From NCBI GenBank assembly GCA_024696615.1, contig JAILGS010000079.1, forward strand, positions 1-64,000: a DNA stretch of 64,000 nucleotides, in the 5' to 3' direction. The position numbers were made by a program, and so were the translations under genes. Below, in pieces: positions 1 to 64,000 of the stretch (its first letter is position 1; every line of letters begins with the position of its first letter). The stretch comes from Lachnospiraceae bacterium (lineage in GTDB: Bacteria > Bacillota > Clostridia > Lachnospirales > Lachnospiraceae). The notes beneath the pieces are model-generated. The model made no database searches, had not been told where the DNA came from, and worked only from the letters and a program-made list of their open reading frames with translations.

Positions 1-140
1 ATTAAACCTGCCATGGCAACTTTCTTTACCACATCCATGGTCTTCTGATTCTTTGCTACCTGTGCACTCTTCTGACTCTTTTCCACGTTTCCGGAGATCA
101 CATGCTGATCTACAGAATTAACTAATTTTTCTTCACTCAT
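1..140 (-). CDS. Partial gene, N-terminal 46 residues only, unidentified
   Basis: The window edge cuts this gene after about 46 codons. The start is clear: ATG at 140 is preceded by AGAGGAG with 8 nt spacing. The visible protein begins MSEEKLVNSVDQ, is hydrophilic and Lys/Gln-rich for some 37 residues, then turns into VVKKVAMAGL. A run of this kind often precedes the first membrane helix of small transporters, ECF S-components for example, but that reading is a guess. The gene lies downstream of enolase on the same strand, separated from it by a terminator and by a 19-bp tandem repeat in its upstream region. Confidence 0.55.
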   Translation of the reverse strand, partial: MSEEKLVNSVDQHVISGNVEKSQKSAQVAKNQKTMDVVKKVAMAGL

Positions 141-164
141 CAGTCTACTCCTCTTTTCTAGTCC

Positions 165-335
165 TATTCCGGTTCGTCTATCCGCTTCTAGTTCGTCCAG
201 TCCATTTCCGGCTCATCCATCCACTTCTAGTTCGTCCATCCATTTCCGGTTCATCCATCCATTTCCGGTTCGTCCATCCATTTCCGGTTCGTCCATCCAC
301 TTCTAGTTCGTCCAGTCCATTCCTAGTTCTTTCAT
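165..335. repeat. Degenerate 19-bp tandem repeat, about 8 copies
   Basis: Units of the form ATTTCCGGTTCGTCCATCC (19 bp, sometimes 20) follow each other without spacers. Variants read CTTCTAG in place of TTTCCGG. In the sense of the downstream minus-strand gene the unit is purine-rich (GGATGGACGAACCGGAAAT). The period is not a multiple of three and no ORF follows it, so it appears non-coding. It sits between the enolase terminator and the start of the leftmost gene. Confidence 0.85.
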
Positions 336-482
336 AGTTCTTTTATTTCGAAGGGATCCGTTCTTCATGTTGCCTATCATACAACGATAGTGGTCATATA
401 AAAATGTTCAGATTGTTATTTTTATATAAGACCAGATTGTTTTCCCCGCTACCTCCAGTCCATCTTTTCCATGGGGATGGAA

Positions 483-524
483 CATATGCAGCCCCCATGA
501 GTATGGTCCATATGCAGCCTCCAT
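483..524. repeat. Pair of 16-bp direct repeats
   Basis: CATATGCAGCCCCCAT at 483-498 recurs as CATATGCAGCCTCCAT at 509-524 with one mismatch and a 26-bp period. It lies just upstream (plus sense) of the enolase terminator. Function unknown. Confidence 0.6.
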
Positions 525-555
525 TGCTTAGGGGGAGTATGAACTACATTTGCAT

Positions 556-590
556 AAAAAAATCCCCCGCAAGTTTCCTTACGGGGGATT
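556..590 (-). terminator. Intrinsic terminator of enolase
   Basis: Read on the minus strand, a stem ATCCCCCGTAAG / CTTGCGGGGGAT with a short loop is followed directly by a run of seven T. It lies about 70 bp downstream of the enolase stop codon. Confidence 0.85.
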
Positions 591-660
591 GTGAATTCTT
601 ATGGATTCTGTGCAATGCTACGCTGCCAGGCAACGATACCTGCACATTTCGTACGTAAAA

Positions 661-2058
<1,398 letters not shown>

Positions 2059-2130
2059 TTATCACAAGAAATATGGTATTTCAAGCACCATATATGGAAC
2101 AATCTACCCATGGATGGAACCATCCCCGCC

Positions 2131-2250
2131 CCATGTTCCCATGTTGCCTTGTTGCCATGTTGCCACGTTGCCATATTGCCTTGTTGCCACGTTGTCACGT
2201 TCCCATGTTGCCACGTTCCCATGTTCCCATGGTTCCATATACCCATGTTC
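2131..2250. repeat. 8-bp tandem repeat (AACRTGGS on minus), about 14 copies
   Basis: Read on the minus strand, the interval between the pyrC stop and the eno start is a series of octamers AACATGGG, AACGTGGC, AACAAGGC, AATATGGC and similar. Because 3 x 8 = 24, any open frame through it encodes an octapeptide repeat, and the ORF at 2007-2258 does so with units such as NMGTWQHG. It is most simply a non-coding minisatellite in the enolase leader. Confidence 0.85.
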
Positions 2251-2258
2251 TCCTGCAT

Positions 2259-3530
2259 CTATCCTTCATATACAATAACACCATTGCAGATGGTATAGTG
2301 AACTTTTCCCGGAAGTTCCCAATCAATGAATGGGCTATTGGTAGCCTTGGAAGCAAACTCTTCCTTCTTTACTACCCATTTCTCATTTTCTCCAAAGATC
2401 ACAAGATCTGCCAACTCTCCACAAGCTACACTGCCCGGCTTTAAACGATAGAATTCTGCAGGATTCTTACTCATTAATTCCATTAACTTCATTAAGGAGA
2501 TATGTCCCGGCTGTACTAAGGAATGAATACCCAGTGCTAAAGAAGTCTCAAGACCGGTGATTCCACTTGGAGCCTTAGCCATTTCTCTTGCCTTCTCCTC
2601 TTCGCTATGTGGAGCATGATCGGTAACGATCATGTCGATGGTTCCATCCACAATTCCTTCGATGATTTTCTTTCGATCCTCTTCCGTACGAACCGGCGGA
2701 TTCATTCTGGCCGCGGTACCATACTTTAAGATGGCATCCTCCGTTAAGGTGAAATGATGAGGGGTGGCTTCTGCATGAACATCCGCTCCCATCTTCTTAA
2801 ATGCTTTCACAATCTCTACGGAATTCTTGGAACTAATATGCTGAATGCACAGTGCTGCTCCGGTATAGAGGGCCAGTACGCAGTCCCTGGCCACCATGAT
2901 ATCCTCTGCTGCCGCAGAAGCACCACCATAGCCAATAGCCTCTGAAACCTTTCCCATATTCACACCCGGCTGCTTTACAAAAAGTGGATCCTCTTCATGG
3001 AGTGCTACGGGAAGATCTAATTCATGGGCCTTTACTAAGGCATTGTAGAGGATTTCTTCGCTCATAATCGGTACGCCATCATCCGTAAATCCTGCGGCGC
3101 CTTCCTTGGCAAGAAGATCCATATCCACCATTTCTTCACCCTTCATACCCTTGGTCACATTGGCCGTCTGAAGCACATGAATTCCTGTGGATTCTCCCTT
3201 TTCCTGAATATAATGTAAAGTGTCCACATTATCCACCGTAGGCTTGGTATTCGCCATACATACCACGGTGGTAAAGCCACCTCTGGCAGCACTTTTAGCG
3301 CCAGTAAGAATATCTTCCTTGTAAGTAAATCCCGGATCTCTAAAATGTACATGGGTATCCACAAGTCCCGGTGCTACCACCAGTCCCGTGGCATCGATCA
3401 CCTGATCGACCCCGGTGGCGTCCAAATCCTTTCCCACCTTCACAATGGTCTTTCCATCCACTAAGACATCCAATACCTCATCTGTTTTGGTCACGGCATC
3501 CACTACCCGACCACCTTTAATTAAGATCAT
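2259..3530 (-). CDS. pyrC: Dihydroorotase, class I type
   Basis: Third step of de novo pyrimidine synthesis, cyclising N-carbamoyl-aspartate to dihydroorotate. The 423-residue amidohydrolase fold is shown by the zinc-binding DTHVHFRDPG (His60 and His62) and the late catalytic Asp segment IVTDHAPHSEEE. The start at MILIKGGRVVD is set by AAGGAGGTCAT just before the ATG. The gene is separated from the other pyr genes of this window (pyrE at 16 kb; pyrD, pyrK, pyrF at 20-22 kb). No aspartate carbamoyltransferase or carbamoyl-phosphate synthase gene is nearby. Its stop codon TAG is immediately followed by an ATG that opens the repeat ORF at 2258. Confidence 0.96.
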   Translation of the reverse strand: MILIKGGRVVDAVTKTDEVLDVLVDGKTIVKVGKDLDATGVDQVIDATGLVVAPGLVDTHVHFRDPGFTYKEDILTGAKSAARGGFTTVVCMANTKPTVDNVDTLHYIQEKGESTGIHVLQTANVTKGMKGEEMVDMDLLAKEGAAGFTDDGVPIMSEEILYNALVKAHELDLPVALHEEDPLFVKQPGVNMGKVSEAIGYGGASAAAEDIMVARDCVLALYTGAALCIQHISSKNSVEIVKAFKKMGADVHAEATPHHFTLTEDAILKYGTAARMNPPVRTEEDRKKIIEGIVDGTIDMIVTDHAPHSEEEKAREMAKAPSGITGLETSLALGIHSLVQPGHISLMKLMELMSKNPAEFYRLKPGSVACGELADLVIFGENEKWVVKKEEFASKATNSPFIDWELPGKVHYTICNGVIVYEG

Positions 3531-3576
3531 ATGACCTCCTTGATTTTGAAATCATTGTATTACATTTGGACAAAAA

Positions 3577-4914
3577 CTAATCTGCAAGAGAACCGAATGG
3601 ATCCCATGGCTCAAGCGCAGTTACTTCGCCCTTTAAAAGTTCCTTTGTTGCCTTATCCAGATACTTCTTATTCACTACCACCTGATATACATAGTCATCA
3701 AACCACTCATCGGAAGCCACATAGTAACCATCATGGCCGCCGGCATCCTTACCCCAGCTGTTCTCAATTCTCCAGCGGTCCGGCTTCTTGTCCTGATTTA
3801 AATTCACTCCCAGTAACACCATGGCATGATTCATGGCACTGTCCCCATAGTCCAAGGCCTGTGCCTTATCAAAGTGATAGGTTACCTGGAAGAGATTTTC
3901 CACATCCGTTGCCTTCCGGTCAAAGACACCTTCATTTCGCAGTCCGAACTTGGAGCAGTCCGAACCAAACCATACGGGATGACCATCCTTTAACTGACTG
4001 ATCGCAGCCTTCTTAATCTTCTCCATAGGAAGGTTTAAGTAGACAATGTCCTTGCCCTCTGCCACATTGCCTAAAAACTTCACGGTATAGAGCTGATTAT
4101 ATGGCTTACTCTTCTGTGGGGAATGAATTAATCCCACATAGTCGTCCAGATTTAAACCGATATATTTCTTAAAGAATTCCTGAGGAGTAATGCCAAAGTC
4201 CTGGGTTACCTTATTGTCCTTATTTCTCATGGTGAAATCGAAGGTCTTAGGAGGCTGCCCAAGGCTGATGCAAAGCATGCGATAGATGTCATCCATCACT
4301 GCGATTTTCTTCTTCTGTAATACCATGGACTTAGCGCCCTGGGTGGCAAGCTCCCGTAACTGCATTGCTCCTTCGCGAAGTCTGGTGGTTAAGTACTGAT
4401 CAAAGAAGCGGGAACTGGTGGCAGATGCTGCATCCGGGTAGGCTTCTTTAGGAACGACACCGTACTTACGGATTAAGTTCGCAACCATATCCCACTGACC
4501 GCCATCCTGCAGGGGATTGGCATTAATGAAGGAGAAAAGTCTTCCATCAATTGGCTCATCCACAGTCTTTAACACGCTTTCAAGATAGTAATTGGCCTTC
4601 TCGAGTTTATCGTAGAAGAACAGGTAATTCTGGGATAATTCGAAGGTTTCTAATTTAAATTTCTGAATCATCTCATAACGAAGTACATTGGTTGCGGCAA
4701 AGATCCAGCAACGACCGGATGCCTTCTGATTGGTAATCTTTCCCTGCTTTAAGTCAATGGAAAAGGTAAATGGTAATTCTCTGGTTCTTGCATAATTGGT
4801 GCTAGACTCCAATACTCCATTTCTTACGGCATTATTGGCTGCCAGCTGATTTCTTCCATCCTGCGAAAAATTCTTCTGAAAATCCGCAAGGTTTTTGTTG
4901 GATAATCCTTTCAT
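3577..4914 (-). CDS. pepC: C1 family cysteine aminopeptidase (PepC/bleomycin hydrolase)
   Basis: Cytosolic papain-fold aminopeptidase, 445 residues, the usual length for PepC and bleomycin hydrolases, which form hexameric self-compartmentalised peptidases. The active site is visible as Gln63 and Cys69 in NQKASGRCWIFAA, the His in MNHAMVLLGV and the Asn in WRIENSWGKD. There is no signal peptide, in keeping with a role in recycling intracellular peptides. The start is supported by AAGGAGGAGCAAGA before the ATG. It lies between pyrC and an ABC-F gene on the same strand, but a terminator-like hairpin at 4950-4971 separates it from the ABC-F gene upstream. Confidence 0.93.
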   Translation of the reverse strand: MKGLSNKNLADFQKNFSQDGRNQLAANNAVRNGVLESSTNYARTRELPFTFSIDLKQGKITNQKASGRCWIFAATNVLRYEMIQKFKLETFELSQNYLFFYDKLEKANYYLESVLKTVDEPIDGRLFSFINANPLQDGGQWDMVANLIRKYGVVPKEAYPDAASATSSRFFDQYLTTRLREGAMQLRELATQGAKSMVLQKKKIAVMDDIYRMLCISLGQPPKTFDFTMRNKDNKVTQDFGITPQEFFKKYIGLNLDDYVGLIHSPQKSKPYNQLYTVKFLGNVAEGKDIVYLNLPMEKIKKAAISQLKDGHPVWFGSDCSKFGLRNEGVFDRKATDVENLFQVTYHFDKAQALDYGDSAMNHAMVLLGVNLNQDKKPDRWRIENSWGKDAGGHDGYYVASDEWFDDYVYQVVVNKKYLDKATKELLKGEVTALEPWDPFGSLAD

Positions 4915-4939
4915 TCTTGCTCCTCCTTATGATGCTTTA

Positions 4940-4975
4940 AAATAGAAATGCCCCGGAATTCCTTCCAGGGCACCC
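4940..4975 (-). terminator. Terminator-like hairpin after the ABC-F gene
   Basis: Minus-strand GCCCTGGAA-GGAA-TTCCGGGGC (one G-T pair) is followed by ATTTCTATTTT. It begins within 10 bp of the ABC-F stop codon and ends just before the PepC ribosome binding site. Confidence 0.6.
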
Positions 4976-4977
4976 TT

Positions 4978-6642
4978 TTATTCGTTAGAAGATTCGTCTT
5001 CGCTTCCGCTTTCATCTTCTACTACTTCATTTGCAACACCCTGACGCTTTCTAGCCATCTCATCGCTTTCTAAGTACTCGTCATAGGTGGTCATCTTATC
5101 GATTAAGGTACCATTTGGAATAATTTCCATAATACGGTTGGCTGTGGTCTGTACGAACTGGTGATCGTGACAGGTAAACAGGCACACACCTGGGAACTTA
5201 ATCAAACCATTATTCAATGCGGTAATGGATTCCATATCCAAATGGTTGGTTGGCTCATCTAAAATTAGTACATTGGAGCCGCTGATCATCATCTTGGACA
5301 GAAGGCAACGTACCTTCTCACCACCGGATAATACCTTTACCTTCTTCACGCCGTCATCTCCGGCAAAAAGCATTCTTCCAAGGAATCCACGAACATAGGT
5401 GGTATCCTTATCTGGAGAATACTGAGTCAGCCATTCTACGATGGTATCGTTGGAAGAAAATTCTGCCCCCGGATCCTTAGGGAAATATGCCTGGGTTGTG
5501 GTTACACCCCACTTATAGTCACCCTCATCCGGCTCCATCTCTCCTGCTAAGATCTTAAAGAGTGTGGTGGTTGCAAGCTCGTTAGAACCTACGAAAGCCA
5601 CCTTATCCTCACGATTTAAGATAAAGGAAATATTATCCAATACCTTGACACCGTCAATGGTCTTAGAAAGATTGGTTACCTGCAATACTTCATTACCGAT
5701 CTCACGGAATGGTCTAAAATCAATATATGGATACTTACGACTGGATGGACGAATATCATCCAACTCAATCTTCTCCAAAGCACGCTTACGAGAAGTAGCC
5801 TGCTTGGACTTGGAAGCATTGGCGGAGAAACGCTGAATGAATTCCTGTAATTCCTTAATCTTCTCTTCCTTCTTCTTATTCGCTTCCTTCATCTGCTTGA
5901 TCAACAGCTGGCTGGACTCATACCAGAAATCGTAGTTACCAGCATAGAGCTGAATCTTCGCATAATCAATATCTGCAATCTGAGTGCAGACCTTATTTAA
6001 GAAATAACGGTCATGGGATACCACAATGACAGTGTTATCAAAATTAATTAAGAACTCTTCCAACCATGCAATCGCATCCAAATCCAAGTGGTTGGTAGGC
6101 TCATCCAGTAATAAGATATCTGGATTACCAAATAATGCCTGCGCAAGAAGAACCTTCACCTTCTCGTTACCATTTAAGGTGCTCATCTGGTTATAATGAA
6201 GTTCTGTTGGAATTCCAAGACCATTTAATAAGGTGGAGGCATCACTCTCTGCTTCCCATCCATTCATGGTAGCAAATTCGCCCTCTAACTCACTGGCCTT
6301 AATACCATCTTCCTCCGTGAAATCCTCCTTGGCATAGATGGCATCCTTCTCCTTCATAATCTCGTAAAGACGAGCATTACCCATAATTACGGTATCAAGA
6401 ACCGTATATTCATCATACTTAAAGTGATCCTGCTGTAAGAAGGAAAGTCTCTGACCTGGGGTGATAAAAATATCTCCCTTGGTTGGCTCTAACTGTCCGG
6501 ATAAAATCTTTAAAAAGGTGGATTTACCGGCACCATTGGCTCCGATCAATCCATAACAGTTTCCTTCGATGAATTTAATATTCACTTCCTCAAACAGAGG
6601 CTTCTTTCCCACCTGATAGGTGACATTATTGGCGCTGATCAT
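4978..6642 (-). CDS. ABC-F family ATPase, YkpA/YbiT-like
   Basis: Soluble protein with two ATP-binding cassettes in one chain and no membrane helices, the layout of ABC-F ribosome-associated ATPases. The first cassette has an intact Walker A GANGAGKST (residues 34-42), a weak signature LNGNEKVKV and Walker B LLLDEPTNHLD. A Lys/Glu-rich linker (MKEANKKKEEKIKELQEF) follows. The second cassette has a degenerate Walker A, GSNELATTT, but a good signature LSGGEKVR and ILILDEPTNHLD-type Walker B. The acidic C-terminal tail is Glu/Ser-rich. The N-terminal sequence resembles YbiT/YkpA more than EttA. Function is translation-related or unknown; an antibiotic-resistance role cannot be excluded. It follows a DtxR-type regulator gene by 32 bp. 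Confidence 0.9.
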   Translation of the reverse strand: MISANNVTYQVGKKPLFEEVNIKFIEGNCYGLIGANGAGKSTFLKILSGQLEPTKGDIFITPGQRLSFLQQDHFKYDEYTVLDTVIMGNARLYEIMKEKDAIYAKEDFTEEDGIKASELEGEFATMNGWEAESDASTLLNGLGIPTELHYNQMSTLNGNEKVKVLLAQALFGNPDILLLDEPTNHLDLDAIAWLEEFLINFDNTVIVVSHDRYFLNKVCTQIADIDYAKIQLYAGNYDFWYESSQLLIKQMKEANKKKEEKIKELQEFIQRFSANASKSKQATSRKRALEKIELDDIRPSSRKYPYIDFRPFREIGNEVLQVTNLSKTIDGVKVLDNISFILNREDKVAFVGSNELATTTLFKILAGEMEPDEGDYKWGVTTTQAYFPKDPGAEFSSNDTIVEWLTQYSPDKDTTYVRGFLGRMLFAGDDGVKKVKVLSGGEKVRCLLSKMMISGSNVLILDEPTNHLDMESITALNNGLIKFPGVCLFTCHDHQFVQTTANRIMEIIPNGTLIDKMTTYDEYLESDEMARKRQGVANEVVEDESGSEDESSNE

Positions 6643-6674
6643 TGGGTATTACAATTCCTTTCTTTGTTGTCTTT

Positions 6675-7076
6675 TTATGCCTCGCCACGCTTCTCGCAGT
6701 CGTGATCCAGGCAATTCATGCATCCAAGACGCTTCATGGCTGCAAATGACTCATCACTTAACACATGCTCAATACGACATGCATCGCGATAAGCAACTTC
6801 CTCGGATACTCCGATGGTAATTAACCAGTGAGAGATTACCACATGACGTTCGTAAATCTTCTGTGCTAAATCCCGTCCTGTGTCACTTAAGGATACCTTA
6901 CCATAAGGATCCATGTGAATATATCCGCGCTCACGAAGTCTCTTCATCGCAACGGATACGCTTGGTTTACTATAGCCCATATAATTGGCAATATCCACGG
7001 AACGAACCTGCTCGCCGTCCTTGGATAAAACTAAGATTGCCTCCAGATAATCTTCTGGTGATTCGTTAGATACCAT
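6675..7076 (-). CDS. DtxR/MntR-family metal-dependent repressor
   Basis: 133-residue regulator with a winged helix in the first 65 residues (VRSVDIANYMGYSKPSVSVAMKRL) followed by the metal-binding dimerisation domain. Candidate metal ligands are Asp9 and Glu12 (PEDYLEA), a His in RHVVISHWL and the DACRIEH segment. The Asp at position 9 is the MntR choice, while the Cys in ACRIEH is the DtxR/IdeR choice, so metal specificity cannot be assigned. The C-terminus ends in a Cys/His cluster CMNCLDHDC and there is no SH3-like third domain. Start supported by GAGGGAAGCATT. No metal transporter is encoded nearby, so its targets lie elsewhere. Confidence 0.88.
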   Translation of the reverse strand: MVSNESPEDYLEAILVLSKDGEQVRSVDIANYMGYSKPSVSVAMKRLRERGYIHMDPYGKVSLSDTGRDLAQKIYERHVVISHWLITIGVSEEVAYRDACRIEHVLSDESFAAMKRLGCMNCLDHDCEKRGEA

Positions 7077-7159
7077 AATGCTTCCCTCTTTCTTTCTTAA
7101 AAAATTATTGAAAGAACGCTATCCCCGCATATGTAACGCTCTTCGGTACAAATGTTTTC

Positions 7160-8431
7160 TTAGGCCTCATCAATTGCCTTACCAATATCGTGGCGCATAT
7201 ACTTATTATCGAAGTGAATCCACTCCGTAGCCTCGTAAGCCTTCTTACGAGCCTCCTTTAAATCCTTACCGGTTGCAGTAACACCAAGAACACGACCACC
7301 ATTGGTTACAATACCAGCTTCTGCCTTCTTGCTTCCTGCATGGAATACAAAATAATCCGTCTTGTCCTTGAAGTTCTCTAAGCCGCTAATCACAAAGCCC
7401 TTCTCATAATGCTCTGGATATCCATTGGATGCTAAAACAACACAGACTGCTGCATTGTCCTCAAACTGAAGATCAATCTGATCCAAAGTTCCATCGATAC
7501 ATGCTTCGAATACTTCCACAATATCATTCTTCATCCGAGGAAGAACTACCTGGGTTTCAGGATCGCCAAAACGTGCATTATATTCTAAGACTCTTGGGCC
7601 ATTGGCTGTTAACATTAATCCAAAGAAGATAATTCCCTTAAATTCTCTGCCTTCCTTCGCCATGGCATCCACGGTAGCCTGGTAGATGTACTTCTTACAA
7701 AACTCATCCACTTCTGCAGTGTAGAATGGACTTGGAGAGAAGGTTCCCATACCACCGGTATTTAAGCCCTGGTCCCCATCCTTTGCTCTCTTATGATCCT
7801 GTGCAGAGGTCATGATCTTAATGGTCTTACCATCCACAAAGGATAATACGGATACTTCACGACCGGTCATAAATTCTTCCACAACGATGGTATTACCGGA
7901 ATCACCAAACTGCTTGTCCACCATTAAGGTCTTTACACCAGCTAAGGCTTCTTCCTTGGTATTACAGATTAATACACCCTTACCAAGGGCTAAACCATCC
8001 GCCTTTAATACGGTTGGATAAGTAGCAGTCTCTAAGAAAGCCAATGCTTCCTCAGGGGAAGTAAAATTATGATATCCTGCCGTTGGAATGTTATATTTCT
8101 TCATTAAATCCTTGGAGAATGCCTTGGAACCCTCTAAAATCGCTGCATTCTTACGAGGTCCGAACACACGAAGGCCAGCTTCTTCGAAGGCATCCACAAT
8201 ACCACCGCAGAGAGGATCATCCATACCAACAACGGTTAAATCAATTTCCTTCTCCTTGGCAAATGCAACTAATTTCTGAAATTCCATCGCACCAATTGCA
8301 ACACATTCTGCAACTTCTGCGATACCTGCATTACCTGGAGCACAATAGATCTTATCCACCTTCTTGCTCTGACTGATCTTCCAACATAATGCGTGCTCTC
8401 TTCCGCCGCCGCCAACTACAAGTACCTTCAT
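7160..8431 (-). CDS. purD: Phosphoribosylamine-glycine ligase (GARS)
   Basis: Second step of purine synthesis: ATP-dependent ligation of glycine to phosphoribosylamine. The 423-residue ATP-grasp protein begins MKVLVVGGGGREHALCWK and carries the ATP-grasp segments LKADGLALGKGV, VVEEFMTGREVS and the metal/substrate region LEYNARFGDPETQ. It is transcribed from a near-consensus promoter at 8513-8541 and appears to lead a minus-strand run with the DtxR-type and ABC-F genes. It is separated from purE-purM-purN by a plus-strand two-component system, so the purine genes here are split into two transcription units. Confidence 0.97.
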   Translation of the reverse strand: MKVLVVGGGGREHALCWKISQSKKVDKIYCAPGNAGIAEVAECVAIGAMEFQKLVAFAKEKEIDLTVVGMDDPLCGGIVDAFEEAGLRVFGPRKNAAILEGSKAFSKDLMKKYNIPTAGYHNFTSPEEALAFLETATYPTVLKADGLALGKGVLICNTKEEALAGVKTLMVDKQFGDSGNTIVVEEFMTGREVSVLSFVDGKTIKIMTSAQDHKRAKDGDQGLNTGGMGTFSPSPFYTAEVDEFCKKYIYQATVDAMAKEGREFKGIIFFGLMLTANGPRVLEYNARFGDPETQVVLPRMKNDIVEVFEACIDGTLDQIDLQFEDNAAVCVVLASNGYPEHYEKGFVISGLENFKDKTDYFVFHAGSKKAEAGIVTNGGRVLGVTATGKDLKEARKKAYEATEWIHFDNKYMRHDIGKAIDEA

Positions 8432-8512
8432 GGCTATCTCCTTTTATTTACACTAACTTATTCTTGAAAAAAGGACGAAAGTTCTTTCCTCCTTCATTTC
8501 GCTATCCGTTTC

Positions 8513-8541
8513 ATTATATCGGAGTTAATAGAATTATTCAA
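8513..8541 (-). promoter_or_regulatory. Sigma-A promoter of purD
   Basis: TTGAAT and TATAAT on the minus strand are separated by exactly 17 bp. Predicted start near 8506 gives a leader of about 75 nt before the purD ATG. No known purine riboswitch was recognised in that leader. Confidence 0.75.
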
Positions 8542-8622
8542 GGAAAACACATTATTTCCATATTTTCCAAATCTTAAAAAATCTAAAATATTTCCTCCCC
8601 TTATCTAAAATTCCATGGGGTA

Positions 8623-8631
8623 TGTTATACT
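8623..8631 (+). promoter_or_regulatory. Extended -10 promoter of the two-component operon
   Basis: TGTTATACT fits the extended -10 pattern TGnTATAAT with one mismatch. The -35 is weak. Predicted start lies only about 15 nt before the response-regulator ATG, whose AAGGGGTGG site overlaps the first transcribed bases. Confidence 0.55.
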
Positions 8632-8653
8632 TCTCCCATGAAGGGGTGGTAGT

Positions 8654-9364
8654 ATGGCTGCGCAGAAAATATTAATTGTCGATGATAACGAAGAAATTCG
8701 AAATATTGTAAAGATTCTCCTCCATAGTGAGGGATATGAAGTCTTAGAAGCATCCAACGGAGAGGAAGCTTTAGAAGCCCTGGATCCAAGTATTGATCTA
8801 GTTCTTCTAGATATTATGATGCCCGGCATCTCCGGTCTGGAGGTTTGTCAGACCATTCGGAAAAATTATTCCATGCCGATTCTATTTTTAACTGCCAAAG
8901 GAACGGATTCGGATAAGGCCCTGGGACTTACCACAGGAGCGGATGACTATCTTTCCAAACCATTCTCCAAGGCGGAGTTAATGGCCAGAGTGAAAAGTCT
9001 TCTGCGCCGTTATTATGTCTACCGAGGCAAGGAACTTCCTGTGGATGATTCCTATTATACTTATGATTCCCTCTGGGTTTCTAAGGAAAAGAATGAAATC
9101 TTTTTGATGTCCGAAGATGGAACCAAAAAAGAAGTTCCTCTTTCGGAATTAGAATATCAGATCCTTCGTCTTCTTGTGAGTCGTCCCGGCGTAGTATTCT
9201 CCGCCCAGACCATCTATGAAACCATCTGGAAGGAACCCTATCTATACAGTTCCAATGCCACCATCATGGTGCATATTCGAAACCTCCGTACCAAGCTAGA
9301 AGTGGATCCAGCCAAACCAGAACACATTCTTACCGTATGGGGAAAGGGTTATAAGATTTCATGA
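8654..9364 (+). CDS. OmpR/PhoB-type response regulator
   Basis: 236-residue cytoplasmic DNA-binding regulator. The receiver domain spans residues 4-118, with the acidic pair DD10-11, the phospho-acceptor Asp53 in VLLDIMMPG and the Lys in YLSKPF. The winged-helix DNA-binding domain occupies the last 100 residues (VVFSAQTIYETIW, SNATIMVHIRNLRTKLE). AAGGGGTGGTAGT precedes the ATG. It overlaps the downstream kinase by 4 bp (ATGA), which indicates translational coupling of a cognate pair. Targets are unknown; no transporter or resistance gene is adjacent. Confidence 0.94.
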   Translation: MAAQKILIVDDNEEIRNIVKILLHSEGYEVLEASNGEEALEALDPSIDLVLLDIMMPGISGLEVCQTIRKNYSMPILFLTAKGTDSDKALGLTTGADDYLSKPFSKAELMARVKSLLRRYYVYRGKELPVDDSYYTYDSLWVSKEKNEIFLMSEDGTKKEVPLSELEYQILRLLVSRPGVVFSAQTIYETIWKEPYLYSSNATIMVHIRNLRTKLEVDPAKPEHILTVWGKGYKIS

Positions 9365-10719
9365 AAGTCAAAAAACACTTTAAACTCCATCGGCTCTACT
9401 TAGAGTTAATGGGAGCTATTATCGGAAGTTTTCTATTAAGTGCAGCGCTGTTTTTTACCCTGCAGTTTTGTGGTGAGCATCTGTTAAATACCAACAAAGC
9501 CGAGGACTATTATCTTAAAAAACTAAATGAGGACTCTCTTAGCTTCTCCGTCATGGTGGAAATGCAGCACTATTCCATCCAGGATTTTGAAGCCTTCGGA
9601 GAATGGAGCGAGGAACATCCCCTCACTTATTATTATCTCATTCGAGAGGATCGGGAATATTTTGACTCCTTCCTCTATTCCATGTCTCCGGAGTATTATG
9701 ATCTTTCCAATCCAGAATACCAAAAGAGCCTGGAAAACCCTGTGAATTTTGATACCATCTCTGGATATCATGCCTACACCATTCATTTTTCTGACGGGGA
9801 AGGAACTTTATATATTGTGGGGGACTACCTGTATGAACTGATGCAACAGTTATTGTTAATCAGTCTTCTCATCAGTGTGATCTTCGGTCTCATCCTACTT
9901 TTTCTTCTGGTTCGTAAGAAGATTCATTACATCGCTGCCATTACCGAAGGTATTCATATCTTTGAGCATGGGGACTTAACCTATGAAATTCCCATTCGTG
10001 GCAGGGATGAATTATCGGATGTGGCAGGAAGCTTAAATTCCATGAAGGACGCGCTTCGCATCCAGATGGAGAATGAAAAAGAAGCTCTCATGGCCAACTC
10101 CGAGCTTGTCACCGCCCTCTCCCATGATCTTCGAACGCCACTCACCACACAGATGGGTTATCTTGAGATTTTAAAGGACCACCATTATACCACGAAAGAA
10201 GAACATGATTCCTACTTAGAGCGTGCCTTCCATACCTGTACCCAGATTAAGGAGATGTCGGATCGACTCTTTGAATATTTCCTAGCCTTCGATCCCCATC
10301 CGGAACGCTCCGCGGATAGTCTGGACAGCCTTGATGGCATGGAAGTATTCATGCAGCTATTAGCGGAACATACCATTCTTTTAAAGGATCATGGCTACCA
10401 ATTCCAGATCCTTGAACCAGAAAAGACCTTTACAATTCATGTGAATATGGATGATTTAATTCGTGTCTTCCAGAACATCTTCTCCAATTTGGACAAATAT
10501 GCGGATGAGAAAGTTCCCATCATCATAAACATTTGCAGAGAGGAGAAAAAATGCAGTATTACCTTCACTAATGCGATTCGAAAAGTGCCAAGAAAGAATG
10601 AAAGTTTCAAGATTGGGCTGGATAGCATTCTGGGGCTCATGCGCCGCCAGGGGGGAACCAGCGTGGTAACCCATGATGATTCCACCTTCACCCTGCGACT
10701 TGAACTCCCAACCTACTAA
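9361..10719 (+). CDS. Sensor histidine kinase
   Basis: 452-residue membrane kinase partnered with the upstream regulator. One membrane helix lies at about residues 15-37, an extracytoplasmic sensor segment of about 125 residues follows, then a second helix at about 162-184, a HAMP linker to about 240, and the dimerisation domain with phospho-acceptor His255 in ALSHDLRTPL. The ATPase domain has an N-box (FQNIFSNLDKYAD) but no DxGxG G1 box was seen; the segment FTNAIRK...FKIGLDSILGLM occupies its place. This may be a divergent ATP-lid kinase rather than a dead one. Start ATG overlaps the regulator stop. A bidirectional terminator follows. Confidence 0.92.
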   Translation: MKVKKHFKLHRLYLELMGAIIGSFLLSAALFFTLQFCGEHLLNTNKAEDYYLKKLNEDSLSFSVMVEMQHYSIQDFEAFGEWSEEHPLTYYYLIREDREYFDSFLYSMSPEYYDLSNPEYQKSLENPVNFDTISGYHAYTIHFSDGEGTLYIVGDYLYELMQQLLLISLLISVIFGLILLFLLVRKKIHYIAAITEGIHIFEHGDLTYEIPIRGRDELSDVAGSLNSMKDALRIQMENEKEALMANSELVTALSHDLRTPLTTQMGYLEILKDHHYTTKEEHDSYLERAFHTCTQIKEMSDRLFEYFLAFDPHPERSADSLDSLDGMEVFMQLLAEHTILLKDHGYQFQILEPEKTFTIHVNMDDLIRVFQNIFSNLDKYADEKVPIIINICREEKKCSITFTNAIRKVPRKNESFKIGLDSILGLMRRQGGTSVVTHDDSTFTLRLELPTY

Positions 10720-10745
10720 GAAACCAGGAATAACCTCTAAAAACA

Positions 10746-10794
10746 AAAACCGACCTCCAGGGATTGTGCTTGGCAACCCCGGGGTCGGTTTTAT
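10746..10794. terminator. Bidirectional terminator between kinase and purN
   Basis: AACCGACCTCCAGGG pairs with CCCCGGGGTCGGTT around a loop. TTTTATT follows on the plus strand and TTTTTGTTT on the minus strand, so it can end both converging transcripts. Confidence 0.8.
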
Positions 10795-10818
10795 TGATGC
10801 ATATTCTTATGTGTATTC

Positions 10819-11412
10819 TTATGCATGTTCTTTCGCAATCATGGCAATGGCCTGTGGAAGGATCTTCCATTCTGCCTCTTCCATCACACGACGCTGTAAT
10901 ACTTCTGGGGTATCCCCCTCCTGTACATACACTGCTTTCTGTAAAATAATTGGGCCAGTATCCATGCCTGCATCCACATAATGCACTGTGGCACCGGTTA
11001 CTTTCACGCCACGGGCCAGGGCTGCTTCATGCACCTTTAATCCATAATAACCCACACCGCAGAAGGATGGGATTAAGGATGGATGAATATTAATGATGCG
11101 ATGGGAATACTTCTGCACCACCTGTTCTGGAATCTTCACTAAGAATCCTGCAAGTACCACTAAATCCACATTGCAGGAGTCAATGGTTGCAAGAAGTGCC
11201 TCATTATAAGCTTCTCGGTCCGGAAAATCCTTCGGAGAAAGAAGAATGCTTTCAATGCCGTTCTGTTTTCCACGCTCCAAGGCATAAGCCCCGGCATTGT
11301 TGGAAATCACTGCGGCAATCTGGGTATTGGGGATGGAACCATCCTTTACCCCATCAATAATTGCCTGAAGATTGGTTCCGCCACCGGATACTAATACTGC
11401 AATTCTTAGCAT
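10819..11412 (-). CDS. purN: Phosphoribosylglycinamide formyltransferase
   Basis: Third step of purine synthesis, transferring a formyl group from 10-formyl-THF to GAR. The 197 residues match the PurN length. The N-terminus MLRIAVLVSGGGTNLQAII is characteristic, and the catalytic segment RIINIHPSLIPSF with its Asn-His pair is present, as is VHYVDAGMDTGPII. The start codon overlaps the end of purM by 7 bp, so the two are translationally coupled in a purE-purM-purN operon. It ends close to the shared terminator. Confidence 0.96.
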   Translation of the reverse strand: MLRIAVLVSGGGTNLQAIIDGVKDGSIPNTQIAAVISNNAGAYALERGKQNGIESILLSPKDFPDREAYNEALLATIDSCNVDLVVLAGFLVKIPEQVVQKYSHRIINIHPSLIPSFCGVGYYGLKVHEAALARGVKVTGATVHYVDAGMDTGPIILQKAVYVQEGDTPEVLQRRVMEEAEWKILPQAIAMIAKEHA

Positions 11413-12437
11413 ACAGTAACTCCCTTCTCTCCATCCTCTACCTTACCAACAACCCAAGCCTTCTGACCTGCTGCCTCGATGGCTGCGATGGTTGCATCGG
11501 CATCCTGAGGATCTACTGCAAGTACCATACCAAGCCCCATGTTGAAGGTATTGTACATCATATGCTCTTCAATATTACCCTTCTTCGCAAGAAGCTTAAA
11601 GATGGCAGGAACTTCGTAGGAATTCTTCTCTACCACAGCTCTCTTTCCTTCTGGAAGCATTCTTGGAATATTCTCGTAGAAACCACCACCGGTGATATGG
11701 CTACAACCATGAATACGAACACCTGCGTTCTTAATGGACTTTAAAGCCTTCACATAGATAATGGTTGGAGCAAGTAAAGCTTCCCCTAAAGTCTTACCAA
11801 GCTCATCATAATAAGTATTTAAACCTTCCTTGGTTAATTCCTTCTCAAATACCTTACGTACTAAGGAGAAACCATTGGAATGAACACCACTTGAACCAAT
11901 ACCGATCAAGGTATCTCCACAAGCAATCTCCTCTCCGGTGATAATGTCCTTCTTGTCCACAACACCTACGGAAAATCCTGCAAGATCGTAGTCTTCTTCC
12001 GGCATTAAACCTGGATGCTCTGCGGTCTCACCACCGATCAAAGCACACTCGGACTGCTTACATCCTTCTGCAACACCACCAACGATGGTTGCAATCTTTT
12101 CCGGAACATTCTTACCACATGCAATGTAATCTAAGAAGAATAATGGCTCGCCACCTGCACAGGCAACGTCATTCACACACATTGCTACCGCATCAATACC
12201 GATGGTATCATGCTTATCCATCACGATGGCAAGCTTTACCTTGGTTCCACATCCATCCGTACCGGAAAGAAGCACTGGTTCTTCCATATTCTTAATGTTT
12301 GCTAAAGAAAACGCACCAGAAAATCCGCCAAGACCACCAAGTACTTCCGGTCTCATGGTTTCCTTTACGGAAGCCTTCATTAATTCTACGGACTTGTATC
12401 CTGCTTCAATATCAACACCTGAACTCTTATAATCCAT
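11406..12437 (-). CDS. purM: Phosphoribosylformylglycinamidine cyclo-ligase (AIR synthetase)
   Basis: Fifth step of purine synthesis, closing the imidazole ring to give AIR. The 343-residue protein begins MDYKSSGVDIEAG and carries the family segments LLSGTDGCGTKVKLA, GIDAVAMCVND and GSSGVHSNGFSLVRKV. The ORF track adds 13 codons, but AGGAGAGTAAAG before this internal ATG and the family N-terminus favour 12437. Middle gene of the purE-purM-purN operon; its end overlaps purN. Confidence 0.96.
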   Translation of the reverse strand: MDYKSSGVDIEAGYKSVELMKASVKETMRPEVLGGLGGFSGAFSLANIKNMEEPVLLSGTDGCGTKVKLAIVMDKHDTIGIDAVAMCVNDVACAGGEPLFFLDYIACGKNVPEKIATIVGGVAEGCKQSECALIGGETAEHPGLMPEEDYDLAGFSVGVVDKKDIITGEEIACGDTLIGIGSSGVHSNGFSLVRKVFEKELTKEGLNTYYDELGKTLGEALLAPTIIYVKALKSIKNAGVRIHGCSHITGGGFYENIPRMLPEGKRAVVEKNSYEVPAIFKLLAKKGNIEEHMMYNTFNMGLGMVLAVDPQDADATIAAIEAAGQKAWVVGKVEDGEKGVTVC

Positions 12438-12507
12438 CTTTACTCTCCTATATCTGATATGATTCTTATTTCGCATAATTCCAAATGCGCATCAAGCCCA
12501 TGCGGAA

Positions 12508-13017
12508 TTACTTTTCCATATATTTCTTATATCCAATCTCTTGTAACTTGGCATCCTTGGCTTCCACCTGTTCCTTTAAGGACTTGGAATAATCCTTTAA
12601 CTTCTGGCGAAGTGCTGGATCCGCAGTTGCTAAGATCTTGGCTGCAAGAAGTCCTGCATTGGCACCACCATTGATTGCCACGGTTGCTACTGGGATTCCG
12701 GAAGGCATCTGAACGATGGAATACAGGGAATCACGACCGCCAAGGGATGTGGTATGCATTGGAATACCGATGACTGGAAGTGCAGACACTGCTGCTAACA
12801 TCCCTGGAAGATGAGCTGCCATACCAGCTCCTCCAATTAATACGGAAAGACCGCGCTCTTCTGCAGTCTTTGCATATTCAAAGAATACATCAGGTTCTCT
12901 GTGGGCGGAGATGATCTTCATCTCATACGAAATTCCTAACTGCTCTAAAATATCTGCAGTCTTTGCCATTACTGGCATATCTGAGTCGCTACCCATTACA
13001 ATACCTACTTGTGCCAT
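12508..13017 (-). CDS. purE: N5-carboxyaminoimidazole ribonucleotide mutase
   Basis: Sixth purine step, forming CAIR. The 169-residue chain starts MAQVGIVMGSDSDMPVM and has the substrate loop ISAHREPD and the glycine-rich GGAGMAAHLPGM. The ORF track begins 14 codons earlier, but AGGAGGCTTGTT places the start at 13017. No purK is seen in the window, so whether this is a class I mutase or a direct carboxylase cannot be told from context. Promoter TTGAAA-17-TATAAT lies just upstream. Confidence 0.95.
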   Translation of the reverse strand: MAQVGIVMGSDSDMPVMAKTADILEQLGISYEMKIISAHREPDVFFEYAKTAEERGLSVLIGGAGMAAHLPGMLAAVSALPVIGIPMHTTSLGGRDSLYSIVQMPSGIPVATVAINGGANAGLLAAKILATADPALRQKLKDYSKSLKEQVEAKDAKLQEIGYKKYMEK

Positions 13018-13076
13018 AACAAGCCTCCTATAATTTTCTACTTTCCTAGGTACGTCCATAAAAACGCACCATTTTT

Positions 13077-13105
13077 ATTATATAATATGGAATTTTACTT
13101 TTCAA
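13077..13105 (-). promoter_or_regulatory. Sigma-A promoter of purE-purM-purN
   Basis: TTGAAA and TATAAT on the minus strand with a 17-bp spacer. Predicted start near 13070, leader about 50 nt. A palindrome GTACC-AC-GGTAC at 13119-13130 lies 14 bp upstream of the -35 and overlaps the stop of the preceding gene; it could be an operator, but coding chance is equally likely. Confidence 0.78.
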
Positions 13106-13129
13106 TGTATTTCCATACGTACCACGGTA

Positions 13130-15265
13130 CTACTCGTCCAGAGCTTTATTCAATTCTTCGCAGCCCTCCACCACAAAACGTCCATCCTTCATGATCTCGT
13201 GGCGACTACCATCCCTCCATACAGCCGTAATCCCACCGATCTCCCGATATGGGATCGTTACATCCGTATGGCAGTTAAAATATGCTTTGGATGGATCTTC
13301 TTTCCGAAGTAAGGAGACTTCATTATCCCTGGCAATAATTTCCTTGCCATCCGGATTATATACTGCCACATCTTCGGAACGGGAATAACAGGTATCTCCC
13401 ACGGCAAAGTGAGGACCGGTCTTTTCCACAATGAGAATTGGTAATTTGTATAGGATCTGATAGCGATTGGCCATGCGATAAGCCGTGGTATTGGTACCGA
13501 TGGCAAATTCTCCCATAGGAAGAGTATCATGATCAAAAAGTACGGTCTGATGAATTAAATCCTTATTGTCCTTTTCCAGGGCAAAATTATCGCAGGAATA
13601 ATCCACGATCATTCCATCCTTAAATTCCATGGTGAAATTATTAAAACAGATATCATTTAAATATACCTGACTTACATGAATGATTCCCGTGGTATTCTTT
13701 AACTGCGGAGAAGTAAACACTTCTCCTAAAGGAATATTCACATCCGCCACACAGTTTTCGAAGGTGGCCTGGGTTGTTGGATCCGTCATAGGCATAATGG
13801 ATACCCGGATATTGGTGCGATTCTCACCGGCTCCCACCACTTCCACATATTCCGCAGGGGATAATTCGTTAATCAGTTTCGTCTGAATCTCTTTATATAA
13901 TTCATAATCCAGGGTATTGATCTTCACCGTCTCATGGAAGATGGCTTCAAAATCCTTCCCGATTTCCGGTACCGGGAAGGCGATAATGGTAAAGCTTCGC
14001 TCTTCTCCTAAGATGTACTTACTGGTTAATTCCCCCAGTTCATTGGTTAATGCTACGGATAATTCCTTCTGCTTCTTACTAAGGCTTAGGGCTTCTGGCT
14101 TACTCTCCGGCTCTAATGGATCTTCTCCAAAAGTCTCCACCACCGCCGGTCCGCCAAAGACTCTGGCTTCCTGTTCATAAGTATCATAGGTGGCTTTCGT
14201 CACTTCCAGAATTCTTGTCATATAGGCCTTATCCAGAAAAATAGCCTGATCAAAGCGATGATCATAATCCATCTGAAGATTGGCAATGGCACCATAGTAA
14301 CCATTCCGAATATGCATTCTCTTATTCACCCGCTCCGTGGCTGCACGGTAGATGGTGCTTGAAAGTCCAAGATTTTGGAAACCTTCCATGGCCTTTCGAA
14401 TCATCTTCTCCAATCCTAAGTGATATCGGATATTCACCGTCTTCTTCTTATGAAGTGGCTTATTCATCACTTCAAAGCCCTTGCGATATCCTTCCACAAA
14501 GGTGGAAGCCATGGCACTTATTTCGTCTTCTGGTAAGGAGGAAAGGAATCTGGCAAGTCCAAGCTCATTCTCTCCAATATATTCTCCGAAGAAATATAGA
14601 TAACGAACATCATCCAAGTCTTCTCCCTGGATAATCTGATTGGCAAAATCCAGGGTTGGATCAATCTGTTCCCGAATTCTTCTTGCCACAAAATGATCCG
14701 CATAATCACTGGCAAACCAGTAAAGGGTATCCTTTACTTCCTTCGCAAGGACCACTGAATTTTCCTTGGTTAACCCCTTTAAATCCCCGCTTTCCTCGGT
14801 TTCAAAAGCTCCTCTTACTAGTCCATAGACTTCTAAGAGAAGTTCTAACATCACCGTCAAATCTTCTTTTCGCTGCTCGAAGGCATATATGATCATGCCT
14901 CGTAGTTCCATATACAGATAGGATAAGAGATTCCCTAATTCCTCTCCCAAGCGCTTTTTCGCATATCGGGGATTGGCAAAACTGGACTCATAATGCTCTG
15001 GCAGGATGTCGGCATATAGGAGCGTGTTATTCATTTGCAGAAGGTCTAAGGGGAGCTTATAGAAGGCTCCGCTTTCAATCAGGGTGTGGGTTTCTAAGAC
15101 CACCTTACTAAAGCTTACCATGGCAAGGAAATATTCCGAAAGTCCTTCGGAAAGTACCCCCTCATTCACGATTTCATCGGACAGTTCCTTTAACCGTCCT
15201 GCTGCCAACTGATAGCGTTCTTCGATTAATTTATTGGCACTACGCAATTCTTCACTAATTACCAT
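13130..15265 (-). CDS. M29-type aminopeptidase with long N-terminal extension
   Basis: The C-terminal part resembles M29 (AmpS/PepS, aminopeptidase T) metallopeptidases. Candidate metal ligands are Glu515 in GEVFTSP, Glu586 in GEFAIGTN and His619 in KTGPHFAVGDT. M29 enzymes are usually about 410 residues; this one has 711, so roughly 300-350 N-terminal residues are extra. That part is helical and charged, with no signal peptide or membrane helix, and I do not recognise it. Start supported by AGGAGATACGG before MVISEEL. It is the last gene of a pyrE-led run, 28 bp after a small membrane protein gene. Cytoplasmic peptide turnover is the likely role. Confidence 0.82.
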   Translation of the reverse strand: MVISEELRSANKLIEERYQLAAGRLKELSDEIVNEGVLSEGLSEYFLAMVSFSKVVLETHTLIESGAFYKLPLDLLQMNNTLLYADILPEHYESSFANPRYAKKRLGEELGNLLSYLYMELRGMIIYAFEQRKEDLTVMLELLLEVYGLVRGAFETEESGDLKGLTKENSVVLAKEVKDTLYWFASDYADHFVARRIREQIDPTLDFANQIIQGEDLDDVRYLYFFGEYIGENELGLARFLSSLPEDEISAMASTFVEGYRKGFEVMNKPLHKKKTVNIRYHLGLEKMIRKAMEGFQNLGLSSTIYRAATERVNKRMHIRNGYYGAIANLQMDYDHRFDQAIFLDKAYMTRILEVTKATYDTYEQEARVFGGPAVVETFGEDPLEPESKPEALSLSKKQKELSVALTNELGELTSKYILGEERSFTIIAFPVPEIGKDFEAIFHETVKINTLDYELYKEIQTKLINELSPAEYVEVVGAGENRTNIRVSIMPMTDPTTQATFENCVADVNIPLGEVFTSPQLKNTTGIIHVSQVYLNDICFNNFTMEFKDGMIVDYSCDNFALEKDNKDLIHQTVLFDHDTLPMGEFAIGTNTTAYRMANRYQILYKLPILIVEKTGPHFAVGDTCYSRSEDVAVYNPDGKEIIARDNEVSLLRKEDPSKAYFNCHTDVTIPYREIGGITAVWRDGSRHEIMKDGRFVVEGCEELNKALDE

Positions 15266-15294
15266 CCGTATCTCCTAGCATTTTATAGTACATC

Positions 15295-15606
15295 TTAGAA
15301 TAATCCCATCATCAAAATCGAGAAAAACAACACAAAGAGCACTCCACACATCAGGGTTCCTACCACGGAGGTGGTGTAATATTTGTCCTGCTCCTTAAAG
15401 CTTACCAGGCCAATGACCAGGCCACATAAGTCGAATAAGAATGCAGCAATTCCCAAGGCTCCCACCACTAAAGGTCCCTGACCACCGTGAGCATAGGAGA
15501 TGGCAATGGCCACAATACTCAACAAAATCGTAATACTACCTAAAATAACAGAAAGCACACCTCCAAGGGAGGTATGCCTGTCGCTAAATTTCACTTTATT
15601 ACTCAT
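15295..15606 (-). CDS. Small membrane protein, about three helices
   Basis: 103 residues starting MSNKVKFSDRHTSLGG. Three hydrophobic stretches are visible at about residues 15-40, 46-70 and 80-102, and the loops are short. The protein resembles a class of uncharacterised Clostridia membrane proteins, but I cannot name a function. Start preceded by GAGGAACAAGAATAAGT; it lies only 2 bp after the VanZ-like gene and 28 bp before the aminopeptidase gene, so co-expression is likely. Confidence 0.75.
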   Translation of the reverse strand: MSNKVKFSDRHTSLGGVLSVILGSITILLSIVAIAISYAHGGQGPLVVGALGIAAFLFDLCGLVIGLVSFKEQDKYYTTSVVGTLMCGVLFVLFFSILMMGLF

Positions 15607-15608
15607 AC

Positions 15609-16085
15609 TTATTCTTGTTCCTCATAAATCATGTCAAACCTTGCACGATAATAGACTCTCGCCACACGATAGATTCCATATCCGATCATGCTTCCCAAGG
15701 TATTTAACAGAATATCGTCCACATCAAAGCTTCCCACCTGAAATACTAATTGGATCAGTTCTACACCGAAGGAAAGTAGGACGGATACCGCAAACATGCG
15801 AAGAAATCGTGGTTTCGGATCAAAAAAGACCGGAACTAAAAATCCAAGTGGGACAAAAGCCAGTACATTTCCAATCAAATTCAAGAATACCAATTTCCAA
15901 CCAAGTACCTCATAATTTAAAAGATAACGGTTAATTTCATGAAATGGCATCAAATTATACTGATACCCTTCCGGGATATTGGTTCTACCAAAACTTTCTG
16001 CAAAAAACAAGAAATATAAAAGTAATACCAGATATACGGCAAAGAAAATGCCGCAAATTACCTTATGTTTTACTTTTCTATTCAC
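15609..16085 (-). CDS. VanZ-like membrane protein
   Basis: 158-residue protein with four or five predicted helices and the VanZ-family pattern: NLMPFHEI after the first helix, NLIGNVLAFVPLGFLVP in the middle, GVELIQLVFQVGSFDVDDILLNTLG near the end. The VanZ family is linked to low-level teicoplanin resistance in one member, but most members, such as this one, lie outside any resistance cluster and their job is unknown. The start codon is GTG at 16085, preceded by AAGAGGTTTTTA. Confidence 0.85.
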   Translation of the reverse strand: MNRKVKHKVICGIFFAVYLVLLLYFLFFAESFGRTNIPEGYQYNLMPFHEINRYLLNYEVLGWKLVFLNLIGNVLAFVPLGFLVPVFFDPKPRFLRMFAVSVLLSFGVELIQLVFQVGSFDVDDILLNTLGSMIGYGIYRVARVYYRARFDMIYEEQE

Positions 16086-16128
16086 TAAAAACCTCTTTAT
16101 TCATTCTGATATTTGCACTACCCATAAG

Positions 16129-16281
16129 TTAGAATAAGTTCTTACTCTTGCTGGAAAGAAGTCTTGCACCATTCACGATTAAGAGGATACCAACTACAAT
16201 CCCAGTCGTAAGTACAACGATCCCCGTTGCGATATTTAATGCTCCTGAGCCCTTCATTAACTTAAACTGCTTCTCATCCAT
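16129..16281 (-). CDS. 50-residue single-helix membrane protein
   Basis: Too short for the ORF track. It begins MDEKQFKLMKGSG, has one strong membrane helix of about 24 residues (LNIATGIVVLTTGIVVGILL) and a basic tail ending KSKNLF. The start is chosen at 16281 because AAGGAGG lies 7-8 nt upstream; another ATG two codons earlier is too close to that site. The ribosome binding site overlaps the last codons of pyrE, so it is the second gene of the pyrE operon. Function unknown. Confidence 0.72.
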   Translation of the reverse strand: MDEKQFKLMKGSGALNIATGIVVLTTGIVVGILLIVNGARLLSSKSKNLF

Positions 16282-16293
16282 GTTCATTCCTCC

Positions 16294-16977
16294 TTATTTT
16301 ACGCCATACTGTGCATAATATGCATCAATAGAAGCCTTTAAGGCATCATCAATCACTACCTGTCCCTTGTATGGCTTGTTATGTAATGTCTCAACTACAT
16401 CTGCCATGGAACAAATTGCATGTGCCGGGAAGCCGTAGGTATCTGTGATCTCTTCCAAAGCGGACTTTTGACCACCCATACCAACTTCCATACGATTTAA
16501 GGAAACCATTAATCCCTTAATGGTTACATTGGCTGCACCACGTACCTTAGGTACGGTCTCTTCCATGGATTTACCAGAAGTAGTTACATCCTCGATCATA
16601 ATCACACGGTCCCCATCCTTTAATGGGCTTCCAAGGAAATTACCCTTGTCTGCGCCATGATCCTTGGCTTCCTTACGATCGGAACAATAACGAACTTCCT
16701 TACCATATAATTCACTATAGGCAATGGCAGTTACCACGCTAATTGGAATACCCTTATAGGCTGGTCCAAACAGTACATCAAAATCATCCCCATAGGTCTC
16801 GTGAATTGCTTTCGCATAATATTCACCTAACTTCTTTAACTGGCTACCAGTTACATAGAGTCCTGCATTCATAAAAAATGGGGACTTTCTTCCACTCTTT
16901 AATGTGAAATCACCAAAACGAAGTACTTCAGAATCCACCATGAACTGGATAAATTCCTGCTTATAGCTCTCTACCAT
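16294..16977 (-). CDS. pyrE: Orotate phosphoribosyltransferase
   Basis: Fifth step of pyrimidine synthesis, joining orotate and PRPP to give OMP. 227 residues, with the PRPP-binding motif VIMIEDVTTSGKS and the catalytic-loop Lys/Asp region (DRKEAKDHGADKG). Start supported by AGGAGGATATT. It has its own promoter (17020-17048), which overlaps the stop codon of the preceding GH3 gene, and leads a run of the 50-residue protein, VanZ-like protein, 103-residue protein and aminopeptidase. A small hairpin GGACT-AGTCC occurs in its leader; no PyrR-binding element was recognised. Confidence 0.96.
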   Translation of the reverse strand: MVESYKQEFIQFMVDSEVLRFGDFTLKSGRKSPFFMNAGLYVTGSQLKKLGEYYAKAIHETYGDDFDVLFGPAYKGIPISVVTAIAYSELYGKEVRYCSDRKEAKDHGADKGNFLGSPLKDGDRVIMIEDVTTSGKSMEETVPKVRGAANVTIKGLMVSLNRMEVGMGGQKSALEEITDTYGFPAHAICSMADVVETLHNKPYKGQVVIDDALKASIDAYYAQYGVK

Positions 16978-17019
16978 AATATCCTCCTAAGAAGGACTAC
17001 AAAAGTCCATATTCGACTC

Positions 17020-17048
17020 ATTGTAGCATAGGGTGGGGCTTTTTTCAA
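17020..17048 (-). promoter_or_regulatory. Sigma-A promoter of pyrE
   Basis: TTGAAA-17 bp-TACAAT on the minus strand with an extended -10 (TGCTACAAT). The -35 contains the TGA stop codon of the GH3 gene. Confidence 0.75.
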
Positions 17049-19840
17049 TCCTTCGTTTCCTTACGAGTCAAGTAGATTCGATGTAAGCAAAGTCCGCCGG
17101 AAGCCAGATGAAAGCGTAATACTGCAAATCTACTATGCATTCCAAGTTCCTTCGTTATCCGCATATGATCAGCGCCACCCTGGAAGGTATAGGTAGCAAA
17201 TGGAACTCCCGTATAATACAGACTTACAGAAAGCTGGGCCGTGGATGCTAAGCTAGAACTTGCTTCTAAGGTAATCTCATAGCTTGTAAGTTCACTCACA
17301 TCCAAAGCTACCGTTACATCCTCCCCCCGGTCATAGAGCCGGTCTTCTAATTCCACCGTAAGCTCCTTTTCAAGGCGCACATATTCCACATCTTCGCCCA
17401 AAAGATCCCCTTCTTTGTCTGGGCGATGAATCATCTCCACACGAAGGGCTTCCTTTTTTAGACGCTTCATGGCCATACTCTTTCCCACTACTCCACAGAT
17501 ATTTTTAGCAGAGCGAAGGAGTTCTCCCCTGGTTAAACTTCCATCATTCAGGGAACTTAGGGTATTATCCCCAATGTCATTGCAATCCCCATTCGTACAT
17601 ACCATATATAAGTCATTCTGCGCCCGAATCATGGCCGCATAGTCTTTTACGCTTGGATTTGGCGCAGTTCTGGTATTCACTTCTGCCCACCAGTCCGTCA
17701 TCACCACGCCCTCATATCCCCATTCCTTTCGAAGGATCGTGGTATTTAAATCATAATTGGAGGCAGTATAAAGTCCATTACACAGTCCATAGGTGGTCAT
17801 CACCGTACTTACTAACCCCGCCTTTACCACCATCTCAAAGCCTTTGAGATAAATTTCCCGCAGTGCTCTTGCAGAAATGACACTATCCGTACGACGACGC
17901 TCATATTCCTGATTATTGGCACAAAAATGCTTAATCGTTCCCGTAACTCCCACGCTCGTAAGTCCCCGTAACATCGCCCTGGCCATACGACCGGTCACAT
18001 ATGGGTCCTCGGAGAAATATTCAAAATTTCTTCCATTTAGTGGATGTCTATGGATATTCATGCCCGGACCTAAGAGGCATTCCACCTGGTTATGCACCAT
18101 CTCCAGTCCCGTGCAATGATACAATGCTTCCACCAAATCCGTATTAAAGGAACTGGCAAGCATGGTTCCATTCGGAAGGGAAAAGGCCTTCATACCACTA
18201 TCCAGACGCATGCCGCTTGGCCCATCATCACAACAGACTGCCGGAATCCCCAGTTCTCGAAGGTGCTTTGACACACCACCAAAGGCAGAGGCGGTTCCTG
18301 CAGTAACTAAGCTACTTCCCATGCCTTCTCCACGAATCAGACAGGAAAGATCCTCATCCGTAAGCTGGCATACGAAATCCTCCAAAGAAACTTCCCCATC
18401 TTCTAAGATGCAATCCGAAAGCTTCCAACTACCAAATCCCGGCTTTTTTGGGGCTTCTTCCATCCGCTCGTCCCAGAAAACCTTTAATGCTTCCCGCTCT
18501 GCTGCCATGCGGATCTCTTCGGACTCTTGTAATAATGGCACTTCTTCATAGGAAAGCGCTCCCTCTTCCCCGTGGCACATGCGCTTCATAGGAAGGACTG
18601 GCGCAAGAGCATGGGACAATTTCTCCATCACTAAATCCGTGGCAAAAAAGAGCTGTGCTGCCAGCTGACTGTTTCGCACATCCTCTCCCACATAGATTTT
18701 ATAATCCCCCTTCTCCACCACAAAACTGTCAGGACCACTCGTTACGCCCCGATCATCAAAGGAAGCTAAGGACTCATATGGCACCACCATGGTGATCTTC
18801 GCCGTTTCCCCCGGAGCAAGTTCCTTGGTCTTTTTCCAGGAAACTAACTCATACTCCGGCTTTCCAAGCTTTCCCTGGGCCTTGCCCACAAAGCACATTA
18901 ACACTTCCTTCCCCGGATATTCCCCCACATTCTCCACCGTGGCAAGCACCTTAAAATTCCCGTCCTCCACATGATTTTCCACGGAACAGGAACTGGTGCG
19001 AAACTTGGTATAGGAGAGGCCATAGCCGAAAGGATAGCGCACTTTCTCCTTAGCAAATGTTTCAAAATAACGATATCCCACATAGATATCTTCCATATAA
19101 TAATTGCGCAAAGGATCCCCAAAATTCTCATGGGATGGGTAATCCTTGATTTCATAGGCAATGGTATCCGGCATGCGACCGGAAGGGGACACTTTTCCCG
19201 TTAACACATCCGCACAACCGGCGCCACCCATCATGCCCCCCTGCCATACATACATCACCCCTTCCGGATGATATCGATCCACAAAACTCATATCCACCAC
19301 GGAGCCCACATTTAAGAGCACAATCATCTGTTCAAATGCATTACGGACCTTTTCAAGCATGGCTTCTTCCATATGGGTTAAGCGAAAAGAACCAGGTGTA
19401 TCACTGGCATCCCGGTCCTCCCCTGCGGTTCGGCCAAGGATAACGATGGCTTTTTTAGAAAATGTAGCCGCTTCACGCACTACTTCCTCCGAAAGTTCCA
19501 TCTCTTCCTGGCTCCAAGGTTCCGTTCCCCATCCCTCCCCTTCATTAAAAGGATGTTCTTCTTCCCAGGAAGCATAGACTGCCTGTAATTTCTTGTTGAT
19601 TTCCACATAGCCACTTTGCTCCAAACCTTCCACAATGGAAATCACATGGGAAACATTCACCATGCCGCCGGAACCGGTACCGCTTTTATAATAATGATTT
19701 TGGATTCTTCCGAAAATTGAAATCTTTTCATTCTTTGATAGAGGCAGGACCTTATCCCGATTCTCTAACAGAACGCAGCCTTCTGCTGCTGCCTGACGTG
19801 CTAATTGCTCATACTCTTCCCAATCCAATGTTACACCCAT
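17045..19840 (-). CDS. GH3 family glycoside hydrolase, permuted domain order
   Basis: 931-residue enzyme, probably a beta-glucosidase-like exo-hydrolase acting in the cytoplasm, since no signal peptide is seen. The usual GH3 order is reversed. Residues 1-280 look like the C-terminal alpha/beta sandwich (AAEGCVLLENRDKVLPL at the very start), about 290-400 like the fibronectin-III-like domain (ELAPGETAKITM, GDYKIYVG), and about 470-780 like the N-terminal TIM-barrel domain, with KHFCANNQE and the nucleophile Asp716 in VVMTDWW. A further beta-rich domain of about 100 residues ends the protein. This order is known for Ruminococcus albus and Butyrivibrio GH3 enzymes. GGAGGTTTTGGC precedes the ATG. 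A terminator hairpin lies directly upstream of that site. Confidence 0.9.
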   Translation of the reverse strand: MGVTLDWEEYEQLARQAAAEGCVLLENRDKVLPLSKNEKISIFGRIQNHYYKSGTGSGGMVNVSHVISIVEGLEQSGYVEINKKLQAVYASWEEEHPFNEGEGWGTEPWSQEEMELSEEVVREAATFSKKAIVILGRTAGEDRDASDTPGSFRLTHMEEAMLEKVRNAFEQMIVLLNVGSVVDMSFVDRYHPEGVMYVWQGGMMGGAGCADVLTGKVSPSGRMPDTIAYEIKDYPSHENFGDPLRNYYMEDIYVGYRYFETFAKEKVRYPFGYGLSYTKFRTSSCSVENHVEDGNFKVLATVENVGEYPGKEVLMCFVGKAQGKLGKPEYELVSWKKTKELAPGETAKITMVVPYESLASFDDRGVTSGPDSFVVEKGDYKIYVGEDVRNSQLAAQLFFATDLVMEKLSHALAPVLPMKRMCHGEEGALSYEEVPLLQESEEIRMAAEREALKVFWDERMEEAPKKPGFGSWKLSDCILEDGEVSLEDFVCQLTDEDLSCLIRGEGMGSSLVTAGTASAFGGVSKHLRELGIPAVCCDDGPSGMRLDSGMKAFSLPNGTMLASSFNTDLVEALYHCTGLEMVHNQVECLLGPGMNIHRHPLNGRNFEYFSEDPYVTGRMARAMLRGLTSVGVTGTIKHFCANNQEYERRRTDSVISARALREIYLKGFEMVVKAGLVSTVMTTYGLCNGLYTASNYDLNTTILRKEWGYEGVVMTDWWAEVNTRTAPNPSVKDYAAMIRAQNDLYMVCTNGDCNDIGDNTLSSLNDGSLTRGELLRSAKNICGVVGKSMAMKRLKKEALRVEMIHRPDKEGDLLGEDVEYVRLEKELTVELEDRLYDRGEDVTVALDVSELTSYEITLEASSSLASTAQLSVSLYYTGVPFATYTFQGGADHMRITKELGMHSRFAVLRFHLASGGLCLHRIYLTRKETKD

Positions 19841-19857
19841 GCCAAAACCTCCATAAT

Positions 19858-19889
19858 GAAAAAAGGGTATGAACCCGAATCATACCCTA
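19858..19889 (-). terminator. Terminator hairpin in front of the GH3 gene
   Basis: Minus-strand AGGGTATGA-TTCGGGT-TCATACCCT is a perfect 9-bp stem followed by six T, ending about 8 nt before the GH3 ribosome binding site. It may simply end the pyrF-pyrK-pyrD transcript. But a TATAAT box lies upstream of it at 19960-19965, so transcripts from that site would have to pass the hairpin. Confidence 0.8.
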
Positions 19890-19934
19890 ATTTATAAGAA
19901 CCTTCTCTATATTCTTGTTCTTGAACAATATGTT

Positions 19935-19965
19935 GTGATGACCCCTCATCACGAATTTTATTATA
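19935..19965 (-). promoter_or_regulatory. Putative GH3 promoter with palindrome at the start site
   Basis: TATAAT (minus strand, 19965-19960) has no good -35. Starting 7 nt downstream, where transcription would begin, is a perfect palindrome GTGATGA-GGGG-TCATCAC (19952-19935). It could be an operator or a 5' RNA hairpin. Confidence 0.5.
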
Positions 19966-20020
19966 ACCCATCTTTGACAAAAAATCTACAATTATTTTTT
20001 ATTTTAGTACAATTTCTAAA

Positions 20021-20926
20021 TTACTTTACGCAACCGATTAATTCATGGATATCTTCCACATGATTCTTTCGCATAAATTCTTCAATTCCTTCCACCACTT
20101 CGATGGTTGTAGTAGGACGATAGAAGTTAGCCGTACCGATGGATACTGCCGTTGCGCCGGCCATAAGAAATTCCAACGCATCCTCTGCGGACTGAATACC
20201 GCCCATACCTACGATTGGGATCTTCACTGCCTGCGCTACTTCATAGACCATACGAACTGCCACTGGTTTTACCGCAGGGCCGGACATACCACCGGTCTTA
20301 TTCGCCAGAGCAAAGGTACGACGATTAATATCAATCTTCATACCCGTCAGAGTATTGATTAAGGATACGCCATCCGCACCACCTGCTTCTACAGCTCTTG
20401 CCATATCCGCAATACTGGTAACATTCGGACTTAATTTCATAATGATTGGCTGTTTTGCCACTTTCTTAATGGCTTTGGTAATAGCTTCCGCAGTCTTTGG
20501 CTGGGTACCAAAAGCAATACCACCTTCCTTGACATTCGGACAGGAGATATTGATCTCTAACAGATCCGGACGCTTCTCCTCCTGGAGACGCTCCACCACA
20601 TTTAAATATTCCTCTTCGGAATGACCACAGACATTTACAATTACCTTGGTATCAAACTGCTCTAAGAATGGTAAATCCCTGGAGGCAAAAACTTCAATTC
20701 CAGGATTTTGAAGACCGATGGCATTGATCATGCCCCCATAGGTCTCCGCAATACGGGGTGCTGGATTACCAGGCCATGGATGATCTGCCACACCCTTGGT
20801 GACTACGGCACCCAATCGGTTTAAATCCACAAAATCCGCATATTCCATACCGGAGCCAAAAGTTCCGGAGGCAGTCATCACCGGATTCTTTAATTCCACA
20901 CCACACAAATTCACACTTGTCTTCAT
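20021..20926 (-). CDS. pyrD: Dihydroorotate dehydrogenase B, catalytic subunit
   Basis: Fourth pyrimidine step, oxidising dihydroorotate to orotate with FMN. The 301-residue class 1B protein has the substrate loop INISCPNVKEGG, whose Cys is the catalytic base of this class, plus the N-terminal NPVMTASGTFGSG and the FMN-phosphate region GMGGIQSAEDALEFLMAGA. The start overlaps the last base of pyrK, and the adjacent PyrK gene confirms the NAD-linked B type. Last gene of pyrF-pyrK-pyrD. Confidence 0.97.
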   Translation of the reverse strand: MKTSVNLCGVELKNPVMTASGTFGSGMEYADFVDLNRLGAVVTKGVADHPWPGNPAPRIAETYGGMINAIGLQNPGIEVFASRDLPFLEQFDTKVIVNVCGHSEEEYLNVVERLQEEKRPDLLEINISCPNVKEGGIAFGTQPKTAEAITKAIKKVAKQPIIMKLSPNVTSIADMARAVEAGGADGVSLINTLTGMKIDINRRTFALANKTGGMSGPAVKPVAVRMVYEVAQAVKIPIVGMGGIQSAEDALEFLMAGATAVSIGTANFYRPTTTIEVVEGIEEFMRKNHVEDIHELIGCVK

Positions 20927-21699
20927 TATAATTCCACCCCACTTGCTAAGAATACAGGACCATCCTTACAGATTCGCGCATTATGCACATGGGAATGCTC
21001 GTCCACTTCCGTCGTCTTGGTAATACATGCAAGGCATGCACCCACGCCGCAGGCCATACGCTCTTCTAGAGAAATGTAAGCTGGGCACTGCATTTGCTCA
21101 GAAAGGGCCTTGATCCCACGAAGCATCGGCTTAGGACCACAGGCATAGAACACATCCCCGGAAAGTCCATACTCCTTAAAGGCATCGAGGACATTGCCCT
21201 GGATGCCCACGGAGCCATCATCCGTAGCAATATAGACCGTTGCCACCTGATCAAATTCCTTCTTTAAAAAGAGGTTTTGATCCCGGTAACCTAATACCAC
21301 AATCTTATCCTGCTTCTTACCGGGAAGACGCTTGGCAAGTTCCAGCATTGGTGGGACACCGATTCCACCGCCAAATAATACGGCAACACCCTCATGCGCT
21401 TCCACATCATATCCGTTGCCCAGTGGGCCCATTACACGAAGGGTATCGTCTTCAACATAATCCTTGAATTCATCCGTACCTTTTCCCACCACACGGTATA
21501 CCAGGCGCAGATAATCCCCATCAATCTCGCATATACTGATGGGACGTGGAAGCAGTCTGGATCCGTCCTTACTATAGACGGAGATAAACTGACCGGGACG
21601 TGCGTTTCTCGCAATATCCTCGGTGCGAATCCACATCGAATATACTCCGGGAGCAAGGCATTCCTGCTTTGCAATTGTTACAATTTCCATCTTTGACAT
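20926..21699 (-). CDS. pyrK: Dihydroorotate dehydrogenase B, electron transfer subunit
   Basis: 257-residue FAD and [2Fe-2S] protein that passes electrons from PyrD to NAD. Visible are the FAD-binding RPISICEIDGDYLRLVYRVVG, the NAD-binding GGGIGVPPMLELAK and the C-terminal cluster-binding cysteines CGVGACLACITKT...CKDGPVF. It lies between pyrF and pyrD with 23 bp and 1 bp spacing, one transcription unit. Confidence 0.96.
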   Translation of the reverse strand: MSKMEIVTIAKQECLAPGVYSMWIRTEDIARNARPGQFISVYSKDGSRLLPRPISICEIDGDYLRLVYRVVGKGTDEFKDYVEDDTLRVMGPLGNGYDVEAHEGVAVLFGGGIGVPPMLELAKRLPGKKQDKIVVLGYRDQNLFLKKEFDQVATVYIATDDGSVGIQGNVLDAFKEYGLSGDVFYACGPKPMLRGIKALSEQMQCPAYISLEERMACGVGACLACITKTTEVDEHSHVHNARICKDGPVFLASGVEL

Positions 21700-21722
21700 A
21701 GTTCGTTCTCCATTTTCCCTAC

Positions 21723-22652
21723 TTATCGAGCAGCCTTTAATGCTCCATTGATATCTTCGATCATATCAATCACAGCCTGACGGGAAGCATCTGCAAAATG
21801 CTCTGCACCAAAGGATGCATACTTCTCCTGCTTATATGCAGCGATGATTCCACGGGAGCTGTTAACGATGGCACCCAGTCCATCCTCATTAAAGTATGGC
21901 ACTAAATCTGCAGCCTTACCGCCCTGTGCGCCGTATCCCGGAACCAGAATATAGGTCTTTGGCATAAGCTTGCGAAGGACCTTACCCATCTCAGGATAGG
22001 TTGCGCCAACAACAGCACCCACGTAGCTGTAGGAATCTCCCATAAGTTCCTCGCCCCACTTGGCTACATGCTCACCAACGATTTCATATAATGGACGACC
22101 GTCCACAAGCTGATCCTGGAACTCACCGGAAGACTTGTTGGAAGTCTTCACTAAGACGAAGATACCGGTCTTTTCTTCCTTACATACATCCATAAATGGC
22201 TTCACACCATCGGTTCCAAGATATGGATTTACGGTAACAAAATCTTCATTGAAGGTCTTAATCTTCTTGCCGCCAATTTCCACGCCACCAAGATGTCCTA
22301 CGGCATAAGCGGTGGAAGTGGATCCAATATCACCACGCTTAATATCACCAATGACTACCAAATCCTTGGACTTGCAATAATCCACGGTCTTCTGAAATAC
22401 CTTTAAGCCTTCCACACCGAACTGCTCATACATGGCAATCTGTGGCTTAACTGCAGGAATTAAATCATAGGTGGCATCCACAATGGCCTTATTGTACTGC
22501 CATACTGCTTCACAGGCTCCCTCGATGGTCTCTCCATACTCAGCAAATGCCTTCTTTACCACATGCTCTGGAATATAGGACAGCATTGGGTCAAGTCCTA
22601 CCACGATTGGTGCATCCAGCTTTTGAATCTTTCCTACTAATTTGTTAATCAT
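21723..22652 (-). CDS. pyrF: Orotidine 5'-phosphate decarboxylase, long type
   Basis: Last step to UMP. At 309 residues it belongs to the longer OMP decarboxylase subfamily rather than the 230-residue one. Diagnostic segments are VGLDPMLSYIPE at the N-terminus, the catalytic DIKRGDIGSTSTAYA (Asp-Lys-Asp array) and NPYLGTDGVKPF. AGAGAGG precedes the ATG. Only 42 bp separate it from the preceding XRE-type gene and no clear promoter was seen there, so read-through from that gene is possible. Confidence 0.95.
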   Translation of the reverse strand: MINKLVGKIQKLDAPIVVGLDPMLSYIPEHVVKKAFAEYGETIEGACEAVWQYNKAIVDATYDLIPAVKPQIAMYEQFGVEGLKVFQKTVDYCKSKDLVVIGDIKRGDIGSTSTAYAVGHLGGVEIGGKKIKTFNEDFVTVNPYLGTDGVKPFMDVCKEEKTGIFVLVKTSNKSSGEFQDQLVDGRPLYEIVGEHVAKWGEELMGDSYSYVGAVVGATYPEMGKVLRKLMPKTYILVPGYGAQGGKAADLVPYFNEDGLGAIVNSSRGIIAAYKQEKYASFGAEHFADASRQAVIDMIEDINGALKAAR

Positions 22653-22694
22653 GTTACATATCCTCTCTTTACATTGATCTTGTACTAAAATCCT

Positions 22695-24251
22695 TTATTT
22701 TGGCCATTCCGCTTCTAAGCGAATGATCAGGGATCGAATGCGTCGTAAATACCGCTCCCGGTATACGCCGTCCACGCCTAAGCGCTCCGCCTGACGCAGA
22801 TATCCCTCTTGAAATACATGGACAACCTGGGGCTGGGTGGTGCGTAACACCTTCACCGGATGAGTAATTCCCGTGACTGCCGCATAATGATCCCCGGCAA
22901 TTAATATATTTCTAGGCATTTCTCCACTCTGAATCACAGGGTGATAGTTGGGATAGCGCCGTATTAACTGAAAGATATTTTCCAAATGTTTTACATAAAC
23001 CTTGGGGGTATATAGCGGAATTGCATATCCCTCCGTCGGTGTTCCTAAAATATTCAACCGGCCTTTCAGGATATTCTCCGGTTCTTCCAGCATGATCATG
23101 TCATAATAGTCCCAACCATGCTCCAAATTCCGAATTAAGGCCTGGTAGCTCTCCTTGATGGCCGAAAAATTGGCCGCAGAGGTCTGAATCTTGGACTCTT
23201 TCATTAACAAGTCCACCACCTCCGGTGGCATGGTGTTCGGAGAAAGTCCCCAGGAACACTGATAATGATCATCTTCCATGCGATAATAGTCCATGAGCAT
23301 CCGGTCATAATCTCTGGCATCCTCAAAGACTTCCATAGCTGGCCGGCAAACCTTCATGATCTCTTTAAATTCAGTAAGGGTGGCCTCTATGAATTTCTCA
23401 TTTTTAGAAAATAACGTATATTCACTCTGTCCCTCAGCCCCCACGGATACGGAGGAAAGTGCTGCCACTCCCGGGCATACCATCAGGGTACGCTGTAACA
23501 AATGATCCCGCATACGAGGGTAATAATAGGACTCCACCTGACCGGTTAAGTATCTTGGAAGCCATCTGGACATGACATCCGTAACATCATCTAAGTTATA
23601 GGTTGGTGGAAAAATCTGGATAATACGATGTCCCCGCTGCAGGGCCTGATTCACAAAGCCCACACCCTGGGAGGTTTCATTGTAATTCTGGAAAAACCAA
23701 TCCAGTCCCCCTTCCAACATAAAATAGATGGTGGTGGGTTCCTTTAAAGCCGCAATGGACTCTACAAAATGTCGAAAAGAAACTTTCTTCTGTTCATCTC
23801 CATAAAAAATCGGAATCAGATTCTCATTAGAAGAACTTCCCCTTTCTAATGCTCCATCACTCCAATAGCGATTGCTGGCAGCTAATAAAAGCTCGGCATC
23901 CTCATCCTCCGTGGCCACAATCTGTTCCATGCCCCGTAGGAATTCGTCCACTCCCATGGGCTTATCCATTAACCAGTCCGCAATCATCTCCGCCATGCCA
24001 TCCATGGACTCCGGTGGAATCTTACTGCGGCCAATCATATCTACTAAGGCCTGAATCTGATAATCGGATAGACAGTGCTTGGCAAAGACTGCGGATAGAT
24101 TATTCACGGAATTCTTGTTCCTTGGAAGTTTTCTTCGTCCGGTTCGAAAGAGGCTAATTAATGATGCATCCACATTGAGCTCATTCGCTAGAGCTTTATT
24201 ACTCATATTGGTGATATCCATGAGATAACACAATTTATCTTTAAACTCCAT
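22695..24251 (-). CDS. XRE-type helix-turn-helix protein with large unknown domain
   Basis: 518 residues. Roughly residues 1-60 form an HTH (NKALANELNVDASLISLFRTGRRKLPRN). The remaining 440 residues are a soluble domain I do not recognise, with conspicuous aromatic motifs (QIFPPTYNLDDVTD, RWLPRYLTGQVESYYYPRMRD, RTLMVCPGVAALSS). There is no membrane helix. The ORF track starts at a GTG two codons upstream; ATG at 24251 is preferred because AAGGAG lies 5 nt before it. It sits between the TPR protein gene and pyrF, with a hairpin directly upstream. A transcription regulator with an effector-binding domain is one possibility. Confidence 0.7.
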   Translation of the reverse strand: MEFKDKLCYLMDITNMSNKALANELNVDASLISLFRTGRRKLPRNKNSVNNLSAVFAKHCLSDYQIQALVDMIGRSKIPPESMDGMAEMIADWLMDKPMGVDEFLRGMEQIVATEDEDAELLLAASNRYWSDGALERGSSSNENLIPIFYGDEQKKVSFRHFVESIAALKEPTTIYFMLEGGLDWFFQNYNETSQGVGFVNQALQRGHRIIQIFPPTYNLDDVTDVMSRWLPRYLTGQVESYYYPRMRDHLLQRTLMVCPGVAALSSVSVGAEGQSEYTLFSKNEKFIEATLTEFKEIMKVCRPAMEVFEDARDYDRMLMDYYRMEDDHYQCSWGLSPNTMPPEVVDLLMKESKIQTSAANFSAIKESYQALIRNLEHGWDYYDMIMLEEPENILKGRLNILGTPTEGYAIPLYTPKVYVKHLENIFQLIRRYPNYHPVIQSGEMPRNILIAGDHYAAVTGITHPVKVLRTTQPQVVHVFQEGYLRQAERLGVDGVYRERYLRRIRSLIIRLEAEWPK

Positions 24252-24272
24252 CCACACTCCTTACTCAAAATT

Positions 24273-24304
24273 AGCGAACCAGGCTACTTTGGGTCTGGTT
24301 CGCT
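24273..24304 (-). terminator. Hairpin between the TPR protein and XRE protein genes
   Basis: AGCGAACCAG pairs perfectly with CTGGTTCGCT (10 bp) around a 12-nt loop. On the minus strand AATTTTGAG follows, a weak T tract. It ends only about 12 bp before the XRE ribosome binding site. Confidence 0.6.
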
Positions 24305-24340
24305 ATCTTTTGCATATTACGTGTTCACTGATTCTAGAGA

Positions 24341-25747
24341 TTAATTCGCTTTAATAAATGCGCTAGCTTCCGTTACATAGAAACTATCCGGATATTGATC
24401 CACAATAAGCTGATAATAGGTCTTGGCCTTGGTATTCTCCTTCAGTGCCGCATAGGACTGAGCAAGATAATAAATCGTCTCCACGCTCTCCCCATTTAAC
24501 TTGTAAGAACGTTCCAAGCTATCGATGGCCTTGGTATATTCCTTGTCATTGTAGTATTCTTCTCCGGCTTCATAAAGAGCGGTAGCTGCCGGTGCAAAAC
24601 AATCACTCTTAATCTTGTTATAAAGATTGGTCTCCGCAGTACCGGTAAGTTCTTCCGAATTCAAAGCAAGAATGCCTTCCGCCGCTGCCACCTGGTCCGC
24701 ATTAATATAATTATATGCGGCTGCAAGTAACGCTTCGTAGACTGCTGCATTGGCATTGGAAACACCGGAATTGCTGGCAGTATCTTCTAACTCCTTATTC
24801 TTGGCTTCTAACTGGGCTAACTGACTCTTTAATACCTCAATTTCAGAATTACTATTGGATAATTGCACGGTATATTCATTTAAATTCTCATTGTATTCCT
24901 GCATCTTGCTCTGCAAGCGGGCAGGCATAATTAAAAACCAGATAATGGCTGCACCGATCACCACACCGATTAAGATATCAATTACGGTGATGGCCCCATT
25001 GGCTGGCTCTTTATACGTAGTGGATGGCATAATCACATCATTACCATTTAACGGCTTCACATCCACCTGATTATTCTTCTTTTTCTTTCGGCTTGGCAGG
25101 AAGGTATCCACATTCTCCTTGGAAAGCTCATATTCCAAGGTCTCAATCTCCGCTAAATACCGCTGGGAAAGAGTATTGGAACGATCCACCTTTAAGGTAT
25201 GCTTTAAACACTTCTTGGCTCTTGCATAATCTTCCTTACGGCAATACAACAGTGCCAATAACTGCTCCGCCTTCACAAATTTCACATTCTGGGTCAAAAT
25301 CTTCTTTAACTGAATCTCCGCCAAATCGAAATTACCCGTCTGTGCATGATGCAGAGCTAAGTTGTATTTCTGAATGGACTGACTCAGTTCATCGAACTGA
25401 TTCTGATCCGCCTGGATCTTTTTAATAAATACCGAAGCAATATTCATCTCCGGCTTAATATTCTTACTAATGGCCCACTGTGCCAGGGCTTCCACGACTT
25501 CACCCATCTCACAGTACACAAGGCCTAATAAATTTCTGGCATTAATATTTCTTTTATTCAGACGCAAACTGGTCTTTAGACAATCCGCAGCTCCGGACAA
25601 ATCCCGCACCTGAGCCTTGGCAAGGCCCTTGTTATAATACGAATTGGAGGTTTTTGCTACTCTTCGATATACCGTTACGTCTGCGCCACACTGAGTACAG
25701 AAATCCTCTGTATCAGACAGCGGTGCATTGCATCGATAACATCTCAT
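24341..25747 (-). CDS. Zinc-ribbon, TPR and coiled-coil membrane protein
   Basis: 468 residues in four parts. An N-terminal zinc ribbon has two CxxC pairs (CYRCNAPL, CTQCGADV). TPR-like helices span about 35-210 (AADCLKTSLRLNKRNINARNLLGLVYCEMG). After a Lys-rich linker, one membrane helix lies at about 258-280 (VIDILIGVVIGAAIIWFLI). A coiled coil (SEIEVLKSQLAQLEAKNKELED) and a second TPR set follow to the C-terminus. The cytoplasmic half would bind one partner and the outer half another; an envelope scaffold is plausible, but the function is unknown. Start overlaps the 52-residue gene by 4 bp (ATGA). Confidence 0.8.
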   Translation of the reverse strand: MRCYRCNAPLSDTEDFCTQCGADVTVYRRVAKTSNSYYNKGLAKAQVRDLSGAADCLKTSLRLNKRNINARNLLGLVYCEMGEVVEALAQWAISKNIKPEMNIASVFIKKIQADQNQFDELSQSIQKYNLALHHAQTGNFDLAEIQLKKILTQNVKFVKAEQLLALLYCRKEDYARAKKCLKHTLKVDRSNTLSQRYLAEIETLEYELSKENVDTFLPSRKKKKNNQVDVKPLNGNDVIMPSTTYKEPANGAITVIDILIGVVIGAAIIWFLIMPARLQSKMQEYNENLNEYTVQLSNSNSEIEVLKSQLAQLEAKNKELEDTASNSGVSNANAAVYEALLAAAYNYINADQVAAAEGILALNSEELTGTAETNLYNKIKSDCFAPAATALYEAGEEYYNDKEYTKAIDSLERSYKLNGESVETIYYLAQSYAALKENTKAKTYYQLIVDQYPDSFYVTEASAFIKAN

Positions 25748-25902
25748 AATGGCTGCTCCTGTTCATGGATCATAATCTCTGCCATAATATTGTTAATGAC
25801 ATCGGTTACATCCGGCATCTCATTGTTATAAATTGCATTCTCTGCTGCATCCACTTCCAGACTTGGCTGGAACTTCTTAATCTCTTCATCAAAATTAATC
25901 AT
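25744..25902 (-). CDS. 52-residue acidic protein coupled to folC and the TPR protein
   Basis: Below the ORF track cut-off. The sequence starts MINFDEEIKKFQPSLEVD and ends EIMIHEQEQPL; it is acidic, helical in look, without membrane segments or cysteines. Both ends overlap neighbours by 4 bp: its ATG overlaps the folC stop and its TGA overlaps the TPR protein start. That double ATGA arrangement argues strongly for a translated gene in a coupled operon. Function unknown; an accessory of the TPR membrane protein is a natural guess. Confidence 0.75.
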   Translation of the reverse strand: MINFDEEIKKFQPSLEVDAAENAIYNNEMPDVTDVINNIMAEIMIHEQEQPL

Positions 25903-27191
25903 AACTTTTCCTCTTTATCACTCATGCTCTTAATCTCGCCCACCAAATACAGGGAACCCGCAATAAATAAAAAGCCTCCCAGACTTTTAGCAAAAGCGAA
26001 AGCCTCTCCCACATCTTCCCTCACATGCACGGGAGCTGTGGTGTATTTTCGAAATTCCTGTTCCATCACGGAGGCAGGAAGCTTTCGATGATTTGGAATC
26101 TGTGTGATCACAAATCCATCAAATAAACCGGACTCCACAATCTCTCGAATCATGGCATCCACATCTTTCTCCATTACTGCACCAAACAGCAGATACACCG
26201 GTGGTTCCTTCGCAAATGCTCTTACCGTCTCTAAGAACTTGGCAATTCCATCTGGATTATGGGCGCCGTCTAAATAAACATGCTCCCCTAAGGATTCCAT
26301 ACGTCCGGGCCACTGCATCGTCTGAATGCCCTCTAACACCTTCTCTTCCTTCCAACAAGATCCAACTCCCTGGTCCACCTTGGCAAGAACTCCTAAACTC
26401 GTCAGGGCAAGGGCCGCATTTTCCATCTGAAACAGACCCACATTATTTATAGAAAAAAGGCTGTTTCTATAATACTCACTTTCCATGGAAAAATCAATAT
26501 GATTATGGCTTTGTACCCCTTTTAGTTCCTTGGATTTGACTGGATAGGAAGGACACCCAAGTTGCATTGCTTCCTCGGCAATCACCCTTGCAGCACCATC
26601 CTCTCGATCCAGATATACCACAGGAACTCCAGGAAGAAGGATTCCTGCTTTTTCTTTCGCGATTTTTTCCAAGGTATCCCCTAAGATTTCCGTATGATCA
26701 AAACTGATGGAGGTAATGATGGACAATAATTTATGACTCAGGGAAGCAGTTGCATCCCCTCCTCCACCAAGTCCGGTTTCTAAAATCACATAATCGGGCT
26801 TATGATCTTGATAATACAACATGGCCATTAGGAACATGAAATCAAAAAAAGCAAGATCCACCTGGGAAGTAATTTCCTTCACCTGAAGAAAGTAGGCTAG
26901 AAATTCTTCATTTGTAATTAAATCGTTATTTAATCTAATACGTTCATTAGGAGTCACCAGGTGTGGAGAAGTAAAAAGCCCAACATTAAATCCTAGTTTA
27001 ATAAGAGAATTGTGCATAAATGCGCTGGTTGAACCCTTTCCATTGGTTCCTGCCAAATGAATGATGGAAAGGTCCCGTTCCGGATGATGGAGTAATTCCA
27101 ATCCCTTGGCGGCACGAACAGCCCCCGTCTCTTTTCCAAATCTACGAAGAGAATACAACTCTTCCACGGCAGTTTCATATGTATATGTCAT
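25899..27191 (-). CDS. folC: Folylpolyglutamate synthase / dihydrofolate synthase
   Basis: 430-residue Mur-ligase-like enzyme adding glutamates to folates (and possibly glutamate to dihydropteroate). The ATP loop HLAGTNGKGSTSAFM, the Mg-binding segment ILETGLGGGGDAT and the C-terminal VYLDGAHNPDG are all present. Length is typical. Its stop codon overlaps the start of the 52-residue gene. It follows the coiled-coil protein gene by 23 bp on the same strand. Confidence 0.95.
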   Translation of the reverse strand: MTYTYETAVEELYSLRRFGKETGAVRAAKGLELLHHPERDLSIIHLAGTNGKGSTSAFMHNSLIKLGFNVGLFTSPHLVTPNERIRLNNDLITNEEFLAYFLQVKEITSQVDLAFFDFMFLMAMLYYQDHKPDYVILETGLGGGGDATASLSHKLLSIITSISFDHTEILGDTLEKIAKEKAGILLPGVPVVYLDREDGAARVIAEEAMQLGCPSYPVKSKELKGVQSHNHIDFSMESEYYRNSLFSINNVGLFQMENAALALTSLGVLAKVDQGVGSCWKEEKVLEGIQTMQWPGRMESLGEHVYLDGAHNPDGIAKFLETVRAFAKEPPVYLLFGAVMEKDVDAMIREIVESGLFDGFVITQIPNHRKLPASVMEQEFRKYTTAPVHVREDVGEAFAFAKSLGGFLFIAGSLYLVGEIKSMSDKEEKL

Positions 27192-27214
27192 TTCTAATTC
27201 CTACGATTCTTCTT

Positions 27215-28810
27215 TTATTTTTTTATTTCAATGGTCTTTAATTCAAATCCCTGATATCCCACTCTTGCATATTTTCCAGTAGATACCAAGGTATGCAGAT
27301 AATCCATATCCTCCAAGGAGTGCTCAAAGGAAAGGGAGGATGGAGTCATGGCTGCATCCAGTTCCGTTAAGGCCTCTTCCAGTTTAATTAACTCCCCGTT
27401 CGTAAAGCACTTCACTGCAGTTTCACACAGCGCTTCACTATAGGTTAAATTTAAAAAATGCCTCTTCCACTTTTTATATAGCACATTGGCTAAATACACT
27501 GCTTCATTCTCAAGATCCAAAATCAGACGGTTAAACTCTTCTGAGGTGCTTACCAGCTCATTTTGTTCGTTGTTAATTCTTGTTTTAACCTCATCCAATT
27601 CCATGGAAAGATTTACCTCTGCCACCTGTTTTCGCTCTAAATTCCGCTTCTTTGCCTGCTTACTCGCTTCCGATAACTCCTCGGAAGAAAGAGCTTCCTC
27701 ATACTCCTTCTGCAATTCTTCCAGTTCAGAAAGAAGTTTGGTTTGTTGCTCCTCTAATAAGAATTGCTTCTTATTATCCTTTTCAAGCTCCGCAAGGATC
27801 TTCTTTAATACATCATTTTGCTGCTTCTCCTGCTGTACGAAAGTAAGCAGGGTGCGCTCTTTTTTCTCATTCTCATTGCGCTTATAGGCTTTATAACTTG
27901 GCATTAAATCTTCTTTTAACGAAAGTGTTTTCCCATATCCATTCACTGACATCCATACTACTTCCGCCATTAGGGAGCGTTCTAGTCGGGCAAATAAAAA
28001 TACGGAATCAAAGGCAGTGGCCACCGTATTATTCAGCGGATCAAAAACTTCCTTTCCCATGGCATGAATCACTTTCCTGAGGGATGTAGTTCCCTTCTCC
28101 ACCTGCAATTTTAATAAAATCGTATGGCCGTTAAATTCTCTTAACATTAATTCCCTGGCAAGGGTGCGCATGGCAGTAAGATCACATCGTGGGATTCTCA
28201 TCTGAATACTCTGTTCCATGGCCTGCTTTTCTCCACGGGTAAGATGTAGGAGCTTGCGATGTAATACTTTCAGATAATGATCATAGTATTTGACACTCAC
28301 CTGATCCGCTAGTCGCCCCATGGGCTGACAGACTTCTAACATGTACACCTTAGCACTTTCCCGAAGCACGGCAATGGAAATCTGTTCCCGCAATAACTCC
28401 CTGGCAAGATCCGTAGTCATGGTCATGGAAGATGGACCGTCTTCAACTTCGGAGGAAGTATGTTCCTCCAAGGTATCCGTGAAAAAATGATAGGAACCAA
28501 GGAATTTACATTTCTTGATTAATTCTTGATTTAATAAAGCATCCAATGTGGCACGATCATTCTTCGAAAGCTCCTCCATGGTGTCCATGATCATCTTACG
28601 AACACCATCCGTTTCTTCCGTGGAAGAGGAGGAATCGGATAAGTCCTCCACCGGACGCAGCAGACTGGAAGCAGTTTCTGTTACCATCTTCCAGGCCTTC
28701 TTTCCCTGTCCTTTCAGGGTATTCCCCACAGTAACGCATTGGAGAAGCGCAATCTGTTCACAGATTTGCTCATTATTCAGATAATCTAATCCGTTAAATA
28801 TGGTCAGCAT
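27215..28810 (-). CDS. Uncharacterised coiled-coil protein
   Basis: 531 residues, not recognised. There is no signal peptide or convincing membrane helix. An N-terminal helical region, with a Ser-rich acidic patch at about 55-68 (EDLSDSSSSTEETD), is followed from about 300 to 430 by a long charged coiled coil (QQEKQQNDVLKKILAELEKDNK and on). The C-terminus is again globular. Start supported by AAGGAGTAGCGATT. It may head the operon containing folC, the 52-residue gene and the TPR protein, and it is divergent from the aldose-epimerase-like gene. Confidence 0.72.
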   Translation of the reverse strand: MLTIFNGLDYLNNEQICEQIALLQCVTVGNTLKGQGKKAWKMVTETASSLLRPVEDLSDSSSSTEETDGVRKMIMDTMEELSKNDRATLDALLNQELIKKCKFLGSYHFFTDTLEEHTSSEVEDGPSSMTMTTDLARELLREQISIAVLRESAKVYMLEVCQPMGRLADQVSVKYYDHYLKVLHRKLLHLTRGEKQAMEQSIQMRIPRCDLTAMRTLARELMLREFNGHTILLKLQVEKGTTSLRKVIHAMGKEVFDPLNNTVATAFDSVFLFARLERSLMAEVVWMSVNGYGKTLSLKEDLMPSYKAYKRNENEKKERTLLTFVQQEKQQNDVLKKILAELEKDNKKQFLLEEQQTKLLSELEELQKEYEEALSSEELSEASKQAKKRNLERKQVAEVNLSMELDEVKTRINNEQNELVSTSEEFNRLILDLENEAVYLANVLYKKWKRHFLNLTYSEALCETAVKCFTNGELIKLEEALTELDAAMTPSSLSFEHSLEDMDYLHTLVSTGKYARVGYQGFELKTIEIKK

Positions 28811-28901
28811 AATCGCTACTCCTTTCTGGAGGTCAAATTTATTCTCATATATGTTCTTTTTTTCTTCTTTATTGATTCATTGTCCCATCCCGTCCAATCC
28901 C

Positions 28902-28929
28902 TTGCGATTCCATTAGAATCCGATATAAT
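28902..28929 (+). promoter_or_regulatory. Sigma-A promoter of the aldose-epimerase-like gene
   Basis: TTGCGA-16 bp-TATAAT, followed by AAAGGAGG about 10 nt before the start codon's ATG. Leader about 20 nt. Confidence 0.7.
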
Positions 28930-28956
28930 AGAATTATCCCTAAAGGAGGACTGCTT

Positions 28957-29931
28957 ATGGCATTAGAACGTGGCACAATCAGTGAATACCGTTACATTAA
29001 ATTAACATTTAACAATTTATCCGCATCCATTCTCTATGATCGTGGGTGCAATATTATTGAATTTAAGGACCTCACCACGGATTGTTCCTTCCTTCACACT
29101 CCAAGCAAGGAGGAATTGGAAGAATTCCAAGAGGCTCCACAGCGATTTGGTTCCGCCATCCTATTTCATCCCAACCGTTTAGGTCATGAATGTTTTACCA
29201 GGGATGGTCATACTTATAATTATGAGAAAGCTGGACTTCCACCTTCTCATGGACTTCTTCGATTTGCTGCATTTACCGTGGAAGAAGAGGAAGAAACCAG
29301 TGAATATCAGAGGGTTAAATGTAGTTTTAACTCTAAAGGAACCCTCTATGATACTGCCTTCCACTGGAAATTCATCTGTAACATGGCATTTACCTTAGAT
29401 TCCCATGGACTTACATCCCATATGGAATTTTTCAATATCGGAGATGTACCGATTCCATTTGGACTGGGATTCCATACTGCTTTTCGTATTCCATCCAATC
29501 CAAATTCCTCATCCAAGGAGGTAAGTTGCAAGGTTTCTGTTACCAATTCCTGGACGGATTATGGCAAATGTACCAAATGGGGATGCGGCACTCGTCTCTG
29601 TGACATTCCAGAAGAATCCATTACCATTCTGGATCCACTGAAAGAATCCATTGCCATCCCTTATACGGATTATAAGGATCAATGTCATTATGCCATCATT
29701 GAGGATGAAAATCTCCCCTTCCGCCTGATCTATGAGACGGATCCCCAGTTTAAACATTGGATGATCTGGAATAATGCCTGCCGCGGTGGATATATCTGCA
29801 TCGAGCCCATGACCTGGATGATCGATGCTCCGAATAGTCCACTGCCGGACCAACTCTCCGGTTTTAGTTATTTGGAGCGGGGAAAGCCAAAGAGTTTTAC
29901 CAATCGCTTCCTGTTAGAACCAAAAGAATGA
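28957..29931 (+). CDS. Aldose 1-epimerase family protein
   Basis: 324-residue GalM-like beta-sandwich protein that probably interconverts sugar anomers in the cytoplasm. Visible are the substrate-binding HGLLRFAAF, the second His region FGLGFHTAFRIP and a late acidic segment CIEPMTWMIDAPNS, placed where GalM proteins have their catalytic Glu. Overall similarity is to the divergent epimerase class rather than true GalM, so the substrate is open. The start is fixed by AAAGGAGGACTGCTT. It is a single-gene unit with a promoter and a strong terminator, convergent with the ABC exporter gene. Confidence 0.8.
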   Translation: MALERGTISEYRYIKLTFNNLSASILYDRGCNIIEFKDLTTDCSFLHTPSKEELEEFQEAPQRFGSAILFHPNRLGHECFTRDGHTYNYEKAGLPPSHGLLRFAAFTVEEEEETSEYQRVKCSFNSKGTLYDTAFHWKFICNMAFTLDSHGLTSHMEFFNIGDVPIPFGLGFHTAFRIPSNPNSSSKEVSCKVSVTNSWTDYGKCTKWGCGTRLCDIPEESITILDPLKESIAIPYTDYKDQCHYAIIEDENLPFRLIYETDPQFKHWMIWNNACRGGYICIEPMTWMIDAPNSPLPDQLSGFSYLERGKPKSFTNRFLLEPKE

Positions 29932-29968
29932 TCCAATTCGGACCTTCACCGGTCCCATATAGATAAAT

Positions 29969-29998
29969 GCCCGACCGCAGATGCGATCGGGCTTTTTT
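29969..29998 (+). terminator. Intrinsic terminator after the epimerase-like gene
   Basis: GCCCGACCGC-AGAT-GCGATCGGGC followed by six T. Confidence 0.88.
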
Positions 29999-30023
29999 GG
30001 GCTTTAATGGATTCATGCCTTAT

Positions 30024-31811
30024 TTAACTTTGAATTTTCTTCATCTGATAGAACTCACCCTTTAAGGCCATCAGTTCCTCATAAGTACCATATTCTGCAC
30101 ATTTTCCATCCCGAATCACCGCAATCTTGTCCGCATCTTTAATAGTGGACAGGCGATGAGCCACGATGAAAGTAGTACGATTCTTGGTCAAATTATTTAA
30201 TGCTTCCTGAATTAATTTCTCAGAAATACTATCGAGGGCGGATGTTGCCTCATCTAATACGATCACCTTCGGATCACGAATCAATGCTCGGGCGATGGAT
30301 ACTCGCTGGCGCTGTCCGCCGGACAATTTTCCACCATGTTCACCCACAATGGTGTCCACGCCATCCGGAAGGGATTCCACCACATCCCGGAGATTCGCTG
30401 CATCAATCACGCGATTCAAGGTTTCATCATCCACCTCAGGAATACCATAGGTAATATTATCACGAATGCTTCCGGAGAACAATATTGTATTCTGTGGTAC
30501 CACCGCTAAATACTTTCGATAGCTTCGAAGATCCACCTGGGTTAAATCATGTCCATCCAGATTTACCACGCCGCCTGTGGCTAAGTTAAAACCAATGGCA
30601 AGATTTAAGATGGTGGATTTACCGGCCCCCGACTCTCCTACTAAAGCAATGGTTTCGCCTGGATGTACCTTCAAATTCAGATCCGATAACACTTCCTTCT
30701 CGGACTTAGGATAATGAAAATATACATGTTCAAAGGAGAATTCACCGGTTACTTTCTCCAATACTTCTTTGCCTTCATTGTGCTCAATATCATCTTCTGC
30801 AAGCACTTCCCCAATGGAACGAACGGACTCAAGACCCTTGGTGATGGTTGGAATCAGAGTTACAATGGTGGATACCTGCTGCACAATGCTGGAGAAATAA
30901 CTCTGATACAGAGAAATATCTCCTACTAAAATATTGCCACGCATCGCAAGATATGCGGTAAAGGCAAGACAGATAATCTGGAAAATCTGGAATACGGCCC
31001 AACCAACAGAACCGAAGGTGGACTGAATAACATCTAATCGATATCCCTTCTCTGCTACTTCTAGAAGCTGAGCACTCATCTTTTCTGCTTCCTCATCTTC
31101 TAAAGCATGGGCGCGGGTCACGGGGATCAATTCCACCATCTCCATCACCCTTGCGGAAGTATTCTCCATCTCCTGACGGAATTCCTTATTTCGATCCTTA
31201 ATTACCCCTCGGAAGGTTACCATGGTAATGGCTGCCACCGGTGCGGTTAATAAGAAGAATACGAATACAATCCAGCTTTTGGAGATGGTTACGATCATGG
31301 CAATGATGATATTTAAGGAAATGTTTAACACGGAGATAAACATTTGCGTGGACAGCGTCTCCACCGCTTCCACATCACGCATGATCTTACTTTGCAATCG
31401 ACCCGACTGGGTATTGCTATGATAAGAAATACTTAACTGCTGTAATTTCTTCACTAAGGCGCCGCGTAGTCCTGTCTCCACATATCGCACGGCCAAACTC
31501 TTATAACTCACATGAAGATAATTCATCGGCACATTCAGAAGCACCAGAAAAATCATCAATCCCACATTTAACAGGATTTTCTCCATGCAATGATCCACAT
31601 TCAGCGTCACATAATTAATAATATTGGCAACTACAATGGGCAGAACCCATACCGGACTATGCTTAATCACAAAGAAGAAGACGGACCAGAAAAACTTGGA
31701 ATAATTTCCACGATACATGGAAAGCAGTGTCCACATGGGATTATCCGGATATTTTTGAAAGCATTGGATAAATTTATCTTCCACGCCATCTTCTTTTTTA
31801 AAATGTATCAT
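30024..31811 (-). CDS. ABC exporter with fused membrane and ATPase domains
   Basis: 595-residue half transporter. Six membrane helices span about residues 35-315, then a nucleotide-binding domain with Walker A VGESGAGKST, signature LSGGQRQRVSIARAL, Walker B VIVLDEATSALD and the His-switch region IVAHRLSTI. These proteins act as dimers and export lipids, drugs or peptides. As only one half is encoded, a homodimer is expected. It ends the pectin gene run (CE12, GH43, GH105-like, GH28), 110 bp after GH28 across a short purine-rich repeat, so co-regulation is possible but a pectin role is unproven. AAGGTAT precedes the ATG. Confidence 0.9.
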   Translation of the reverse strand: MIHFKKEDGVEDKFIQCFQKYPDNPMWTLLSMYRGNYSKFFWSVFFFVIKHSPVWVLPIVVANIINYVTLNVDHCMEKILLNVGLMIFLVLLNVPMNYLHVSYKSLAVRYVETGLRGALVKKLQQLSISYHSNTQSGRLQSKIMRDVEAVETLSTQMFISVLNISLNIIIAMIVTISKSWIVFVFFLLTAPVAAITMVTFRGVIKDRNKEFRQEMENTSARVMEMVELIPVTRAHALEDEEAEKMSAQLLEVAEKGYRLDVIQSTFGSVGWAVFQIFQIICLAFTAYLAMRGNILVGDISLYQSYFSSIVQQVSTIVTLIPTITKGLESVRSIGEVLAEDDIEHNEGKEVLEKVTGEFSFEHVYFHYPKSEKEVLSDLNLKVHPGETIALVGESGAGKSTILNLAIGFNLATGGVVNLDGHDLTQVDLRSYRKYLAVVPQNTILFSGSIRDNITYGIPEVDDETLNRVIDAANLRDVVESLPDGVDTIVGEHGGKLSGGQRQRVSIARALIRDPKVIVLDEATSALDSISEKLIQEALNNLTKNRTTFIVAHRLSTIKDADKIAVIRDGKCAEYGTYEELMALKGEFYQMKKIQS

Positions 31812-31835
31812 ATACCTTCGGCCCCCTAAATTCCA

Positions 31836-31897
31836 TGCATCTTACATCTTCTTGATCTTGCATCTTGCATCTTCTTGATCCTGCATCCAAGATCATC
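31836..31897. repeat. Short degenerate CATCTT-rich tandem repeat
   Basis: ACATCTTCTTGATCTTGCATC (31844-31864) recurs as GCATCTTCTTGATCCTGCATC (31867-31887), flanked by partial copies. It is purine-rich in the sense of the ABC exporter gene, whose leader it occupies. Confidence 0.65.
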
Positions 31898-31921
31898 CAC
31901 AAACTTACTTACAATAAGATC

Positions 31922-33475
31922 TTACTTCTCGATGAAATCCACGTTCTTAGCAATAATATCTTCGCCCTCGCAACCTTCCACCTTCACATTCTTTAATACT
32001 AATTTCTTCGCATTTAAAGCAAAGATACCGGCCTTGCAGCTTTCCTTACATTCCGTCATCATGGCTGCAACACCACTCTTAGCATCCTCGGCATAGGTCA
32101 CATGAATATTTTCAAATGTTAAACATTCAATCTTATTCTCTGGCAGACCCGTAATATAAGCAGCTGCTACGTGGCAGTTCTTCGCTTCAATATTCTTGAA
32201 AGTGAGGCGCTTAATACTTGGAGTACGATCATCCACTGGATATGGCTCCATACTACCCACATAATCCGTACGTCCGTCCGGATCACAGAAGTAGAAGCTA
32301 TTTACTACAAATGGAGTCATTACCTGATCCATATCAATATTCTCAAAAGTAATCTGGTCTAAGATGGAACGCTCTCCACGACCACGTCTTGTCTTCACAC
32401 GAAGACCACGGTCCGTATGAATAAACTGGCAATCCTTGATGGTGATATTCTTCACACCTGCAGCAATCTCACTACCAACGGTTACAGAACCATGACCATC
32501 ACGCATACAACAGTTACGAATTAACATATTCTGCATTGGGATTCCAAGCTTCTTAGCCATGTAGATCTTTCCACTCTTTAAAGCGATACAGTCATCACCA
32601 ACGGAGATGTATGCACCGATTACTTCCACATGATTACAGCTTTCCGGATCCAAACCATCCGTATTATGAGAATTGAATGGATTCTGAATCTTAATATCAA
32701 TAAATCTTAAATTCTCGGAAAAATATGGATGCAGGGTCCAAGATGGGGAATTCTTCACCGTAATACCCTGTAATACCACATTTTTACAATGGCTAATGAA
32801 TACCAGACGAGGTCTCCAGGCAATCTTACGGATCTTTGGCTCAAACCACCAATTATCAAAATCCGCACATCCATCAATCACGCCTTCACCGGTAATGGTG
32901 ATATTTTCCGCATTAATGGCAGTAATAATGCCTGAGAAAGTATCCAGTGGATTGCCTTCCCAAGTTCCTAGATTGTACTCATCCGTCTCATCATAGGTAT
33001 CGATGGTACCCGGAAAGATTGGGAATTTGGTACGATCCGTAAATGCGGATAAAGTAGCACCCTTAGCAAGTTCCAAGGTAATATCACTCTTTAAGAATAC
33101 GGAAACAATCTTATACGTTCCTGCCGGAACAAGAATACGGCTATTCTTAGGACATGCCATAATAGCAGCCTGAATAGCATTGGTATCATCATGTTCTCCA
33201 TCACCCTGAGCACCGAAATCCCGTACATTCAATGTGACATACTGGGAATCCGTATGCACCTTTAATGGAGCCACATCTTCGCCTTCATATTCCACCGTAA
33301 TTTCATAATCCGTATCCGGCTTTAAATCATATAAAGAGGAAATCACATGATTGTGATTGGCCTTCAGCTCTCCATTGGCATAGATTTTATATTCCTTCTC
33401 GGTATAATACTTTCCAGCCTCTGTAAGTTCTACGACAACGCATCTTGCGTTCTGAAATACTAATTTTAACTCCAT
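31922..33475 (-). CDS. GH28 polygalacturonase, cytoplasmic exo-type
   Basis: 517 residues: an N-terminal fibronectin-III-like domain (about 1-78) and a right-handed beta-helix GH28 domain. The family motifs are present: NTDGLDPESC, GDDCIALKSG, GHGSVTVGS and RGLRVKT (the family's RIK). No signal peptide is present, so it should hydrolyse imported oligogalacturonides. FnIII-headed GH28 enzymes are often exo-acting, which fits. AGGAGGCAGAG precedes the ATG and overlaps the stop of the GH105-like gene 9 bp upstream. Confidence 0.93.
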   Translation of the reverse strand: MELKLVFQNARCVVVELTEAGKYYTEKEYKIYANGELKANHNHVISSLYDLKPDTDYEITVEYEGEDVAPLKVHTDSQYVTLNVRDFGAQGDGEHDDTNAIQAAIMACPKNSRILVPAGTYKIVSVFLKSDITLELAKGATLSAFTDRTKFPIFPGTIDTYDETDEYNLGTWEGNPLDTFSGIITAINAENITITGEGVIDGCADFDNWWFEPKIRKIAWRPRLVFISHCKNVVLQGITVKNSPSWTLHPYFSENLRFIDIKIQNPFNSHNTDGLDPESCNHVEVIGAYISVGDDCIALKSGKIYMAKKLGIPMQNMLIRNCCMRDGHGSVTVGSEIAAGVKNITIKDCQFIHTDRGLRVKTRRGRGERSILDQITFENIDMDQVMTPFVVNSFYFCDPDGRTDYVGSMEPYPVDDRTPSIKRLTFKNIEAKNCHVAAAYITGLPENKIECLTFENIHVTYAEDAKSGVAAMMTECKESCKAGIFALNAKKLVLKNVKVEGCEGEDIIAKNVDFIEK

Positions 33476-33484
33476 CTCTGCCTC

Positions 33485-34213
33485 CTAGCGTTCCTTTTCG
33501 GTTAATAATAATGATACTGCACCCTTATTTAAGCCCTTTTCCTCTAAGGATTCGCATACGGACTGATGCATTGCATTACCGATTGCCTCATACTTTTCGG
33601 AAAGAATTACCTTCATACGGCATGCCTTTAAGATGGCATAGGCAACCAAAGCCTTGCTGCTGGTATCTAATTCATTCTTCTCATATGCTTCTAAATTCGT
33701 CTTTAAGGTCTTCTTAAAGAGCACCTTTAAAGCATCATAATATTCATAAACTGCCTGATCCACAGAAGCAATTCCTTCAATCAAAGCAACTCCATACAGT
33801 GGAAGGTAGAGACCCTCTTTTCCATCCATGGACTCATACGCTTCTAACATCTGCTTATAATGGCCCTTACCGCCAATCACCGTATCATACTTGGTATAGA
33901 ATGTAAGGAGCATTGGATCTAAGCTTCCCCCGGCAAGATCCGCATCCATAATTTCTTTTAATCCCTTGAGACGTTCCTTCATTTCTGCTTCATCATTATC
34001 AAGTCGATAGAAACATGCCACTGCCGGGAATCTGCAGGTTACTGGAATCTGGCGTAATAAATTGTCCAATACTCTCACAGAATTCTCACGATCATGATGG
34101 TTGGAAGCAATGCCCATAGCCATCAGTAATAGCGCATTGGAGCTACTCCAGCTATCCTGCTCCTCAATATTAATGCTTTCAATCGCATCTCGAATAAAAT
34201 TCTCAGTCTTCAC
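33485..34213 (-). CDS. GH105/GH88-like helical protein, possibly degenerate
   Basis: 242 residues, all-helical, starting at GTG with AAAGGAGAGTTGTT upstream. Segments such as YTKYDTVIGGKGHYKQMLEAYESMDG and VAYAILKACRMKVI resemble parts of the alpha/alpha barrel of unsaturated glucuronyl hydrolases, which are usually about 370 residues. The protein is therefore short by a third, and the usual catalytic Asp-rich segments were not seen. Whether it is an active enzyme, a remnant or a separate small family is open. It sits between GH43 and GH28 in one run. Confidence 0.6.
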   Translation of the reverse strand: MKTENFIRDAIESINIEEQDSWSSSNALLLMAMGIASNHHDRENSVRVLDNLLRQIPVTCRFPAVACFYRLDNDEAEMKERLKGLKEIMDADLAGGSLDPMLLTFYTKYDTVIGGKGHYKQMLEAYESMDGKEGLYLPLYGVALIEGIASVDQAVYEYYDALKVLFKKTLKTNLEAYEKNELDTSSKALVAYAILKACRMKVILSEKYEAIGNAMHQSVCESLEEKGLNKGAVSLLLTEKER

Positions 34214-34265
34214 AACAACTCTCCTTTATTATCCTAAATTCTTCTTTTTCCCTTCAATCTATCAT

Positions 34266-36197
34266 TTAATGCTGTAAACCTTCATAGTTCCAGCCATGAA
34301 AATGTGCGATCATCCGGTGTGCATAAAGCCCCACCATGGCGCCCGTAAAGCGCTTTCCCATCTTAATACCCTCATCACAAAGATAATATACATTCTCTAA
34401 GCGATGTAACAGACGCTTTTGTTCTCCTTCCATCAGATAAAAGTCCCGAACAAAACCATGGGTTTCAATGGCAAGGGATACATCTTCCTTCTCCTGGATC
34501 CTCTTGGCTTCCCAGAAGCTCGTCTTCTTATCCTCGCCAATCTGTTCCTGGATTCCAAGATAGGTCTTCCCCTGTTCCACAAAACAGCCAAAGGTAAGAT
34601 AGGTATTCTCATCATAATAACAGGTAAGTCCGGCGCTACCGCCCTCCACCAATTGATCCAGGGATACCTTCACCTGCACTTTAAAATCTAAATCCGACTG
34701 TCTTCGCACATAGACACTCCGGCAAAGCACCTGATGCAAATCTTCTTCATATCCTTTGATTGTTATATCATCATTTAATCTCTCGATAGTTCCTGGTCTT
34801 GGAGCTCTTGGAGTCATCCATGCCAGGGCATCATCCAGATTCTTTTGGGCAATCTCCTGCAACATATGAGGATCTTGACCGGTAATTCCGTTGAGACGCA
34901 TTTGCTCAGATACGGAATATGGCGCCTTCTGAATTACGCTTGGTCCATGTAAGCCATTGACTATTGGCCAGCCATCCGCCGTCCAGGTCATTGGATCTAA
35001 GCAAGTTTCACGCCCCATTAAAGTGTACTTTCCGTCCACCGGTCTTGCGGCAAGATAGGCCATATACCAGCGTCCATCCGGAGTATCCACCGGCATACCG
35101 TGTCCGGAATGAGTAATGGTCTGGGCATCATCCCACTGCCGAAGGATTGGATTATAAGGGCATGGCTCATATAATCCCATTAATTCCTTGGAGCGCTGTA
35201 CCGTAACCCGGTGTCCCTCACCGGTGCCGCCTTCCGCTAAGAAGAGGTAGTAATAACCGTCCTTCTTTAGCAAATGTGGTCCCTCGGGAGCACGCTTCTG
35301 ATCCCCATAAAACAGTAGGGTTGCCGGAGAAATCTGCTTAGTTAAATCACGACTTAATTCAAGGATTCTTGCTCCTCGATTTAATAACATATATACTCGT
35401 CCATCATCATCCCAAAAGATGGATGGATCGATGCCGTCCTCTTCAATCCAAGAAGGAGCACTATAAGGTCCTTCCGGACGATCCGACGTAACAATCATCT
35501 GACGACGAAATACTCGTCCCGTATCATTTAAACGATAGGTAGCAGTAATTGCAAACTTTCCCTCATGATAACTAATATCCGCAGCCCAGAAGCCTCGTCC
35601 GCCCTCTAAGCTGTCAAGATCCACATAATCGGGATTGGTGACTGCATAACCAATAATCTTCCAATGAATCAAGTCCACCGAATGGGAAATAGGAATACAT
35701 GGGAAGAAAATAAAGGAGGAATTCACCATATAATAGTCATTTCCTACACGAATAATGGAAGGGTCCGGAAACATACCGCTTCGGATTGGATTATGATAGC
35801 TATCCTCGTAGGTAAATCCCACATAATCCTCTAAATAGGCAAGGATTTCAGGATGAGCATCTTCCCTGGACTTCGCAAGATCGAAAGAAGTCACTAAATC
35901 CACATCCCCATCACAAGGATTCATTCCCACGCGTTCCACCAGATACTTTACACTATCTAATACTCCACTCTCCACCGCATAGTGAAGGATGTTTCGCTGC
36001 TTCAAATCCCGCAGATTCATGCTGGCACGGGAATATTCCACGATATATTTTACAATGGCAAAACCACCATCTCTAGCGCCAAGAAATGCATAAGGGATCC
36101 CATTCTCATCCACAGCATTAATTCCGTTGGGATCAAGAATTAATAACTCTTTCACATCCTCTAAAGATTGCCTTGCAAATGCTTCTAATAAATCCAT
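34266..36197 (-). CDS. Ankyrin-like domain fused to GH43 glycosidase
   Basis: 643 residues. Residues 1-125 read as ankyrin-type repeats (LEAFARQSLEDVKELLILDPNGINAVDE, RNILHYAVESGVLDSVKYLVERVG). The five-bladed GH43 domain follows from about 134, with the catalytic Asp145 (FPDPSI), Asp257 (DGIDPSIFWD) and Glu305 (PEGPHLL). A C-terminal beta-sandwich of about 180 residues resembles the extra domain of XynD/beta-xylosidase-type GH43 proteins. No signal peptide. Activity is probably on arabinan, xylan or galactan side chains of pectin. GGGTGGGAAGACGAT precedes the ATG. It lies between CE12 and the GH105-like gene. The ankyrin-like part at the N-terminus is unusual for this family. Confidence 0.85.
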   Translation of the reverse strand: MDLLEAFARQSLEDVKELLILDPNGINAVDENGIPYAFLGARDGGFAIVKYIVEYSRASMNLRDLKQRNILHYAVESGVLDSVKYLVERVGMNPCDGDVDLVTSFDLAKSREDAHPEILAYLEDYVGFTYEDSYHNPIRSGMFPDPSIIRVGNDYYMVNSSFIFFPCIPISHSVDLIHWKIIGYAVTNPDYVDLDSLEGGRGFWAADISYHEGKFAITATYRLNDTGRVFRRQMIVTSDRPEGPYSAPSWIEEDGIDPSIFWDDDGRVYMLLNRGARILELSRDLTKQISPATLLFYGDQKRAPEGPHLLKKDGYYYLFLAEGGTGEGHRVTVQRSKELMGLYEPCPYNPILRQWDDAQTITHSGHGMPVDTPDGRWYMAYLAARPVDGKYTLMGRETCLDPMTWTADGWPIVNGLHGPSVIQKAPYSVSEQMRLNGITGQDPHMLQEIAQKNLDDALAWMTPRAPRPGTIERLNDDITIKGYEEDLHQVLCRSVYVRRQSDLDFKVQVKVSLDQLVEGGSAGLTCYYDENTYLTFGCFVEQGKTYLGIQEQIGEDKKTSFWEAKRIQEKEDVSLAIETHGFVRDFYLMEGEQKRLLHRLENVYYLCDEGIKMGKRFTGAMVGLYAHRMIAHFHGWNYEGLQH

Positions 36198-36296
36198 ATC
36201 GTCTTCCCACCCCCATATTCAAGCCTTTTCCTTCTCTATCATACGCTCATTCCCATGGACTTTCTTATCCTGAGGCACTCTGTTACCTTCGTGAAT

Positions 36297-37043
36297 TTAT
36301 TGTACCTTGTTATCTCCGTGGAAATCCACTAAGAGGGAAGGATCTTCTAAGTCCGATTCAGGGTCCACAAGCATCTCCCCATAGACACCACCAATCTTCT
36401 TAAGCTCTTCTGCCACTAAACCGGAGAAGACATATGCCCCCTCATACTTTAAGTGGGTATTATCTTCTTTTCCATCTGGGAAATTAGGATATTCCCCTGC
36501 AGGTACATGTACAAACCAGTCCTTACTCTTCTCAAAACCTGCTTCTTCAATCTTCTTCTTAGAAAGTGTAGTAAGATCCACTACCGGAACATCCAATTCC
36601 TTGGCCAATGCAATCATTGCATCCGGATAATCCAAATGTGTTCCTTCCTTTAAGGTCTTATGATCCTCTTCAAATACTCTACGATATAAAGGAGTAATTA
36701 ACAGTGGATATGCACCATGACTTCTTGCTACATCCACCATCTTCTTTAAATTCTCCTGGTAATCTCCAAAACTCTTCGTACCACGCTTTGGATCCGGCTT
36801 CTCATCATTATGACCGAACTGAATAAATAAATAATCCCCTGCACCAATGGCCTGATCGATCAAGTCAAGACGCCCCTCATCGATGAAACTCTTGGTACTT
36901 CTACCATTCTCAGAATAGTTCTCAACACGATAAGTTCTCTTTAAATATAGTCCAAATGCTTGTCCCATTCCAGTCTGTGGGAAGCTCATATAAAAATTCT
37001 GCTTTACGGTAGAATCACCGGCCCAAAAAATTCTTTTTGCCAT
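36297..37043 (-). CDS. Rhamnogalacturonan acetylesterase-like SGNH hydrolase (CE12)
   Basis: 248 residues, cytoplasmic. The SGNH blocks are clear: nucleophile block FWAGDSTVKQN, block III FGHNDEKPD, block V DNTHLKYEGA. This set with GDST rather than GDSL is typical of CE12 enzymes that remove acetyl groups from rhamnogalacturonan. The ORF track starts eight codons earlier, but AGAAGGATTTTTAAG before MAKRIFWAGDST sets the start at 37043. First gene of the pectin run behind an extended -10 promoter, immediately after the importer terminator. Confidence 0.9.
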   Translation of the reverse strand: MAKRIFWAGDSTVKQNFYMSFPQTGMGQAFGLYLKRTYRVENYSENGRSTKSFIDEGRLDLIDQAIGAGDYLFIQFGHNDEKPDPKRGTKSFGDYQENLKKMVDVARSHGAYPLLITPLYRRVFEEDHKTLKEGTHLDYPDAMIALAKELDVPVVDLTTLSKKKIEEAGFEKSKDWFVHVPAGEYPNFPDGKEDNTHLKYEGAYVFSGLVAEELKKIGGVYGEMLVDPESDLEDPSLLVDFHGDNKVQ

Positions 37044-37104
37044 CTTAAAAATCCTTCTTTTATTCATAAATTTGTCCTATGGATTTCATCCCATAAGCCC
37101 CTTT

Positions 37105-37113
37105 ATTATACCA
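37105..37113 (-). promoter_or_regulatory. Extended -10 promoter of the CE12-led operon
   Basis: TGGTATAAT on the minus strand matches TGnTATAAT fully. The -35 would fall inside the preceding terminator and is poor. Leader about 55 nt. Confidence 0.6.
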
Positions 37114-37121
37114 TAAGACCA

Positions 37122-37157
37122 TAAAAAAGGCTATGAGCATTCCGCTCATAGCCTTAA
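37122..37157 (-). terminator. Terminator of the sugar importer operon
   Basis: AAGGCTATGAGC-GGAAT-GCTCATAGCCTT is a perfect 12-bp stem; a T run follows on the minus strand. Confidence 0.9.
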
Positions 37158-37229
37158 TTATTATGAGAAAGTAAATCAATAGCCTATCTAATCAATTACT
37201 AAATCAATACAAATACAATATACTGGACA

Positions 37230-38078
37230 TTACTCCTTAACCGCACCTACGTTAACACCCTGTACGAAGTAATCCTGACAGAATGGATAGAGGATCATGA
37301 AAGGAATAATAGCTACGATAATACAAGCATTCTTGATTGTGTTATCAGAAATATTATCATTGGTCTGTGGAAGGTCATTATCCATGATCAATGTTCTTAA
37401 CTTCATCTGGAAGTTAAATAATGAGTTCTTAGTAACATAAATCTTGAAGTTGGTATAATCATTCCAGAATGCTACGGCAAACATCAAACCGATGGAAGCC
37501 AAAGCCGCCTTAGAAAGAGGAAGAACGACCTTGAAGAAGATGCCCATTGGAGAACATCCATCGATTTCAGCAGCCTCGAAGAGGGATGCTGGAATACCTT
37601 CAAAGAAGTTTCTCATCAATACTAAGTTATATACATTAATGGAAAGTGGTAAAATAACAGCCCACAGAGTATTTAACATACCTAATCTACGGATTACTAA
37701 GTAGGTAGGGATCATACCACCCTGGAAAATCATTGTAAATAATAACATGTAACCGAAGAAGTTACGTCCTGGCATCTCCCACTGGATCAGTACATAAGCA
37801 CCCAATGTAGAAAGTGCAAGACCGAGGAAAGAACCACATACAGTTACAAGTAATGAAATAAGGAATGGCATAATCAAGGACTTACGAGTAAATACAAGCT
37901 TGTATCCACCGAAGGTAAACTGATTTGGCCATAAATTAAGTCCGTATCCTGAAGCTCCATCAAATGAGTCCACAATTACCTTATAGATAGGAACTAAGAT
38001 AATTAAAGAAATCAAAATGAAAATAAGGGCATTGACGATAGGGAACACTTTAATACCTTTAGATTTTGCTTTTGCCAT
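37230..38078 (-). CDS. Sugar ABC importer permease, LplC type
   Basis: 282-residue membrane protein of the binding-protein-dependent permease family, with six helices and the EAA loop FEAAEIDGCSPMGIFFKVVLPLSK that contacts the ATPase. It ends the importer operon: binding protein, LplB-type permease, then this gene after 15 bp. No ATPase is encoded here, so a shared MsmK/UgpC-type ATPase elsewhere is expected. By context the cargo is probably pectin-derived oligosaccharides. Confidence 0.93.
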   Translation of the reverse strand: MAKAKSKGIKVFPIVNALIFILISLIILVPIYKVIVDSFDGASGYGLNLWPNQFTFGGYKLVFTRKSLIMPFLISLLVTVCGSFLGLALSTLGAYVLIQWEMPGRNFFGYMLLFTMIFQGGMIPTYLVIRRLGMLNTLWAVILPLSINVYNLVLMRNFFEGIPASLFEAAEIDGCSPMGIFFKVVLPLSKAALASIGLMFAVAFWNDYTNFKIYVTKNSLFNFQMKLRTLIMDNDLPQTNDNISDNTIKNACIIVAIIPFMILYPFCQDYFVQGVNVGAVKE

Positions 38079-38093
38079 GTCTATGCTCCTCCC

Positions 38094-39512
38094 TTATACA
38101 ATACCACGACCACGTACCTTCTTAGATGCATAATCACATATAAGAACTAATACGCAACCTACCAAGGACTTAAATAAACCAACCGCAGTCGTATAACCAT
38201 AGTTATTACCGCCGGAGAATGACATACGATAGATATAAGTCTGGATAACATCAGCAACAGAAATAACAGCATCGTTCATTAATACGAATACTGATTCGAA
38301 CAGGTTCATAACCTTCGCAAGGTTAAGAATGAATACTGTGATAATGGTGTTCGCAAGAGCAGGAAGAGTGATATATCTCATCTTGTTGAAACGGTTAGCA
38401 CCATCGATTTCAGCAGCTTCATATAATTCAGGGCTAATACCAGAAAGAGTAGCTAAGAAGAGGATGGTTCCCCAACCGGTATCTCTCCAGATATTAACGA
38501 TATAGTAAACACCTCTCCAGTGCTCAACACTACCCATGAAGTACACTGGTTCATTTACTAAATTAGCATTCATTAAGAAGGTATTAATCATACCTGCATC
38601 AGAGGTATCCAGTAACATACGGAAAATAGATGCAACTACTACCCATGACATAAAGTGAGGTAAGTAGATAATGGTCTGAACAGTCTTCTTAAACCAAATA
38701 TTAGTGATTTCATGAAGTAACAGAGAAATAATAACAGCCATACCAGTATTAAGAACTAACTTAATTACAGAAAGCTGTAATGTATTCCAGAATGCTCTCC
38801 AGAAATATGGATCCTTCGCAACCATACCTGCGAAATGCTTAATACCTACGTATACAGGTACTCTCTTATAATCGGTGAATGCATAACGAACACCGAGCAT
38901 TGGCCAGTAGTTAAAGATTGCGATAAATACAACAACAGGAATGAACATAACATAGAACCACTTGTGATATACCATCTTACTCCAAGTGGACTTGTTATTG
39001 GTCATATAACGAGTATCATATTCAACAGTCTTTCTAAATTTCAGGATATCAAAGAAACATCCTACAACAGCAATAATCAATCCAAGAACAACTACATAAG
39101 TACCAAGACCTACGGTATATACTGGATCTTCATTCATAAAAGAAGTTAACTGTGAAAATGTGATACCAAAAATAATTGCTGCAATAGCAGTGGTAATAAT
39201 GGAGAAAATCTCCTTCTTAAGAACAACAATAATGATAGTAGCAATTAAAGCCACCATGTACAGATACCAGAGAGTCTGATGATTCTGGTACTGATATCCA
39301 TCATTGTTCAGATAGCTCATATAACTGTATGCGTCAGCAACGTTTTCTGAATTCTGAACGAATGGAAGTAAACCGCCCAGGAATGCCATTACTGCACCTA
39401 CAATTGCAAGAACACGCACGTTCTTTGGTGGAACATACACTTTAGTTCCGCACTTAGGACAAAGCTTTGCATTTTTAGGCAATTCGGTATTACATGCCTT
39501 ACATTGTGCCAT
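38094..39512 (-). CDS. LplB-type permease with N-terminal zinc ribbon and extra helices
   Basis: 472 residues. Residues 4-21 form a zinc ribbon (CKACNTELPKNAKLCPKCG). Residues about 34-163 add four membrane helices with no match to permeases. From about 185 an LplB-type permease follows (YNYWPMLGV-like FNYWPMLGVRYAFTDYK) with the EAA loop YEAAEIDGANRFNKMRYITLP. Normal LplB proteins are about 300 residues, so about 170 are extra. The ORF track start is 7 codons upstream; AAGGGTAATCCA before MAQCKACN favours 39512. The second gene of the importer operon, separated from the binding protein by a terminator. Confidence 0.88.
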   Translation of the reverse strand: MAQCKACNTELPKNAKLCPKCGTKVYVPPKNVRVLAIVGAVMAFLGGLLPFVQNSENVADAYSYMSYLNNDGYQYQNHQTLWYLYMVALIATIIIVVLKKEIFSIITTAIAAIIFGITFSQLTSFMNEDPVYTVGLGTYVVVLGLIIAVVGCFFDILKFRKTVEYDTRYMTNNKSTWSKMVYHKWFYVMFIPVVVFIAIFNYWPMLGVRYAFTDYKRVPVYVGIKHFAGMVAKDPYFWRAFWNTLQLSVIKLVLNTGMAVIISLLLHEITNIWFKKTVQTIIYLPHFMSWVVVASIFRMLLDTSDAGMINTFLMNANLVNEPVYFMGSVEHWRGVYYIVNIWRDTGWGTILFLATLSGISPELYEAAEIDGANRFNKMRYITLPALANTIITVFILNLAKVMNLFESVFVLMNDAVISVADVIQTYIYRMSFSGGNNYGYTTAVGLFKSLVGCVLVLICDYASKKVRGRGIV

Positions 39513-39577
39513 TGGATTACCCTTCTTTCTCATAATATTTTGTGTTTTTTTGAACGTGCCGACTAGTGCACATTCAC

Positions 39578-39622
39578 AAAAAAATGGATTCCCCTTGGGG
39601 CAAAAGCCCCAAGGTTCATCCG
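39578..39622 (-). terminator. Terminator between binding protein and permeases
   Basis: Minus-strand GGATGAACCTTGGGGC-TTTT-GCCCCAAGGGGAATCC followed by seven T. Partial termination here would give more binding protein than permease. Confidence 0.85.
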
Positions 39623-39677
39623 TTTTTAGTCATGAATAATTCTTTAATTTAATACTTAAGAAATTATAATTCCTAAA

Positions 39678-41231
39678 TTACTTGTTAAGAGAATCTAAGC
39701 ACTCCTTAACAAGATCGCCAACTTCCTGCTCGTATCTTGCAAGACCATCTTCAGCAGAGATCTTTCCAAGGCAAACATCAGCGATTACAGACTTTCTTGC
39801 AGTCCAGATAGCAGCACTGTTATCTGTCATAGCATCAGTCATCTTGATAGAAGGTGCCATCTTAGATGCACTCTTGAATACGTTAGCAGCTTCCTGAGCA
39901 ATTGCAGGAGAACCTACGTCGATACCGATATCCTTACCATCGTTGAAGTCAGAAGCATACTCACCTAACTTTAACAGACCATCGATGTGGTTGTAAGTAG
40001 CGGAGTTACCAGTAGACTCAAGAGCGGTAAATGCGAATACGCCATTCTCATAGGTGTAGTGAGTACCATACTCCCAAAGAAGCTGGCAATCACGACCATC
40101 TAACTGCTTAGATAACCAGTACTCGAAGATTCCTTCTGGGTTCTCAGCATCTACAGTAATACACCACTGTGGAGCAATTCTGTTAAGATACTGACCAACT
40201 TCAGCGATTGGAGGAAGAGAAACGATTACTTCCTTATCAGCGCCATCGTAAAGAGCCTTCTTCTTAATATTAGTAGTTAAAGTGTTGCACCACTTACCAG
40301 CCCAGTATGTGAATACACCGAACTTATCTTCATAGTATAAGTCACGAGCTTCAGAAGTAGTACGATCAATGATCTGTGGATCAAGTACGCCATCTGCATA
40401 AGCCTTAGCAAGTCTTTCAAGTGCGCCCTTCATAGCATCCTCGCCGAAACCATCTACCCAAACGCCATCCTTTTCATAGAACTCTGGATAAGCATCCTGA
40501 TAGAATTCTGGAAGGTAGTTGATGTATGGAGCTTCGCCACCTACAAGACCAGCAGCAGAGATAACATAATCAGCGCCCTTAGCTTCCTTCATAGCAAGAA
40601 GGTCTGCATAGTACTCTTCCCAAGTAGTAGGAAGTGTGCTAATTCCTGCAGCATCTAACCAAGACTGCTTAATATATGTTACACAACCGTTACCAGAAAC
40701 TGGTGACCATCCGTAAAGATGATACTCTCCGTCTGGACCAACAACCTTAGAGTTTTCGAAAAGCTCAAGACCGAAATCGCTTACACGACCGGAATTCTTA
40801 ACTTCAGAATTCTCCCAAGCATCAGTCATATCCCAAAGATATCCTAACTGAGCATATGTTGCATAGTTACCAGAAGAAAGAAGAACTACATCTGGAAGAG
40901 ATCCAGAACCAGCACCGAATAATGTACCGATGTAATCTTTGTATCCTGAGTGATCAGGACGCTCCCACTCAGCCTCGATACCAGTTGCTTCAGCAAGTGC
41001 ATCGTAGAAGGCCTGTGCGTTGTCATCTTCCTTTACTACAGTACCATCACATGTTACAGTGATCTTAGAAGGCTTCTCGATTGCCTTCTCAGTTGTTGTT
41101 TCAGCAGCTGCTGCTGTGGTGTCGTTAGAACCAGATGCTGCAGTTGTTGCTGTAGAAGCATCGCTTCCGCCACAAGCAGCAAGTCCTAATACCATAGACA
41201 GAGCTAAAACAGATGAAACTAGTTTTTTCAT
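39678..41231 (-). CDS. Extracellular sugar-binding lipoprotein of the LplA type
   Basis: 517-residue solute-binding protein. It has a lipoprotein signal peptide MKKLVSSVLALSMVLGLAACG with the lipobox Cys, a Thr/Ala/Ser-rich spacer and then a large two-lobe binding domain, longer than classic MalE-type proteins and like LplA/YtcQ or alginate-oligosaccharide binders. The track ORF starts 16 codons upstream; AAGGAGGG before MKKL sets 41231. It leads the importer operon from the promoter at 41307-41335. The neighbouring pectin genes suggest oligogalacturonides or rhamnogalacturonan oligomers as cargo. Confidence 0.92.
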   Translation of the reverse strand: MKKLVSSVLALSMVLGLAACGGSDASTATTAASGSNDTTAAAAETTTEKAIEKPSKITVTCDGTVVKEDDNAQAFYDALAEATGIEAEWERPDHSGYKDYIGTLFGAGSGSLPDVVLLSSGNYATYAQLGYLWDMTDAWENSEVKNSGRVSDFGLELFENSKVVGPDGEYHLYGWSPVSGNGCVTYIKQSWLDAAGISTLPTTWEEYYADLLAMKEAKGADYVISAAGLVGGEAPYINYLPEFYQDAYPEFYEKDGVWVDGFGEDAMKGALERLAKAYADGVLDPQIIDRTTSEARDLYYEDKFGVFTYWAGKWCNTLTTNIKKKALYDGADKEVIVSLPPIAEVGQYLNRIAPQWCITVDAENPEGIFEYWLSKQLDGRDCQLLWEYGTHYTYENGVFAFTALESTGNSATYNHIDGLLKLGEYASDFNDGKDIGIDVGSPAIAQEAANVFKSASKMAPSIKMTDAMTDNSAAIWTARKSVIADVCLGKISAEDGLARYEQEVGDLVKECLDSLNK

Positions 41232-41750
41232 TTGAAATAAACCCTCCTTAATTGGTTTTTTGTGGGCTAGTCGACCCACACCTGAAATTATTCAGTGACA
41301 AGAGTTATATTATCATTTTTGTATGATTTTAACAAGTGTATTTTCCAAAAAATGTTACCAAATCTTGAACAAAACTTTAACAAGACTTTGGCATTCTCTC
41401 AACCAAGCCTTTTTCAGAGTGTAAGCGATTTCAATATTTTTTCAAATATTTTTCAGATTTTCATCCCTTTGGTACTTTTTTCGGTTCTATTCTTGTATAC
41501 AAGACCTAGTCATTATGTCCATATTTCCATATAAAAACCATCATTTTTTTGTAAAATTATCCACATTTACCCCCTTGGGATGTCCCAAAATCCCTATTTG
41601 TTGGTAAATTTTTCTACTCTTGTAAGTTTTGACGAGGAAGAACTTTCGTCTATTTTACTGATTTCTGGAAGATGTATTTTTTCCTAAGATATGATATGAT
41701 GTCCTTTAGTGACGCAACCAAGCGCTAAAACCTAACGAAAAGGAGTTCCC
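41232..41750. other. Divergent intergenic region of 519 bp
   Basis: No gene was found. It holds the binding-protein promoter, an inverted repeat TGTGGG-N8-CCCACA at 41261-41280 within its leader, and an AT-rich stretch. For the plus-strand PAP2 gene, a possible promoter is TTGACG-16-TATTTT at 41629-41656, with TATGAT boxes at 41690-41700 as an alternative. The length suggests binding sites for a regulator, but none was identified. Confidence 0.5.
41307..41335 (-). promoter_or_regulatory. Promoter of the sugar importer operon
   Basis: TTGTTA-17 bp-TAATAT on the minus strand; predicted start near 41300 and a leader of about 70 nt. Confidence 0.65.
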
Positions 41751-42653
41751 ATGAGTTTTCTAGAATTTTTAAGTCAATTTCGTACCCCGCTACTGGATCA
41801 GATTTTTCGGGGAATATCTTATTTTGGAGAAGTGATCATTCTGCTGCCCCTTCTATGCATCCTGTATTGGTGCGTGGATAAGCAATTAGGACTGCAGGCA
41901 GTATTATCGTATTTTATTAGTGGTGGAATTGTCCAGGGCACCAAGATTACCCTGCGTATTCCAAGACCATGGGTGCTTCAACCGGACTTTCAGCCGGTAG
42001 AATCCGCCGTTGGATCCGCCACCGGTTACTCCTGTCCAAGCGGACATACCCAATCTAGTACTTCCATCTTTGGAGCCATTGTAGCCAATACCAAAAAGTC
42101 CTGGCTGCGCATCCTCCTTGGAGCAATTCCTCTTTTGGTGCTATTTTCCCGCATGTATTTAGGAGTGCATACCCCAAAAGATGTCCTCCTTGCGTTCCTG
42201 ATTTCGATTCTGATTGTGTTCTTATTACAATATACGAAGAAGAATCTTAGCATCTCCTCTTCCTATAAATTAGGACTCACCATTTTAGCAGAATTTATCG
42301 GTGTGGGACTCATTATTTACTCCCTCCTTCTGGTTCATTGGAATGTTTCCACTTTAGAATATGTGGCCGATACCATTCTCTACGCCTTCTGCCTCATGGG
42401 CTTTGCCATCTCCATCTATGTGGAAGATCGCTATATTCATTTCCGCACGGAATGCCGCTCCATCTGGATGCAGGTTGTGAAAGTAGTTCTTGGCATTGCA
42501 GGCATCGGAATTCTCTATGGTGGATTTAAGCTGCTCCCTTGGGAGAGAGTATGGACCCGTTCCATTAGCTGCTTCTTCATCTGCGTATGGGCCTTTATGA
42601 TCTTCCCATGCTTTATCAAAAAGATTCAAAAAAAGAGCTATAGTGAACTGTAA
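41751..42653 (+). CDS. PAP2 family membrane phosphatase
   Basis: 300-residue membrane protein with about seven helices and the three PAP2 phosphatase motifs: KITLRIPRP, SCPSGHTQSS and SRMYLGVHTPKDV. These act on lipid pyrophosphates or phosphatidic acid at the membrane surface. The C-terminal 110 residues add further helices. AAAAGGAGTTCCC precedes the ATG. It is convergent with yigZ; the stop codons are only 3 bp apart, and the likely terminator lies inside yigZ. Confidence 0.88.
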   Translation: MSFLEFLSQFRTPLLDQIFRGISYFGEVIILLPLLCILYWCVDKQLGLQAVLSYFISGGIVQGTKITLRIPRPWVLQPDFQPVESAVGSATGYSCPSGHTQSSTSIFGAIVANTKKSWLRILLGAIPLLVLFSRMYLGVHTPKDVLLAFLISILIVFLLQYTKKNLSISSSYKLGLTILAEFIGVGLIIYSLLLVHWNVSTLEYVADTILYAFCLMGFAISIYVEDRYIHFRTECRSIWMQVVKVVLGIAGIGILYGGFKLLPWERVWTRSISCFFICVWAFMIFPCFIKKIQKKSYSEL

Positions 42654-42656
42654 TCC

Positions 42657-43343
42657 CTATGAAATCAAGATTGTATTACCATCCATCCGAAGGAACTTCA
42701 CGGTTTCTTCGGATGTTTTTATTTTGGCCTTTCCTAAGGTTGCCTCGGTAATGCCCTTTTTTAGTTCCTCCTCATAGTCCTTGCAACTAAGCAAATGCAT
42801 TACCACGTTGTCCGTATATTCCACATCCAATATGAAAGCACGCTCCCCGCTACTTCCAATCAGATATTGTAATTTTCCAAGGCCGTTGTAATCCGTGGTA
42901 ACATCCATGCGTACTCCCTCTTTTCGACTGGCAATCCGGGAATTTAAAAGTCCTTCCTTGGTGGCCTGCTGGTAGGCACGAACTAATCCCCCCGTTCCTA
43001 ATAAGGTTCCACCAAAATATCTAGTTACCACCACTAACACATTCACTAAGTTCTCCCCAAGAAGTACTTCTAACATGGGTTTTCCTGCCGTACCTCCCGG
43101 TTCTCCATCATCACTAAAGCGGCAGATATCACTACTAACCGTTCCATCCCCTAAGACGCCACCTTCCATGATATAGGCATAGCAATGATGTCGTGCATCC
43201 CAGTATGTTTTTTTCACTTGTTCAATGATTCCCAAGGCTTCCTCTTCCGTGGTCACAGAAAATACCTGACCAATAAATCGGGATTTCTTCTCTTCAATCT
43301 CCCCCTGGCCGCCTTCGTAGATGATCTTCGTTCCTTCCTTCAT
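42657..43343 (-). CDS. YigZ/IMPACT family protein
   Basis: 228 residues in two domains. The N-terminal IMPACT domain has the signature DARHHCYAYIM and SDDGEPGGTAGKPML, followed by VTRYFGGTLLGTGGLVRAY; the C-terminal part is the small ferredoxin-like domain. Family members bind ribosomal or elongation-factor-related partners, but the bacterial role is unclear. The track ORF adds 50 residues at the N-terminus; GGAAGGTGCAT before MKEGTKII sets 43343 and the length fits the family. Confidence 0.9.
   Translation of the reverse strand: MKEGTKIIYEGGQGEIEEKKSRFIGQVFSVTTEEEALGIIEQVKKTYWDARHHCYAYIMEGGVLGDGTVSSDICRFSDDGEPGGTAGKPMLEVLLGENLVNVLVVVTRYFGGTLLGTGGLVRAYQQATKEGLLNSRIASRKEGVRMDVTTDYNGLGKLQYLIGSSGERAFILDVEYTDNVVMHLLSCKDYEEELKKGITEATLGKAKIKTSEETVKFLRMDGNTILIS
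42684..42720 (+). terminator. Terminator of the PAP2 gene inside yigZ
   Basis: CATCCGAAG pairs perfectly with CTTCGGATG across a 14-nt loop and is followed by TTTTTATTTT on the plus strand. It lies entirely within the 3' coding end of the convergent yigZ gene. Confidence 0.7.
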
Positions 43344-43449
43344 ATGCACCTTCCTGTGATTGTGGTTCTTTCGATCCATTTGTACGTGGTCCCATCTTAA
43401 CATATTCTGAAAGAAAAATGTGAATTCTTTCGCGTGGACTTGATTTTTG

Positions 43450-43458
43450 TGATATAAT
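43450..43458 (+). promoter_or_regulatory. Extended -10 promoter of the PBP gene
   Basis: TGATATAAT matches the extended -10. The -35 is poor. Leader about 85 nt. Confidence 0.55.
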
Positions 43459-43549
43459 AATTTGGTATATGTCATTCTCGGGTAACTGGGCATTGACTAT
43501 CGCTAAAATCAGCCATTGAATGCGTATGAACGTGTTTTAGGAGGAATTT

Positions 43550-46246
43550 ATGAATTACAGTAAAGAACATATCGCCCGCAAGCGAAAGCGTCTGTCTTCT
43601 GTGGGAGCTCGATTTGAAAGTACATTTCGTGCCACACTGATTAAGATAGCGATTTTCGGAGTCATCTTCGTAGGAATTTGCGGATGCTCCCTGGGATTTG
43701 GTATGGTGGCAGGAATCCTCGAAAGTACACCGGAGATTGATCTGATCAATGTATCACCGACAAAATTTGCTACCAAGATCTACGACAATCAGGGACATGA
43801 GATCGAGACACTGATTGCGGAAGGTAGTAACCGTGTGTATGTACCTTTGGATCAGATCCCGGATAATTTAAAGAATGCTTTCATTGCTGTGGAGGATGAA
43901 CGTTTCTACACCCACAACGGTATTGATATGAAGGGTATCGGACGTGCAGCCTATGTTGCATTTTCTTCCGGTGATTTATCCCAGGGTGCTAGTACCATTA
44001 CGCAGCAGTTAATTAAGAATACAGTCTTTGAAGCATATAATGAAACCACCTTGGAGAAGATTAAGCGTAAGCTCCAGGAGCAGTACCTCGCCATTAATCT
44101 GGACGAGTCCATGGGAAAGGATGCCATCTTAGAGAATTATCTGAATATTATTAATTTGGGTAATGGTAACTTAGGAGTGCAGGCCGCTGCCAATAATTAC
44201 TTTAATAAGGATGTTTCTGAGTTAACCCTTTCGGAATGTGCTGTGATTGCCGGTATTACCAAGAATCCTAGTGGTTATAATCCGGTGAAGCATCCGGATA
44301 AGAACAGGGATCGTCAGGAAATCGTATTATTAGATATGTATGAACAGGGCTATATCACCAAGGAGCAGTATGAGGAAGCCTTAAATGATAAGGTCTATGA
44401 TCGAATTCAGGATATTCATTTAGTAACCGGGGGCAATTCCGTATATACCTATTATACGGATGCACTGATTGAAGTATTATTGCATGACCTTCAGGAGCAG
44501 CTTGGATATTCAGAGAATCAGGCCACTACCTTACTCTATAGTGGCGGTTTATCCATCCATACGGCACAGGATAGTACCATGCAAAAGATTGCAGAGGATA
44601 TCTTAAATGATCCGAAGAATTATCCGGAGAATACCCAGTATTCCATCTCCTTAAATCTCACCGTGGTGGATCAGGAAAAGAAATCCCGCTATTATACTCA
44701 CCAGAACATGCTTCGCTATTTTCAGGAAGTGGTGGGGGATAAGAATTATGAACTTCTTTATTCTGATGAAGAAGAAGCTAGCGCAGCCATTGAAGAATAT
44801 AAGAAATATTTAGAAGAAACCATGGGATATGAAATCATCTATGAGTCTGAATATTATGTCATTCAGCCACAGATTTCCTTCACCTTAATGGATCAGCATA
44901 CCGGAGAAGTCAAAGTCATCGTGGGTGGTCGTGGTGAGAAGGAAACCAGCCGTTCCATGAACCGTGCAACCAATACGTATCGTTCCCCAGGTTCTACCAT
45001 TAAGCCACTTGTAACCTATGGACCTGCTTTGGATACGGGAACAGCAACCCTTGCAACGGTATATGATGATTGTCCATATTATTATTCCGATGGTGGTCAG
45101 TTGGTTACCAACTGGGATAAGAAATACCGTGGATTAATGACCATGCGAGAAGCTCTGTATCGTTCCCAGAACGTTCCAGCCGTAAAATGTTTAGCTTCCA
45201 TCACTCCTTCCGTGGGTGTGGAATATTTAGTGAATTTTGGTATTTCTTCCGTTGTTACACCGGAGAATGCGATTAACGGCCTTCATGATGCCGTAGAATC
45301 CGTTACTTTGGGTGGTATGACACTGGGTGTATATAATATTGATATGTGTGCAGCCTATGCTACCTATGCGAACGAAGGTGTTTATACCAAGCCGGTATAT
45401 TACACCAAGGTCTATGACCATGATGGCAACCTCTTACTGGATAATACAACACCGGATACCCGACAGGTGGTGAAGTCTTCCACTGCATGGTTAATGACCA
45501 ATGCCATGACTTCCGTAATCACACAGGGTACTGGTGGTAAGGCTAGAGTAGCCGGAATGGATGTAGCCGGTAAAACCGGTACTTCCAACTCCGATGGTGA
45601 CTTATGGTTCGTGGGTTATACCCCATACTATACCGCTGCCATCTGGACCGGATATGATGATGATGCTTCCCGAAGCGTCTACAAGAAAGTGGATCATACC
45701 GCATTATGGGGTGAGATCATGAATAAGATTCATGAAGAGCTTCCGAATGCCACCTTCCCATCCATGCCGGATGATGTGGTGCAGTTAACGGTATGTTCTC
45801 AGTCAGGAATGCTTCCTGGAGAGTACTGTTCCATGGATGAACGTGGAGAACTCTTTATTACCGAATATTTTGCCAAGGATAATCAGCCGGAAGAAACCTG
45901 TACCGCACATGGTCTTTATAATATCTGTGCTGAAACCGGTAAATTGTCCGTCGGTACCTGTCCTGCCACCGTTCGTGTCATGGTCAGACGTCCACCGAAC
46001 AATACCAAGGTTCCAGAGGATTTAAGTGCCTATGAAGGAAAGGTGGACTTCACCGTTCCGGATGCGGCTTGGACCGTGGATTATGAACTGGCAACGGCAG
46101 TATGTCCTGTGCATGGTGCTTGGTACTTAGAGGCCTTAGGCATTACGCCGAATACAGAATCGCCTGGTATCGATGAAATCGAAGGATTAACCGATGAATT
46201 ATTACAGAATGGAATTTCTGGAGGGGGTGGCGACGAGGATGAGTAA
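43550..46246 (+). CDS. Class A penicillin-binding protein (PBP1A-type)
   Basis: 898-residue bifunctional peptidoglycan synthase. A short basic cytoplasmic head, one membrane helix at about 29-52, a GT51 transglycosylase domain (VEDERFYTHNGID with catalytic Glu, QGASTITQQLIKN) and then a transpeptidase domain with SPGSTIKPL (nucleophile Ser), SQN and KTGTS motifs. A Cys-containing C-terminal tail (CSQSGMLPGEYC, CTAHGLYNIC) follows, then a Gly/Asp/Glu-rich end. AGGAGGAATTT precedes the ATG. Monocistronic with a strong terminator. Confidence 0.95.
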   Translation: MNYSKEHIARKRKRLSSVGARFESTFRATLIKIAIFGVIFVGICGCSLGFGMVAGILESTPEIDLINVSPTKFATKIYDNQGHEIETLIAEGSNRVYVPLDQIPDNLKNAFIAVEDERFYTHNGIDMKGIGRAAYVAFSSGDLSQGASTITQQLIKNTVFEAYNETTLEKIKRKLQEQYLAINLDESMGKDAILENYLNIINLGNGNLGVQAAANNYFNKDVSELTLSECAVIAGITKNPSGYNPVKHPDKNRDRQEIVLLDMYEQGYITKEQYEEALNDKVYDRIQDIHLVTGGNSVYTYYTDALIEVLLHDLQEQLGYSENQATTLLYSGGLSIHTAQDSTMQKIAEDILNDPKNYPENTQYSISLNLTVVDQEKKSRYYTHQNMLRYFQEVVGDKNYELLYSDEEEASAAIEEYKKYLEETMGYEIIYESEYYVIQPQISFTLMDQHTGEVKVIVGGRGEKETSRSMNRATNTYRSPGSTIKPLVTYGPALDTGTATLATVYDDCPYYYSDGGQLVTNWDKKYRGLMTMREALYRSQNVPAVKCLASITPSVGVEYLVNFGISSVVTPENAINGLHDAVESVTLGGMTLGVYNIDMCAAYATYANEGVYTKPVYYTKVYDHDGNLLLDNTTPDTRQVVKSSTAWLMTNAMTSVITQGTGGKARVAGMDVAGKTGTSNSDGDLWFVGYTPYYTAAIWTGYDDDASRSVYKKVDHTALWGEIMNKIHEELPNATFPSMPDDVVQLTVCSQSGMLPGEYCSMDERGELFITEYFAKDNQPEETCTAHGLYNICAETGKLSVGTCPATVRVMVRRPPNNTKVPEDLSAYEGKVDFTVPDAAWTVDYELATAVCPVHGAWYLEALGITPNTESPGIDEIEGLTDELLQNGISGGGGDEDE

Positions 46247-46274
46247 TCCTCCCCCCTTCTAGAAAGGTAAAAAA

Positions 46275-46302
46275 AGCACATCACGAAAGTGATGTGCTTT
46301 TT
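46275..46302. terminator. Bidirectional terminator between PBP and ilvE
   Basis: AGCACATCAC-GAAA-GTGATGTGCT is a perfect 10-bp stem with T5 on the plus and T7 on the minus side. Confidence 0.9.
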
Positions 46303-46369
46303 CGATTCTCCCCATTCCTTGGGGAGGAATAGACTTGATTGGTTCGTACTTACATTTTCTCCGAATGAG

Positions 46370-47398
46370 TTAACCTTCGATTACCTTAACCCAGCCTTCT
46401 GGTCCAGCAATCTTACCCTGCTGAATACCAACTAAGGTCTCATATAACTTCTTGGTTACAGGGCCCATCTCATCCATACCTGCAGGGATGTTAATGGTCT
46501 TGCCATGATCATCGATTCTACCGATTGGAGAAATTACAGCTGCAGTTCCGCAAAGTCCTGCTTCAGCAAATTCAGAAACCTCTGTTAAAGGAACCTTACG
46601 CTCCTCTACTTCCATACCAAGCATTTCCTTCGCAACATAGCATAAAGAACGTCTTGTGATAGATGGAAGAATGGAATCGGACTTTGGAGTAACCAACTTA
46701 CCATCCTTGGTAATGAAGATGAAGTTCGCTCCACCGGTCTCTTCTACATAAGTACGGGTTGCTGCATCCAGATACATGTTCTCTGCATAACCTTCCTTAT
46801 GAGCATCTACGATTGCATGAAGACTCATGGCATAATTTAAACCAGCCTTGATATGACCGGTTCCATGTGGTGCTGCACGGTCAAAATCGGTTACACGAAT
46901 CACGATTGGCTTAGCGCCGCCCTTGAAGTATGGTCCTACGGGAGTTACTAAAATACGGAATTCATACTCCTCTGCAGGCTTAACACCGATTACGGCATTG
47001 CTACCAAACATATATGGACGAATATATAAGGTTGCTCCAGAACCAAATGGAGGAACCCAAGCTGCATTAGCCTTAACAGTCTTAATCACAGCCTCAACAA
47101 ATTTATCTTCAGGGAATACTGGCATCTCCAGTCTACGGCAGGAATCAGCCATTCTTGCAGCATTTAAGTCCGGACGGAAGCATACGATCTTGCCATCCTC
47201 CGTAGTATATGCCTTTAAACCTTCAAAACAGGTCTGTGCATACTGAAATACACCAGCACACTCGTTAATGGTAACATTGGACTCTGTGGTCAGTTCTCCT
47301 TCATCCCATGCACCATTCTTATAATGTGCTACAAAGCGGTAATCTGTTGGCATATAACCAAATCCCAGATTAGCCCAGTCAATATTTTTCTTTTCCAT
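46370..47398 (-). CDS. ilvE: Branched-chain amino acid aminotransferase
   Basis: 342-residue fold-type IV PLP enzyme for the last step of valine, leucine and isoleucine synthesis. The PLP Lys is in GTGHIKAGLNYA; other family segments are CFEGLKAY, GSGATLYIRPYMFGS, ETGGANFIF and CGTAAVISPIG. AGGAAGTATTTTTTT precedes the ATG. A promoter with TTGACG-17-TATCAT lies 90 bp upstream. The leader has two small hairpins but no T-box or other known leucine/valine leader was recognised. Confidence 0.96.
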   Translation of the reverse strand: MEKKNIDWANLGFGYMPTDYRFVAHYKNGAWDEGELTTESNVTINECAGVFQYAQTCFEGLKAYTTEDGKIVCFRPDLNAARMADSCRRLEMPVFPEDKFVEAVIKTVKANAAWVPPFGSGATLYIRPYMFGSNAVIGVKPAEEYEFRILVTPVGPYFKGGAKPIVIRVTDFDRAAPHGTGHIKAGLNYAMSLHAIVDAHKEGYAENMYLDAATRTYVEETGGANFIFITKDGKLVTPKSDSILPSITRRSLCYVAKEMLGMEVEERKVPLTEVSEFAEAGLCGTAAVISPIGRIDDHGKTINIPAGMDEMGPVTKKLYETLVGIQQGKIAGPEGWVKVIEG

Positions 47399-47487
47399 AA
47401 AAAAATACTTCCTTTCCTGATATTATGCTCGATTCGAAGCATCTCCCCCCATAAGGAGAACATGTACTGATGAACACGCTAAAATCA

Positions 47488-47516
47488 ATGATAAACCCGC
47501 ATTTTTTTATCGTCAA
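47488..47516 (-). promoter_or_regulatory. Sigma-A promoter of ilvE
   Basis: TTGACG-17 bp-TATCAT on the minus strand, giving a leader of about 80 nt with hairpins TCTCC-N7-GGAGA and ATGCT-N8-AGCAT. Confidence 0.72.
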
Positions 47517-47688
47517 GAGACAAATCAGAAAAACTTTAACATTTTTCCTTATTTTCTTGCATCTTTCCATGAACGTCTTGGCAAATGTGTATTCTTTATG
47601 ACCAAGATTGAATTTTATAATCATATATGATACATTAAAACATGTAAAAATCGACCAATTCATTTGGTCAGAATCGGGGAGGAAAAAG

Positions 47689-48561
47689 ATGAATAACGAT
47701 TATTCTAACGAGAATGAGTCCTATGATCCTTATAGCAGTATTTATGACGGATCCGATAGCTCAAATGATTACATGACCTATGGTTCTGAAGAATATCAGA
47801 ATCGTATGGCGAATCGTATGGAGAATTCCATGTTGGATGCCATGGAGATGCAGCGAAGCGCAGTAAAGGAAGGGGTAATTTACAAGACCACTGCTGCCGC
47901 AAGACCACGTGCAATTAGTGAGGACCTGTTAGCACAGTCCTTTATCTTTATGGCGATTGCACTGATTGTCACTTCCATCAGCGCCATGGTTACCTTAAAT
48001 AGTCCGAATCTGATGTATCATTTATTTTCAGGCAATGCCTTCTTTATCCTGTTATTGGCAGAAATTGGCATTGTACTGATCTCTAATTACACGGTTGCGA
48101 AGAATATGGTGGTTCCATCCGCCGTTCTCTTTACCCTGTATGCAGTCATTAATGGTATTACCTTAAGCGTGATTTTCTTAGTATATACTGCAGCTTCCAT
48201 TCTTGGTTGTTTTATTTCTGCAGCAGTAATGTTTGCCGTAATGGCAGTATATGGCTTAACCACCAAGAGAGATTTAACCACCATGGGTTCCTATCTCATC
48301 ATGGGCTTAGTGGGAATTATCATCGCTGGCGTTGTGAATATGTTCCTGGGTAATTCCACTTTAGAGATTGCCATCTCCGCCATCGGCTGTATCATCTTCG
48401 TGGGCTTAACCGCTTATGATGTACAGAAGATTAAGAACATGGCAGCTTACGCACCAATTGAGAATACCACCACCCTGGCTTTAATGGGTGCCATGGAAAT
48501 CTACTTGGATTTCATTAATTTATTCTTAAAGTTATTACGCCTCTTTGGAAAGCGCAGATAA
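47689..48561 (+). CDS. BI-1/YccA family membrane protein
   Basis: 290 residues. A hydrophilic N-terminal head of about 85 residues, rich in Asn, Ser, Tyr and Met, precedes seven membrane helices. The C-terminal segment MEIYLDFINLFLKLLRLFG is a family hallmark. Bacterial BI-1 proteins are proton-sensitive calcium leak channels or FtsH-modulating proteins. The track ORF starts 27 codons upstream; GGGGAGGAAAAAG sets 47689. It is convergent with the methyltransferase gene, with a terminator inside that gene. Confidence 0.9.
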   Translation: MNNDYSNENESYDPYSSIYDGSDSSNDYMTYGSEEYQNRMANRMENSMLDAMEMQRSAVKEGVIYKTTAAARPRAISEDLLAQSFIFMAIALIVTSISAMVTLNSPNLMYHLFSGNAFFILLLAEIGIVLISNYTVAKNMVVPSAVLFTLYAVINGITLSVIFLVYTAASILGCFISAAVMFAVMAVYGLTTKRDLTTMGSYLIMGLVGIIIAGVVNMFLGNSTLEIAISAIGCIIFVGLTAYDVQKIKNMAAYAPIENTTTLALMGAMEIYLDFINLFLKLLRLFGKRR

Positions 48562-48572
48562 TGGAATAAAAC

Positions 48573-49379
48573 TTATTGCATGACCACATCGACCAGATGT
48601 CCGCCAGCTCCTAAAAGCTCCGGGCATCTGGCCATTTTTTTCTGATAAGAAAGAAACATGGCAAATGTTTCTTCATCCATCTCCTTTAACACCGGTCGCA
48701 TCAGATTCGCCGGTCCATCCGGACTGAAAATATCCACCCGTTTTGCTCCCACCGCCTGATTCAGGGCGTCAATATCTGCAAGTCTCACGTAATCATACAG
48801 ATCTTCCGGAGCATTCTTCACATGAAAGTCCTTATCAATCTTTCCACTAGCCATTGACTCAAGGAGATGCCCCTCCTTAAATCCATAGGTTAAGATGCTA
48901 TATTCATTCATCACATAGGCCACGTAGATTCTTCCGGAAGGCTTGGTCACTCGCATGGCTTCCCGTAATACCAGTTCTTTCTCCTCTTTTTGAAACAAAT
49001 GATACATAGGCCCAAAGATTAAGGTCACATCATAGAACTTCTCGGGGTAACGCTTTGGATATAGGGCAATTTCCCTGGCATCTCCCTGGTAAGCCTTCAC
49101 TTCCACCCCTTCTTCTTTGGCATGCTGCTTTAACCTTCCTAAATTGTGATTCACATATTCCATGGCCGTCACTTCATGTCCTTCCCTCGCCAAGGCGATG
49201 GAATAAGCTCCCGTACCGGCTCCCAAATCTAAAATCTTTAGCGGGCGATTTTGTTTCCTACAATATTCCATGAGAAAAAACATGGTCACTTCATATTCCA
49301 CGATTCCATGCCGCGCCTTCAGACGCTTATCCTCATTAAATTTATTATAATAATCCACCAGATTATCGAACTTTCCCAT
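48573..49379 (-). CDS. Class I SAM-dependent methyltransferase
   Basis: 268 residues with the SAM-binding motif I LDLGAGTGAYSIALA, motif II acidic end near VTAMEYV, and VTLIFGPMYHLF as motif IV. The substrate is unknown; the sequence resembles small-molecule methyltransferases of the UbiE/COQ5 kind. No neighbour gives a clue. Convergent with the BI-1 gene (11 bp between stops). Confidence 0.85.
   Translation of the reverse strand: MGKFDNLVDYYNKFNEDKRLKARHGIVEYEVTMFFLMEYCRKQNRPLKILDLGAGTGAYSIALAREGHEVTAMEYVNHNLGRLKQHAKEEGVEVKAYQGDAREIALYPKRYPEKFYDVTLIFGPMYHLFQKEEKELVLREAMRVTKPSGRIYVAYVMNEYSILTYGFKEGHLLESMASGKIDKDFHVKNAPEDLYDYVRLADIDALNQAVGAKRVDIFSPDGPANLMRPVLKEMDEETFAMFLSYQKKMARCPELLGAGGHLVDVVMQ
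48593..48641 (+). terminator. Terminator of the BI-1 gene inside the methyltransferase gene
   Basis: CCAGATG and CATCTGG close a stem, with an inner AGCT-AGCT hairpin, followed by GCCATTTTTTT on the plus strand. It lies in the 3' coding end of the convergent methyltransferase gene. Confidence 0.6.
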
Positions 49380-49420
49380 TCTGCCTCCTACGTTCTAAAA
49401 TAAGATATCCCAATAACAGG

Positions 49421-49446
49421 AAAAAGGCGATGCCTTGGCACCGCCC
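49421..49446 (-). terminator. Terminator after yajC
   Basis: GGCG-GT-GCC-AA-GGC-AT-CGCC stem read on the minus strand followed by TTTTTCC; it lies about 55 bp downstream of the yajC stop codon. Confidence 0.7.
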
Positions 49447-49500
49447 CCGTACGTATACGTCCTTATTACAATCTTTCCGGTTATTCCTTCCAAGCCACTC

Positions 49501-49806
49501 TTACTCTGGCTTTTCCACTTCCACAATTGCGGACTTCTGCATTGGAATACGGCAATTCTTATTATTACCAAATTCTACGATCACCGTATCATCGGCAATG
49601 CTTACGATGTTTCCATAGAATCCGCTGGAAGTCAGTACATAATCTCCCACATTCAAAGATTCCATCAAAGAATTCATCTTCTCCTGCTGCTTCTTCTGTG
49701 GACGAATCGTCATAAAATACATCATTACAAAAATTACCACAAGGTACATAACGATTACAAGGATGGGATTCATCGTTCCCTGCTGTGCTGCATCTAATAA
49801 AATCAT
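49501..49806 (-). CDS. yajC: Preprotein translocase subunit YajC
   Basis: 101 residues with one membrane helix (PILVIVMYLVVIFVMMYF), then the family IRPQKKQQ and the cytosolic domain LNVGDYVLTSSGFYGNIVSI. YajC associates with SecDF and the Sec channel. The AGGAGGAGAAAAG site precedes the ATG. It lies 65 bp behind tgt on the same strand, a very common pairing. The secD/secF genes that usually follow are absent; a terminator and the methyltransferase gene come next. Confidence 0.94.
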   Translation of the reverse strand: MILLDAAQQGTMNPILVIVMYLVVIFVMMYFMTIRPQKKQQEKMNSLMESLNVGDYVLTSSGFYGNIVSIADDTVIVEFGNNKNCRIPMQKSAIVEVEKPE

Positions 49807-49871
49807 CTTTTCTCCTCCTCAGAGTTATTTCTTTCTGTATTACTATATCGAAAAAAAAACAAATATGCAAG

Positions 49872-51011
49872 TTACTCTCCATAAGTCTTTAAAAGTTCCA
49901 GACGCTCCGCCTTAAACTCCTTATAACGTCCGGCATCCAATGCTCCTCGAATATCTTCCATCAAGTGGTTATAGAAATATAGATTATGCAATACTAAAAA
50001 ACGCATTCCTAACATTTCCTTGGCCTTTAACAGATGTCTTACATAGGAGCGGGAATATCTGCGACATACAGGGCACTGACATCCCTCTTCAATTGGTCTG
50101 GAATCCGTCTCATACTTAGCATTCTGCAGATTCATCTTGCCAAATCTTGTATAGGCATGTCCATGACGGCCATTTCTACTTGGATATACACAGTCGAAGA
50201 AATCAATTCCCCGATCCACGGCTTCTAAGATATTGGCCGGAGTACCCACACCCATTAGATAGGTTGGCTTATCCTTAGGAAGGTATGGCACCGTACTTTC
50301 AATGATGCGATACATCTCCTCATGGCTTTCTCCCACTGCAAGTCCGCCCAGGGCATAACCATCTAAATCCATCTCAGAAATCTTCTTGGCATGCTCAATA
50401 CGAATATCTTCAAAAGTTCCTCCCTGATTAATTCCAAAGAGTAACTGCTCTTTATTCACGGTGTCTTCGAGGGAATTTAATCGAGCCATCTCCCGCTTAC
50501 ACCGCTCCAACCAACGAGTGGTACGATCCACACTTTGCTGCATATATTCCCTGGTACATGGGTGGGGTGCACATTCATCAAATGCCATGGCAATGGTGGA
50601 ACCAAGATTGGACTGGATCTGCATACTTTCCTCCGGTCCCATAAAGATCTTGCGTCCATCCACATGGGAATTAAAATAAACACCCTCTTCTTTGATTTTT
50701 CGAAGTCCTGCTAAGGAAAATACCTGAAATCCACCGGAATCCGTAAGAATTGGTTTCTTCCAGGACATAAACTCATGTAATCCGCCCATCTGCTTTACAA
50801 TCCCATCTCCCGGGCGAACATGGAGATGATAGGTATTAGAAAGCTGTACCTGCGTTCCGATCGCTTCTAAATCCTCCGTGGATACGGCTCCCTTAATGGC
50901 ACCAATCGTGCCCACATTCATAAATACGGGAGTTTCAATAACGCCATGCACCGTAGTAAAACGACCGCGCTTAGCCTCTCCCTCAGTTTTTAACAATTCA
51001 TATTTTGCCAT
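49872..51011 (-). CDS. tgt: tRNA-guanine transglycosylase
   Basis: 379-residue enzyme inserting a queuine precursor (preQ1) at position 34 of GUN-anticodon tRNAs. Visible are the base-binding TDSGGFQVFSL, the nucleophile region FFDCVYPSRNGRHG and the zinc site CQCPVCRRYSRSYVRHL with a later His in VLHNLYFYN. Genes for queuosine precursor synthesis are not in the window. Upstream partner of yajC, 30 bp downstream of aroC. Confidence 0.97.
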   Translation of the reverse strand: MAKYELLKTEGEAKRGRFTTVHGVIETPVFMNVGTIGAIKGAVSTEDLEAIGTQVQLSNTYHLHVRPGDGIVKQMGGLHEFMSWKKPILTDSGGFQVFSLAGLRKIKEEGVYFNSHVDGRKIFMGPEESMQIQSNLGSTIAMAFDECAPHPCTREYMQQSVDRTTRWLERCKREMARLNSLEDTVNKEQLLFGINQGGTFEDIRIEHAKKISEMDLDGYALGGLAVGESHEEMYRIIESTVPYLPKDKPTYLMGVGTPANILEAVDRGIDFFDCVYPSRNGRHGHAYTRFGKMNLQNAKYETDSRPIEEGCQCPVCRRYSRSYVRHLLKAKEMLGMRFLVLHNLYFYNHLMEDIRGALDAGRYKEFKAERLELLKTYGE

Positions 51012-51041
51012 GTAACTTACACCTTTAGCTTCATTTATCGA

Positions 51042-52142
51042 CTATCGACCATAAAAGTCCTTAATACGATCTGCTCTGGCGCTCATATTCACTAATAATT
51101 CGTCCAGAATCACTGCTGCAGCCATGCATTCCACAACCACCACGGCTCTTGGAACGATCATTGGATCATGGCGTCCTTTAATGGATACTTCAATCTCTTC
51201 GCCGGATCGATTCACCGTCTGCTGTGGTCTTGCAATGGATGGTGTTGGCTTAAATGCGGCACGGAATACAATCTGATCCCCGTCCGTCATCCCACCAAGA
51301 ATTCCACCTGCTGCATTGGTTTCCTTCACCACGGCCCCATCCTTCATACGGAACACATCATTATTCTGACTTCCCGTACTTCTTGCGGCAGCAAATCCAC
51401 AACCAACTTCAAATCCCTTCACTGCTCCGATGGAGACAATGGCCTTGGCTAAATTCGCATCCACCTTATCAAAAACAGGTTCTCCAAGTCCCGCCGGAAC
51501 CCCGTCAATACGACATTCCACAATTCCACCGATGGAATCATGTTCCTTTAATTTCTGATCCGCAAGTGCCATTACACGCTCAGCAGCCTTGGCATCCGGC
51601 ATATAGAAGGCATTATTCTCACATTCTGCAAGATCCATGCAACTCTCATCCACAGCGATGCCACCGATTTCTTTCGCATAGGCACATACGCTAATTCCTA
51701 AAAACTCCAACACCTTCATGGCAACTGCACCAGCAGCCACTCTGGCGATGGTCTCACGACCGGAGGAACGTCCGCCACCACGGTAATCCCGGAATCCATA
51801 CTTCTCATCAAAGGTATAATCCGCATGTCCCGGACGATAATAGGTAGAAATTTCTGAATAATCATGGGAACGCTGATCCGTATTCATCACTACTAAAGAG
51901 ATGGGAGTTCCTGTGGTTTTTCCTTCAAAGACACCGGAAAGGATCGTCACTTCATCCGCCTCTTTTCGTGGAGTGGTAAAACGACTCTGTCCTGGCTTTC
52001 TACGATTTAAGAATTTCTGAATATCCTCTTCACATAAACAAACCCCTGCGGGGCATCCATCTACTACAACTCCAATGCCCTTTCCATGGGATTCTCCCCA
52101 TGTGGTCATTCGAAAGATCGATCCAAATGTTGATCCTGCCAT
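51042..52142 (-). CDS. aroC: Chorismate synthase
   Basis: Last step of the shikimate pathway, with FMN as cofactor. 366 residues with all family signatures: [13 protein letters not shown] near the start, [23 protein letters not shown] in the middle and [20 protein letters not shown]. It lies between the GNAT gene (14 bp) and tgt (30 bp), with no other aro genes nearby. Confidence 0.97.
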
Positions 52143-52156
52143 AATCTACCTGCTTC

Positions 52157-52582
52157 CTAAAACATTTTTCGAATATATTGTATCATTCCCGGGCCAAGAC
52201 CGGAGGTCGGTCTTGCCATAAAGTCATGCTTCTTATAGAACCCTTCTCGTCCCTTGGCACACATCAGACAAAGCATCATCTCCGTGCCATCTTCGGTAAT
52301 ACTCTCCACATAGGAGATTAAATTCTGTAATACCGCACTACCAATTCCATGTCCCTGAGCGCTGGGAAGGATCACCAAATCCTGAATATAACAGATGACT
52401 GCTCCATCTCCCACAATTCGTCCCATTCCTACAGCTTCCCCATCTTCATAGGCCACCACATTATAAAGACACCGGGACAGTGCCGTCTGTGCCTGCTTCT
52501 TGGAAAGCATCTTCCAGCCAACTTCCTTTCGAAGATGCATATACGTATCGTATTCCAACGCATTGGCTTTTAGTTCTAACAT
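52157..52582 (-). CDS. GNAT family N-acetyltransferase
   Basis: 141 residues with the acetyl-CoA loop SAQGHGIGSAVL and the C-terminal FYKKHDFMARP. Substrate unknown. The ORF track opens 28 codons earlier at 52666, where the ATG overlaps the GGDEF gene's stop by 4 bp. That extension carries two hairpins and no domain, while GAGGAAGTTGTG before MLELKANALEYD gives a strong start at 52582, which is preferred. Translational coupling from the upstream start cannot be excluded. Confidence 0.85.
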   Translation of the reverse strand: MLELKANALEYDTYMHLRKEVGWKMLSKKQAQTALSRCLYNVVAYEDGEAVGMGRIVGDGAVICYIQDLVILPSAQGHGIGSAVLQNLISYVESITEDGTEMMLCLMCAKGREGFYKKHDFMARPTSGLGPGMIQYIRKMF

Positions 52583-52608
52583 CACAACTTCCTCACATTG
52601 ATTATTGT

Positions 52609-52658
52609 CAAGACTCGCTTGCGAGTCTTGCGCCGGATTCGGGTCTGCTTCAGCAGAC
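52609..52658. repeat. Two tight inverted repeats between the GGDEF and GNAT genes
   Basis: CAAGACTCGC-TT-GCGAGTCTTG (10-bp stem, 2-nt spacer; 52609-52630) and GTCTGC-TTCA-GCAGAC (52643-52658). Neither is followed by a T run. They could be RNA processing or stability hairpins or protein-binding palindromes. Confidence 0.8.
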
Positions 52659-52662
52659 AAAT

Positions 52663-54504
52663 TCATTTCTTCGACTGAGTTAATAGATCATCCATGCCCA
52701 GACCATTTAAGAATTCGCCCATTCTGGCACTATCCATTAATACCCGAGCAAGCATTCGAGAGAGCATATGGAATAAGTTCTCCTCGCCTTCACTCCAGGA
52801 ATATGCATGATTAAATACATCATAGGAGATAAACACCACCGGCTTTTCTCCCCGATAGGTTACATGCTGGAACATGGCCTGTACATCACTTCGCACACAG
52901 GCATCATACAGTGCTGCATAAGGCCGCTCGATCTCTTCAATATTGCGAATCTTAAACAGATGATTCTCGTTAAATTGTTTAAAATACGACTCATTTGCAA
53001 AGTCATAGGCGGAGTCGAAGGAAATTTCAAAATTACCTTCCGAATAATCCCGACGTAATTCTTCCCCGGTATAGATATGAATACCGGAAATTTCCGTGAC
53101 TTCACAAATATTCTTTAATACTCCGGGAATGGCAGAAGCGCCACCCTCGTGCAATAACATGACGGAATCGATCACCACATCGGACAATACGGAGGCAAGC
53201 TTTCTATGACGCAGTACGGCCTCTGCCACATCCACCTTCTCATGAAGTTTTGGATCATAGAAAAGACAATTATTCTTTCCATTCTGCTTCACAATATAGA
53301 GGGCCTTATCCGCCTTGGCAAAAAGATCCTCGTAAGAGTCAGCCACCTGTGGATAAAGGGAAACACCGATGGATGCGGTCAGATCAATCTCATCCTTAAT
53401 GCCCTTATAGGCATATTTCATATGATTCATGATGGTATGGATAATCCGTTGAACTTCTTCAAGGTCCTTATAATTTTCTAACACAATGATGAATTCATCG
53501 CCACCGAAACGGCCAACCACGCCGCCGGCGCCAACCACACTCTTCATAATAGCAACAATCTTATTAATAATCTCATCACCAAAGAGATGACCATAGGTAT
53601 CATTATAATGCTTGAAATTATCGATATCCACGATGATCATGGCCATTTCCCTGCATTCCTTTAACTTCAGACGGTCCTTGCAATACTCAATCATGGCCTT
53701 CTTGTTAAACAGGCCCGTAGCGGAGTCCTTAGCCGCATCCGTCTGATAGTAGGCATTCTCCACCTTATTCCGATTCATGGAAGTCATGGTACCGATTACC
53801 AGACGCTTCTCATCCATGAAATAGAAGGTGGAACCCTGGAAGGCTAAAATGTCCACACGCCCCGCCTTGGATAATAAGGTGGTGGAGAATAATACTCTAA
53901 AATTATCCACTCCATCCTCAAGATAATCCATGAAGGTTAAAAACTGTCTCTTGGACTTCTCCTCCTTCAGATACTGCTCATTCATCATCTTGGCAAATTC
54001 ATCAATCGGAGTCACCAAAATCATGTTGGCCTTATCATTGGCATAGGTAAAGATCTTAAAGATCCTGGTCTTACAATCATATTCAAAATAATATTGATCC
54101 AATTCTGCCATATAACGGCGGTACTTCCGCACATTATACTGAAGTTCCGGATAACGGCCCTCCATGGCATAGATATCGTAAATTACCACATCAATACAAG
54201 GAGTCTCTTTTAATTTTCTCGGACTGGTGGCAATGCGCACTTTATAATAACGATATCCTTCCTTCGGATCCATCATGCGTAAAAGCAAATGTTGTGGACC
54301 TTCTGAAAGCTTTGACACAGCCTCCATAAAAGAAGGTCGATCCTCCTCTAAAATCAGAAGATGAAATGGAATCTCACTATTACTTCCCAAATATTCGTAA
54401 AAAAACTTGTCCGCCGTTACTACAGTAAATTCAGAATCCAGCGTCGCAGTACTTTCCACCATATTTCTTAAAGAAAAACCCTGGCAATACTCTGTAATAA
54501 TCAT
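52663..54504 (-). CDS. Diguanylate cyclase-type GGDEF protein
   Basis: 613 residues: an N-terminal PAS-like sensor region, a second helical linker, then a GGDEF domain with the intact motif RFGGDEFIIVLE, and a C-terminal GAF-like part of about 170 residues. It should make cyclic di-GMP. The RxxD inhibitory site normally just upstream of GGDEF is absent (VGAGGVV stands there), so product inhibition is not expected. No membrane helix. Start at MIITEYCQGF chosen because AGGGGTAGAGAAT precedes it; an alternative ATG lies at 54567 (MDSMRE). Divergent from the pectinesterase gene. Confidence 0.86.
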   Translation of the reverse strand: MIITEYCQGFSLRNMVESTATLDSEFTVVTADKFFYEYLGSNSEIPFHLLILEEDRPSFMEAVSKLSEGPQHLLLRMMDPKEGYRYYKVRIATSPRKLKETPCIDVVIYDIYAMEGRYPELQYNVRKYRRYMAELDQYYFEYDCKTRIFKIFTYANDKANMILVTPIDEFAKMMNEQYLKEEKSKRQFLTFMDYLEDGVDNFRVLFSTTLLSKAGRVDILAFQGSTFYFMDEKRLVIGTMTSMNRNKVENAYYQTDAAKDSATGLFNKKAMIEYCKDRLKLKECREMAMIIVDIDNFKHYNDTYGHLFGDEIINKIVAIMKSVVGAGGVVGRFGGDEFIIVLENYKDLEEVQRIIHTIMNHMKYAYKGIKDEIDLTASIGVSLYPQVADSYEDLFAKADKALYIVKQNGKNNCLFYDPKLHEKVDVAEAVLRHRKLASVLSDVVIDSVMLLHEGGASAIPGVLKNICEVTEISGIHIYTGEELRRDYSEGNFEISFDSAYDFANESYFKQFNENHLFKIRNIEEIERPYAALYDACVRSDVQAMFQHVTYRGEKPVVFISYDVFNHAYSWSEGEENLFHMLSRMLARVLMDSARMGEFLNGLGMDDLLTQSKK

Positions 54505-54601
54505 ATTCTCTACCCCTAATTCACATCCATAACCTTGGTTACACTCTGTTTCCCTCATTGAATCCATACAAATGTGTATGGAACTCCTAAAATAACACCT
54601 T

Positions 54602-54610
54602 ATTATATCA
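54602..54610 (-). promoter_or_regulatory. Extended -10 promoter of the GGDEF gene
   Basis: TGATATAAT on the minus strand. In the leader a perfect inverted repeat CCATACA-AATG-TGTATGG (54564-54581) may form a hairpin or bind a regulator. Confidence 0.55.
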
Positions 54611-54620
54611 TAGATAAGCC

Positions 54621-54650
54621 TTGCAGTCACTACAAAACTTATGCTATGAT
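54621..54650 (+). promoter_or_regulatory. Promoter of the pectinesterase gene
   Basis: TTGCAG-18 bp-TATGAT with an extended -10 (TGCTATGAT), about 33 bp upstream of the ATG. It lies back to back with the GGDEF promoter. Confidence 0.55.
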
Positions 54651-54682
54651 TTTTTATAACCGAAGTAGAAAGGTGGTATTCT

Positions 54683-55687
54683 ATGATTACTGTTGCCCTT
54701 GATGGAAGCGGCGATTATACCTCCCTCCAGGAGGCCATTGAAGCCGTAGAACGAAATAATGAACAAAGCACCCGGGAAATTCAGATCAAACCCGGTATTT
54801 ACAAAGAACATGTCACTGTGTTAAAAGACGATTTAACCATCACAGGATTGACCGATGATCCAAGCCAAGTAGTGATTTCCTGGGGGGATTATGCCAATGA
54901 TATCCTTCCTAATGGAGAAAAGCGAGGCACCTTCCGTACCTCCACCCTCCTTTTAATCGCTTCCCATATTCACTGTAAGAATCTTACGGTGGAAAATACG
55001 GCAGGATTTGGAACCGAAGTGGGACAGGCCATTGCCGTCTATGCGGAAGGAGAGGATCTGACTTTCGAACATTGCCGTATTCTTGGACATCAGGATACTC
55101 TATTTACCGGTCCTCTTCCATTTAAGGAAGCAAAACCGGGTGGTTTTATTGGTCCTACCGAGCATTATCCAAAAGTGGTGGGACACCAGTGCTATACCGA
55201 CTGCTATATTGAAGGAGAAGTGGACTTTATCTTTGGTAGTGCCATGGCTTATTTTGAGAATTGTGAGATTCATTCCTTAAATCGTAATAAGGAAATTAAT
55301 GGCTATGTAACTGCTGCCTCCACCTATGCGGGAGAAAAATATGGCTATGTCTTCTCCCATTGCCGCTTTACCTCGGACTGTCCAAAACATACGGTATATC
55401 TTGGTCGTCCATGGCGAATCGATGCCAAAACCGTACTCCTGCACTGCGAATTAGGAGAACATATTCATCCGGAAGGATTCTTTGACTGGAACAAGCCAGA
55501 ATCCCATGATACGGTGCTTTATGCAGAATATCAAAACTATGGTCCGGGAGCAGATCCGGAACATCGTACGAGAGCTTCCTATGTAACCACCTTAACGGAT
55601 GAAGAAGCCAAGTACTATACCAAGGAACAGGTCTTAGGGTGTACCCCACTTCATTTTGACCCCCATCTGAATCCTTGGAGGGACTAA
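54683..55687 (+). CDS. Pectinesterase (CE8), cytoplasmic
   Basis: 334-residue right-handed beta-helix enzyme that removes methyl esters from pectin. The CE8 active-site motifs are present: GHQDTLFTG, DFIFGSA and LGRPWR, carrying the two catalytic Asp and the Arg. No signal peptide is visible, so it should act on imported oligomers. AGAAAGGTGG precedes the ATG. It stands alone between a promoter and a strong terminator, divergent from the GGDEF gene, and convergent with the PL26-like gene. Confidence 0.93.
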   Translation: MITVALDGSGDYTSLQEAIEAVERNNEQSTREIQIKPGIYKEHVTVLKDDLTITGLTDDPSQVVISWGDYANDILPNGEKRGTFRTSTLLLIASHIHCKNLTVENTAGFGTEVGQAIAVYAEGEDLTFEHCRILGHQDTLFTGPLPFKEAKPGGFIGPTEHYPKVVGHQCYTDCYIEGEVDFIFGSAMAYFENCEIHSLNRNKEINGYVTAASTYAGEKYGYVFSHCRFTSDCPKHTVYLGRPWRIDAKTVLLHCELGEHIHPEGFFDWNKPESHDTVLYAEYQNYGPGADPEHRTRASYVTTLTDEEAKYYTKEQVLGCTPLHFDPHLNPWRD

Positions 55688-55744
55688 CACTCCCCTAGAT
55701 TCAATCCATCATAAATTTTTATAACAAGCAAATGTAAAAAATAA

Positions 55745-55795
55745 CAATGCCCATCGTGGACACGAAAAACGGGGAAGTGTCACGCGATGGGCATT
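55745..55795. terminator. Bidirectional terminator between CE8 and the PL26-like gene
   Basis: CAATGCCCATCG pairs with CGATGGGCATTG (12 bp) with an inner GACAC/GTGTC extension. On the minus side TTATTTTTT follows; on the plus side CTATTTAGG, weaker. Confidence 0.8.
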
Positions 55796-55849
55796 GCTAT
55801 TTAGGATTATAACGGGGAATATATTAAATGAGGAACATTGACTAGACTT

Positions 55850-58258
55850 TTATTCGTTCTTAGCCAACATACCAGCATCTAATAAGCTCTTGTAGAAGAA
55901 GCTTAATGGAATAAAGCACTGAGCAAAATTCTTGGTACCATTGTTACCAACTAAAACTGCGTCTTCCACAATCTTCTTGCTCATACTATTTCCTACTTCT
56001 TTGATCTCACGAGTGAAGGTCTTATAACCACACTCCAAATATTTCTTATCCCCTGTGAGTTCATAACCAATGGCCATGGACTCTAATAACAGGGTGTTAT
56101 TACCATTTCTCTGAAGACTTGGAAGTTCCTTGTAATAGAAAATTCCAGTTGGAAGAGTACAATTTTCTACCAAATCATCGATGGCGCTTAGGATTAATTC
56201 CTTCACGTCCTCTTCCTTAAAGATTCGATAGTAGCGCATCAGACTTCCTACCGCAACAGAAATCATAAATCCAACACGAATGGTGGTATTATCCGTATAT
56301 GGAGCCACCCACTCGCCGTATTCTTCCTGCCACTCCTTGAAGTGTCCGATGATCCAGCGACATTTCTTCACCCAACGCTCTTCTCCGGTCTCCGCATAGA
56401 GAGCTACTAAAGTACGAAGAGCCCAGCCGGTTTCTCTGGCATTACTCTCACCACTCACCTGATACATTGGAGTTTCCAGAAGACGAAGGATATTCTCGCC
56501 AATTCCAATGGCGGTATTCAATGCCCGCTCATTGCCAGTAAAGTGATAGCAGTCAATCAGACCTTCCACCCACTGATGGCTACATACCATAACACCATCC
56601 TTACAATGACCCATGGTGTGCTCCCACTGTCCTCCAAGGTAAAGTGGATTTTCGCTATAGTGACATACATCCACATCCATCCAATGGGATACTGCAACCG
56701 TGGCATAATCCAAAAATCTTCGGATACCAGTTCTTGCAAACATCATATACATGGAATGAGGATAATCATATTCATTATTGGTCCATACCGGACGGCCCTT
56801 ACCACGGCCCTGGGAAGTATAGCCTGGATCTGGGAAATCACCCCAGTTTAGCATGCCATAAGCTCTACCATGACCATCGGCTCTAGATACCAAACCGATT
56901 TCCCAATCATCCACACGCTGCTCTGCAGGTACAAAGATATTCTGCATTACCTGTGCATGTGCAAATGTTTCAGGATCCAATACCGGTGTATCCGGCATCT
57001 GATATATTAAACTACGATTGTCGATTTCTTTCATGGATTCCTTAGCATCATGGAAGTGCAGTAAGAACCGTTGTTCTCTTGCCATTCCGGAAGCCATGGT
57101 CACATTGCCCACATTCTCTGGGACCAACATCACATAGGAACCTGCATTATCCGCAGCCACAGCCTTCGGGAAGTTCTGCTGTGCCTGGAATACCGTGGCA
57201 CACACACCACCGTTCTTCGTGGTATGATCCGTAAAGAAGGTACCATAGAAGACTTCACCAAAATGCTCATTGGCCTCTCCCACTAACATCTGGGCAGTAA
57301 CCACATCCGTTACCGGCAAGTTCACACCCATGGTGAAGGTGGTCTTATAATTGGAATGAGCTACGGTATTGCGGTGATCCCCCTTAGAAAAATCAAACTT
57401 TTCTTCAAGGATTGGAAGTTCCTTAATACCATTGGTCATAAAATATGGACCAGGATTCTTCGAATTATCCAGGGCAATATCCCCACATCCGGTGGAGTCC
57501 GCCTTGGAAGAAATATATTCTGCTGCCGGCTTTCCTTCCGGAGTTAATGCAATGGCTGGAACCTTGAAATCTTCCATCTTCTGATCCTTGTCCAGGATGG
57601 AGAAGGTCCAGGACTGTACATGAAGGTCACTTGCAGAAGTATTTACAAGACGAATTGCTACATCCATCCAAGGCTTATTGGCATATACCTTAATATTTGC
57701 CACAAATTCCAAAGCTCTTTTGCCCTGTAAACTACCCTGATTTTCCACAACGGTTACTAAATCACCACGCTCAATCACCTTCCAGGTACCATAAGTGGTG
57801 GTATAATCGCAATCATCCGCACGAAGACAAGGACCTACAAACTGCTCTGCTCCATAGGAAATCTCTCCCTGGGTATAGCTTTCCATCAGATGGGTGCCAT
57901 GATTTTTTAACACCACTTCACTTGCTCCATTGCAAATCGTAAGTCCATCCTGAGTTTCCTTCACCTCAATCTGAAATTTCGAAGGATAGAATGCCTCATA
58001 AGAACCTCCATCCCACACAGCATCCAAGGTCTTTCCCTTATTTCCGGGAAGATTGGCAAGGAAACGAACGAAGGCATAACGAACGGATCCATCCTCATAA
58101 GAAGAGGTCACCTTGGTCTGGAGGGGAAGACTCTTTCCATCCTCTAATACCGCCAATGCGTTAATGTCCTTTAATTCCCCCTTGGCAAATGGAATCGCTA
58201 CCTGCAGTGGCTCTTCCACTCGATCATAACGATAAAGTTTCTCAAGAAAAATCTTCAT
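55850..58258 (-). CDS. YetA/PL26-like exo-rhamnogalacturonan lyase family protein
   Basis: 802 residues, cytoplasmic. An N-terminal beta-barrel-like region, a central beta-sandwich and a C-terminal alpha/alpha toroid are suggested by the sequence, with DPGYTSQGRG, NNEYDYPHSMYMMFARTG and DVDVCHYSENP in the toroid. The family contains B. subtilis YetA and the fungal exo-rhamnogalacturonan lyase PcRGLX. I base the call on overall resemblance rather than on a firm catalytic motif. GGGAGGTTTAT precedes the ATG. It follows the MATE gene by 92 bp on the same strand and fits the pectin theme of the window. Confidence 0.7.
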   Translation of the reverse strand: MKIFLEKLYRYDRVEEPLQVAIPFAKGELKDINALAVLEDGKSLPLQTKVTSSYEDGSVRYAFVRFLANLPGNKGKTLDAVWDGGSYEAFYPSKFQIEVKETQDGLTICNGASEVVLKNHGTHLMESYTQGEISYGAEQFVGPCLRADDCDYTTTYGTWKVIERGDLVTVVENQGSLQGKRALEFVANIKVYANKPWMDVAIRLVNTSASDLHVQSWTFSILDKDQKMEDFKVPAIALTPEGKPAAEYISSKADSTGCGDIALDNSKNPGPYFMTNGIKELPILEEKFDFSKGDHRNTVAHSNYKTTFTMGVNLPVTDVVTAQMLVGEANEHFGEVFYGTFFTDHTTKNGGVCATVFQAQQNFPKAVAADNAGSYVMLVPENVGNVTMASGMAREQRFLLHFHDAKESMKEIDNRSLIYQMPDTPVLDPETFAHAQVMQNIFVPAEQRVDDWEIGLVSRADGHGRAYGMLNWGDFPDPGYTSQGRGKGRPVWTNNEYDYPHSMYMMFARTGIRRFLDYATVAVSHWMDVDVCHYSENPLYLGGQWEHTMGHCKDGVMVCSHQWVEGLIDCYHFTGNERALNTAIGIGENILRLLETPMYQVSGESNARETGWALRTLVALYAETGEERWVKKCRWIIGHFKEWQEEYGEWVAPYTDNTTIRVGFMISVAVGSLMRYYRIFKEEDVKELILSAIDDLVENCTLPTGIFYYKELPSLQRNGNNTLLLESMAIGYELTGDKKYLECGYKTFTREIKEVGNSMSKKIVEDAVLVGNNGTKNFAQCFIPLSFFYKSLLDAGMLAKNE

Positions 58259-58334
58259 ATAAACCTCCCATTGATAAAATCATTTCATATGTTACATCCA
58301 TTTTCCTTCATCCCCTGCAAAACTCGGCACGGGG

Positions 58335-58363
58335 TTACATATACTTTCATTTACATATACTTT
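58335..58363. repeat. 16-bp period duplication at the end of the MATE gene
   Basis: TTACATATACTTT occurs at 58335-58347 and 58351-58363. The second copy holds the MATE stop codon, so the last codons have been duplicated downstream. Confidence 0.6.
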
Positions 58364-59757
58364 AATTCCACATCCGCCTGCTGTATGCTCTTCTCCTCTT
58401 CCCGAGCCAGGGCCATTAATTCGTGCCAGCGCTTGGAGAACACATAATATGCTAGCATACACATCATTCCGAAGAAGAAGGAAGCTGGGAAGCAAAGCAT
58501 TACCCAAGTTCCATCATAATACTGAGTGATTAAGTAAGCCACTGGAACACGTACCACCCACAGCATCATCAGATTAATGATGGTGGTGTATTTCACACGC
58601 CCCGTTCCCTGAATGATACAGCTAACGCCGTTAAATACGGCATACATCCACTGTCCCATTAAGGTAACCACTACATAGCGGCTGGCATACATCAAAACCA
58701 TGTCCTCCTTGTTGAAGAAACGGAGGATTGGCATTCGAATATTGATAAAGAATAATCCGAATGCCAATGTTATCAACCCTGAAACCAAAGGAATTCGAAG
58801 ATGTCCTTCCTTTAAACGACGGTAATTCTTCGCACCGAAGTTCTGTCCTGCAAATGTTGTTGCAGCAGAGGACATTCCTGTAATGGCAATATTGGACAAT
58901 CCGGTAATTCTTCCTGCCACCGAGTGCCCCGCCATGAAGGTGGAACCCTGGGCATTGACCATGGTCTGTAATGCCACATGACCGAAGGAGAAGAGGGAAT
59001 TATTCAGGCCAATCGGCAGACCAATACGAATAATTCGACTCATTTCTTCTCCCACGATCCTGCGAGGCAAAAAGGTAAAGGAGAGTTCTGGAAATTTTTT
59101 CCGAATATACAGGATACTGGTGATCCAGGAAACAAACATGGCTACGCTGGTTGCAATCGCTGCACCCACAACGTCCATCCGAAGTCCTGCTACCAGGTAT
59201 ATATCTAAAATAATATTTGTGATGCAGGCCACCACCAAAAACCATAGGGAAGCTTTGCTATCCCCCAAGCCTCGAAGGATTCCTGCATTCATGTTGTAAC
59301 CAATGTTACCAAGAGTTCCTAAGAATACAAATCTGGTATAATACAAAGCTGCAGTCCAAGTATCCTCCGGAACACCCATGAATTCCAAAATATATGGAGC
59401 GTAGATCCATCCAAGGACGGTAACTGGGATACCACACAGGAAAACAAAGGAAATTGCTGTTGCCGCAGTATCTTTAATCTTCTCTTCATTCTGAGCTCCC
59501 GCATATTGGGAAATCAGAATGGATACTCCCGTTCCGATTCCAAGAAAGACGCATAATAAAACTTCCACCGGCTGAGAACTGGTTCCCACAGCTGCAAGGG
59601 AAGTGGATCCTCCAAAATTTCCAATGACTAAGGTATCCACCGTGGTATATAACTGCTGGAGGATATTCCCGATGACAATTGGAATGGCAAAAAGGAAGAC
59701 GTTTCGCATGATTGGTCCACGGGTCATATCAATTTTTTTGGATTTATTCGTATTCAT
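58351..59757 (-). CDS. MATE family efflux transporter
   Basis: 468 residues, twelve predicted membrane helices in two repeats. The N-terminal half begins MTRGPIMRNVFLFAIPIVIGNILQQLYTTVDTLVIG, typical of the DinF/NorM-like MATE group. Export of cationic drugs or metabolites is the family role; the substrate is unknown. It is divergent from an AraC regulator, which may control it, and it lies upstream of the PL26-like gene. Confidence 0.92.
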   Translation of the reverse strand: MNTNKSKKIDMTRGPIMRNVFLFAIPIVIGNILQQLYTTVDTLVIGNFGGSTSLAAVGTSSQPVEVLLCVFLGIGTGVSILISQYAGAQNEEKIKDTAATAISFVFLCGIPVTVLGWIYAPYILEFMGVPEDTWTAALYYTRFVFLGTLGNIGYNMNAGILRGLGDSKASLWFLVVACITNIILDIYLVAGLRMDVVGAAIATSVAMFVSWITSILYIRKKFPELSFTFLPRRIVGEEMSRIIRIGLPIGLNNSLFSFGHVALQTMVNAQGSTFMAGHSVAGRITGLSNIAITGMSSAATTFAGQNFGAKNYRRLKEGHLRIPLVSGLITLAFGLFFINIRMPILRFFNKEDMVLMYASRYVVVTLMGQWMYAVFNGVSCIIQGTGRVKYTTIINLMMLWVVRVPVAYLITQYYDGTWVMLCFPASFFFGMMCMLAYYVFSKRWHELMALAREEEKSIQQADVELKYM

Positions 59758-59902
59758 TACCCCATCGCCTACTTTTCCTAAAAAAGACTTTATTTTCTAT
59801 CATCTTGGGTATATATTAGTACATATAAGCATACTTTTCTTATAAAGAAATGTTTATATTTTTATTTTTTTTATGTTTAGATGTCATAAAGGGGGAAATA
59901 TT

Positions 59903-60865
59903 ATGGCTTTACCACTACCACAGGGAAAACAGATCCACATCGTGCATCGCCTGCGCTCTGGCGAGTATAGCATGCCATCCATGGAAGCGGCTTCCGATCA
60001 CTACGAACTATCCTTTATTATTAGTGGGGATCGAAGAATCGTTACACCAACCATGACCTACAATCTCCATGCGGGATATGTGAATGTCCTGGCACCATTC
60101 CAGTACCACAAGGCTCTGGCAGCTTCCGATTCCATCTATGAGAACTACTTAGTGAAGGTCACTCCGGAATTTTTAAAACCTTTTACGGACCGCTTGGGAA
60201 CCCAGATATTGGACCGCATCTGCCAATATCCACCAAAAACATTTGACGAGGAAACACGCAACCGCGTCTTCCATATTGCCGAAGATATGTATCAGATCTA
60301 TATGGAATTTTCAGAAAATGAAGAAAAAAAGGCCACGGACCCTACCAAGAATAGGGACATGACCCAGGATTATGTGGAATATAAATTGCAGAATCTCCTC
60401 TATACGATTCTTCTCATTATCTATGAGAAGGCCCATTCCGAGGAACTTGGAAGCATTCATACCACCAGCCTCTCCCAGCCAATTATGGAAGCGGTGTACT
60501 TTATTGAAGCCAATTATATGAAGCCTATTAAGATTGAGGATGTTGCAGCGATTTCCGGATATTCCATCTCTTATTTTTCCAGAGTGTTCCAAAATCAGCT
60601 GGGCAATCCATTCTCCGAGTATTTAACCACGATTCGCCTAAAACATGTGCAGGATTCTCTCATTACCACGGACAAATCCATCACGGAAATTGCCTTAGAG
60701 AATGGCTTCTCCTATCCGGGCAATATGACCAATAGTTTCCGTCACGCCTTTGGGATGACACCACTGCAATATCGAAAGAATCGTAATAATCACAAGCAGA
60801 TTAGCGAGGTTACATCCCGCACCAAAGATACCACGTCAAAGCAGTCCACCTCCCAGAAATCCTGA
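59903..60865 (+). CDS. AraC family transcription regulator
   Basis: 320 residues: a cupin-like sensor domain (about 1-150), then a linker and two HTH motifs in the last 100 residues (IKIEDVAAISGYSISYFSRVFQNQLG; ITEIALENGFSYPGNMTNSFRHAFG). The family often senses sugars, and divergence from MATE and proximity to pectin genes make those likely targets. The track ORF starts 10 codons early; AAAGGGGGAAATATT sets 59903. Its last 76 bp overlap the 3' end of the convergent FliB-like gene. Confidence 0.92.
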   Translation: MALPLPQGKQIHIVHRLRSGEYSMPSMEAASDHYELSFIISGDRRIVTPTMTYNLHAGYVNVLAPFQYHKALAASDSIYENYLVKVTPEFLKPFTDRLGTQILDRICQYPPKTFDEETRNRVFHIAEDMYQIYMEFSENEEKKATDPTKNRDMTQDYVEYKLQNLLYTILLIIYEKAHSEELGSIHTTSLSQPIMEAVYFIEANYMKPIKIEDVAAISGYSISYFSRVFQNQLGNPFSEYLTTIRLKHVQDSLITTDKSITEIALENGFSYPGNMTNSFRHAFGMTPLQYRKNRNNHKQISEVTSRTKDTTSKQSTSQKS

Positions 60866-61974
60866 GAAAGTACTGCCATATTCTCCTCGGAGTGCTCCAC
60901 TTCCTTGGAGTAGAGGTACTGGAGTTTAATCTGGTCCTCCAAGGTAAATTCGCCCTTCTCCTTGTAAGTCAGGGCGCCACTTAGATATGTATAGAGAATG
61001 GTTGCAGCCACCATCGCCGCTTTGGAATAGATATCTCCATCGAAGATCATCTTTAAGAAATACCGGAAGATATAATATACCAAAAGATGCTCATATTCAT
61101 AGGCCCGCGCATTTTGCGCCTGACCAAAGGCTGTAGCCATTTCTTGCAATTCTTCCTTCGTCATACTACGGATTCTTGATGCCAATGTTTCATGCATCTT
61201 TCGCCATGTGGGATTAATAATCTCCAGCTCATCAAAGCAATCTAGAAGTACTGTGATATCATCTTTTTCGGATGTCTCCCCTTTTTTAAAACGACTGTCT
61301 AACAGACTCTTTATGTAATTCTCATCCTGATAGCGAAGTTCCAGCGCTTCCATCCGTTCCATGGTTTTGGCACGTTCTTCCCCATCCGCAGAAGCATCTA
61401 AGATTTCCTGTAACTGGGACGCAAGAATTAGATACAGGCACAATCTCTCGCAGATGGTTCTCCTACGATCCTGCATGATGCCAAAAAGTTCATCTCGAAG
61501 ATCCATTAAGGTCATAAAGATGGGGTCCTTGGTATAATCCGGAGTTTTATCCTTCTCCAAGGTATTCCATTCTCCAAAAAGGATTCGTCTTGAAGAAGAG
61601 AATAACAGACGGGAAACTTCCGGACAGGAGAGGGAAAGCCCCATTTCCCGCAAGCTTCCATATTCATTACCGATTCTTGGATAGTTATCGCAGAGGGAAC
61701 AAAGCATCTTATCCCCATATTGAATCACCATCTCGCAGAGGTGGTCCTTATTTAAGAAGCAACATTTCCCCTCTTCATCCAGAGCAAAGAAATGTCCATC
61801 CTCCCGCTCCACGATGTTCTTTCGCACATGCTCGCCAAACTCCCCTTCTAACTTCATAAAACGTTCATAGGAAGCATCATCAATCTCAATTAACCAGCCC
61901 ACACAGCAGGTGTCCGGGCAATCCGTTCCTATACAATGAAATTCATCAAATATTTGAGGTACTACAACCTTCAT
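60790..61974 (-). CDS. FliB-like protein (flagellin lysine-N-methylase family)
   Basis: 394 residues. The Cys-rich N-terminal region matches the FliB family: FHCIGTDCPDTCCVGW, GKCCFLNKDHLCEM and CSLCDNYPR, likely binding an iron-sulfur cluster. FliB methylates flagellin lysines in Salmonella; no flagellin or flagellar gene is in the window, and family members also occur without flagella, so the target is open. The ORF track adds 35 codons; AGGAAGTGGAATC before MKVVVPQIFDEF sets 61974. Its 3' end overlaps the AraC gene by 76 bp. Confidence 0.85.
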   Translation of the reverse strand: MKVVVPQIFDEFHCIGTDCPDTCCVGWLIEIDDASYERFMKLEGEFGEHVRKNIVEREDGHFFALDEEGKCCFLNKDHLCEMVIQYGDKMLCSLCDNYPRIGNEYGSLREMGLSLSCPEVSRLLFSSSRRILFGEWNTLEKDKTPDYTKDPIFMTLMDLRDELFGIMQDRRRTICERLCLYLILASQLQEILDASADGEERAKTMERMEALELRYQDENYIKSLLDSRFKKGETSEKDDITVLLDCFDELEIINPTWRKMHETLASRIRSMTKEELQEMATAFGQAQNARAYEYEHLLVYYIFRYFLKMIFDGDIYSKAAMVAATILYTYLSGALTYKEKGEFTLEDQIKLQYLYSKEVEHSEENMAVLSQDFWEVDCFDVVSLVRDVTSLICL

Positions 61975-62003
61975 GATTCCACTTCCTTTACGTACATTTC
62001 GTT

Positions 62004-63140
62004 CTACACTTCCTTCAGGCGATACAAGTGGTCCGCCCAAGTAAGAAGCATCTCTTTTAATTCCAGATGATCCGACCATCCTTCAGGAATGCAACCATCT
62101 CCCAGTAATGCTCCCACAAAGCTTCCTGTAACAAAGGCAATGGAACTGGACATTCCTCGGCAATTCGCAGAAAGAGCCATGGCTTTGGCATAATCCTCCC
62201 CCATTAAAGCACAGTACACGCCAGTGGCAAGGATCTTTTCCGCCCCCTGAATGCCGGCTTCCGGATGATACTCATTGGGATTTAATTCTGCCAGAGCCGA
62301 CTCCGGTGGAACATTACACTCCGCCATATGAAGGGCGTACTGAAGTGCTTCCTGTACCCCTTCGATATAATTATATTGATTCAGGCAACCTAAAGCCTGA
62401 TATCCTGCCTGATCCAAATCCACTCCATTGCATACCTGAGCGATCATATAGGCATAGCATCCTGCCGCTAAATATGCGGATGGATTCCCATGGGTGGTGG
62501 CAGCAAGACTTGCAGCCACTTCAAATGCCACTTCCGGAGTTGCATGCAGGAAAAATCCCACCGGTGCCACTCTCGTTAGGGCGCTGGAATCATTATAATC
62601 ATTTAATGGTTCCTGCATGGTTCCCATCATCATGGTGGACAAGGCCGAAAGCATCTGTTCGCTTGGATTTCTTGGGGAATATAATTCCTCATAATTTAAG
62701 ATGGTCTTCACACCAATGGTTTCAAGAGCCACTGGCTCATGTTCATGCTTATGAATCAAATACTCATCCGCAAGCACTCCCGTCTGGGTATAATACCAAC
62801 GAAGCAGGCTCATATAGCCTCCGGAAGCAGCATAAGTTCCAATCTCTCTATGAGCCATGCGAATGTAGGCCCACTCCAGTCCATCCATGGTAAAGAGCGC
62901 CATCTGGGTATCATCCGAGAGCATTAACATCCCCGTTCGCTCATCAATATGGGGACTCTGCACTCCATTGGTTAAAAAATCCTCCGGAATATCATCCATA
63001 AACTTTTCCGGAAATTCTCCATATTCTCTATAATAATGCCACTGTTCCATGGTATACCCACAGGTATCTGCAATGGCAGCACCTAAGAGGCAGCCATAAT
63101 AGCGGCTCTTTAATTCTATGAAGGAATGATTTTCTTTCAT
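62004..63140 (-). CDS. ADP-ribosylglycohydrolase-like protein, possibly inactive
   Basis: 378 residues. The DraG-type fold is shown by GCLLGAAIADTCGYTMEQ near the start and LSDDTQMALFT. The C-terminal metal-binding segment, normally GDxDT-like, reads NCRGMSSSIAFVTGSFVGALLG, so the expected Asp pair is missing. Either the protein has lost activity or a variant metal site is used. The track start is 9 codons further upstream; neither ATG has a well-spaced ribosome binding site and 63140 is only a mild preference. It is 29 bp upstream of the FliB-like gene. Confidence 0.78.
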   Translation of the reverse strand: MKENHSFIELKSRYYGCLLGAAIADTCGYTMEQWHYYREYGEFPEKFMDDIPEDFLTNGVQSPHIDERTGMLMLSDDTQMALFTMDGLEWAYIRMAHREIGTYAASGGYMSLLRWYYTQTGVLADEYLIHKHEHEPVALETIGVKTILNYEELYSPRNPSEQMLSALSTMMMGTMQEPLNDYNDSSALTRVAPVGFFLHATPEVAFEVAASLAATTHGNPSAYLAAGCYAYMIAQVCNGVDLDQAGYQALGCLNQYNYIEGVQEALQYALHMAECNVPPESALAELNPNEYHPEAGIQGAEKILATGVYCALMGEDYAKAMALSANCRGMSSSIAFVTGSFVGALLGDGCIPEGWSDHLELKEMLLTWADHLYRLKEV

Positions 63141-63212
63141 CGTATTACTAAATCCCTTCTTTATCATCCTTGTTGTGTCAATTCATTCTATCCTGTTAGA
63201 ATCCCATTTTCC

Positions 63213-63278
63213 CAGGTTCCTGTTTCCTTGTGTTCCTTGGATTCTGTGTTATCTTCCTTTGATTCTGTGATTCTACCC
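63213..63278. repeat. Degenerate tandem repeat of about 22 bp
   Basis: TTCCTTGGATTCTGTGTT (63233-63250) recurs as TTCCTTTGATTCTGTGAT (63255-63272), flanked by shorter TTCCT-rich copies. Purine-rich in minus-strand sense; lies between trmO and the ADP-ribosylglycohydrolase-like gene. Confidence 0.65.
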
Positions 63279-63289
63279 TGGAAAATATG

Positions 63290-63985
63290 CTAGGATTTCT
63301 TCACAGGACCTTGATATGGTACCACTTCCGTTACGGTAAGTACACCCTCCCGCACGAAAAAGTGCACATCCCATCCGGCAAAGGCCACTCCATACTGTCT
63401 TGTGGGATCCTCCTGATAGGAAGGCCGCGGATCCTGGGCTAATACATGGAGAAGGGTTTGGCGCTTTTCTTCTGGAAAGAGGGATAAAAACTTCTCCTCA
63501 CATTCCACCGTTAAAGAGTAGTCCTTAACCTCCTTGGTAAATCCATAGGAGGCATCTTCATGAAGATCCGAGTAGGGAATATAGGGTTTAATATCAAAAA
63601 TCGGTGTATGATCTCGTAAATCCACACCGGATACATATAATACCGGTCCTTTTGGGGTTTCTTCAATCCTTTCTAATTTCACGGAAGAAAGCCCAATGGG
63701 ATTGGGGCGAAATGGGGATCTGGTGGCAAATACACCCATATGGGTATTTCCTCCAAGTCTTGGGGGCTTCACAGTTGCTGACCATCCCTGGCGTTTTGGG
63801 ATTTCAAATTCCCATAATAACCACAGATAATTAAAGCCTTCTAGTCCCTTGATGGCATCCATGGTGCGATATTCCGGTTCAAAGACAATACGTCCCTGTA
63901 ACTCCTTCACAATACTGCTCTGTCGCGGAATTCCAAACTTTTCCGGAAAGTCCGTTTCAATATAGGCGATTACTTTTAATTCCAT
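63290..63985 (-). CDS. trmO: TrmO-type tRNA (adenine-N6)-methyltransferase
   Basis: 231 residues of the TsaA/YaeB (TrmO) family, which methylates N6 of the t6A base at position 37 in certain tRNAs. The family core GVFATRSPFRPNPIGLSSVKLE and the HTPIFDIKPYIPYSD segment are clear. AAGGAAGAGGGCATC precedes the ATG. The window ends 15 bp upstream, so its promoter and operon partners cannot be seen. Confidence 0.92.
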   Translation of the reverse strand: MELKVIAYIETDFPEKFGIPRQSSIVKELQGRIVFEPEYRTMDAIKGLEGFNYLWLLWEFEIPKRQGWSATVKPPRLGGNTHMGVFATRSPFRPNPIGLSSVKLERIEETPKGPVLYVSGVDLRDHTPIFDIKPYIPYSDLHEDASYGFTKEVKDYSLTVECEEKFLSLFPEEKRQTLLHVLAQDPRPSYQEDPTRQYGVAFAGWDVHFFVREGVLTVTEVVPYQGPVKKS

Positions 63986-64000
63986 GATGCCCTCTTCCTT

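Follow-up and report, generated by a model that had tools for sequence, protein, structure and literature searches.

The gene at the centre of this analysis encodes a GH43 glycosidase with a true ankyrin stack at its N-terminus, and this fusion appears to be an old lineage trait that arose essentially once. A second, distinct GH43 enzyme, here called GH43-A, is often encoded directly upstream of it and in some relatives forms part of the same polypeptide. Comparisons of these sequences lead us to favor, tentatively, the idea that the ankyrin domain tethers GH43-A to enzymes of this type. Both parts of the protein are of known kinds; what appears to be new is that they are obligately fused and that the fusion is paired with GH43-A. 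Throughout, “the window” refers to the entire 64,000-nucleotide stretch of Lachnospiraceae DNA that was analyzed.

Architecture of the Ank-GH43 enzyme

The enzyme is encoded by a single unbroken frame of 643 codons on the minus strand of the window. Its features are as follows:

34266..36197, minus strand: Ank-GH43-GH43_C2 gene, 643 aa; ATG at 36197, stop at 34266
35805..36197, minus strand: ankyrin domain, residues 1-131 (Pfam Ank_2, PDB ankyrins, AlphaFold helix pairs); repeats R1 1-33, R2 34-67, R3 68-101, R4/cap 102-131
34965..35798, minus strand: GH43 five-bladed propeller, catalytic, residues 134-411 (Pfam 5e-80, Foldseek 6ms3)
35763..35765, minus strand: catalytic Asp145, presumed general base; invariant in alignments of 26 and 63 homologues
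35427..35429, minus strand: Asp257 in the motif DGIDPS, presumed pKa modulator; invariant in 26 homologues, at least 90% conserved in 63
35283..35285, minus strand: Glu305 in the motif EGPH, presumed general acid; invariant in 26 homologues, at least 90% conserved in 63
34311..34826, minus strand: GH43_C2 beta-sandwich, residues 458-629 (Pfam 1e-21)

The initial annotation, made from the sequence alone, had proposed ankyrin-type repeats in the first 125 residues, and the existence of a true ankyrin stack is now confirmed. Pfam Ank_2 matches residues 7-94 with an E-value of 2.3e-8 and 34.9 bits, over a curated cut-off of 27.3, and the single-repeat Ank models score slightly below their own cut-offs. 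Natural and designed ankyrins in the PDB match residues 1-116 with E-values down to 5e-20. The AlphaFold model contains four helix-turn-helix pairs (3-8/12-21, 36-44/46-55, 70-77/80-90 and 104-109/116-126) at a spacing of about 34 residues (32-36), with pLDDT values of 93-98 in ten-residue blocks over residues 1-110. A 34-residue register can also be read from the sequence itself (V15/V49/V83; A38/H72; T103-A108 aligned to N69-A74). Only the extent of the domain had to be revised, as the four repeats continue to about residue 131. The notion that this region is a known GH43 accessory domain was rejected, given that ankyrin models alone match it in Pfam; its homologues reveal no such domain either.

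Like the proteins that define the Pfam Ank_2, Ank_4 and Ank families, the domain is built of helix-turn-helix repeats of ~33-35 residues, and the TPLHxA-like motif of these families appears as RNILHYA and VTSFDLA. It differs from them in having only four repeats, in being fused to a glycosidase and in carrying an unusual conserved loop, YSRASMN. The draft genome from which the window derives (2.0 Mb, 105 contigs, 81% complete) contains no Ank_2 match besides this domain. Lachnospiraceae are not short of ankyrin proteins in general: an Ank_2 match of some kind was found in 37 of 150 genomes of the family, and many of these matches lie in genes other than Ank-GH43.

In the remainder of the protein, PF04616 matches with 269 bits against a cut-off of 32.2, and in a Foldseek search the model matches GH43 crystal structures, the best being BlXynB of Bacillus licheniformis (6ms3, E 4e-53, 41% identity). 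The three catalytic residues named in the initial annotation bear scrutiny as well, being invariant or nearly so among the homologues. D145 aligns to D15 of Geobacillus XynB3 (an offset of 130), and the D15G variant of XynB3 is represented by an active-site mutant structure entry. By profile, fold and catalytic Asp-Asp-Glu, the window enzyme is a member of GH43. No signal peptide is evident by eye in the sequence, and the enzyme is probably cytoplasmic.

BlXynB (PDB 6ms2/6ms3) is the best match to the window enzyme in both sequence (6.4e-120) and fold (TM 0.88 to target), and it likewise combines GH43 with GH43_C2, over residues 128-627 of the window protein. It has no ankyrin domain, and its 41% identity to that protein is comparable to the identity shown by the Ank-less sister clade described below (about 43%). 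Geobacillus XynB3, the Selenomonas xylosidase and BoGH43A/B share the propeller, the beta-sandwich and the catalytic Asp-Asp-Glu, but they are more distant (26-30% identity), lack an ankyrin domain and belong to xylan or xyloglucan pathways.

Conservation was quantified over 90 sequences. The middle ankyrin repeats carry 2.8-2.9 bits per position, compared with 2.3 for the C2 domain and 3.6 for GH43. Near-fixed ankyrin residues include Y51, V53, E54, Y55, S59, N61, D64, L71, Y85, G91, D98, T103 and A108, some of which belong to the ordinary ankyrin core. Strongly conserved positions outside the generic repeat core include Y55, S56, A58, S59 and N61, in the loop that follows repeat 2; to our knowledge, positions Y55 to N61 form no part of the usual ankyrin consensus. 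This pattern fits a specific contact surface, which might face either a partner or the enzyme’s own domains. Repeat 1 is missing in some lineages: it is absent from L051, L056-L058, L148 and the tandem forms described below, leaving three repeats, and the alignment of these proteins to the window protein begins at about residue 29-41. A possible relation of this loss to fusion with GH43-A was considered: repeat 1 is lacking in the tandem forms, and also in others such as L051 and L056-L058.

A pectic oligosaccharide operon

The initial annotation placed the enzyme in a pathway for pectin oligomers, and the gene neighborhood bears this out. On the same strand of the window, the order is solute-binding protein, two permeases, CE12-like esterase, Ank-GH43, short GH105-like protein and GH28:

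39678..41279, minus strand: extracellular solute-binding protein (Pfam SBP_bac_1 1.1e-11); near 60/98 loci
38094..39533, minus strand: PermA, sugar ABC permease; zinc ribbon at the N-terminus plus one additional membrane segment
37230..38078, minus strand: PermB, sugar ABC permease; protein cluster near 67/98 loci
36297..37067, minus strand: GDSL esterase, CE12-like, upstream of Ank-GH43 (Pfam Lipase_GDSL_2 6.5e-11, NCBIfam PaeY partial match)
33485..34213, minus strand: short GH105/GH88-like protein, 242 aa, downstream of Ank-GH43
31922..33475, minus strand: GH28 polygalacturonase-like enzyme (Pfam 3.4e-42; NCBIfam PglA 3.5e-125, under cut-off)

In line with established pathway knowledge, we take this operon to serve the uptake of pectic oligosaccharides and their breakdown in the cytoplasm. 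Neighbors were counted on the same strand within 6 kb of 98 distinct Ank-GH43 loci, the flanks of many being incomplete. An ABC permease lies near 67 of these loci and a second permease near 62; the solute-binding protein is found near 60, the CE12-like GDSL esterase near 56, another GH43 near 42, a GH105/GH88-like protein near 31 and a GH28 enzyme near 27. A MatE-family exporter (34/98) and an ABC exporter (23/98) also occur nearby on the same strand, often downstream of Ank-GH43 (e.g., L076, L084, L088), which is odd for a sugar-uptake operon. The 242-aa GH105/GH88-like protein fills the slot that a longer GH105-like enzyme (about 290-400 aa) occupies in many relatives; the short form is retained in L114 (44%) and L093 (40%). 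Elsewhere in the window (22695-24257, minus strand) there is a 520-aa protein that has no Pfam match at an E-value of 0.01.

The ankyrin domain could in principle dock the enzyme onto another product of this operon, namely an ABC permease, CE12 or GH105, all of which are common neighbors. PermA deserves mention here. It is of the LplB type, with an extra membrane segment of ~130 aa and a zinc ribbon, CKACNTELPKNAKLCPKC, that matches Zn_Ribbon_1 slightly below the cut-off (E 4.5e-5). The permease extension occurs in 8 of 260 genomes of the family, and all eight also have Ank-GH43 or its Ank-less sister. However, the zinc-ribbon motif is present in 21 of 72 permeases of Ank-GH43 loci (that of the window and 20 others), and most Ank-GH43 loci lack a zinc-ribbon permease; such a permease also occurs in genomes that have the Ank-less sister enzyme alone, and no fusion of Ank-GH43 to a permease, CE12 or GH105 was seen. 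We consider such docking improbable. The earlier suggestion of docking through the ankyrin domain is kept in altered form, with GH43-A as the favored candidate; for permeases, which it had also named, the support is indirect and comes from the unusual zinc ribbon of PermA. The channelled pathway that it further envisaged is at this stage conjecture.

Distribution and origin of the fusion

The fusion is no peculiarity of one gene, and in this respect the initial annotation has to be amended. A search for the same arrangement in other Lachnospiraceae found it in 30 of 397 genomes of the family. Further, an alignment restricted to the ankyrin part served to scan 85,462 species genomes, and the best 80 of the 112 relatives obtained were retained. 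All 80 were in frame with GH43 (in three, the frame runs off the end of a contig), and no free-standing copy of this ankyrin type was found among them. Merging these with the loci of the genome survey and removing duplicates gave the 98 distinct loci, chiefly from Lachnospiraceae, plus Monoglobus. Named hosts include Lachnospira multipara, L. phytofermentans, Anaerocolumna aminovalerica and [Clostridium] fimetarium. A class-wide sample added nine genomes of one further family, which we take to be Monoglobaceae because the tree places a Monoglobus record among them. In a phylum-wide sample of 399 genomes, only Ank-less relatives were found outside the window’s family. Records titled Alistipes, Bacteroides, Bacillus and Thermoflexaceae may reflect mis-binning and were left out as evidence of spread.

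The window’s genome is a fragmented draft, a circumstance in which an assembly or chance artefact might be suspected. The in-frame join recurs across the 98 loci, including those of named strains. The join is thus no assembly chimera, and we assign an artefact practically no chance of being the explanation.

A quick tree of the GH43 and C2 sequences was built with the ankyrin columns removed, and SH-aLRT values rather than bootstraps served as support. The Ank-bearing proteins form one group with 98% SH-aLRT (46 Ank rows and one Ank-less row on a long branch), and its supported sister clade consists of 13 Ank-less GH43s, whose identity to the window protein is about 43%. The one Ank-less row, L162, has a branch length of 2.21 and was regarded as unplaced. 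The topology suggests that the fusion arose essentially once and has long been a property of this lineage.

One might suppose that the ankyrin domain acts as a substrate-binding module that helps to hold the oligosaccharide. Its union with a catalytic domain in every locus seen and its conserved loop residues are compatible with such a function. Ankyrin repeats, however, are protein-binding modules, and we know of none that binds a glycan; the case is weak, and we deem this role very improbable.

GH43-A, a recurrent companion

GH43-A constitutes a separate GH43 clade with 100% support (14 sampled on the tree). In 41 Ank-GH43 loci, its gene is the immediate upstream neighbor in the same orientation, mostly within about 100 bp; Anaerocolumna aminovalerica DSM 1283 has one such adjacent pair (L120/L035). 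In L044, L046, L053 and L055, GH43-A makes up the N-terminal part of one fused chain with the window-type enzyme (GH43-B), giving proteins of 1126-1178 aa with the order GH43-C2-Ank-GH43-C2; lacking the first ankyrin repeat, these tandem forms have three repeats seated between the two enzymes. L048 resembles a broken copy of such a fusion, with one stop. The fused forms occur in at least three lineages, and the tree forces at least three changes between the fused and unfused states; therefore, either fusion took place repeatedly or an old fusion was repeatedly split.

The association extends to whole genomes. GH43-A is present in 26 of the 30 Ank-GH43 genomes and in 23 of the other 367 (Fisher p 3e-23, a value that ignores relatedness), a strong match being absent from four of the 30. 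In the window’s genome, GH43-A (49% identity) is a stand-alone gene of 535 aa on another contig (C69, 22721-24274), with no other sugar-degrading gene evident around it. All 11 genomes that carry only the Ank-less sister enzyme also carry GH43-A, and the enzyme pair must accordingly be older than the ankyrin domain or independent of it. The best PDB match of GH43-A is the bifunctional GH43-CE of Bacteroides eggerthii (6mly, 1.9e-61). This protein is likewise a fused sugar enzyme with two activities, but its GH43 is joined to an esterase and to neither an ankyrin domain nor a second GH43.

The role of the ankyrin domain

The most likely function of the ankyrin domain, in a judgment that falls short of confidence, is to tether GH43-A to the window-type enzyme. 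In this mechanism, a cytoplasmic, exo-acting GH43 would trim residues of the arabinose or xylose type from pectic oligosaccharides taken up by the cell, while its N-terminal ankyrin domain, a fixed part of the enzyme, would hold GH43-A, such that the two trimming activities might work side by side on one imported oligomer, perhaps to kinetic benefit. In a few relatives the tether would have become covalent, or would have been so in an ancestor and later been split. We favor this reading because the ankyrin domain is real and was invariably fused to GH43 among the best 80 of 112 relatives, because GH43-A adjoins it upstream in many loci and is N-terminally fused in four, and because GH43-A co-occurs with the fusion and is present in the window’s own genome. 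The importer, CE12, GH105 and GH28 of the operon, the conserved loop residues and the tandem model point in the same direction. For L044, a natural tandem of 1128 aa, the model reaches a pLDDT of 89.8 and a pTM of 0.76; this is more than we would expect of two unconnected halves and suggests a defined arrangement.

Several facts weaken the tether. More than half of the loci, including that of the window, have no adjacent GH43-A, and the sister-clade genomes maintain the pair with no ankyrin domain at all. The co-occurrence may stem from common descent and a common diet of pectin; adjacent genes can fuse without selection for physical contact; and a pTM value is not a contact map.

The main rival, which is a plausible one, holds that the ankyrin domain binds no other protein and is instead an intramolecular or self-association element, packed rigidly on its own GH43, where it would shape the rim of the active site or an oligomer. 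The linker between the ankyrin domain and GH43 is fixed and very short, consisting of a few residues and ending ~11 residues ahead of the catalytic base, and N136-P137, immediately after the repeats, is invariant. Modeled with 63 natural homologues as input, the whole chain has a mean pLDDT of 87.5 and a pTM of 0.86, with high pLDDT in the ankyrin repeats as well as in most of the remainder. The constant company of this ankyrin type and this GH43 is as expected of a structural part, and the fusion is kept even where GH43-A lies elsewhere in the genome or was not detected. Such a role leaves unexplained, however, why the ankyrin domain of the fused forms sits exactly between GH43-A and GH43-B and why GH43-A is so frequently adjacent; moreover, the closest Ank-less relatives and the solved BlXynB manage without the domain. 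The data do not separate this role from the tether.

A more general form of the tether proposal is that, in pectin-using Clostridia, the ankyrin domain holds two different GH43s together as a cytoplasmic trimming complex, by covalent fusion in some species but non-covalently in the majority. We regard this extension as speculative and rather unlikely.

Significance

A search of openly accessible papers found no published account of an Ank-GH43 fusion or of its pairing with GH43-A, and no relevant paper that names BlXynB/6MS2 or ties a bacterial ankyrin to GH43 or beta-xylosidase.

Most discussion of ankyrin domains in bacteria concerns effectors that contain them or proteins that stand alone. 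The present ankyrin domain, in contrast, belongs invariably to one lineage of housekeeping glycosidases, found in gut bacteria that use pectin (Lachnospira, Monoglobus, Lachnoclostridium). Should it indeed tether GH43-A, the assembly would be a cytoplasmic analogue of the enzyme scaffolds known outside cells, one whose partner is named and whose hosts are in culture, and it would suggest a way of predicting which sugar linkages are trimmed together.
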